From the NCBI GenBank assembly GCA_944387015.1, contig CALXDH010000028.1, positions 1-32,937 of the forward strand: a DNA stretch of 32,937 nt, in the 5' to 3' direction. The position numbers were made by a program, and so were the translations under genes. Positions 1 to 32,937 of this stretch are shown here, piece after piece (within the stretch, counting starts at the first letter, position 1; each line of letters begins with the position of its first letter). Below the pieces are notes generated by a model, which saw only the letters and a list, made by a program, of their open reading frames with translations, ran no database searches and was not told the origin of the DNA. The DNA is from an uncultured Oscillospiraceae bacterium (GTDB taxonomy: Bacteria; Bacillota; Clostridia; Oscillospirales; Oscillospiraceae).

Positions 1-122
1 CACGGCTCCAATGTAGTCAGCGACGGGTCGCCCTCCCGGATGCGCATGGTGCGGCGGATCTCCTTGGGGATGACCACTCGGCCCAGATCGTCGATCCGCC
101 GCACGATTCCAGTTGCTTTCAA
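1..122 (-). CDS. spoVT: SpoVT, AbrB-family sporulation transcription factor (5' end only)
   Basis: Reading leftwards from a TTG start at 122-120, the first 33 residues include ATGIVRRIDDLGRVVIPKE and match the SpoVT N-terminus almost exactly. This is the swapped-hairpin AbrB DNA-binding domain. A GGAGG ribosome binding site lies at 135-131, 8 nt before the TTG, which fixes the start. SpoVT is a forespore regulator under sigma G in Bacillus and Clostridia, and it binds DNA as a tetramer with a C-terminal GAF domain that lies outside this window. The last seven or so codons at the edge (after Arg-Glu-Gly-Asp-Pro) no longer fit the family, where LEI(F/Y) is expected. That could be a frameshift, an assembly edge or real divergence. 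SpoVT is the best call because the match to plain AbrB is weaker. Confidence 0.85.
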   Translation of the reverse strand, partial: MKATGIVRRIDDLGRVVIPKEIRRTMRIREGDPSLTTLEP

Positions 123-219
123 ACGAATTACCTCCAACTTTCAGGATCGGACGCCAGGCGTCCGGTTTGCGATGCTTCCCAGAACTTGCGGTCTGGGGGA
201 ATGACGTGCCGACAGATGG

Positions 220-249
220 TATTATCCGCAAATTTTTCCTCGCTATGCC
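220..249 (-). promoter_or_regulatory. Possible sigma G/F-type promoter for spoVT
   Basis: On the minus strand GGCATA (249-244) is followed 17 nt later by GATAATA (226-220). This resembles the forespore pattern of an ATA-containing -35 and a CATnnTA -10, with G in place of C at the first -10 position. The start would lie about 90 nt before the spoVT TTG. The assignment rests on this weak match plus the known forespore control of spoVT. The -10 could also serve sigma A. The rest of 123-541 holds the divergent glg promoter and leader and no gene that I can support. Confidence 0.3.
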
Positions 250-388
250 GTCGCCGGACTGGATATGTCTGGAAGTTATTTGAAAAGAAAATCTTCGTAA
301 AATCTGGATCATTTTTACAAAAGAATTGGAAAAATCTTGTTAAATTGCAAAACAAACTGGGGAAAACGACGAAAGTTCCGCGGGGTTT

Positions 389-395
389 TTCGACA
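389..395 (+). promoter_or_regulatory. Perfect Spo0A box (TTCGACA) upstream of the glg promoter
   Basis: The heptamer TTCGACA matches the consensus 0A box exactly. It ends 9 nt before the -35 hexamer of the glg promoter, a position from which a response regulator could contact RNA polymerase. In clostridia, granulose (glycogen-like) storage depends on Spo0A. A perfect 7-mer on either strand is expected by chance about once per 8 kb of random sequence, so its place at the promoter matters more than the match itself. Confidence 0.5.
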
Positions 396-404
396 GGACT
401 GTTC

Positions 405-433
405 TTGACGGTATTTTTCACAAGAAGTATAAT
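405..433 (+). promoter_or_regulatory. Sigma-A promoter of the glgBCDAP operon
   Basis: TTGACG (405-410), a 17-nt spacer, and TATAAT (428-433) form a near-consensus vegetative promoter in an AT-rich stretch. The predicted start is near 440, giving a leader of about 100 nt. The leader can fold into a hairpin pairing 492-496 with 512-516 and 503-505 with 509-511, just before the AGGAG site at 527-531 that serves glgB. No other promoter of this quality is visible within the operon. Confidence 0.85.
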
Positions 434-541
434 AAAATTATCATACATCCATGAGCAAAATACCAAAGAAACCCGGAGGGATTTCAAGCCCCCGCTGTGT
501 GCCCCAATGGGAGCGGACCGGGGAAAAGGAGCTGCTGATAC

Positions 542-2503
542 ATGGCTAAAAAGGAACAGTCTGCCCGTTTTCACGCGGGGACATTGACAGACGGATGGAA
601 GTGGTTCGGCGCGCATCCGGCGGAAAAGCGCGGGAAGACCGGTTGGGAATTTCGGGTGTGGGCCCCCCACGCCAAGTCGGTCTCTGTGGTGGGGGATTTC
701 AATGACTGGAAGCGCAGCGCCGCCCGGCTGCGGAAAAACGGAGAGGTCTGGGAGGGCTTTGTCCCGGACCTGAAGGAATATACGTCCTACAAGTATGCGG
801 TGGAAGGCGCGGACGGCACCGTGCATTTCAAGGCGGACCCCTATGGATTCCACACGGAGACCCGGCCCGCCACCGCCAGCAAGCTGTATGATCTTTCCGG
901 TTTCCGCTGGAGTGATGAGAAGTTCCGGGACCAGCAGGCCAAACACCCGGTGTACGACTCTCCCCTCAACATCTACGAGGTCCATCTGAGCTCCTGGAAA
1001 AAGCGGGACAACGGGGACTTCATCGACTATAAGGACCTGGCCAAGGACCTGGCGGCCTATGTCAAGGACATGGGCTATACCGCCATCGAGCTGCTGCCGG
1101 TGACGGAGCATCCTCTGGATGACTCCTGGGGCTACCAGTGCACCGGCTACTTCGCTCCCACGTCCCGGTTCGGCACGCCCAAGGACTTCAAGTGGTTCGT
1201 CAACCACATGCACAAAAACGGTATCGCCGTGCTGCTGGACTGGGTCCCTGCCCACTTCTGCAAGGACGAGCAGGGACTCTACGAATTCGACGGCACCTGC
1301 TGCTATGAGTACAGCGACCCCAACAAGCGGGAGCACGCCGCCTGGGGCACCCGGGTCTTTGACTACGGCCGGCCCGAGGTCAAGAGCTTCCTTCTCTCCT
1401 CCGCCCGGTTCTGGCTGGAGGAGTACCACATCGACGGACTGCGGGTGGACGCAGTGGCGTCCATGCTGTATCTGGATTACGACCGCCAGGGCGGCGCCTG
1501 GACCCCCAACAAATACGGCGGACATGAGAATCTGGAGGCCATCGAGTTCCTCCGGGAGCTCAACCAGATGGCCTTCTCCGTCAATCCCAACGTGCTGATG
1601 ATCGCGGAGGAGTCCACCGCGTGGCCCCTGGTGACCCGCCCGCCGGAGGTGGGCGGCCTGGGCTTCAACCTCAAATGGAACATGGGCTGGATGAACGACA
1701 TGTGCCACTATCTCAAGCTGGACCCCTGGTTCCGGCAGGACCACCACCGGGACATCACCTTCTCCATGATGTACGCCTTCTCGGAGAACTATGTGCTGCC
1801 CATCTCCCACGACGAGGTGGTCCACATGAAGGGCTCCGTGGTGGGCAAGATGCCCGGCGACTACGAAAACCAGCTCCGGTGCCTGCGGGGCTTTTACGCC
1901 TACCTCCTGGCCCATCCCGGCAAGAAGCTGCTCTTCATGGGCGCGGAGCTGGGCCAGTGGCATGAGTGGGACTCCGACGGCCAGCTGGACTGGTATCTGC
2001 TGGACCAGGACATCAACCAGAAGGTCCACCGCTTCTTCAAGGACATCAACGCCTTCTACAAGAAGGAACCTGCCCTGTGGGAGATCGACTTCAGCTGGGA
2101 GGGCTTCGAGTGGCTGGTGCCGGATGACAACCACAACAATGTGGTGGTGTTCCTGCGCAAGGATAAGAAGGGACGGGATCTGCTGTGCGCCGTCAACTTC
2201 TCTCCCAATACATACGAAAATTACCGGATGGGCGTGCCGTCCCACAGACGGTATGTGCCCGTGTTCAATACCGACGATCCCGCCTATGGCGGCGACGGCT
2301 TCGGCGATGCGGCGGCGGTGGCGGTGGAGGCCATCCCCTCCCATGGAAAGGAATACTCCGCGGCGATCCGGATCCCCGCGTTCGGCGCGGTGTTTCTCAG
2401 AGGCGAGGGGACGCTCCCCAAGCCCCGAAAGAAAAAACAGGCAAAAGAGGTTCAGACAGTCAAAGCAAGTGTAAAAGAGGCAAAGGAGCTGGAGAAAACA
2501 TGA
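542..2503 (+). CDS. glgB: 1,4-alpha-glucan branching enzyme
   Basis: GlgB cuts alpha-1,4 glucan chains and re-attaches them as alpha-1,6 branches during cytoplasmic glycogen synthesis. The 653-residue protein has an N-terminal CBM48 domain (about 35-130, containing [20 protein letters not shown]), then a GH13 barrel. Catalytic residues are visible: the nucleophile in [11 protein letters not shown] (Asp303), the acid/base in MIAEEST (Glu356), and ISHDEV (Asp424) near the active site. A C-terminal beta domain follows, ending in a short Lys-rich tail. The length fits bacterial GlgB. The ATG has AGGAG 10 nt upstream. It is the first gene of the operon, and its TGA overlaps the glgC ATG in an ATGA, implying coupled translation. 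Confidence 0.97.
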
Positions 2504-3711
2504 AAAAAGAATGTATCGCCATGCTGCTGGCAGGCGGCCAGGGAAGCCGTCTGTACGTGCTCACGGGCGAGATGGCCAAGCCCGCCGTGGCATTTGGCGG
2601 CAAGTATCGCATCATTGACTTTCCACTTTCCAACTGCACCAATTCCGGCATTGACACGGTAGGCGTCCTGACCCAGTACCGCCCGCTGGAGCTCAACAGC
2701 TACATCGGCAGCGGCGTGCCCTGGGATCTGGACAACTCCACCGGCGGCGTACATATCCTGCCCCCCTACATGGGCAGCAAGGGCGGTACCTGGTACAAGG
2801 GCACTGCCAACGCCATCTATCAGAACATGGGCTTCATCGACCTGTACGATCCGGACTACGTGGTGGTCCTCTCCGGCGACCATATCTACAAGATGGACTA
2901 CTCCCGGATGGTGGAGCGCCATAAGGCTGCCGGCGCCGCGTGCACCATCTCCGTCATGGAAGTGCCCTGGGAGGAGGCGTCCCGGTTCGGCATCATGAGC
3001 GTGGACGAGAACGACCTCATCACGGAGTTTGCGGAAAAGCCCAAGGAGCCCAAGAGCAACCTGGCGTCCATGGGTATCTACGTCTTCTCCTGGCAGACGC
3101 TGCGCAAGTATCTGACGGAGGACGAGGCCGATCCCAACTCCGAAAACGACTTCGGCAAGAACGTGATCCCTGCCATGCTGGGCAACGGCGAGGTCATGGC
3201 AGCCTATCGTTTCAGCGGCTACTGGAAGGATGTGGGCACGCTGGAGTCCTTGTGGGACGCCAATATGGATATGCTCTCTCCCGAGTCCGGCCTGGACCTG
3301 CTGGATGAGTCCTGGCCCATCTACGCCCGGTCCGTCAATGCGCCGCCGGCCTTCCTGGGAGCCAGATCCCGGGTGTGCCACAGCGCGTTCAACCGCGGCA
3401 GCAATATTGAGGGCGTTGTGGAAAACTCCGTCCTCTCCCCGCAGGTCAGCATCGGAGAGGGTGCCCGGGTGAGCTACTCGGTGCTGCTGCCCGGCGTGGT
3501 GGTGGAGCCCGGCGCGGTGGTGGAGTATGCCATCCTGGGCGAGAACTGCCGCATCGGCCGCAACTGCCGGGTAGGCGGCACGCCGGAGAACACGGCGCCC
3601 GCGCCCTGGGGGCTGACGGTATTGGCGCCCGGCTGCGTCCTGGAGGAAGGACAGACGGTGGCTCCCGGCATCATGCTGGACCGTGACGGCAAGGAGGTAT
3701 CCAGAAAATGA
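2500..3711 (+). CDS. glgC: Glucose-1-phosphate adenylyltransferase, catalytic subunit
   Basis: GlgC makes ADP-glucose from ATP and glucose-1-phosphate, the committed step of bacterial glycogen synthesis. The 403-residue product opens with the nucleotidyltransferase signature [10 protein letters not shown], followed by [20 protein letters not shown]. It contains the active-site stretch [16 protein letters not shown] and the sugar-phosphate region [19 protein letters not shown] left-handed beta-helix occupies the C-terminal third ([20 protein letters not shown]). The start is the ATG overlapping the glgB stop, with an AAAGGAG-like site inside the glgB end. The longer upstream reading frame is rejected because it only overlaps glgB in another phase. 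It overlaps glgD by 4 nt (ATGA). Confidence 0.97.
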
Positions 3712-4820
3712 AAGGAATGCACGGAATTATCTTTTCGTATGAAAAGCGCAACGATCTGCGGGAGCTGGGCGAGATCCGCTCCGCATCTTCCATCCCCTTC
3801 GGCGGCCGCTATCGGGCGGTGGACTTCTCCTTGTCCAATCTGGTCAATGCCGGCGTGACCGACGTGGGCGTGGTGCTTCACGGCCACTATCAGAGCCTGC
3901 TGGACCACCTGGGCACCGGCAAGGACTGGGACCTGTCCCGTAAGCGGGGCGGTCTGAAGATCCTGCCTCCCTTCGCCTACAAGCAGAAGTGGGGCGAGAC
4001 CGCGTTCCGGGGCAAGATGGAGGCCCTGGCGGGCGTGCGCAGCTACCTGGACACCATCCGGCAGGACTACGTGGTGCTGCTGGAGGGCGATCTGGTGGTG
4101 AACCTGCCTCTGGCGGAGATTTTTGAGACCCACATCCAGTCCGGGGCGGACATCACCGTGGTCTGCGGAAACGACAGCTTCGCCACCGAGAACGGCACCT
4201 ATTTCGAGCTGGACCATGACGGCTGGGTCACGGACGTGCTCTATCACCTCCACAATCCCCGGGGCTACCGGGGCCTGGAGGCCTACATCATCTCCACCCA
4301 GCTGCTCAAGGACCTGGTGGACGAGTGCTTCGTCCACGACCAGTTCAGCTGGCGGCGGGATGTGCTGCAGGCCCGCAAGGACCAGCTCCGTCTCCACGCC
4401 TATGTCTGGAACGGCTTTGCGGCCCAGATCCGCTCCGTTCAGGAGTACTATGACCGCAGCATGCAGCTGCTCAACCCCGACATCCGGGCGGAGCTGTTCT
4501 GCCAGGAGCGGCCCATCCGGGCCAAGGGCGCCGACAAGTCCTCGGCCTATATCGGCCCCAACGGTGCCTGCGTCAACTCCCTGGTGGCCGACGGCAGCTA
4601 CATTGAGGGCAAGGTGGAAAACTCCATCCTGTTCCCCGGCGTCCGTGTGGAGGAGGGCGCGGTGATCCGCAACTGCGTGCTCTTCAAGGAGACGGTGATC
4701 CGCCGCAACGCGGAGCTCGCCTACATCATTGCGGATAAGAACGTGGAGGTCCTGCCGGATCGGACGCTGATGGGACACTCCAGCTACCCCATCGTTTTGG
4801 CCAAGGGAAGTGTGGTATAA
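3708..4820 (+). CDS. glgD: GlgD, regulatory ADP-glucose pyrophosphorylase-like subunit
   Basis: This 370-residue protein has the same fold as GlgC: a nucleotidyltransferase domain and a C-terminal left-handed beta-helix ([20 protein letters not shown]). It lacks the glycine-rich GGxGxRL loop, having [18 protein letters not shown] at that place, and it keeps [17 protein letters not shown]. That pattern is typical of the Firmicute GlgD paralogue, which has little or no catalytic activity alone and forms a hetero-oligomer with GlgC that changes its kinetics. The adjacent, 4-nt-overlapping genes fit a fixed subunit ratio. After the stop comes a strong hairpin, which may lower expression of the two distal genes. 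Confidence 0.95.
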
Positions 4821-4825
4821 GCGGC

Positions 4826-4854
4826 GCAAGGGGGAGGAAACTCCCCCTTGCCGT
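4826..4854 (+). terminator. Intra-operon hairpin between glgD and glgA (partial terminator or stabiliser)
   Basis: An 11-bp perfect stem (4826-4836 with 4841-4851) closed by a GAAA tetraloop sits 6 nt after the glgD stop, followed by CGTTTT. The T-run is short and interrupted, so partial termination or 3'-end protection of the upstream message is more likely than a full stop. glgA follows 83 nt later with no clear promoter of its own. Confidence 0.6.
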
Positions 4855-4934
4855 TTTCCCGCTGTAAAAGAGCGGGGATTGCCATGTGTGGTTTCGGCGG
4901 AGAGATTCCGTCGATGGAAAGGAGAACAAAACGG

Positions 4935-6959
4935 ATGAAGATTTTGTATGCGACCAGCGAAGCGGTGCCCTTTTGCAAAACCGGAGGGCTGGCGGATGTG
5001 GCGGGTTCCCTCCCGCCGGCGCTGGCGGCCGAGGGCGCGGAGATCGCCGTGGTGCTGCCGCTGTATCAGCGGGTGAAGGAGCGCTTCGGTGACCAGCTGA
5101 AGTTCGAGTGCTACGACTATGTGGACCTGGCCTGGCGGCACAGCTACTGCGGTCTCTTCTCCCTGGAGCGGGAGGGCGTGACATGGTACTTCCTGGACAA
5201 CGAGCAGTACTTCCGCCGCCCGGAGCTCTACGGCTATATGGATGACGGAGAGCGCTTCGGCTTCTTCTCCCGGGCCGTGGTGCGGATGTTGGGGCACTTC
5301 AAATTCTGGCCCGACGTCATCCACTGCAACGACTGGCAGACCGCCCTGGTGCCCATCTACCTCAAGGATGACGGTGTCCGGGAAGATCGGTTCCGGAGTA
5401 TCAAAACAACCCTCACTATCCATAATATTGAATACCAGGGCCGTTATGGCAAGGAGACCCTGGGAGACCTGTTCGGCCTGGACCACGGCTGGGCGGACGA
5501 CGGTACCATTTTGATGGACGGCGATGTGAACCTGCTCAAGGGCGCCATCCTCTGCGCCGACGCGGTGAACGCCGTCTCTCCCACCTATGCCAACGAGCTG
5601 AAGATGTCCTACTTCGCCCACCGGCTGGAAAACGTCATGCGCCAGTGCGGCTATAAGCTCTCCGGCGTCCTCAACGGCATCGACCTCAAGCGGTATGATC
5701 CCGCTGCCGACTCCCACATCACCGCCAATTACAGCAAGGACGACATGGCCGGCAAGAGCGCCGACAAGGCCGCCCTCCAGCGGATGATGGGCCTGCGGGA
5801 GGAGCCCTATACCCCCATCGTCGCCATCGTCAGCCGCCTGGTGTCCCACAAGGGGCTGGACTTGATTTGCGAGGTGCTTCATGATATGATGGAGCTCCCG
5901 CTGCAGCTGGTGGTTCTTGGAAAGGGCGACCGCAAGTACGAGGATTTCTTCGGCTGGGCGGCCCAGCAGTACCCCGGCCGGATGGCGGTGCGCCTGGACT
6001 ACAATGAGGATCTGTCCATGGCCATCTACGCCGGTGCGGACCTGTTCCTGATGCCCTCCAAGAGCGAGCCCTGCGGCCTCTCCCAGATGATCGCCATGCG
6101 CTATGGCACGGTGCCCATCGTCCGGGAGACCGGCGGGCTGAAGGATACTGTCCAGCCCTATGAGGCCTGGCGGGACGCCGGCAACGGCTTCACCTTCGCA
6201 AACTACGCCAGCGGTGACATGCTCTATGTCATCCGGGAAGCCGTTTACCTTTACAAGGACTATCCCGACGCCTTTGCCCGCCTCCGGAGCCGCGCCATGG
6301 AGAGCGACTTCAGCTGGAAGCGCAGCGCCGGAGAGTACCTGCATATCTACTCCAACATCACCGGGCAGCCCTGGCCCCCCGCATCTGAGGAGCCCACTCC
6401 CGTGGCGTCAGAACCGGAGCCTGCTGCGGTGGAGGAGCCTGTGACGGAGCCTGCCCCGGCGGAGGAAGCGCCTGCTCAGGAGGAGCCCGCCCCCGTGCCG
6501 GAGAAGGCCGAGGAAGCGGCACCTGCCGAAGAGCCTGCGCCCGCAGAAGTGCCCGCTCCGGCGAAGAGCGAAGAGAAGGCACTGCGGGTGGACACCACGG
6601 GCCGCGCCCTGGTGGCCAAGGAGGAAAAGCCCACCGCACTGACGCAGATCCCCGCGGATCAGCCCAAGGCCCTGGTAAAGCAGGAGACTCCGGCGGCGCC
6701 CGCCAAGGCGGAAGTCCCGGCGGAGAAAGCGCCCGTCAAGGAAGAATCTCCCGCCAAGACCGAGGCCCCTGCGGCGGAGAAGGCTCCGGCGGCGAAGAAG
6801 CCTGCCCGGAAGCCCGCGGCCAAAAAGACGGCCGGACGCAAGACGGCAAAGAAGCCCGCAGCGTCCAAATCTACATCAGCCAAGACGGCCAAAGCACCGT
6901 CTGCAAAGAAAGAGACGACCCCGAAGAATGGGACCGCAGCTTCTGAAGAGAAGAAGTAA
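4935..6959 (+). CDS. glgA: Glycogen synthase with a long acidic-then-basic C-terminal tail
   Basis: GlgA transfers glucose from ADP-glucose to growing alpha-1,4 chains. The GT5 domain spans residues 1-478. It starts MKILYATSEAVPFCKTGGLA, with the KTGG substrate loop at 15-18 and SKSEPCGLSQ (Glu378) in the GT-B C-terminal half. The ATG is chosen because AAAGGAG (4918-4924) precedes it and the family begins exactly here; the open frame further upstream would start inside the hairpin. Ordinary GlgA has about 480 residues, whereas this one has 674. Residues 481 to about 610 are rich in Pro, Ala and Glu. From about 614 the tail becomes Lys/Ala-rich with histone-H1-like AAKK and KKPA repeats. The tail is in frame and has no frameshift. 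Its function is unknown. Confidence 0.95.
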   Translation: MKILYATSEAVPFCKTGGLADVAGSLPPALAAEGAEIAVVLPLYQRVKERFGDQLKFECYDYVDLAWRHSYCGLFSLEREGVTWYFLDNEQYFRRPELYGYMDDGERFGFFSRAVVRMLGHFKFWPDVIHCNDWQTALVPIYLKDDGVREDRFRSIKTTLTIHNIEYQGRYGKETLGDLFGLDHGWADDGTILMDGDVNLLKGAILCADAVNAVSPTYANELKMSYFAHRLENVMRQCGYKLSGVLNGIDLKRYDPAADSHITANYSKDDMAGKSADKAALQRMMGLREEPYTPIVAIVSRLVSHKGLDLICEVLHDMMELPLQLVVLGKGDRKYEDFFGWAAQQYPGRMAVRLDYNEDLSMAIYAGADLFLMPSKSEPCGLSQMIAMRYGTVPIVRETGGLKDTVQPYEAWRDAGNGFTFANYASGDMLYVIREAVYLYKDYPDAFARLRSRAMESDFSWKRSAGEYLHIYSNITGQPWPPASEEPTPVASEPEPAAVEEPVTEPAPAEEAPAQEEPAPVPEKAEEAAPAEEPAPAEVPAPAKSEEKALRVDTTGRALVAKEEKPTALTQIPADQPKALVKQETPAAPAKAEVPAEKAPVKEESPAKTEAPAAEKAPAAKKPARKPAAKKTAGRKTAKKPAASKSTSAKTAKAPSAKKETTPKNGTAASEEKK

Positions 6960-6977
6960 GCGGAGTAAGGAAGGTTC

Positions 6978-9404
6978 ATGACAGCATTTACCACGAAAAA
7001 ACTGAAAGAGGCCCTCACCGCCAAGCTGATGCTCAACTTCGGCAAGGTGCCTGAGGAAGCTACCGACCAGGAGATGATGAAGGCCAGCGCCCTGGTGATC
7101 CGGGACGTGATGGCCCTGCGGGAGGTCGAGACCCGCACCAAGACCCGCCGGGAGCAGAAAAAGCAGGTGCATTACCTGTCTTTGGAGTTCCTGATGGGCC
7201 GCAGCCTGATGAAAAACGCCTATAATCTGGAGATCCTGCCCCAGCTGCGGGAGGCTCTGGAACAGATGGGCTTCAAGGCGGCGGACATTTTCGAGCTGGA
7301 GCCCGACGCGGCACTGGGCAACGGCGGCCTGGGCCGCCTGGCCGCCTGCTATCTGGATTCCATGACCACGCTGGAGATCCCCGCCACCGGCTATTCCATC
7401 TGCTATGAGCTGGGCATCTTCAAGCAGAAGATCGTGGAGGGCCAGCAGGTGGAGCTGCCCGACGACTGGAAGGGGCTGGGCTCCGCCTGGCTGCTGCCCA
7501 AGCCCGAGGAGGCTCAGGAGGTCCGCTTCGGCGGCACCATCCGGGAATTCTGGGACGACGGCCACCTGCATGTGGTCAACGAGAACGCCACGGTGGTCCG
7601 GGCAGTGCCCTGCGATATGGAGATCGCCGGCTACGGTACGGATCATGTAAACGTGCTGCGGCTGTGGGACGCCCGTTCCACCAAGCCGCTGGATATGTCG
7701 CTGTTCTCCCGGGGCGAGTATCTGAAGGCCGCCGAGGAGGAGGCCATGGCAGAGACCATCGCCAAGGTCCTCTATCCCGAGGATAACCATCTGGAGGGCA
7801 AGTCCCTGCGGCTCAAGCAGCAGTACTTCTTCGTCTCCGCCACGGTGCAGTCCATCGCGGCCAAGCACCTGGAGGTCTACGGCACGCTGAAGAACTTCCA
7901 CGAGAAGAACGTCATCCAGATCAACGACACCCATCCCGCCCTGGTGATCCCGGAGCTGATGCGCATCTTCATCGACGACGCCGGCATGGACTGGGACGAA
8001 GCCTGGAGCATCACCACCCAGTCGGTGGCCTACACCAACCACACGGTGCTGGCGGAGGCGCTGGAGCGCTGGCCCCAGAACCTCTTCGAGCACTTCCTGC
8101 CCCGGATCTGGCAGATCACCCAGGAGATTTCCGCCCGCTGGCAGAAGAAGGTGGAGGACTTCTACCACGATCCCCAGAAGACGGAGAAAATGGCCATCAT
8201 CTGGGGCGGCGAGGTCCGGATGGCGAACCTGTGCGTGGCCGGCGGCATGGCGGTTAACGGCGTCAGCGCCCTCCACTCCGACATCCTGCGCAAGGACGTG
8301 TTTAAAAACGCCTGCACCATGGAGCCCTGGAAGTTCCAGAATGTCACCAACGGCATCGATCACCGCCGCTGGCTCAGCGAGATCAACCCGGAGCTGGACA
8401 GCCTGATCCGGGATCTCGCCGGTGGGGACGACTACCTGCTCCATCCCACGGCTCTGGAGAAGCTGGATGCCTACGCCGACGACAAGACGGTGCTGGAGCG
8501 TCTGGCCAAGATCAAGCAGGACAACAAGGAGCGGTTCGCCCTCTATGCCAAAAAGCACCAGGGCGTGGTGCTGGATCCCACCGCCATCTTCGATGTGCAG
8601 GTCAAGCGGCTCCACGAGTATAAGCGCCAGCTTCTCAACGTGCTGCACATCATTGCGCTCTACCAGAAGCTTCAGGACGATCCCAACTGCATCACCCAGC
8701 CCCACACCTTCCTCTTCGGCGCCAAGGCGGCGCCGGGCTATGCGGTGGCCAAGCGGATCATCCGCCTCATCAACTCCCTGGCCGATCAGATCGAGCACGA
8801 TCCCATCTGCAAGGGCAAGCTGCAGGTGGTGTTCCTGGAGAACTACCGGGTGTCCCTGGCGGAGCAGCTGATGCCCGCCAGCGAGGTCAGCCAGCAGATC
8901 TCCACCGCCGGCAAGGAGGCCAGCGGCACCGGCAATATGAAGTTCATGATGAACGGCGCCCTGACCGTCGGTACGCTGGACGGCGCCAATGTGGAGATGC
9001 ACGAGGTGCTGGGCGACGAGAACATGTTCCTGTTCGGCCTGCGGGCCGACGAGGTGGAGCAGCTCAAGCGGGAGGGCTATGTGCCCCAGCGGCTCTACCG
9101 CCGGGACGAGCGGCTGCGCCGCTGCCTGGACGCGCTGCGCACCGGTTTCCGGAACGGCGTGAGCTACGACGATCTGTATCAGCGGCTGCTCTTCGGCGCC
9201 GGCGGGAGCCCAGCGGACGAGTATCTGCTGCTGGCGGACTTCCAGGCCTACTGTGAGGCCGAGCAGCGGATGGCCCACACCTATCACGATCCCATCCAGT
9301 GGAACCGCATGAGCCTGCACAACATCGCCCGCAGCGGCATCTTCGCCGCCGACCGGGCCGTGGCGGAGTATGCGGACAACATCTGGCACGTGCCTCATCG
9401 CTGA
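6978..9404 (+). CDS. glgP: Glycogen/maltodextrin phosphorylase
   Basis: GlgP releases glucose-1-phosphate from glycogen chain ends using inorganic phosphate and pyridoxal phosphate. At 808 residues it has the normal GT35 length. Visible signatures are YLSLEFLMGRSLMKN near residue 60, the ALGNGGLGRLAACYLDS loop, INDTHPAL, and the cofactor site EASGTGNMKF, whose lysine is residue 655. The ATG at 6978 follows AAGGAAGG and lies 18 nt after glgA. It is the last gene of the operon, so synthesis and breakdown are transcribed together. A strong terminator follows 28 nt after the stop. I see no N-terminal allosteric phosphorylation site like that of animal enzymes. Confidence 0.97.
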   Translation: MTAFTTKKLKEALTAKLMLNFGKVPEEATDQEMMKASALVIRDVMALREVETRTKTRREQKKQVHYLSLEFLMGRSLMKNAYNLEILPQLREALEQMGFKAADIFELEPDAALGNGGLGRLAACYLDSMTTLEIPATGYSICYELGIFKQKIVEGQQVELPDDWKGLGSAWLLPKPEEAQEVRFGGTIREFWDDGHLHVVNENATVVRAVPCDMEIAGYGTDHVNVLRLWDARSTKPLDMSLFSRGEYLKAAEEEAMAETIAKVLYPEDNHLEGKSLRLKQQYFFVSATVQSIAAKHLEVYGTLKNFHEKNVIQINDTHPALVIPELMRIFIDDAGMDWDEAWSITTQSVAYTNHTVLAEALERWPQNLFEHFLPRIWQITQEISARWQKKVEDFYHDPQKTEKMAIIWGGEVRMANLCVAGGMAVNGVSALHSDILRKDVFKNACTMEPWKFQNVTNGIDHRRWLSEINPELDSLIRDLAGGDDYLLHPTALEKLDAYADDKTVLERLAKIKQDNKERFALYAKKHQGVVLDPTAIFDVQVKRLHEYKRQLLNVLHIIALYQKLQDDPNCITQPHTFLFGAKAAPGYAVAKRIIRLINSLADQIEHDPICKGKLQVVFLENYRVSLAEQLMPASEVSQQISTAGKEASGTGNMKFMMNGALTVGTLDGANVEMHEVLGDENMFLFGLRADEVEQLKREGYVPQRLYRRDERLRRCLDALRTGFRNGVSYDDLYQRLLFGAGGSPADEYLLLADFQAYCEAEQRMAHTYHDPIQWNRMSLHNIARSGIFAADRAVAEYADNIWHVPHR

Positions 9405-9432
9405 GAGACGGCAGTCCCTTGCATATCTGCAG

Positions 9433-9470
9433 GCGGCCCATCTTCCGTTCGGAAGATGGGCCGCTTTTTA
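9433..9470 (+). terminator. Intrinsic terminator of the glg operon
   Basis: A 14-bp perfect stem (9433-9446 with 9451-9464) with a GTTC loop is followed at once by TTTTTA. This is a strong rho-independent terminator. Confidence 0.93.
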
Positions 9471-9482
9471 TATGCGCAAACC

Positions 9483-9549
9483 AGCCGGGCGAAAATGCCC
9501 GGCTATCATCAAAGGCTGCGGATGCACAGGATCATCCCAAGCTGCAGCC
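9483..9549. other. Two further stem-loops in the convergent glgP/XRE gap
   Basis: The first pairs 9483-9490 with 9497-9504 (8 bp). The second pairs 9514-9519 with 9544-9549 and 9520-9524 with 9533-9537. Neither is followed by a T-run on the plus strand. Together with the terminators on either side, the 184-nt gap between the two converging genes holds four hairpins and no coding sequence. Confidence 0.5.
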
Positions 9550-9551
9550 GG

Positions 9552-9585
9552 AAAAAAAGCGGGGACAGAACCACTCTGTCCTCGC
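9552..9585 (-). terminator. Intrinsic terminator of the XRE gene
   Basis: On the minus strand, 4 nt past the TAA, an 11-bp stem (9585-9575 with 9569-9559, one G-U pair) and a 5-nt loop are followed by seven T residues (9558-9552). Confidence 0.85.
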
Positions 9586-9588
9586 CGT

Positions 9589-9804
9589 TTACCGCTCCTT
9601 GGAAAGCCCCAAAATATAATCTGTGCTGACACCGTAATATTTGCTCAGCGTAATCAGATGATGGATGGGCAGTTCATTTGCGCCGCGCTCGTATCGGGCA
9701 TACATGGTCTGTGAGGTCCCGAGGACCGCAGCAATCTGCGTTTGCGTTTTGTCGGCGTCTTCCCGCAGGTTGCGCAGGATTTTTACGTAGTCCATCTCGT
9801 TCAC
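9589..9804 (-). CDS. Small XRE-family helix-turn-helix regulator
   Basis: This is a 71-residue protein that is almost only a Cro/cI-type HTH domain: an ILRNLREDADKTQTQIAAVL helix pair, LGTSQTMYARYERGANELP as recognition helix and turn, and the common ending YYGVSTDYILGL. A GTG start at 9804 is chosen because GGAGG (9817-9813) lies 8 nt upstream; the ATG at 9795 is possible but too far from it. A longer in-frame extension upstream has no ribosome binding site. There is no effector or oligomerisation domain, so it probably acts as a simple dimeric repressor. Its targets are unknown, and control of its own AT-rich upstream region is the default guess. It stands alone, convergent with glgP and divergent from the helicase gene. 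Confidence 0.85.
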   Translation of the reverse strand: MNEMDYVKILRNLREDADKTQTQIAAVLGTSQTMYARYERGANELPIHHLITLSKYYGVSTDYILGLSKER

Positions 9805-9868
9805 AGTTCGATCCTCCCATGGCCAAATAGTTGACGTCGTTACAGATAGCACCAATAGACATTAATTT

Positions 9869-9897
9869 AGCATAAAATCTGGCACGATTGCATACAA
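9869..9897 (-). promoter_or_regulatory. Possible promoter of the XRE gene
   Basis: TTGTAT (9897-9892), 17 nt, then TATGCT (9874-9869): each hexamer matches sigma-A consensus at four of six positions. It lies in the most AT-rich stretch nearby (about 9840-9960). Two near-identical decamers, CAATTTTACT at 9904-9913 and CAAATTTACT at 9926-9935, start 22 nt apart just upstream and could be regulator sites. The remainder of 9960-10029 shows nothing else that I can name. Confidence 0.35.
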
Positions 9898-10029
9898 AAT
9901 ACACAATTTTACTACAATTAGACAACAAATTTACTCTAAAACAGGAAAAATATGGACTAATTGGTAAATCAAGGGACAATTTGGCATTTCCTCTCCCCAC
10001 AGCCCCCCAATGGAATGTGGGCGGAACGC

Positions 10030-10058
10030 TTTACAAGCGGTCCGGTTCCGGGTATAAT
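10030..10058 (+). promoter_or_regulatory. Sigma-A promoter of the DEAD-box helicase gene
   Basis: TTTACA (10030-10035), a 17-nt spacer and TATAAT (10053-10058). The expected start near 10065 leaves a leader of about 55 nt before the ATG, with AAAGAGGA as ribosome binding site. Confidence 0.85.
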
Positions 10059-10120
10059 ACCATTAATATGGATATTTTCGCCCGTTTTATGGCGGCGCGT
10101 GAGAAAAAGAGGAATGAACG

Positions 10121-11275
10121 ATGGAATATACGGAAGGCGTGCGGTTTGACAGCCTGGGACTGTCACCGGAAATTATGCGCGCGATCGAAAAACGGAATAT
10201 TACCGTGTCCACGCCGGTCCAGGCGGGTTGCATCCCCCCTATGATGGACTGGCAGGACGTGATTGCCAAGGCTCCCACCGGCACCGGCAAGACGTTTGCC
10301 TACGGCATCCCCATTGTGGAGCATGTGGACCCGGAGGATGAGAGCGTTCAGGCGGTGATCCTGGCCCCCACCCGGGAGCTGGCCATCCAGATCACGGATG
10401 AGATCCGGGACCTGGCGGCGTTCAAGCCTGGTGTACGCACGGTGTGTCTCTATGGCGGCCAGCCCATCGGCCGGCAGATCGACACGCTGAAAAAGCGGCC
10501 CCAGATCGTGGTAGCGACTCCGGGGCGCCTCAGCGACCACATGAAACGCCGCACCGTTCGGGTGGACACAGTGCAGACCGTGGTGCTGGACGAGGCGGAC
10601 CGGATGCTGGACATGGGCTTCATCCACGATGTGACCCGCCTGCTGGACAAGATGGCAAATCGCAAAAACCTGGGCCTCTTCTCTGCCACCATCTCCCGGG
10701 AGGTCATGGACATTGCCTGGGTCTACCAGCGGGATGCCGCAGAGATCACCGTTCGGGAGGACGAGCAGAACAAGCCTGACATCAAGCAGTTCCGTATGGA
10801 CGTCTCCTTCAACGGCAAGGCGGATGCCATCGTCAAGATCCTGGAGGAGACCGGCTTTGACCGCTGCATGGCCTTCTGCAACACCAAGGGCTCTACGGAG
10901 CGGATCACCAAGTTCTTGCAGATGCAGGGCATTGACGCTGCCTGCATCCACGGTGACATCCCCCAGAAAAAGCGGGAGGAGGTCATGGAGCGTTTCCGTC
11001 AGGGCAAACTCCGGGTATTCGTCTCCACCGACGTGGCGGCCCGGGGCATCGACGTGGACGACGTGGACATCGTGTTCAACTGCGATGTGCCCGATGAAAA
11101 CCAGGACTACGTCCACCGCATCGGCCGTACCGGCCGGGCCAAGCGCCAGGGTGTGGCGGTGACGTTCGTGGCGGACTATCCCTCCAAAATGCGGATCGAC
11201 GACATTGCGCAGAAAACCCGCAACGAGATCCGGGAAGTGCGGTTCGATGAAAACGGCCATTTGGCCGAAGTGTGA
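10121..11275 (+). CDS. DEAD-box ATP-dependent RNA helicase
   Basis: This is a cytoplasmic RNA helicase of 384 residues comprising just the two RecA-like domains. All core motifs are present: the Q motif region (FDSLGLSPEIMRAIEKRNI), Walker A APTGTGKT (51-58), PTRELAIQ, TPGRL, DEAD (157-160), SAT (188-190), STDVAARGIDV, and HRIGRTGR (332-339). It lacks the long basic or RNA-binding C-terminal extension of CshA, DeaD or DbpA, so the exact orthologue cannot be named. Likely jobs are RNA folding, ribosome assembly or mRNA turnover, from family knowledge only. It is a single-gene unit with its own promoter and terminator. Arg and Gly codon use matches its neighbours. Confidence 0.93.
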   Translation: MEYTEGVRFDSLGLSPEIMRAIEKRNITVSTPVQAGCIPPMMDWQDVIAKAPTGTGKTFAYGIPIVEHVDPEDESVQAVILAPTRELAIQITDEIRDLAAFKPGVRTVCLYGGQPIGRQIDTLKKRPQIVVATPGRLSDHMKRRTVRVDTVQTVVLDEADRMLDMGFIHDVTRLLDKMANRKNLGLFSATISREVMDIAWVYQRDAAEITVREDEQNKPDIKQFRMDVSFNGKADAIVKILEETGFDRCMAFCNTKGSTERITKFLQMQGIDAACIHGDIPQKKREEVMERFRQGKLRVFVSTDVAARGIDVDDVDIVFNCDVPDENQDYVHRIGRTGRAKRQGVAVTFVADYPSKMRIDDIAQKTRNEIREVRFDENGHLAEV

Positions 11276-11315
11276 AAAAATCCCCGTCTGCAGCCTGGCA
11301 GGCGGGGATTTTTTT
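11275..11315 (+). terminator. Intrinsic terminator after the helicase gene
   Basis: An 11-bp stem (11281-11291 with 11298-11308, one G-U pair) with a 6-nt loop is followed by seven T residues and preceded by six A residues. The A-run would also make it work on the minus strand, although no minus-strand gene ends here. Confidence 0.92.
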
Positions 11316-11386
11316 CGCAGAATTCGGGAAGTTATGAACAAATCCTAAACTTTTGTAATTATTTGTTACTTTTTCGGCGCCGTTCC

Positions 11387-11415
11387 TTTACAAGGCGGAA
11401 AAAATTCTATATAAT
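11387..11415 (+). promoter_or_regulatory. Sigma-A promoter of the solute-binding lipoprotein gene
   Basis: TTTACA (11387-11392), a 17-nt spacer and TATAAT (11410-11415). The -35 region reads CTTTACAAGGCGG, nearly the same as that of the helicase promoter (CTTTACAAGCGG). The untranslated leader (about 11422-11484) can form a 7-bp hairpin, 11437-11443 with 11448-11454, ahead of the AAAGGAG site. Confidence 0.87.
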
Positions 11416-11484
11416 GCTGTGTTATGGAAACAACCGGTGCCGCGTCCGCGGCACGGATTCTTTGCGCCCAAAAGGAGCGGTTTT

Positions 11485-13161
11485 ATGAAAATTTGGAAGC
11501 GTTGTGCCGGCCTGGTGCTGGCGCTGGCCTGCTGTCTGGGGCTGCTGAGCGGCTGCGGCCAGGAGGCGGCGGAGGGAATGAAACTGTCTGTGTGCGTGGG
11601 AAGTGCTCCCCGGGAGCTGGACCCCATCTACGCCACAGATCCCGCCGACCAGACCATTTTGATGCATCTGTATGAAAATCTGATGCGCACGGCGGTGGAT
11701 GCCTCCGGCGGCACCTCGGCCTCCAGCGGTGTGGCCAAGAGCGTGCAGCAGGAGGAAAACACGGACGGTACGGTGACGTGCACCTTCAAGCTCCGGGGCG
11801 CCAAGTGGAGCGACGGGCAGGCGGTGACGGCGTCGGACTTCGTGTACGCATGGCAGCGTCTGGCGGACCCGGCCAACGACTCTCCCTACGCAAGCCTTCT
11901 GTCGGTGGTGGCGGGGTATGATACCGTCCGTTCCACCGGCGATGTGACGGCGCTGAAGGTCAGCGCGAAAAACGACTCTACGCTGGTGGTAGAGCTCAAC
12001 GGGAAATACGACTGGTTTTTGACGGTGGTCTGCACGTCCCCCGCCACGCTGCCGGTACGGCAGGACGTGATCGAGGCGTGGCAGACACAGACCGCGGAAG
12101 CGGCGGCGCAGGCGGAAGAGGAGCCGGTGGAGGTGGAACCCTGGTGGGCGGATCCCTCCGGCCTTGTGACCAACGGCCCCTATCAGGTCAGCGGCGAGAC
12201 GGACGATGCGCTGACGCTGACCGCCTCGGAGACCTACTCCGGCACTCAGAGCGGTCCTGCAGAGCTGACCTTCCGCTACGCCGATACGCCGGAGGAGGCC
12301 CAGAGCCTGTACGAAAATAAGGAAGTGGACTTCGTGTCCCGGGTGACGGATGACCAGCTCACCAAACTGGTGGAGGAGGAGAGCCCCTCCCTGATCCAGG
12401 AGCTGGGGGTATATACCATCCTCTTCAACTGCCGTCAGGAACAGCTGGCAGATCCCCAGGTCCGGGGTGCGCTGGTGCTGTCCCTGGACCGGGCCGCCAT
12501 TGCAGAGGCAGCAGGGGAGACCGCCCGGGCAGCGGAGGGCTTTATTGCTCCTGGCGTTCCTGAAAATGAGGATGGGGATTTCCGCACGGTGGGCGGCCCC
12601 GTGGTAGAGACAGACCCGGAGGAGTACCAGGCGTCCTGTGTAGAGTCCCAGAAGCTGCTCAATGCCGCCGCAGACGGCGCGCCCACTGGGCTGGAGTATC
12701 TGTACGTGGATGAGGGGACCGCCGGGGACGTGGCCCGGGAGGTGTGCGATGCGTGGTCCCGGGTGCTGGGAGTGACTGTCACGCCCAAATCCGTGACGGC
12801 GGAGGAGCTGGAGACGGCGCTGCGTACCGGAGAATACGACCTGGCAGCTACCACGTTCCAGCCCTTGGGCAATGACGCGGAGTGCTTCCTGCGTCCCTGG
12901 ATGACCGACAGTGGAGAGAATATGCTGGGTTACGCCAACAGTGCCTATGACACATTGATGTCCATCATTGCCAGCGCCTCTGACAGTGCCGCCCGCATGG
13001 GCTGCCTGCATGATGCGGAGGAGCTGCTGCTGGGAGATTATGCCCTGACACCGCTGTATACCACCGTTACTGCAGACCAGCTGCGGGAGAATCTCACCGG
13101 TGTCTGCCGGGACCCGCGGGGGTGGTTCAGCTTTACCTCTGTGGCGGTCCGGACAGCCTAA
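11485..13161 (+). CDS. Family-5 extracellular solute-binding lipoprotein (peptide/nickel ABC type)
   Basis: This is a 558-residue secreted lipoprotein. The signal peptide MKIWKRC plus a Leu/Ala-rich core ends in the lipobox LLSGC, so Cys24 would be lipidated and anchored in the membrane. The SBP_bac_5 fold is shown by PRELDPIYATDPADQTI near the start and by LRGAKWSDGQAVTASDFVYA, the family signature for binding-protein domain I. It resembles OppA-type oligopeptide binders. The ATG at 11485 is chosen over the longer open frame because AAAGGAG precedes it and the signal peptide starts there. No permease or ATPase gene is adjacent, and a promoter and terminator isolate it, so it must work with transporter parts encoded elsewhere or act as a sensor. 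The ligand cannot be read from the sequence. Confidence 0.9.
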   Translation: MKIWKRCAGLVLALACCLGLLSGCGQEAAEGMKLSVCVGSAPRELDPIYATDPADQTILMHLYENLMRTAVDASGGTSASSGVAKSVQQEENTDGTVTCTFKLRGAKWSDGQAVTASDFVYAWQRLADPANDSPYASLLSVVAGYDTVRSTGDVTALKVSAKNDSTLVVELNGKYDWFLTVVCTSPATLPVRQDVIEAWQTQTAEAAAQAEEEPVEVEPWWADPSGLVTNGPYQVSGETDDALTLTASETYSGTQSGPAELTFRYADTPEEAQSLYENKEVDFVSRVTDDQLTKLVEEESPSLIQELGVYTILFNCRQEQLADPQVRGALVLSLDRAAIAEAAGETARAAEGFIAPGVPENEDGDFRTVGGPVVETDPEEYQASCVESQKLLNAAADGAPTGLEYLYVDEGTAGDVAREVCDAWSRVLGVTVTPKSVTAEELETALRTGEYDLAATTFQPLGNDAECFLRPWMTDSGENMLGYANSAYDTLMSIIASASDSAARMGCLHDAEELLLGDYALTPLYTTVTADQLRENLTGVCRDPRGWFSFTSVAVRTA

Positions 13162-13183
13162 AGCCGTATCGCAAAACAGTTCG

Positions 13184-13213
13184 GCAGGCGCGCAATGCTG
13201 CGCGCCTGCTTTT
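13184..13213 (+). terminator. Terminator after the solute-binding protein gene
   Basis: A 10-bp perfect GC-rich stem (13184-13193 with 13200-13209) with a 6-nt loop is followed by TTTT and then C. The T-run is short, so termination may be incomplete. Confidence 0.75.
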
Positions 13214-13221
13214 CCGTGACC

Positions 13222-13336
13222 GCAAGGCGCGTGGGGGTGTGCCGCGCGTTTGCCGGAGGAGTACCAAAATATCTGACGGGGCGAAGCCGGAACACGGCCC
13301 CGGAATCCTCCGTCGGCACGATTTCCGCGTGCCGGC
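13222..13336 (+). other. Structured leader upstream of gluQRS (candidate cis-acting RNA)
   Basis: Between the previous terminator and gluQRS lie three foldable units. The first pairs 13222-13225 with 13250-13253 and 13228-13231 with 13245-13248. The second has an outer 6-bp stem (13255-13260 with 13306-13311), a large internal loop (13261-13276), and an inner 6-bp stem (13277-13282 with 13297-13302). The third pairs 13314-13320 with 13328-13334, 7 bp around a 7-nt loop. An alternative 5-bp pairing of 13251-13255 with 13314-13318 would compete with the first and third units. I do not recognise a known riboswitch class. No clear promoter is visible, so gluQRS may depend on read-through. Confidence 0.4.
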
Positions 13337-13365
13337 AGAAGAAAACATGAACGGAGAGGCAGGTG

Positions 13366-14316
13366 ATGTCCATGGTGGTGGGACGCTTTGCTCCGTCCCC
13401 CAGCGGACGGATCCATCTGGGCAATATTTTCTGCTGCCTTCTGGCCTGGCTCAGCGCCCGGCAGAAGGGAGGCCGGGTGGTGCTGCGCATCGAGGATCTG
13501 GATACAGCCCGCTGTCCCCGGCGGTATGCTGAGCAGATGATCGAAGATCTGCGCTGGCTGGGCCTTTTGTGGGATGAGGGGCCTGATGTGGGCGGTCCGA
13601 ACGGGCCGTATTTTCAAAGTGAGCGGACGGCGCTGTACCAGGCAGCGCTGGAGCGGCTGGAGGAACAGGGGCTGGTGTATCCCTGCTTTTGCACCCGGGC
13701 GGAGCTGCACGCCGCCAGCGCCCCTCACCGGGAGGACGGGCAGGTGATCTACCCCGGTACCTGCCGGGACCTTACCCCGGCCCAGGCGGCCGCCAAAGCC
13801 CGTGAGAGCGGCCGTTCTCCGGCCCTGCGTATCCGGGTGCCGGACCGGGAAACTGCCTTTACAGACGGTCATATGGGCCGTTATGAAGAAAATCTGGCCC
13901 GGGACTGCGGAGACTTTCTGCTGCGCCGCTCCGACGGCATGTTTGCCTACCAGCTGGCGGTGGTGGTGGATGACGCCGCCATGGGAGTGACGGAGGTGGT
14001 CCGGGGAGCGGACCTGCTGGATTCCACGCCCCGGCAGCTGTTGCTCTATACGCTCTTGGGCTGGGAAGCACCGTCATTCTATCACCTTCCGCTGCTGCTT
14101 GCGCCTGATGGGCGGCGACTGAGCAAGCGGAACGCGGACGCAGGACTGGAGGTCCTGCGGGGCCGGGTACCGGCGGAAGAGGTATTGGGGAAGCTGGCCT
14201 GGCTGGCCGGGTTTCATCCTTCAGCGGCGCCCTGTACCGCGGAGGCGCTGGTAGAGGAGTTCGACTGGGAAAAGGTGCCCCGGACGGACATCCGATTGCC
14301 GGAGGGACTGTTCTGA
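13366..14316 (+). CDS. gluQRS: Glutamyl-Q tRNA(Asp) synthetase
   Basis: This 316-residue protein is a truncated paralogue of glutamyl-tRNA synthetase. It has the class I Rossmann core with an HIGH-like HLGN (17-20) after RFAPSPSGRI, and RRLSKRN (251-255) as the KMSKS loop, but no anticodon-binding domain. A zinc site is formed by CFC (107-109), Tyr129 and Cys133, as in E. coli YadB. Members activate glutamate without tRNA and attach it to queuosine at position 34 of tRNA(Asp). ATG 13366 is preferred, 9 nt after GGAG (13353-13356), although GTG 13363 and ATG 13372 are also in frame. No queuosine biosynthesis gene is nearby. The palindrome cluster begins 42 nt after its stop. Confidence 0.9.
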   Translation: MSMVVGRFAPSPSGRIHLGNIFCCLLAWLSARQKGGRVVLRIEDLDTARCPRRYAEQMIEDLRWLGLLWDEGPDVGGPNGPYFQSERTALYQAALERLEEQGLVYPCFCTRAELHAASAPHREDGQVIYPGTCRDLTPAQAAAKARESGRSPALRIRVPDRETAFTDGHMGRYEENLARDCGDFLLRRSDGMFAYQLAVVVDDAAMGVTEVVRGADLLDSTPRQLLLYTLLGWEAPSFYHLPLLLAPDGRRLSKRNADAGLEVLRGRVPAEEVLGKLAWLAGFHPSAAPCTAEALVEEFDWEKVPRTDIRLPEGLF

Positions 14317-14357
14317 ACTGCCCGGCGAAGCAGAGATCGTAATAGCAAATAGTTGAA

Positions 14358-14386
14358 AAAGGCCGCAGGCAACGCCTGCGGCCTTC
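14358..14386 (+). repeat. 29-nt palindromic repeat, copy A
   Basis: This unit is identical over all 29 nt to copy B at 14540-14568, in the same orientation. It is almost wholly palindromic (12-bp stem, 14359-14370 with 14374-14385). On the minus strand it is followed by TTTTT (14360-14356), so it looks like a minus-strand terminator. It could back up termination of the fab operon, or stabilise the 3' end of the gluQRS message. Confidence 0.8.
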
Positions 14387-14436
14387 AAGCTGTCAAACAG
14401 AAGAAAAACTTCAGATGACGGGGAAGGAAGATAGCT

Positions 14437-14470
14437 GCGAAAGAAACCTAGGAGGGGTTTCTTTCGCTTT
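14437..14470 (+). repeat. Palindrome C, 12-bp stem-loop
   Basis: The stem pairs 14437-14448 with 14456-14467 perfectly. The 7-nt loop carries AGGAGG, which looks like a sequestered ribosome binding site. It is followed by TTT and then AAAT, so it is a weak terminator at best. Confidence 0.7.
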
Positions 14471-14477
14471 AAATCAG

Positions 14478-14515
14478 AAGTTTTTGAAACTTTGTGGAAA
14501 AGTTTTCAAAAACTT
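14478..14515 (+). repeat. Palindrome D, AT-rich imperfect 16-bp stem-loop
   Basis: Positions 14478-14493 pair with 14499-14515 with a single bulged T at 14503 and a 5-nt loop. It is strikingly AT-rich against a 60 % GC background, which suggests an inserted element rather than drifted local sequence. Confidence 0.7.
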
Positions 14516-14516
14516 G

Positions 14517-14543
14517 CTTTCGCCTGCCTTAGGCAGGCGAAAG
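14517..14543 (+). repeat. Palindrome E, 12-bp stem-loop overlapping copy B
   Basis: Positions 14517-14528 pair perfectly with 14532-14543 around a TTA loop. Its right arm shares 14540-14543 with copy B, so the two cannot both form completely. Confidence 0.75.
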
Positions 14544-14573
14544 GCCGCAGGCAACGCCTGCGGCCTTCTTTTT
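14540..14573 (+). terminator. 29-nt palindromic repeat, copy B, acting as terminator
   Basis: This is the second copy of the 29-nt unit (14540-14568). On the plus strand it is followed by CTTTTT, making a good terminator for transcripts from gluQRS. On the minus strand it lies directly beyond the MarR stop codon and is followed by TTT, so it is probably bidirectional at this convergent junction. Confidence 0.8.
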
Positions 14574-15030
14574 ATTCCGGCATGGATGCCTCGTGGATGT
14601 CTACTTCCGGCATCAGCTCCCGGCTCACGATGGTGAGCATCTCCTCCAGCTTGGCACAGTCCTCCTTGGAGAAGCGGGCGGCGATCCGGTCCATCACCTC
14701 CACCATATAACTGACGGAGATGTTGTAGTAGTCCACGTATTTCTGGGTGACCTTCAGATGATATTCCCGCTTGTCCGAGCTGGACTGCACCTTGCGCAGG
14801 TACCCCTTTTTTACCAGGCTGTTGACCTTGTAAGCCGCGTTGGGCGGCGAGATGCGCATGAAGGTGGCGAACTCGTTTACCGTGGGACTGCCCAAAGCCT
14901 GGATGGCCTCCATACAGAAGGTCTCCACCGTGGTCAGGCTTGCTTCCCGGCTTTGGAAACGCTGGAAGATCTCCTGATAAAAGTGCAGCTTGAACTTGGT
15001 ATACACGTTAAAAAAGGCGTTTTTCAGCAT
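14572..15030 (-). CDS. MarR-family regulator, probable FabT-like repressor of the fab operon
   Basis: This is a 152-residue winged-helix protein with flanking dimerisation helices. The HTH lies around 48-78 (SPTVNEFATFMRISPPNAAYKVNS with the break omitted) and the wing carries the MarR-typical SSSDKREYHL. The start MLKNAFFNVYTKF is set by family length; its ribosome binding site is weak, which fits low expression. It is the last gene of the fatty acid operon, 70 nt after fabZ. In streptococci and enterococci the MarR protein FabT sits beside the same genes and represses them with acyl-ACP as co-repressor. The same role here is inferred from context; family membership is clear, FabT orthology is not. 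Confidence 0.8.
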   Translation of the reverse strand: MLKNAFFNVYTKFKLHFYQEIFQRFQSREASLTTVETFCMEAIQALGSPTVNEFATFMRISPPNAAYKVNSLVKKGYLRKVQSSSDKREYHLKVTQKYVDYYNISVSYMVEVMDRIAARFSKEDCAKLEEMLTIVSRELMPEVDIHEASMPE

Positions 15031-15084
15031 GGTTGCGTCCCGCTTTCCCGGGTATTTTTGCCGAGCTGTTGCGACATAGACGGG

Positions 15085-15101
15085 GGAAAAACGGCAGCCG
15101 T
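15085..15101 (-). terminator. Weak hairpin between fabZ and the MarR gene
   Basis: On the minus strand a short AACGG/CCGTT stem followed by further T residues begins within the fabZ stop codon. It is small, but its position and T-run suggest that it could reduce transcription into the regulator gene. Confidence 0.3.
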
Positions 15102-15535
15102 TACCCGCCGATAGCAAAGGTCAGCTCCGCTGTGGCGACCACCTTGCCGTCCACGGTGGCCTTGGCCTCGCCCACGCCCACAGGGCCCCGGCGCTTGGTG
15201 AGGGTGCACTCCAGCACCACCACGTCGCCGGGCGTCACCTTGGACTTGAACCGGGCGTTCTTGATGCCGCCGAAGTAGGCGGTCTTGCCGGCGTACTCCG
15301 GCAGGGACAAAATGGCCACGGCGCCCACCTGGGCCATGGCCTCGATCAGCAGCACGCCGGGCATGACGTGTTCCTGGGGGAAGTGGCCGCAGAATACCGG
15401 CTCTCCCACGCTGACGCACTTGATGCCCTTGGCCCACTGGCCGGGCTCGCCGTCCACGATCCGGTCCACCAGTGCAAAGGGGTAGCGGTGGGGCAGGATC
15501 TTGGCGATCTCATTGGAATTGAGCTGCAGTCCCAT
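15101..15535 (-). CDS. fabZ: 3-hydroxyacyl-ACP dehydratase
   Basis: FabZ removes water from 3-hydroxyacyl-ACP to give trans-2-enoyl-ACP in the elongation cycle. The 144-residue hot-dog protein shows ILPHRYPFALVDRI with the catalytic His, and GHFPQEHVMPGVLLIEAMAQ containing the catalytic Glu. The ATG lies 3 nt after the fabF stop, and its GGGAGG site is inside the fabF 3' end. It is the only dehydratase in the operon, and no FabM or FabN isomerase gene is next to it, so how unsaturated chains are made is not shown here. Confidence 0.96.
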   Translation of the reverse strand: MGLQLNSNEIAKILPHRYPFALVDRIVDGEPGQWAKGIKCVSVGEPVFCGHFPQEHVMPGVLLIEAMAQVGAVAILSLPEYAGKTAYFGGIKNARFKSKVTPGDVVVLECTLTKRRGPVGVGEAKATVDGKVVATAELTFAIGG

Positions 15536-15538
15536 CTG

Positions 15539-16780
15539 TCAGTCCTCCCATTTCTTCAGCAGGATGCTGCCGTTGTGACCGCCGAAGCCCAGAGAGTTGG
15601 ACAGGGCATAGTGCAGGTCGGCGCTGCGGCCTTCGTTGGGCACCACATCCAGATCGCAGTCCTCGTCGGGCACCTGGTAGTGGATGGTGGCGGGGGCGTA
15701 GCCGTCCCGCAGGGAGAGGGCGGTGAAGATGGCCTCCACTGCGCCGGCGGCGCCCAGCATGTGGCCGGTCATGGACTTGGTGGAGCTCATCATCAGCTCC
15801 CGGGCGTGGTCACCGAAGACCAGCTTGACGGCGGCAGTCTCACCGGCGTCGTTGAGGGGAGTGGAGGTGCCGTGGGCGTTGATATAGTCCACCTGATCCG
15901 GTGCGATACCGGCGTCCCGAACGGCCATCTCCATGGCCTTGGCGGCGCCGCTGCCGTCGGGCCGGGGCGCGGTCATGTGATAGGCATCGCAGGTGGCGCC
16001 GTAGCCCACCAGCTCGGCGTAGATCTTAGCGCCCCGCTTCTGGGCGTGGGAGAGCTCTTCCAGCAGCAAAATGCCGGCGCCCTCGCCCAGGACAAAGCCG
16101 CTGCGCTCCTTATCAAAGGGGATGGAGGCGCGGTTGGGGTCCTCACTCTGGCTCAGGGCCTTCATGGAGGTGAAGCCGCCGATGGCCAGAGGCGTTACGG
16201 CGGATTCCGTGCCGCCGCAGAGCATCACATCGGCATAGCCGTCCCGGATATAGTGGAAGGCATCGCCCACGGCGTTGGTGCCGCCGGTGCAGGCGGTCAC
16301 CGGGCAGGAGCACATGCCCCGGAAACCGGTGCGGATGGCGATCTGGCCGGCAGCCATGTTGCAGATGCCGGTGGGGATATAGAAGGGAGAGACCCGGTCC
16401 CAGCCCCGCTCCTTGCCCCGGTCATGCTCGGCCTCGGTGATGGAGAGGCCGCCGATACCGCTGGAGACGATGACGCCGCAGCGGTCCGCCTCGGCCTCGT
16501 CCAGGGTGAAGTTCGCATCGGCCATGGCCTCCATGGCGCTGATCACGGCGAACTGCGTGAAACGGCCCATACGCTTGATCTCCGGCTTGGGCAGGTAGTT
16601 TTCGGGGACGAAATCCTTGACCTCGGCGGCCAGCTTTACCTTCATGTCGCTGGGGTCAAACTGGGTAATGGGCGCGATGCCGCAAGCGCCGTCCTTGACG
16701 GCCTGCCAGCTCTCCACCGCGGTAAGGCCCACGGGCGTGATCGCTCCCAGGCCGGTAATGACGACTCTGCGTCGTTCCAT
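15539..16780 (-). CDS. fabF: 3-oxoacyl-ACP synthase II
   Basis: FabF condenses malonyl-ACP with acyl-ACP to lengthen the chain by two carbons. The 413-residue thiolase-fold protein has the Cys-His-His triad of KAS II: Cys164 in PVTACTGGTNAV, His303 in NAHGTSTPLND, and His340 with Lys335 in STKSMTGHMLGAAG. The strong TTGGAGG site precedes ATG by about 7 nt. A 105-nt gap with two hairpins separates it from fabG, the longest internal gap in the fab half of the operon. Confidence 0.97.
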   Translation of the reverse strand: MERRRVVITGLGAITPVGLTAVESWQAVKDGACGIAPITQFDPSDMKVKLAAEVKDFVPENYLPKPEIKRMGRFTQFAVISAMEAMADANFTLDEAEADRCGVIVSSGIGGLSITEAEHDRGKERGWDRVSPFYIPTGICNMAAGQIAIRTGFRGMCSCPVTACTGGTNAVGDAFHYIRDGYADVMLCGGTESAVTPLAIGGFTSMKALSQSEDPNRASIPFDKERSGFVLGEGAGILLLEELSHAQKRGAKIYAELVGYGATCDAYHMTAPRPDGSGAAKAMEMAVRDAGIAPDQVDYINAHGTSTPLNDAGETAAVKLVFGDHARELMMSSTKSMTGHMLGAAGAVEAIFTALSLRDGYAPATIHYQVPDEDCDLDVVPNEGRSADLHYALSNSLGFGGHNGSILLKKWED

Positions 16781-16814
16781 AAAATACCTCCAATTTTTTC
16801 AGACAAAATGGTGT

Positions 16815-16870
16815 CCTCCCAATGGGAGGGGAGACGGTGCCCGCCCCGGCGGTCATGCCGGCAGGGCGGG
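16815..16870 (-). other. Hairpins in the fabG-fabF gap
   Basis: One stem pairs 16840-16850 with 16857-16870 (11 bp with a 3-nt bulge). The other pairs 16815-16820 with 16824-16829 around a 3-nt loop. Neither has a T-run on the transcribed strand, so they look like mRNA processing or stability elements rather than terminators. Confidence 0.5.
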
Positions 16871-16885
16871 GCAGGGGTGTCTCGT

Positions 16886-17629
16886 TTACATGGACATGCC
16901 GCCGTCCACAGCCAGGACCTGGCCGGTGATGTAAGCGGCCTCGTCGCTGGCCAGGAAGGCCACGGCCCGGGCCACATCCTCCGGCGCCCCCAGACGGGAC
17001 ATGGGGATGGCGGCCAGAGTGGCTTCCTTGGCTGCGTCGGTCATGGCGGCGGTCATATCGGTGGCGATGAAGCCGGGGGCCACGGCGTTGACCGTCACAC
17101 CCCGGGAGGCCAGCTCCTTGGCCAGGGACTTGGTCATGCCGATGACGCCGGCCTTGCTGGCGGCGTAGTTCACCTGGCCGGCGTTGCCGTGGAGCCCCAC
17201 CACGCTGGAGAGGTTCACGATGCGGCCGTAGCGCTGCTTCATCATGGTCCGGGACACGGCCTTCATGCAGAGGAAGGTGCCCCGCAGGTTGGCGCTGATG
17301 ACGTCGTCGAAGTCAGACTCTTTCATCATCATCAAAAGGCCGTCCCGGGTGATGCCGGCGTTGTTGACCAGAATGTCGATGCGGCCGAAGGCCTTGACGG
17401 CCTCATCCATCAGGTTCTTCACCTGCTGGGCGTCGGCCACGTCGCACTTGACGGCCAGGGCCTTGGCACCGGCAGCCTCGCAGGCGGCCACGGTCTCGTG
17501 GGCCGCGGCCTCGTTTCCGGCGTAGCACAGCACCACGTTGGCGCCGCCCTTGGCCAGCTCCAGGCACACAGCCCGGCCGATGCCCCGGCTGCCGCCGGTG
17601 ACGACGGCGGTTTTTCCCGCAAAATTCAT
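16886..17629 (-). CDS. fabG: 3-oxoacyl-ACP reductase
   Basis: FabG reduces 3-oxoacyl-ACP with NADPH. The 247-residue short-chain dehydrogenase shows the TGGSRGIG cofactor loop (11-18), NNAG, and the catalytic tetrad Asn114, Ser142, Tyr155 and Lys159 (in NYAASKAGV). It ends with the usual GQVLAVDGGMSM. The start codon overlaps the fabD stop in an ATGA, so translation is probably coupled. Confidence 0.97.
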   Translation of the reverse strand: MNFAGKTAVVTGGSRGIGRAVCLELAKGGANVVLCYAGNEAAAHETVAACEAAGAKALAVKCDVADAQQVKNLMDEAVKAFGRIDILVNNAGITRDGLLMMMKESDFDDVISANLRGTFLCMKAVSRTMMKQRYGRIVNLSSVVGLHGNAGQVNYAASKAGVIGMTKSLAKELASRGVTVNAVAPGFIATDMTAAMTDAAKEATLAAIPMSRLGAPEDVARAVAFLASDEAAYITGQVLAVDGGMSM

Positions 17630-18579
17630 TGTTCGTTCTCCTTTACCAGCTCTTTGAGCGTCTCAGCCAGGTTCTCCACGTCCGCGGCGGTCTCCACCGC
17701 GGTGACGGGCACCTGGGGCACGGTTTTCTTCACGAAGCCGCTGAGGGCCTTGCCCGGGCCGATCTCCACGATGGCGTCCACGCCCATGGAGGCCATCTTA
17801 CGGATGGAGTCCTCCATAAAGACGCTGCTCTGGACTTGCTTGACCAGCAGCTCCGGGATGGTGATGGTGTCGTCCTTCACATCGCCCAGGCAGTTGAAGA
17901 GCACGGGGATCTGAGGCTCTGCAAAGGTGACGGTCTTGAAGTAGTCCGCCAGAGCGTCCCCGGCGGGGGCCATCAGAGGGGTGTGGAAGGGACCGCTGAC
18001 CTTCAGGGGCAGGCACCGGCGGGCGCCCTTCTCCTTGGCGATGGCGGCGGCCTTCTCCACGGCGGCCTTCTCGCCGCCGATGACCAGCTGGCCGGGGCAG
18101 TTGTAGTTGCAGATCACCACGCATCCCAGGTCGGAGGCGGCGTCGCAGGCCTCCTGCAGGGGGGCGCGGTCCAGATTCAGCACGGCAACCATGGCACTCT
18201 CCCGGCCGGCGGCCGCCTGCTCCATGGCCTTGCCCCGGAAGGCCACCAGCTTGACGGCGGTGGCGGCGTCAAAGACGCCGGCGGCGTGGAGGGCGGAGTA
18301 CTCGCCCAGGGACAGTCCCGCCGCTACGGCGGGAACGATGCCCTTTTCCCGCAGCAGTGCGGTCATGCCGGCGGCGAAGGCCACCATGCAGGGCTGGGTA
18401 TAGCGGGTCTGGGTCAAAACGCCGTCGGGGTCGGTAAAGGACACCTGCTTCAAATCAAAGTCCACCTGGGCGGCCGCCTGGTCCAGAACCTCCCGGAACG
18501 CGGGATAGGCCTCGTACAGGTCCGCGCCCATGCCGGGGTGCTGGCTGCCCTGCCCGGCGTATAAAAATCCAAGCTTCAT
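17626..18579 (-). CDS. fabD: Malonyl-CoA:ACP transacylase
   Basis: FabD moves the malonyl group from CoA to ACP. The 317-residue protein starts MKLGFLYAGQGSQHPGMG, the family's N-terminus, and has the nucleophile Ser90 in GLSLGEYSAL and His199 in SGPFHTPLM. The ATG at 18579 follows TGGAG; the in-frame ATG at 18594 overlaps that ribosome binding site and has none of its own. The 58-nt gap from fabK contains a small 6-bp hairpin. Confidence 0.97.
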   Translation of the reverse strand: MKLGFLYAGQGSQHPGMGADLYEAYPAFREVLDQAAAQVDFDLKQVSFTDPDGVLTQTRYTQPCMVAFAAGMTALLREKGIVPAVAAGLSLGEYSALHAAGVFDAATAVKLVAFRGKAMEQAAAGRESAMVAVLNLDRAPLQEACDAASDLGCVVICNYNCPGQLVIGGEKAAVEKAAAIAKEKGARRCLPLKVSGPFHTPLMAPAGDALADYFKTVTFAEPQIPVLFNCLGDVKDDTITIPELLVKQVQSSVFMEDSIRKMASMGVDAIVEIGPGKALSGFVKKTVPQVPVTAVETAADVENLAETLKELVKENEQ

Positions 18580-18637
18580 TGTGCGTTTCTCCATTCGTCA
18601 GAATCGGGACAAAAGGTCCCGGCGGGGCGGGAGAGGC

Positions 18638-19579
18638 TTACAGCCACTCCTTGGAGGTGGCCTCCAGCACGGCCTTGCTGCCGTTGTAGAGCTCCTCGAA
18701 GATCTGCCGCACGGGCTTGATCTCGTGGAGCATGCCGGCCACCTGGCCGCTCATGACGCTGCCGTGCTCCATGTCGCCTTCCAGCACGGCCCGGCGCAGA
18801 CCGCCCAGGGTGACCTTCTCCAGCTCGTCCAGAGACGCGCCCTGCTTCTCCAGAGCCAGGTACTCCCGGGTCATCTTGTTCTTCAGGCACCGGACGGGGC
18901 CGCCCACAGAGCGGCCGGTGACCACGGTGTCGGAATCCTTGGCCTTCAGGATGGCCTGCTTGTAGTTTTCATGGATGGGGCACTCCACACTTGCCAGGAG
19001 GCACGTGCCCACCTGGATGCCGCAGGCGCCCAGCGCGAAGGCGGCAGCGGCCTGACGGCCGTCGGCGATGCCGCCGGCTGCCACCACGGGCACGCCGTCC
19101 ACGGCGTCGATCACCTGGGGGACCAGGGCCATGGTGGTCATCTCGCCCACGTGGCCGCCGGACTCGGTGCCCTCGGCGATGACGGCGTCCACGCCCAGGC
19201 GGATCAGCCGCTTGGCCAGCACGGAGGCCGCCACCACGGGCAGCACCTTGATGCCGGCTTCCTTCCAGGCGGGAATGTACTTGCCGGGGTTGCCGGCGCC
19301 GGTGGTGACCACCTTCACGCCCTCTTCCAGGATGATGCGGGCGATGTCGTCAGCGTAGGGGCTCATGAGCATCAGGTTCACGCCGAAGGGCTTGTCCGTC
19401 AGCTCCTTGGCCCGGCGGATCTCCTGCCGCAGACGCTCACCGTCCCAGCCGCCGGTGGCGATCATGCCCAGCGCGCCGGCGTTGGAGCAGGCGGCGGCGA
19501 ACTCACCGGTGGCGATGTTGGCCATGCCGCCCTGAATGAAGGGGAACTCGGTCCCCAGGATCTCGTTGAGCTTTTTCAT
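18638..19579 (-). CDS. fabK: Enoyl-ACP reductase II (FMN enzyme)
   Basis: FabK performs the last reduction of the cycle using NAD(P)H and FMN, and it replaces FabI in many Firmicutes. The 313-residue TIM-barrel protein is related to nitronate monooxygenases. It has PFIQGGMANIATGEFAAA at the start, GVNLMLMSP, and EGTESGGHVGE with the catalytic His143, followed by VVAAGGIADGRQ for FMN phosphate binding. The operon context settles FabK over a generic nitronate monooxygenase. The start uses AAAGG at 7 nt; the longer frame upstream is not supported. Because there is no fabI in the operon, triclosan insensitivity is expected from family knowledge. Confidence 0.95.
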   Translation of the reverse strand: MKKLNEILGTEFPFIQGGMANIATGEFAAACSNAGALGMIATGGWDGERLRQEIRRAKELTDKPFGVNLMLMSPYADDIARIILEEGVKVVTTGAGNPGKYIPAWKEAGIKVLPVVAASVLAKRLIRLGVDAVIAEGTESGGHVGEMTTMALVPQVIDAVDGVPVVAAGGIADGRQAAAAFALGACGIQVGTCLLASVECPIHENYKQAILKAKDSDTVVTGRSVGGPVRCLKNKMTREYLALEKQGASLDELEKVTLGGLRRAVLEGDMEHGSVMSGQVAGMLHEIKPVRQIFEELYNGSKAVLEATSKEWL

Positions 19580-19601
19580 AGTTGCGCCTTTCTTTTCAAA
19601 G

Positions 19602-20552
19602 TCAAGCAAATTCAATCATTGCGCCGCCCCAGGTCAGGCCGCCGCCGAAGCCCACGACCAGCACGCGGGAGCCGGAGCCCACCTTGCCCATCTCATGCAG
19701 CTCGCTGATGACCAGCGGGATGCTGGCGGCGGAGGTGTTGCCGTATTCGCAGATGTTCTTGTAGTACTTCTCCTGGGGGATGTGGTACTTCTTGACGGCC
19801 AGATCGATGATCCGGGCGTTGGCCTGGTGGAAGACGAAGAAGTCCACGTCGTCCACAGTCTTGCCGGTCCGGGCCAGGACCTGGTCGATGCAGTAGGGGA
19901 CGGCCTCCACGGCGAATTTAAAGACCTTGGTGCCCTCCATGTAGATGAGGCTGGGCACACCCTTTTCCACGCCGGGGACCCGCAGCATCTGATCGGTGCC
20001 GTGGCAGCCCAGGATGGCGGAGATGGAGGGCCATTCCGGCCGGGACTCCACCACTACTGCGCCGGCACCGTCGCCGAAGAGGATGCAGGTACCGCGGTCT
20101 TCCCAGTTGGTGATGCGGCTGAGGTTCTCCGCGCCGATCACCAGGCCGTACTTGCGCTCGGAGGCGTTCAGCAGGCACTCCATGGTGTGCAGAGCGTAAA
20201 GGAAGCCGGTGCAGGCGGCGTTGAGGTCGAAGCACACGGTGTCGTGGGGCAGGTTCAGCTCATGCTGCATGCAGCAGGCGGCGGAGGGCACCAGCGTGTC
20301 GGGGGTCAGGGTGGCCACGATGCAGGCGCCGATCTGGTCGGCGGAGATGCCGGCGTTTTCCAGAGCCCGGCGGGCGGCCAGCACCGTCATGTCAGTGATG
20401 GTCTCACCCTCCGCCAGGTGGTGGCGGTGGGTGATGCCGGTGCGGGAGGTGATCCACTCGTCATTGGTGTCCACGATCTTGGCCATGTCCTCATTGGTGA
20501 CCAGCTTGGAGGGGACGCCTCTGCCGGTCCCCAGGATCTTGATTCCGTTCAT
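19602..20552 (-). CDS. fabH: 3-oxoacyl-ACP synthase III
   Basis: FabH starts fatty acid synthesis by condensing a short acyl-CoA with malonyl-ACP. The 316-residue protein has the Cys-His-Asn triad: Cys114 in [11 protein letters not shown], His242 in FHQANARI, and Asn272 in YGNTSAAS. The start overlaps the accA stop (ATGA). The starter preference (acetyl or branched) cannot be read with confidence. Confidence 0.97.
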
Positions 20553-21370
20553 TGCTCCTCCTTGTCGGGAGCGGCCGCTCCCATCTGTCTGAATTTCTGA
20601 TAGCGGCCGGCGGCAAGACTGGCGCCGCTCTCCTTGGAAAGCTCCGCCAGATGGCGGTGGAGGCAGCGGTCTACTTGGCGCAGCGCCACAACGGGGGCCG
20701 TGTGGGCACCGCCCTCGGGTTCGGGGATAATATCGTCGATCACGCCCAGGCGCAGAAGATCCGGCGCCGTCAGCTGCATCATCTCGCAGGCCTCAGCGCT
20801 GCGGGAGGCATCCTTCCACAGGATGGACGCGAAGCCCTCCGGGGAGAGGATGGCATAGACGGCGTTTTCCAGCATCAGCACCCGGTTGGCAACGCCCAGC
20901 GCCAGCGCGCCGCCGCTGTTGCCCTCGCCGGTGACGATGGCGATGACCGGCACGGTCAGCCGGCTCATCTCAAAGAGGTTCCGGGCGATGGCCTCGCCCT
21001 GGCCCCGTTCCTCCGCCTCCAGGCCGGGATAGGCGCCGGAGGTGTCAATGAAGGTGATGATGGGGCGGCGGAACTTCTCCGCCTGGCGCATCAGCCGCAG
21101 GGCCTTGCGGTACCCCTCGGGGCTGGGCATGCCGAAGTTGCACTTGAGGTTTTCCTCCGCCGTGCGGCCCTTGCGGGTGCCGATGACGGTGACGGGGCGG
21201 CCGTGATACAAAGCGACGCCGCCCACGATGGCGCCGTCCTCACCGCAGAGGCGGTCACCCTTGCACTCAAAGAAATCGGTGAACAATGCGCCGATGTAAT
21301 CCATAATATTGGGCCGCTGGGGATTGCGGGCGATGGCCACCCGCTCCGCGGCAGTCAGTTGCGCGCTCAT
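20549..21370 (-). CDS. accA: Acetyl-CoA carboxylase carboxyltransferase, alpha subunit
   Basis: AccA forms with AccD the carboxyltransferase that moves CO2 from biotin to acetyl-CoA. The 273-residue protein shows [41 protein letters not shown], and the crotonase-fold core [20 protein letters not shown] with [12 protein letters not shown]. It is shorter than the E. coli subunit at the N-terminus, which is usual in Firmicutes. It overlaps accD and fabH by 4 nt each. Confidence 0.96.
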
Positions 21371-22224
21371 TGGCGGCCTCCTTTCTCATGGAGCCGCAGC
21401 AGCTGGGAGAGAGTCTCCCGCATGCGGACCCGGGGCACCACGGCGTCCACAAAGCCGTGGGCCATCTGAAATTCCGCCCGCTGGAATCCCTCGGGCAGCG
21501 TCTGGCCGATGGTCTGCTGGATGACCCGGGGACCGGCAAAGCCGATCAGGGCGCCGGGCTCAGCCAGGATGATGTCGCCCAGGGAGGCGAAGCTGGCGGT
21601 GACGCCGCCGGTGGTGGGATCGGTGAGCACGGAGATATACAAAAGGCCCTTTTCAGAGAACCGGGCCAGGGCAGCGCTGGTCTTGGCCATCTGCATCAGA
21701 GAGAGGATGCCCTCCTGCATCCGGGCACCGCCGCTGGCGGCAAAGAGGATGAGGGGGAGCTTGTTCTTGGCGGCAAACTCGATGGCCAGGGTGATCTTCT
21801 CACCCACGGCGGCACTCATAGAACCCATGAGGAAGCGGCTGTCCAGCACGCCCACCACGCATTTGACGCCGCCGATGGTGCCGGTGGCGGTGACGGCGGC
21901 CTCCGTCAGGCAGGTCTTGCGCTGAGCGCTCTCCAGCTTCTTGCGGTAGTCCGGGAAGTGGAGGGGGTCGCCGGCGGGGTACTTCTCGTTGAGCTCCCGG
22001 AAGGTGCCGGGGTCGAGAATGGTGCTGAGCCGGTAGTAGGCACCGATGGGGAAGTGGTAGCCGCACTTGGGGCATACCGACAGTCCCTGGGCCACGATCT
22101 TGCGGTCACTGACCTGCTGGCAGTGGGGGCAGGTGACGGTCTTTTCGCCGGGAATGGTCTGATTGTCCCGGATGGCCTTCATGGCCAGCAGCCGGGCACG
22201 GCGTTTGGCAAAGATGCTGTTCAT
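21367..22224 (-). CDS. accD: Acetyl-CoA carboxylase carboxyltransferase, beta subunit
   Basis: AccD is the 285-residue partner of AccA. It begins with a zinc ribbon whose four cysteines are Cys32, Cys35, Cys51 and Cys54 (CPHC and CPKC), a feature of the bacterial beta subunit. The crotonase-fold domain follows, with [20 protein letters not shown] and the late [12 protein letters not shown]. The start overlaps the accC stop (ATGA). Confidence 0.96.
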
Positions 22225-23612
22225 TCCTCGGCCTCACTTTCATTGAGCTGGCGGTTGAACTCCAGCAGATCCGACAGATGCGTGTCCAAAAAGGCGGTGG
22301 TGCACTTGCCCAGGATAAAATCGGGATGGTACAGGATCTGATAGGAGAGTTCCGCGTTGGTGGGGAAGCCCTCCAGGGCGAACTCCTCCAGGCACCGGCG
22401 CATCTTCCGGATGGTCTCCATCCGGCTGGGAGCGTGGGCCAGGATCTTCGCGGCCATGGAGTCATAGTAAGGGGAGAGCTGGCAGCCGTTGTACAGGCAG
22501 GAGTCCACCCGCACGCCGGTGCCGCCGGGGAAGTGGAGGAACTCCACGTGGCCGGGGCAGGGCTGGAAATTCCGGGCCGGATCCTCGGCGTTGATGCGGC
22601 ACTCAATGGCGTGGCCGCTGAGGTGGATGTCCTCCTGCTTGAGGTCTAGGGGCAGTCCGGAGGCGATGCGCAGCTGCTGGCGCACCAGATCCACGCCGGT
22701 GATGAGCTCGGTGACGCCGTGCTCCACCTGGATCCGGGTGTTCATCTCCATGAAGTAGAAATGCTCCAGGTCGCCGTCCAGCAAGAATTCCACAGTGCCG
22801 GCGCCCTCGTAGTTCACGGCCCGGGCCGCCCGGACGGCGGCCTCGCCCATTTTCTCCCGCAGCTCCGGTGTCAGGCACCAGGCGGGAGCTTCTTCGATGA
22901 GCTTCTGGTTGCGGCGCTGCACAGAGCAGTCCCGGTCCCCCAGATGGATCACATTGCCGTGGCGGTCCGCCAGGATCTGGAACTCGATGTGCCGGGGGCC
23001 CAGCACCAGCTTTTCCAGATACATCTCGTCGTCGCCGAAGCAGGCCTTGGCCTCCGCCTTGGCCTCAGCGTAAGCGGAGGGCAGGTCCTCGGCCCGGTCA
23101 CAGCGGCGGATGCCCCGTCCGCCGCCGCCGGCGCTGGCCTTGAGCAGCACCGGGTAGCCCACGGTTTCCGCGGCGGCCAGGGCGTCCTCCACAGAGGAGA
23201 CGGGGCCGTCGGAGCCGGGGGTCACCGGCACGCCGGCAGCGCGCATGATGTCCCGGGCGGCAGATTTGGAGCCGGCCTTGCGGATGGTGTCGCCGGAGGG
23301 GCCGATGAAGGTCAGACCCGCAGCGGCGCAGGCGTCGGCGAAGTCGGCGTTTTCAGAGAGAAAACCGTAGCCGGGGTGGACGCCGTCGCAGCCGGTGGCC
23401 GTGGCCACGGTCAAAAGGGCGTTCTGATTGAGATAGCTGTCCGCAGCCCGGGCGGGACCGATGCACACGGCCTGTCCCGCCAGCTGGACATGGAGCGCCT
23501 CCGCATCCGCCTGGGAGTAGACGGCCACGGTGTCGATGCCCATCTCCCGGCAGGCCCGCAGGATCCGCAGGGCGATCTCGCCCCGGTTGGCGATCAATAC
23601 ACGCTTCAGCAT
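22221..23612 (-). CDS. accC: Acetyl-CoA carboxylase, biotin carboxylase subunit
   Basis: AccC carboxylates biotin on AccB using ATP and bicarbonate. The 463-residue ATP-grasp protein starts LKRVLIANRGEIALRILRAC and contains HPGYGFLSENADFA, the glycine-rich lid KASAGGGGRGIR, and MEMNTRIQVEHGVTE in the active site. The length is normal. It lies 3 nt after accB. Acetyl-CoA rather than pyruvate carboxylase is certain from the separate AccB, AccD and AccA genes. Confidence 0.97.
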   Translation of the reverse strand: MLKRVLIANRGEIALRILRACREMGIDTVAVYSQADAEALHVQLAGQAVCIGPARAADSYLNQNALLTVATATGCDGVHPGYGFLSENADFADACAAAGLTFIGPSGDTIRKAGSKSAARDIMRAAGVPVTPGSDGPVSSVEDALAAAETVGYPVLLKASAGGGGRGIRRCDRAEDLPSAYAEAKAEAKACFGDDEMYLEKLVLGPRHIEFQILADRHGNVIHLGDRDCSVQRRNQKLIEEAPAWCLTPELREKMGEAAVRAARAVNYEGAGTVEFLLDGDLEHFYFMEMNTRIQVEHGVTELITGVDLVRQQLRIASGLPLDLKQEDIHLSGHAIECRINAEDPARNFQPCPGHVEFLHFPGGTGVRVDSCLYNGCQLSPYYDSMAAKILAHAPSRMETIRKMRRCLEEFALEGFPTNAELSYQILYHPDFILGKCTTAFLDTHLSDLLEFNRQLNESEAEE

Positions 23613-23615
23613 GGC

Positions 23616-24059
23616 TTACACCGCCCGGTAGCGGAACAAAGGCTCCTCAAAGGCCACCAGCTCGCCGCTGGCCTTCAAAACCTCCTCGATGACGCAGTCA
23701 CAGGGGGCGGGAACCTCGCTCATCATTTTCATAGCCTCGATCAGGCACACGGTCTGGCCCTTCTTCACCGTGTCGCCCACCGCCACGAAGGGGGGCTGAT
23801 CGGGGGCGGGAGTTGCATAGTAGGTGCCCACCAGCGGCGCGGCGATGACGGGACCGTCCGCGGGACGGGCCGCAGGCGCGGCGGGAGCAGGGGCACTCGC
23901 CGGAGCGGGTGCTGCGGCAGCCGGGACGACTGCCGCGGAAGGAGCGGCTGCGCTGGCCCGGTTCAGCTCGAGGGAAAAGCCTTCCTTGGACAGCTTCATG
24001 CTCTGCAGAGAGCTGCGCTCGAAGCGGTCCATCAAGTCAAAAATTTCTTGGTTGGTCAT
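23616..24059 (-). CDS. accB: Biotin carboxyl carrier protein
   Basis: AccB carries the biotin that shuttles CO2 between AccC and AccA/D. The 147-residue protein has an N-terminal helical segment (MTNQEIFDLMDRFERSSLQS), a flexible Ala/Pro linker (about 36-68), and a biotinyl domain with EAMKM, where Lys111 is biotinylated. The start is MTNQEIF, with AAAGGA 7 nt before it; an upstream in-frame ATG has no site. The 155 nt between it and acpP hold three hairpins. Confidence 0.96.
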   Translation of the reverse strand: MTNQEIFDLMDRFERSSLQSMKLSKEGFSLELNRASAAAPSAAVVPAAAAPAPASAPAPAAPAARPADGPVIAAPLVGTYYATPAPDQPPFVAVGDTVKKGQTVCLIEAMKMMSEVPAPCDCVIEEVLKASGELVAFEEPLFRYRAV

Positions 24060-24105
24060 GGTATGTCCTTTCAGAAAAAGTGTTCTGGCCGACGGATAAA
24101 GCGCA

Positions 24106-24167
24106 GGCGGCCGCTTGGAACAAGCCGCCGCCTTCATGCATTCACGGGAAGGCGCAGGGACTGCGCC
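24106..24167 (-). other. Two hairpins in the acpP-accB gap
   Basis: One pairs 24106-24117 with 24121-24132 (12 positions, one mismatch, 3-nt loop). The other pairs 24151-24157 with 24161-24167 (7 bp, 3-nt loop). They lie after the acpP attenuator in the direction of transcription and could shield the 5' end of a processed accB message. Confidence 0.5.
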
Positions 24168-24170
24168 GGG

Positions 24171-24205
24171 ACAGAAAGAAAGCGGCGGGGGGACGGTGTC
24201 CCCCC
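24171..24205 (-). terminator. Attenuating terminator directly after acpP
   Basis: On the minus strand 8 GC-rich base pairs (24205-24198 with 24194-24187) close a 3-nt loop about 10 nt after the acpP stop, followed by GCCGC and then TTTCTTTCT. The T-rich tail is displaced and interrupted, so partial termination is likely. This would make acpP mRNA more abundant than the rest, as the protein's high cellular level requires. Confidence 0.6.
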
Positions 24206-24214
24206 GGCGGTCTC

Positions 24215-24445
24215 TTACTCCTTGTGGGTGTTCAGGTAGTCGAGGATGTCACCAACGGTCTTCAGGTTGGCAACGTCCGCGTCGTCGATCTTGATGTTGG
24301 CAGCCTCTTCCAGGGCCATCACCAGCTCCACGGAAGCCAGGGAATCAGCACCCAGATCGTCGGCCAGGGAGGCCTCGGGGGTCACCTGATCAGCCTCGCA
24401 GCCCAGGGTTTCCACGATGATGTCGCGCACTTTCTCGAATTCCAT
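24215..24445 (-). CDS. acpP: Acyl carrier protein
   Basis: This 76-residue acidic four-helix protein carries growing acyl chains on phosphopantetheine attached to Ser35 in the invariant DSL of LGADSLASVELVMALEE. The start is MEFEKVRDIIVE, with AAGGAG (24458-24453) 7 nt upstream; seven more in-frame codons upstream are rejected because the site would lie inside them. It is the first gene of the fatty acid operon, directly behind the only strong promoter. Confidence 0.97.
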   Translation of the reverse strand: MEFEKVRDIIVETLGCEADQVTPEASLADDLGADSLASVELVMALEEAANIKIDDADVANLKTVGDILDYLNTHKE

Positions 24446-24480
24446 ATCGGTACTCCTTATGTTCAAAAAATAGTTGCAAT

Positions 24481-24496
24481 TATTTTAATTAAAATA
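24481..24496. promoter_or_regulatory. 16-bp perfect AT palindrome in the acpP leader
   Basis: Positions 24481-24496 are their own reverse complement (TATTTTAATTAAAATA). They lie in the untranslated leader, between the promoter and the acpP ribosome binding site. A similar but imperfect AT block follows at 24497-24510. It may be a second regulator site or simply an unstructured leader; being so AT-rich, chance symmetry is plausible. Confidence 0.45.
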
Positions 24497-24509
24497 TTTT
24501 AAATAAAAT

Positions 24510-24522
24510 AATCAAATTGATT
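24510..24522. promoter_or_regulatory. Candidate FabT-like operator overlapping the acpP -10
   Basis: AATCAA and TTGATT are perfect 6-bp inverted arms around a single central base. The arms overlap the -10 hexamer (24520-24525) by three bases, an ideal place for repression. The TTTGATT/AATCAAA flavour resembles published FabT sites, which are TTTGA...TCAAA palindromes, but it is not identical to them. The distal MarR gene is the obvious candidate binder. Confidence 0.55.
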
Positions 24523-24547
24523 GTACCAGACGATTGCCATTTGTCAA
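24520..24547 (-). promoter_or_regulatory. Sigma-A promoter of the fatty acid synthesis operon
   Basis: On the minus strand a perfect TTGACA (24547-24542), a 16-nt spacer and TACAAT (24525-24520). The start would fall near 24513, inside the operator, leaving a leader of about 68 nt. It is the only consensus-like promoter found for the eleven fab/acc genes and the MarR gene. Confidence 0.88.
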
Positions 24548-24644
24548 GTAGAATTTTGGAAGAAACTATGGAAAATTTTTGTAAACATACGGGTTTATCG
24601 CAGGCTGACATCAATAAAATGACAAAAAACGGGGCTTTATGAAA

Positions 24645-24716
24645 GACGGCGCGAAAAGAGGTTTCCTTTTTCCCAAATATCTGCTATATTTCCTTGTAAG
24701 AAGAAAACGCGCCGTC
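24645..24716 (+). promoter_or_regulatory. Inverted repeat enclosing the trkA promoter region
   Basis: GACGGCGCG (24645-24653) and CGCGCCGTC (24708-24716) are perfect 9-bp inverted arms 54 nt apart. Between them TTTCCT (24662-24667), 17 nt and TATATT (24685-24690) make a modest sigma-A promoter. The right arm can instead pair with the GGCGGCGC just after it. Whether the repeat acts in DNA or RNA cannot be told. Confidence 0.4.
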
Positions 24717-24753
24717 CAAGGCGGCGCTGTGAGAAGCGGCGAGGGAGCGTTCT

Positions 24754-26115
24754 ATGAAAATCATCATTGTCGGCGTGGGCAAAGTGGGCTTGGCCCTGAC
24801 CAAGCACCTGTCCCGGGAAAACAAGGTCACCATCATCGACCAGAATCCCCAGCTGGTGGACAACATCATCAATATATATGATGTGATGGGTGTGTGCGGC
24901 AACGGTGCCAGCTACGACGTCCAGAAGGAGGCGGAGGCCGACAAGGCGGACCTGCTGATCGCCACGGCCTCCAGCGACGAGATCAATATTTTGACGTGCC
25001 TGGTGGCCAAGAAGCTGGGCATTCCCCATACCATTGCCCGGATCCGGAACCCGGAGTATGAAAAGCAGCTGCGCTTCATGCGGGAGGAGCTGGGCCTTTC
25101 CATGTCCATCAACCCGGAGAAGGCTACCGCCCGGGAGATCGCCCGGGTGCTGCGCTTCCCCACGGCCATGAAGCTGGAGTCCTTCTCCAAAGGACGGCTG
25201 GAACTGGTGGAGTACCGCCTGCCGGAAAATTCCGCCCTCCACGGGATGCAGCTTTCCGACCTGTACCGCAACATCCGGGTCCGGGTGCTGATCTGTGCCG
25301 TGTCCCGCCGGGACGAGACCTACATTCCCTCCGGCGACTTCGTACTGCAGGCGGGGGACAAGATCTACCTCACCGCCGCGCCCCACGAGCTGGAGCACTT
25401 CTTCCGGCATCTGGGTGTGTTCCGGGGCCGGGCATCCTCGGTGATGATCGTGGGCGCCAGCAAGCTGTGCTACTACCTGGCCTCCCAGCTCATCGACATG
25501 GGCATGTCCGTGAAGATCGTGGACCAGAACCGGCAGCGGTGCGTGGACATTGAGGAACGGCTCCCCAAGGCGCTGGTCATCGTGGGAGACGGCACGGACA
25601 GCGAACTGCTCCAGGAGGAGGGCATCGGCCAGATCGATGCCTTTGTGGCCATCACCGGTCTGGACGAGGCCAATATCCTCATGTCCATGAGCGCCGCCCG
25701 CCAGTCCCGGGACTGCAAGGTGGTGGCGAAGATCAACCGCCGTTCGCTGATGGAACTGGTGTCCACCGAGGGGATGATCGACAGCGTGGTGTCCACCGGC
25801 GCGGTGACCACCGAGCTGATCCTCAAGTATATCCGGTCCATGAAAAATGCCACCGGCTCCCAGGTCAAGACCCTCCACCGGATCGTGGATGAAAAGGTGG
25901 AGGCGCTGGAGTTCGGCATCAAGGAGAACTATCCCTTTGTGGGAGTCCCGCTGCGGGACCTGCGGATCAAAAGCGGCATCCTGGTGGCGGGCATCGTCCG
26001 CCGCAGCGGCCGCATCGTCATTCCCACCGGCGACGATGTCATCAACCAGGGGGATGACGTGATCGTGGTGGCGACGGACACCGGGATCCAGGACATCCGG
26101 GATATTTTTCAGTAA
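24754..26115 (+). CDS. trkA: Trk potassium uptake regulator TrkA
   Basis: TrkA is the cytoplasmic gating ring of the TrkH potassium channel. The 453-residue protein is a tandem of two RCK units, each a Rossmann NAD(H)/nucleotide fold followed by a TrkA_C domain. The first begins MKIIIVGVGKVGLAL; the second begins near residue 231 (VMIVGASKLCYYLA). The second dinucleotide loop reads GASKLC rather than GxGxxG, so nucleotide binding may be confined mostly to the first half. The C-terminal unit ends DDVIVVATDTGIQDI. It lies 15 nt upstream of trkH and is divergent from the fab operon. Confidence 0.95.
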   Translation: MKIIIVGVGKVGLALTKHLSRENKVTIIDQNPQLVDNIINIYDVMGVCGNGASYDVQKEAEADKADLLIATASSDEINILTCLVAKKLGIPHTIARIRNPEYEKQLRFMREELGLSMSINPEKATAREIARVLRFPTAMKLESFSKGRLELVEYRLPENSALHGMQLSDLYRNIRVRVLICAVSRRDETYIPSGDFVLQAGDKIYLTAAPHELEHFFRHLGVFRGRASSVMIVGASKLCYYLASQLIDMGMSVKIVDQNRQRCVDIEERLPKALVIVGDGTDSELLQEEGIGQIDAFVAITGLDEANILMSMSAARQSRDCKVVAKINRRSLMELVSTEGMIDSVVSTGAVTTELILKYIRSMKNATGSQVKTLHRIVDEKVEALEFGIKENYPFVGVPLRDLRIKSGILVAGIVRRSGRIVIPTGDDVINQGDDVIVVATDTGIQDIRDIFQ

Positions 26116-26130
26116 AGGAAGGCAAGACCC

Positions 26131-27594
26131 GTGAATAAACGAATGATCGCCTTTGTCATCGGCCGCATCCTGCTGACGGAGGCTGCCCTGCTGGTGATTC
26201 CGCTGGCAGTGGCACTGCTCTACGGGGAGTCCCCGGCGCCGTTTTTGCTGCCCATTGCGCTGTTGGTGCTGCTGGGGGGGCTGATGAGCTTCCGCCGTCC
26301 CCGGAGCACGTCCCTCTTCGCCCGGGACGGCCTGGCGGTGGTGGCGCTGGCGTGGATCGCCATGTCCGCCTTCGGCGCACTGCCCTTCTATGTCTCCGGT
26401 GAGATCCCCAGCTACGTGGACTGCTTTTTCGAGACCGTCTCCGGCTTTACCACTACCGGCGCCAGCATCCTCCCGGAGGTGGAGTCTCTCAGCAAGAGCA
26501 TCCTCTTCTGGCGCAGCTTCACCCACTGGGTGGGCGGCATGGGCGTGCTGGTGTTCGTCATGGCGGTTCTGCCCATGACGGACGGACACGGCATGCACCT
26601 TCTGCGGGCAGAGGTGCCCGGCCCCACGGTGGGCAAACTGGTCAGCCGCATGGGCGACTCGGCCAAGATCCTCTACGGCATCTATCTTGTGATGACCATC
26701 GTGGAGATCATTCTGCTGCTTTTGGGGGACATGCCCCTTTTTGACGCATGCATCAATTCCTTCGGCTCCGCCGGTACCGGCGGCTTCAGCTGCCGGAACC
26801 TCAGCATCGGCGCCTATAACAACGCCTATTACGATGTGGTCATCGGCATCTTCATGCTGCTTTTCGGCGTGAACTTCAACCTTTACTATTTCCTGCTGGT
26901 CCGTAAGTTCCGGGATGTGTTCCGCTCTGAGGAATTGCGCACTTACCTGATCATCGTGGCGGTGGCAGTGTCGGCCATCACGCTGGACATCCTGCACATT
27001 TACCGCTCTGTGGGCACCAGCCTGCGCCACGCCTTTTTCCAGGTCTCCTCCATCATCACCACCACCGGCTACGCCACCGTGGACTTCAACGCCTGGCCTG
27101 CATTTTCCAAGGCCATTTTGGTGATGCTGATGTTCATCGGCGCCTGCGCCGGCTCCACCGGCGGCGGCATCAAGGTGGCCCGGCTGGTGATCCTGACCAA
27201 GAGCGCATTGTGCGATATGAAGCGGATGCTCCACCCCAATGCGGTGACCACGGTGCGTTTCGAGGGCCGCCCTCTGGCGGAAAAGAATGTCCGGGGCGTG
27301 CATATGTTCCTGACGGTGTATCTGCTGGTGTTCTGCGTGTCCTGCCTGCTGGTGTCCCTGGAGCAGGTGGACCTGGTGACGGTGTTCACTGCTGTGGCCT
27401 CCTGTATCAACAACATCGGTCCCGGATTGGAGATCGTTGGTCCCATGGGCAATTTCTCCAGCTTTTCCGATTTCACCAAGCTGCTGCTGTCCTTTGACAT
27501 GCTGGTGGGCCGGCTGGAGGTATTCCCCATGCTGCTGCTGTTTGCCCCCTCTATCTGGCGGCAGAAGCTGTCCATCCGGCAGATCCGTCATTGA
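26131..27594 (+). CDS. trkH: Trk potassium uptake membrane subunit TrkH
   Basis: TrkH is the K+-conducting membrane pore. The 487-residue protein is hydrophobic throughout and shows four pore-loop signatures: SGFTTTGAS (104-112), GSAGTGGFS (212-220), TTTGY (310-314) and AGSTGGGIK (340-348). They form the four-fold pseudo-symmetric selectivity filter with one glycine each (Gly110, 217, 313 and 344 or nearby). A GTG start at 26131 lies 8 nt after AAGGAAGG. The pairing with trkA is the standard complex. Confidence 0.95.
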   Translation: MNKRMIAFVIGRILLTEAALLVIPLAVALLYGESPAPFLLPIALLVLLGGLMSFRRPRSTSLFARDGLAVVALAWIAMSAFGALPFYVSGEIPSYVDCFFETVSGFTTTGASILPEVESLSKSILFWRSFTHWVGGMGVLVFVMAVLPMTDGHGMHLLRAEVPGPTVGKLVSRMGDSAKILYGIYLVMTIVEIILLLLGDMPLFDACINSFGSAGTGGFSCRNLSIGAYNNAYYDVVIGIFMLLFGVNFNLYYFLLVRKFRDVFRSEELRTYLIIVAVAVSAITLDILHIYRSVGTSLRHAFFQVSSIITTTGYATVDFNAWPAFSKAILVMLMFIGACAGSTGGGIKVARLVILTKSALCDMKRMLHPNAVTTVRFEGRPLAEKNVRGVHMFLTVYLLVFCVSCLLVSLEQVDLVTVFTAVASCINNIGPGLEIVGPMGNFSSFSDFTKLLLSFDMLVGRLEVFPMLLLFAPSIWRQKLSIRQIRH

Positions 27595-27601
27595 CTCTGC
27601 G

Positions 27602-27625
27602 CCGCCGCAGCCAAAGCTGCGGCGG
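27602..27625 (+). other. Hairpin between trkH and the acetyltransferase gene
   Basis: A 10-bp perfect stem (27602-27611 with 27616-27625) with a 4-nt loop, 7 nt after the trkH stop. It is not followed by a T-run, so partial termination or 3'-end protection is possible. Confidence 0.5.
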
Positions 27626-27651
27626 TCTGCCTTGTGGAGAAAGGAGATTCC

Positions 27652-28260
27652 ATGAACCAAAAAGAGCGGATGCTGGCGGGACTGCCCTACAAGCCCTGGC
27701 TGGACGGGCTGGAGGAGGAGCGGACGCGCTGCAAGGAAAAAATCTATGAACTCAACTGCCTCCATCCCCGGGACCGGGAGCGGATCCCGGAGCTTCTGAA
27801 GGACCTGTTCGGACGGACGGGGGAGGACGTGTGGCTGGAGCCGCCCTTCCACTGCGACTACGGCTGGAATATCGAGGTGGGGGACCACTTCTTTGCAAAC
27901 TACAACCTTACCATCCTGGACGTGGGGAAGGTCACCATCGGCAGCTATGTGATGATCGCCCCCAATGTCAGCCTCTACACCGCGGGCCATCCTCTTCATC
28001 CCGCCAGCCGGGACTCCGGCTATGAGTTCGGCGCCCCCATCACCATCGGGGACCATGTGTGGATCGGCGGCAATGTGGTGATCCTCCCCGGCGTCACCAT
28101 CGGGGAGGGCGCGGTCATCGGCGCCGGCAGTGTGGTGAGCCGGGACGTGCCGCCTGGCGTACTGGCTGCCGGGAACCCCTGCCGGGTGATCCGTGCCATC
28201 ACGGAGGAGGACCGGGACTACTACTGGCGCAATTCCCGCTTCGACGTTACCGACTACTGA
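27652..28260 (+). CDS. Maltose/galactoside O-acetyltransferase family protein
   Basis: This 202-residue enzyme belongs to the sugar O-acetyltransferases (Maa/LacA/NodL). The N-terminal helical Mac domain is MNQKERMLAGLPYKPWLDG, followed by a left-handed beta-helix with hexapeptide repeats and the catalytic His113 in YTAGHPLHP. The end IGAGSVVSRDVPPGVLAAGN forms the acetyl-CoA site. It is expected to move acetyl from acetyl-CoA to a sugar hydroxyl in the cytoplasm; the natural sugar is unknown. ATG 27652 follows AAAGGAG at 5 nt. It probably shares the trk transcript. Confidence 0.9.
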   Translation: MNQKERMLAGLPYKPWLDGLEEERTRCKEKIYELNCLHPRDRERIPELLKDLFGRTGEDVWLEPPFHCDYGWNIEVGDHFFANYNLTILDVGKVTIGSYVMIAPNVSLYTAGHPLHPASRDSGYEFGAPITIGDHVWIGGNVVILPGVTIGEGAVIGAGSVVSRDVPPGVLAAGNPCRVIRAITEEDRDYYWRNSRFDVTDY

Positions 28261-28313
28261 CGGCCGACACGGCCATGAAATCCGGCACCGCCGGAGATTG
28301 GAGAGCAAGTGAT

Positions 28314-29654
28314 ATGGCAAAACATGATCCTTCCGCAAGCCGGGACAATTTCCGGTCCAAATGGGGCTTCAAGCTGGCCTGCATCGGCTCCGCCGTGGGC
28401 ATGGGCAACATCTGGCTCTTTCCCTCCCGGATGTCCCAGTACGGCGCCACTTTCCTGATCCCCTACTTCCTCTTTGTGGCCCTGATCGCCTCCACCGGCG
28501 TCATCGGGGAGATGGCCTTCGGCCGGGCGGCGGCAGGCGGCCCCATGATCGCGTTCGCCGCAGCGGCAGAGCGCCGCACCGGCCGCCGGAACTGGGGAGA
28601 GGCGCTGGGCCTCGTTCCGGTGCTGGCCTCCCTGGCCATGGCCATCGGCTACTCCGTGGTGGTGGGATGGCTTCTCAAGTATGCGGTGGGCGCCTTCACC
28701 GGCTCCGTGCTGTCCCGGGACGGCGTGGATGCCTTCAGTGCCCTTTTCACCGAAACCGCCTCTTCCTGGGGCAACACGGCCTGGCAAGTGGTGGCCATGG
28801 TGCTGACCCTGCTCATCATGGCCTTCGGTATCGCCAGCGGCATCGAAAAGGCCAACAAGGTGATGATGCCCCTCTTCTTTTTGCTGTTTTTGGGGCTTGC
28901 GGTGTATATCGCCACCCTCCCCGGAGCGTCGGAGGGATACCGCTATCTCTTCGTACTGGACCCGGCGGGGCTGCTGGATCCCTACGTGTGGGTCTATGCT
29001 CTGGGGCAGGCGTTTTTCTCCCTCTCCATCGCCGGCAACGGCACCTTGATCTACGGGTCCTATCTGCCCAAGACAGAGGACGTGCCCCGGGCGGCCCGGA
29101 CCGTGGCGGTGTTTGACACCATGGCGGCGCTGCTGGCGGCCGTCGTCATCATCCCCGCCATGGCCACGGCGGGACAGACTCTGGACCAGAGCGGCCCGGG
29201 CCTTCTCTTCATCTTCCTGCCCAACCTCTTCGACACCATGCCGGGGGGCACTGTCATCATGGCGGTGTTCTTTGTGGCGGCCCTCTCCGCGGGGCTTACG
29301 TCCCTCATCAACCTCTTCGAGGCGCCCACCGCCACGCTGCAGGAGCGGCTGGGCCTTTCCCGGCTGCAGGCGGTGGCGGTCATCGGCGCGGTGGGGCTGG
29401 CGGTTGGACTGAGCATCCAGGGGATCGTTTCCGACTGGATGGATGTCTGCTCCATCTACGCCTGCCCGGTGGGGGCACTGCTGGCGGCGGTGTTCTTCTT
29501 CTGGATCTACGGGAAGGAGGACTGTCTGGATCAGGTGAACCTGGCCCGCCAAAAGCCTCTGGGCGGCTGGTTCTATCCCCTGGCCAAGTACGGCTTTTGC
29601 GGCGTGACGGTATTCGTACTGATCCTGGGAGCGCTGTTGGGAGGCATCGGCTGA
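28314..29654 (+). CDS. Sodium-dependent transporter, neurotransmitter:sodium symporter (NSS) family
   Basis: This 446-residue membrane protein has about eleven to twelve hydrophobic segments. TM1 carries GSAVGMGNIWLFP (25-37), the NSS sodium- and substrate-binding signature. In most NSS proteins the motif reads NxWRFP; here residue 35 is Leu instead of the gate Arg, which some bacterial branches share. Later motifs include YALGQAFFSLSIAGNG (TM6) and the intracellular loop GVIGEMAFGR. It likely imports an amino acid with Na+; the substrate cannot be predicted. The start follows a GGAG at 10 nt. The in-frame region upstream overlaps the acetyltransferase and is not used. xdhC begins 1 nt after its stop. 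Confidence 0.9.
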   Translation: MAKHDPSASRDNFRSKWGFKLACIGSAVGMGNIWLFPSRMSQYGATFLIPYFLFVALIASTGVIGEMAFGRAAAGGPMIAFAAAAERRTGRRNWGEALGLVPVLASLAMAIGYSVVVGWLLKYAVGAFTGSVLSRDGVDAFSALFTETASSWGNTAWQVVAMVLTLLIMAFGIASGIEKANKVMMPLFFLLFLGLAVYIATLPGASEGYRYLFVLDPAGLLDPYVWVYALGQAFFSLSIAGNGTLIYGSYLPKTEDVPRAARTVAVFDTMAALLAAVVIIPAMATAGQTLDQSGPGLLFIFLPNLFDTMPGGTVIMAVFFVAALSAGLTSLINLFEAPTATLQERLGLSRLQAVAVIGAVGLAVGLSIQGIVSDWMDVCSIYACPVGALLAAVFFFWIYGKEDCLDQVNLARQKPLGGWFYPLAKYGFCGVTVFVLILGALLGGIG

Positions 29655-29655
29655 T

Positions 29656-30633
29656 ATGCGGGAATTTTTCAGAGAACTGGTCCACGCGCTGGAGGGCGGC
29701 GAGGCGGCGGAGCTGGTGAGCGTGCTGGAGAGCAGCGGCTCCACCCCCCGGGGCGCCGGCGCCATGATGGCGGTGTTCTCCGGCGGCCGCAGCACCGGCA
29801 CTGTGGGCGGCGGCAACGTGGAGTACGAGGCCCAGAAACTCTGTGCGGAGCTGCTGGAGGAGAAGCGGGACGCGCTGCGGCGCTTCCGCTTCGTCCAGGG
29901 AGACGCCGCAAGCCTTGGCATGGTCTGCGGCGGGGACGTGACACTGCTTTTTACCTACCTGCCTGCCGGGGACGGTGCTGCCGTCCGGGTGTTCCGGCGG
30001 CTGATGGAGCTCTCCGGCGGAAGCGGCGGCGCGTGGCTGCTGCGCCGGCTGGAGGGGGATCGTGTCACCGACATGAGGGCTGCCACCGTCGGTGAGGCGG
30101 ACGGGAAACTGCTGGGCGAGAAGCCTGTGCTGGCGGACGGGTGGTTCTCCGTGCCGGTGGAGCGTCCGGGCCGGGTGTATGTTTTCGGCGGCGGCCATGT
30201 CTCCCAGGCCCTGGTGCCGGTGCTTGCCGGTGTGGGGTTCCGGGTGGTGGTCTATGACGACCGGCCGGAATTTGCGGACCCGGCGCTGTTTCCGGCGGCG
30301 GAGGAGACGCTGTGCGGGGATTTCCTGGCCCTGGAACAGCAGGTGCAGGTGACGGCGGATGACTATGTGGTCATCATGACCCGGGGCCACCAGGCGGACT
30401 ACGAGGTGCTCTGCCAGGTGCTCCGCAGCGGCGCCCGGTATCTGGGGTGCATCGGTTCCCGCAGGAAGCTGGCGCTGTGCCGGGAGCGGCTGCTGGCGGC
30501 GGGGTTCACCGAGGCGGAATACGCCCGGCTCCACGCTCCTATCGGGCTGCCCATCGGGGCGGAGACTCCGGAGGAGATCGCTGTGTCGGTGGCGGCGGAG
30601 CTGATCGGCGTCCGGGCCGGAAAACTGGATTGA
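29656..30633 (+). CDS. xdhC: XdhC/CoxI-family molybdenum hydroxylase maturation protein
   Basis: XdhC proteins bind molybdenum cofactor and help sulfurate and insert it into xanthine-dehydrogenase-type enzymes. The 325-residue protein has both family domains: an N-terminal one with ESSGSTPRGAGAMMAV, GTVGGGNVE and GMVCGG (Cys91), and a C-terminal Rossmann domain (VYVFGGGHVSQAL at 175-187). It ends with IGSRRKLALC and HAPIGLPIGAETPEEIAVS. The ATG lies 1 nt after the symporter stop. No molybdenum hydroxylase or cofactor gene is in the window, so its client is elsewhere. The function is assigned from family only. Confidence 0.9.
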   Translation: MREFFRELVHALEGGEAAELVSVLESSGSTPRGAGAMMAVFSGGRSTGTVGGGNVEYEAQKLCAELLEEKRDALRRFRFVQGDAASLGMVCGGDVTLLFTYLPAGDGAAVRVFRRLMELSGGSGGAWLLRRLEGDRVTDMRAATVGEADGKLLGEKPVLADGWFSVPVERPGRVYVFGGGHVSQALVPVLAGVGFRVVVYDDRPEFADPALFPAAEETLCGDFLALEQQVQVTADDYVVIMTRGHQADYEVLCQVLRSGARYLGCIGSRRKLALCRERLLAAGFTEAEYARLHAPIGLPIGAETPEEIAVSVAAELIGVRAGKLD

Positions 30634-30638
30634 TCCCC

Positions 30639-30673
30639 AGGAGGGGCGGAGCCGACGGCTCCGCCCCTCCTTT
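30639..30673 (+). terminator. Terminator after xdhC
   Basis: A 15-bp perfect GC-rich stem (30639-30653 with 30657-30671) around a 3-nt loop is followed by only TT and then G. The stem is very stable and the T-run poor. It separates the trk-to-xdhC run from the next promoter. Confidence 0.7.
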
Positions 30674-30733
30674 GTGCCCGGATGGCTGTCTGCGGACCGG
30701 GGACAGGAAGGAAGGGAAGGCAGGTCCTGCCTC

Positions 30734-30763
30734 TTGTCAAACCGGCTGGGACCATGGTACAAT
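30734..30763 (+). promoter_or_regulatory. Promoter of the deaminase gene
   Basis: TTGTCA (30734-30739), an 18-nt spacer and TACAAT (30758-30763), with TGG just before the -10 giving an extended -10. The leader is about 38 nt. The ribosome binding site GGAGG lies 7 nt before the ATG. Confidence 0.75.
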
Positions 30764-30807
30764 AATGTATCTTAAATCGCGCTATTTTTTACCACGGAGG
30801 GCTGGCG

Positions 30808-31314
30808 ATGGATCGAATCAGCAAAGAAAACTATTATCTGGATATTGCGCAGACGGTGCTGGAACGGGCCACCTGCCTGCGCCGGGTGTACGGGGCCATC
30901 ATCGTCAAAAACGACGAGATCATCTCCACCGGCTACAACGGCGCCCCCCGGGGCCGTGCCAACTGTGTGGACATGGGCTACTGCTCCCGGGAGGCCATGC
31001 GGGTGCCCAGGGGAGAACGCTACGAACTCTGCCGCAGCGTCCATGCCGAGGCCAACGCCATTATCTCCGCCTCCCGGCGGGACATGGCGGGAGGCACGCT
31101 GTACCTGGTTGGGCGGGACGCCCGCACCGGTGAGCTGCTGGGAGACGCCACCTCCTGCGCCATGTGCCGCCGGATGGTCATCAACGCCGGATTGAGCCGG
31201 GTGGTCATCCGCCGGACGGAGACGGAGTATGACGTGGTGAACGTGTCCGACTGGGTGGCGGAGGATGATCTGCTGGTGCCCAAGGACCCGGATGCGATTT
31301 TGAACGAGCAATAG
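30808..31314 (+). CDS. dCMP deaminase / ComEB-like cytidine deaminase-family protein
   Basis: This is a 168-residue zinc deaminase. The metal site is His79-Ala-Glu81 (SVHAEANAI) plus Cys117 and Cys120 (SCAMCRRMVINAG). The stretch YNGAPRGRANCVDMGYCSRE resembles the substrate loop of dCMP deaminases, which make dUMP for thymidylate synthesis. The usual Pro of the PCxxC motif is Ser here. It has its own promoter after a terminator and may share a transcript with the fusion gene 16 nt downstream. dCMP is the likely substrate from similarity; related proteins can differ. Confidence 0.85.
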   Translation: MDRISKENYYLDIAQTVLERATCLRRVYGAIIVKNDEIISTGYNGAPRGRANCVDMGYCSREAMRVPRGERYELCRSVHAEANAIISASRRDMAGGTLYLVGRDARTGELLGDATSCAMCRRMVINAGLSRVVIRRTETEYDVVNVSDWVAEDDLLVPKDPDAILNEQ

Positions 31315-31330
31315 GAAAGGGAGCCTTCTC

Positions 31331-32937
31331 TTGAAAACAGGACTTGTGACCTTTTACCATATCCACCATTACGGGGCGCTGCTTCAGGCCTATGCCACGG
31401 AGCGGGCGGTGGAATCCCTGGGCAGCGAGTGCGAGATCATTGACTACTACGTCAACCAGGATAACAGCCTCTTCCGCCGTCCCACCGGCCTGGGCAGTGC
31501 TGCCCACGACGCCCACACCGCACTGCACTATACCCCGCTCAAGACCCGCTACGAGCGGTTTGAGCGCTTTGCCCGGGAGCGGCTGCGCATCAGCGGGCAC
31601 CGCTATGAGAGCCTGGAGGAGCTGCGGGCGGCAAAGCTGCCCTATGAGCTGATCCTCTCCGGCAGCGACCAGATCTGGAACCCCAAGATCTTCCCGAACG
31701 GCCGGTTCGACCCGGTGTTCTTCGGCGCCTTCTCCGATCAGCGGAAGATCGCCTACGCCCCCTCCTTCGGTATCCCCCGGATCCCCGAGGAGATGGAGGA
31801 GGAGCTGGCGGGGTATCTGCGCCAGTTTTCCCACCTCTCCGTCCGGGAACAGCAGGGCCAGCGGATCGTCCGGCACATCACCGGACAGGACGTGCCGGCG
31901 GTGCTGGACCCCACGCTGCTGCTGGACCGGCGGCAGTGGGCGGAGGTGGCGGAGCCATCCCCCATGCAGGGGGGCTATATCCTCTGCTACTGCATCAGCC
32001 GCCCCGGTGCGCTTGAACCCTATATCCGCCGTCTGGCGGAGGAGACGGGGCTGCCGGTGGTGCAGCTGTGCGGCATCCGCCAGAAGGTCCACCCCAAGGC
32101 CCACTGCGTACTGGACGCCGGTCCGGCGGAGTTTCTGGGGTGGTTCCAGGGGGCCAGCGTGGTGTGCACCAACTCCTTCCACGGAACCGTGTTTTCCACC
32201 CAGTTCCAAAAGCCCTTCTTCACCGCCGTGGCGCCGGCGGAGCTGGCATCGCCGGAGAGTTCCCGGACCTTCAGCCTGCTCTCTACTCTGGGCCTCACGG
32301 AGCGGATCATCGGCAAGGGCGATACTGCCGGACTGACCGACGAGATCGACTATGCCGCCGTGGAGCAGCGGTTGGAACGGGCCCGGCAGGGGTCCCTGGA
32401 CTATCTTTGGGGCGCCCTCACCGGTGCGCCCCGGGAGGAAGAGACAGGTCCCGCTCAGGTAGAGCCCGCGTCGGATCACCTGCCGGAGCTGGCGGATCAC
32501 ATCCACTGCACCGGCTGCACGGCCTGCGCCAATAGCTGCCCCAAAGACGCCATCACCATGGAGCGGGACCGGGAGGGCTTTGCATACCCGGTGGTGGACC
32601 CGGAGCGGTGTGTCCGCTGCGGCCGCTGCACCGCTGTGTGCCCCGTGCTGCACACCCGGGAGCCGGCACCTCTTCCGGCGGTATTTGCCGCCTGGAACCG
32701 GGACGACGCCATCCGCAAGGACTCCACCTCCGGCGGCGTGTTCACGGCGCTGGCGGACTATATTCTGGAAAGCGGCGGCGTGGTGTTCGGCGCCGCGTTT
32801 GACGGCAAGCAGCACCTGCGCCATATCGCCTGCTTCCGCAAGGAGGACCTGTGGCGCCTGCGGGGAGCCAAGTACGTCCAGAGCGATCTGGGGGAGACAT
32901 TCCGCACCGTGAAAAAGGCTTTGGAGACCCGCCAGGT
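31331..32937 (+). CDS. Polysaccharide pyruvyl transferase / ferredoxin / FrhB-like fusion (3' end outside window)
   Basis: The frame is open from a TTG at 31331, preceded 7 nt upstream by AAGGGAG (31317-31323), to the right edge: 535 complete codons, no stop. Residues 1 to about 360 form a polysaccharide pyruvyl transferase domain (VTFYHIHHYGALLQAYA, ILSGSDQIWNP, SVVCTNSFHGTVFS). A linker follows, then two 4Fe-4S motifs: CTGCTACANSCP from Cys393 and CVRCGRCTAVCP from Cys427. The FrhB/FdhB-like N-terminus follows (KDSTSGGVFTALADY, LRGAKYVQSD). Such fusions occur near surface polysaccharide loci. Pyruvylation or another sugar modification coupled to electron transfer is possible; the true substrate is unknown. 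No ATG is available near the start. Confidence 0.85.
   Translation, partial: MKTGLVTFYHIHHYGALLQAYATERAVESLGSECEIIDYYVNQDNSLFRRPTGLGSAAHDAHTALHYTPLKTRYERFERFARERLRISGHRYESLEELRAAKLPYELILSGSDQIWNPKIFPNGRFDPVFFGAFSDQRKIAYAPSFGIPRIPEEMEEELAGYLRQFSHLSVREQQGQRIVRHITGQDVPAVLDPTLLLDRRQWAEVAEPSPMQGGYILCYCISRPGALEPYIRRLAEETGLPVVQLCGIRQKVHPKAHCVLDAGPAEFLGWFQGASVVCTNSFHGTVFSTQFQKPFFTAVAPAELASPESSRTFSLLSTLGLTERIIGKGDTAGLTDEIDYAAVEQRLERARQGSLDYLWGALTGAPREEETGPAQVEPASDHLPELADHIHCTGCTACANSCPKDAITMERDREGFAYPVVDPERCVRCGRCTAVCPVLHTREPAPLPAVFAAWNRDDAIRKDSTSGGVFTALADYILESGGVVFGAAFDGKQHLRHIACFRKEDLWRLRGAKYVQSDLGETFRTVKKALETRQ

Follow-up and report, generated by a model that had tools for sequence, protein, structure and literature searches.

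A histone H1-like C-terminal tail on the glycogen synthase of Oscillibacter and related Oscillospiraceae, a candidate nucleoid tether

INTRODUCTION

Why would a glycogen synthase end in a long arm that is first acidic and then rich in lysine and alanine, like the tails of bacterial histone H1-like proteins? The question is raised by the glgA gene of an uncultured Oscillospiraceae bacterium, located on a stretch of DNA of 32,937 nucleotides (the window). The host belongs to the genus Oscillibacter/Dysosmobacter, and its closest named record is Oscillibacter sp. CAG:155 (99%). Several roles for the arm had been suggested in a preliminary description of the locus, and a tether to nucleic acid is now the best supported among them. 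We consider it plausible, though slightly short of an even chance, that the enzymes which build glycogen are kept at the nucleoid by nucleic acid-binding tips, much as other granules are by PhaF, PhaM, PhaH, and AlgP. The tether is favored because a similar AAKK tail is present on DNA topoisomerase I (TopA) of this genome, lysine tails are present on the branching enzyme GlgB, and a helix-hairpin-helix (HhH) domain, a known DNA-binding fold, takes the position of the tail on the GlgA of two other families.

RESULTS

A complete glycogen synthase continues into an acidic and then a basic block

The glgA gene is a single open frame running from the ATG at position 4935 to the stop codon at 6957-6959. 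It is preceded by the Shine-Dalgarno-like sequence AAAGGAGA, and 18 bases separate its stop codon from the glgP ATG at 6978 (Table 1). The two best NCBIfam models, NF001898 (E = 3.8e-191) and TIGR02095 (E = 2.5e-163), cover residues 1-476 and 1-474, respectively, and the weaker GlgA models reach residue 486 at the farthest. With full-length matches, the protein passes the curated cut-offs of these two models (635.8 bits versus 603 and 544.2 bits versus 328.45). With Pfam (E = 0.001), only glycosyltransferase domains were detected in the protein, and neither a phasin or other polyhydroxybutyrate-binding domain nor an HhH domain was found. The predicted glycogen synthase activity is supported by the presence of glgB, glgC, glgD, and glgP in the operon. 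No RNA family reached its threshold within the window.

In its complete catalytic part and its operon with glgB, glgC, glgD, and glgP, the protein resembles other bacterial ADP-glucose GlgA enzymes (TIGR02095, NF001898). It differs from them in length, since tail-less members end at about 471 to 489 residues, in agreement with the end near residue 480 given in the preliminary description, whereas the window GlgA continues for 196 residues beyond its catalytic part (about residues 1-476). The roughly 195 extra in-frame residues described earlier were likewise recovered (194 amino acids with a net charge of -1 for 6375-6956), as was their order, with an acidic Pro/Ala/Glu part of net charge -16 preceding some 60 basic residues with AAKK/KKPA repeats (59 amino acids, net +16). 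The spacer between them is of mixed charge, with +2 for residues 542-583 and -3 for residues 584-615. The basic block contains 17 lysines and 2 arginines and consists to 86% of A, K, P, T, and S. By composition it belongs with the H1-like bacterial tails of AlgP, PhaF, and TopA, being Lys/Ala/Pro-rich with short AAKK/KPAA-type repeats. Residues W, F, Y, I, L, M, and C make up a median of 1.8% of the 79 complete tails described below, a composition compatible with disorder, and the tail is probably a disordered arm.

Table 1. Features of the glycogen operon and of the GlgA tail in the window
Feature	Position	Strand	Remarks
glgB, branching enzyme, glycogen operon	542..2503	+	NCBIfam models
GlgB short basic C-terminal tail	2402..2500	+	33 aa, net +5
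glgC, tail-less	2500..3711	+	NCBIfam models; C-terminal end read
glgD, tail-less	3708..4820	+	NCBIfam models; C-terminal end read
glgA, ADP-glucose type glycogen synthase	4935..6959, stop codon included	+	674 aa
GlgA catalytic part, GT5, residues 1-478	4935..6368	+	Pfam PF08323, E = 1.9e-77
Acidic Pro/Ala/Glu block, residues 479-541	6369..6557	+	81% P/A/E, net -16
Mixed spacer, residues 542-615	6558..6779	+	net about -1
Histone H1-like basic block (AAKK/KKPA), residues 616-674	6780..6956	+	59 aa, net +16
KNGTA, the window version of the end motif K[KNG]G[TPS]A	6924..6938	+	position counted from sequence
glgP, glycogen phosphorylase, tail-less	6978..9404	+	NCBIfam models; C-terminal end read

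The frame of GlgA is the only one on either strand that is free of stop codons across the tail. TRF analysis of positions 6300-7000 returned two short repeats only, an 18-mer (2.1 copies) where the basic block begins and a 7-mer (2.1 copies) in the spacer. Lysine and alanine codons are mixed in the basic block of the window, and a long DNA tandem repeat is absent. Recent DNA slippage as the origin of this block was therefore unsupported by TRF in the region analyzed.

The tail is nearly genus-wide and reappears in more distant genera

A GlgA match was obtained in 83 of the 86 genomes of the genus sample. Among 76 distinct GlgA domains, 69 carry a complete tail (defined as ≥30 amino acids), four are cut or gapped by contig ends or assembly gaps (loci L002, L020, L033, and L060), and three are tail-less (L054, L123, and L164), so that the tail is nearly genus-wide. 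Because the 69 complete tails come from distinct domains and include those of isolates (L003, L005, L010, L021, and L027), the tail is neither a chance product nor a sequencing slip, and a frame slip, a pseudogene, and an artifact of metagenome assembly were ruled out on the same grounds.

The second half carries the more positive charge in 65 of the 69 complete genus tails; in the remaining four, the halves are equal or reversed. With the boundary between the blocks placed so as to maximize segregation, the basic block keeps a steady charge (median +15, quartiles +13 and +16), and the acidic block varies in charge from -1 to -37 and in length from 11 to 148 amino acids, as would be expected of a tip carried on a linker. 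The basic block falls below +8 in two of the 69 tails, one of which, L051, has none at all. The end motif K[KNG]G[TPS]A is found within the last 35 residues of 48 of the 69 genus tails and in 0 of 10 tails from other genera.

Those ten complete tails come from three genera that lie farther away within the family (g44, g50, and g63; 53 to 55% identity), and in all ten the second half is again the more positive. In the nearest other genera (64 to 69% identity; L124-L140), none of the 17 loci read has a tail, with 0 to 2 extra residues. Absence from the nearest relatives, named in the preliminary description as a point against the tail, was thus found for the nearest other genera but within the genus for only 3 of the 76 domains. 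Together, the 17 tail-less loci and these three domains argue that the tail is dispensable for glycogen synthesis, and they count against the tether.

On a GlgA tree of 121 rows, the tailed state requires at least five changes, three of them forced by well-supported branches, compared with an average of 39.8 changes for shuffled tail labels. Both repeated gain and one gain followed by several losses agree with this tree, a quick LG+G4 reconstruction with midpoint root and long-branch warnings that includes every second of the closest genus rows and counts among the tailed rows L002, which has an assembly gap in its tail, L020 and L148, both cut by contig ends, and L051, whose tail is acidic only.

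In the order sample, GlgA matches were found in 263 of 297 genomes, at least 121 of them outside the family. Eight out-of-family GlgAs (L188-L195), which include most of those with the longest frames, have 0 to 2 extra residues, and the remaining out-of-family frames among the matches listed leave room for at most about 55.

Two other kinds of GlgA ending were observed. L148 (G105:C38) has a different tail of EEAAARKAAEEAAAKK-like charged helical repeats that is broken off by the contig end, and a further GlgA of some family members, about 50% identical to that of the window, ends in an SCP-2 sterol-transfer-like domain (L159 and L160; PF02036, E = 1.6e-9 and 5.9e-11, respectively).

Within the operon, only GlgA and GlgB are tailed

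In relatives, the GlgB tail reaches about 140 amino acids and a charge of up to +26. The stretch following the GlgB domain is net positive in all 55 parsed rows, a set from which 17 of 25 other-genus operons dropped out through a mismatch to the end-of-domain pattern, and it carries at least +10 in 15 of them, some having just 9 to 20 residues. A separate reading of GlgB ends, which took in the operons dropped from that set, gave a net charge of -6 for the family member L243. Six operons of g44, g50, and g63 have tails on GlgB and GlgA alike, and strongly basic GlgB tails also stand beside tail-less GlgA (L245-L248). Outside the family, 12 of the 25 GlgBs read (from loci among the 45 of 59 genomes with a match) have at least 20 residues past the domain, and 13 of the 25 carry at least +5. 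Across the order, a lysine-rich tail on GlgB is a frequent finding (L319, L325-L330, L332-L334, L337, and L338).

Fewer than 10 residues follow the domain in 90 of 91 GlgC, 192 of 192 GlgD, and 60 of 60 GlgP rows (duplicates included), the sole exception being GlgC of Orenia (L069), whose extension is not lysine-rich. Tails in this operon are confined to the two polymer-building enzymes, GlgA and GlgB.

Helix-hairpin-helix ends on the GlgA of two other families

The HhH fold is known mainly for DNA. In a sample of the phylum, GlgA matches (E = 1e-60) were found in 85 of 159 genomes. Of ten loci with long frames that were read (a set to which a similar-length frame in G660, the second GlgA of G130, and shorter frames do not belong), eight have at most 16 extra residues, and two end in an HhH domain. 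The HHH_3 model scores 61.8 bits for L263 (E = 6.5e-17) and 67.1 bits for L264 (E = 1.4e-18), above the Pfam cut-off of 27; Pfam was applied to these two ends, and the other HhH ends were identified by eye. ComEA is among the solved structures related to the HhH stretch (E = 2.1e-10). All 14 genomes of one family and three of five of another have a GlgA followed by a variable linker and an HhH domain. Loci with this arrangement are L263, L264, L273-L275, and L293-L306. GlgAs of one of the two families are 65 to 70% identical to that of Orenia metallireducens, and our guess is that the families belong to the Halanaerobiales. Yet another arrangement is seen in a GlgA paralog of G147 (L272:1374-3539, G147:C3), with about 230 N-terminal residues in which acidic and AAKK-type blocks alternate.

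The KKxAAKK motif is shared with topoisomerase I and trigger factor

A DNA pattern for KKxAAKK was searched in the genomes, with the reversed pattern as a control. In the genome of the window, five sites match the pattern exactly, and no site matches the control. Four of the five lie in the C-terminal tail of TopA (TIGR01051, E = 6.7e-118; below the cut-off, as expected since the locus truncates the N-terminal part), and the fifth lies in no open frame of more than 60 amino acids that reads KKxAAKK. The tail of the window GlgA contains AAKKPA and KPAAKK, without the exact 7-mer. A protein similarity search of this genome with the whole tail returned GlgA itself only, for which low-complexity scoring may be the reason.

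Among 25 chosen relatives, 22 have KKxAAKK sites (88 in total), and the control gave one site in each of two genomes. The 30 sites examined at their loci are all in frame, and their carriers are TopA, trigger factor, GlgA, a GlgA paralog, GlgB, and one signal peptidase-like small protein to which no family matched. The carriers were named by eye; for six of the 30 sites the names were also checked, which confirmed three trigger factors, a TopA, and a GlgB, the sixth carrier being the small protein. The motif is thus common in the family, yet limited to few kinds of genes among the sites read. Genomes with a tail-less GlgA have sites as well, on TopA and trigger factor; these sites and those of the control indicate that KKxAAKK arises easily in the family. 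Trigger factors with a Lys/Ala-rich C-terminal extension (EEKPAKKTAKKA-like) were seen in the relatives L211, L212, L215-L218, and L226-L228.

The presence of the motif on trigger factor, a ribosome-bound chaperone, means that it is not DNA-specific, which counts against the tether. It also speaks for a different account of the tip, as a general polyanion binder whose partner would be RNA, ribosomes, or polyphosphate and which would gather or regulate the glycogen enzymes without positioning them on the chromosome. Against this account stand the four of five sites on a DNA enzyme in the genome of the window and the ComEA-like HhH fold used by the two other families; for it, KPAA-tailed AlgP has been found on polyphosphate granules (PMC9239181). 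We regard a general polyanion binder as rather unlikely, though as the most serious of the alternatives considered here.

Selection and charge covariation

Pooled over 69 non-independent pairs of close species, pN/pS was 0.098 in the enzyme, as against 0.288 in the acidic and 0.297 in the basic part. These values support purifying selection on the tail codons; they are support rather than proof, because a protein-guided alignment of repetitive sequence favors low dN, and pS in the acidic part, about twice that of the enzyme, is a sign of some misalignment.

Values well below 1 in both halves speak against the view that the tail is an inexpensive brush for solubility or spacing, or a tolerated low-complexity outgrowth that is close to neutral. 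So do the steadiness of the basic charge, the repeated occurrence of the tail with its order unchanged, the restriction to GlgA and GlgB within the operon, and the replacement of the tail by an unrelated DNA-binding fold elsewhere. A brush or neutral growth would account for the wide length range of the acidic block, the three tail-less genus domains, and acidic repeats that look prone to expansion, but on balance we find it improbable.

Acid-first charge segregation is strong, being matched by at most one of 1,000 shuffles in 59 of the 79 complete tails (69 from the genus and ten from other genera); in nine tails, more than 50 of the 1,000 shuffles reach it. It would suit a blocky polyampholyte that self-associates, or in which the acidic block of GlgA pairs with the basic tail of GlgB, so that both enzymes condense on the particle. 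The charges of the acidic and basic blocks within GlgA are uncorrelated, though (rho = -0.02, 69 genus tails). The acidic charge of GlgA and the basic charge of GlgB are correlated in the raw data (rho = -0.36, P = 0.018, n = 43; six GlgA rows with gaps, cut ends, or a different domain were omitted), but not significantly in phylogenetic contrasts (rho = -0.22, P = 0.16, n = 42). Coevolution of the two charges is accordingly unsupported when kinship is taken into account. Strongly basic GlgB tails beside a tail-less GlgA also argue against such pairing. The earlier proposal that opposite charges drive self-association thus gained no specific support from these correlations, and we rate the polyampholyte at much the same low level as the brush, if anything a shade lower.

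DISCUSSION

Tethers between storage granules and the chromosome are already known for polyhydroxybutyrate and polyphosphate. The histone-like proteins PhaM and PhaF and the HhH protein PhaH tie polyhydroxybutyrate granules to the nucleoid, PhaF and PhaM doing so through nonspecific DNA binding (PMC13052382), and AlgP is thought to act likewise for polyphosphate granules (PMC13052382, PMC9239181); these articles, and PMC7398561 below, are cited for parts of their text. In Streptomyces TopA, H1-like lysine repeats stabilize the enzyme on DNA (PMC7398561).

The window GlgA shares with PhaF and PhaM the combination of a storage-polymer protein and a C-terminal histone-like region (PMC13052382). 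PhaF and PhaM differ in being granule-associated accessory proteins rather than the polymerase, and an acidic linker block is absent from their description in the consulted text (PMC13052382); the window GlgA, for its part, has no phasin domain by Pfam. GlgA may therefore work like PhaF, but is not a PhaF. The GlgA-HhH fusions find their counterpart in PhaH of Caulobacter, an HhH DNA binder on a storage granule, although PhaH is a separate phasin on another polymer (PMC13052382), and the window GlgA carries an H1-like tip instead. AlgP of Pseudomonas aeruginosa has a predicted disordered C-terminal KPAA-repeat tail that is required for normal granule spacing (PMC9239181). It differs in acting on polyphosphate granules, in the length of its region of KPAA repeats and variants (154 amino acids), and in an N-terminal domain that is predicted to be helical and is not an enzyme (PMC9239181). 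Actinobacterial TopA, finally, is an enzyme with an H1-like C-terminal lysine tail (PMC7398561), and TopA of the present genome has an AAKK tail. The substrate of TopA is DNA itself, whereas that of GlgA is glycogen. Judged by their predicted modules, the same two kinds that serve in polyhydroxybutyrate tethers, histone-like and HhH, appear on GlgA.

A glycogen enzyme and an H1-like tip in one protein, GlgA, are known here from sequence alone. No report of lysine-rich, disordered, or DNA-binding ends on glycogen synthase or on the branching enzyme was found among the titles and abstract beginnings of the open-licence literature, and a search there for glycogen at the nucleoid gave no such GlgA or GlgB tail. 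The word "glycogen" is absent from the examined text of a 2025 review on organelle positioning (PMC13052382, word search). The first 300,000 characters of a 2024 review on prokaryotic alpha-glucan enzymes do not contain "intrinsically," "unstructured," or "nucleoid" (PMC11046441, word search), and their single mention of a "C-terminal extension" concerns another enzyme.

A nucleic acid tether best accounts for a charged linker of variable length that carries a tip of steady positive charge, is found on both polymer-building enzymes, recurs in several genera, and gives way elsewhere to a DNA-binding fold. The purifying selection on the tail codons and the AAKK-type blocks of the L272 paralog also count in its favor. 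For the nucleoid tether, we propose the following mechanism. The catalytic part of GlgA would stay with the glycogen particle as it grows. The acidic Pro/Ala/Glu block would serve as a repulsive linker whose length is free to vary, and the tip, rich in lysine and alanine, would bind the nucleoid nonspecifically. Together, the tip of GlgA and the lysine tails of GlgB would keep nascent glycogen dispersed along the nucleoid and so prevent its coalescence or its exclusion to the poles, and both daughter cells would thereby inherit some glycogen. The problem that such a tether would solve is seen in Escherichia coli, above all in a csrA mutant, where GlgA-GFP and glycogen collect at the old poles (PMC4836754, in the part of the article consulted). 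Exclusion from the nucleoid is a possible route to this polar location, and in the csrA mutant polar glycogen accompanies a shorter replicative life that is restored by deletion of glgA (PMC4836754). It is very improbable that the tail instead regulates activity, with a basic tip (possibly acetylated) or the acidic block acting on the active site or oligomeric state of GlgA, even though acetylation of the lysine repeats has been suggested for Streptomyces TopA (PMC7398561).

More tentatively, and with somewhat less confidence than we have in the tether itself, we suggest that glycogen particles of these Clostridia may be anchored to the nucleoid, that the anchor may be built into the polymer-making enzymes, and that it may have evolved at least twice from unrelated modules, as an acidic linker with an H1-like tip in Oscillospiraceae and as a linker with a ComEA-like HhH domain in two other families. 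Naturally occurring forms of a single enzyme, tailed, tail-less, or ending in HhH, offer ready comparisons. If the suggestion is true, the sharing of stores between daughter cells of some gut bacteria would be an evolved trait, open to test.
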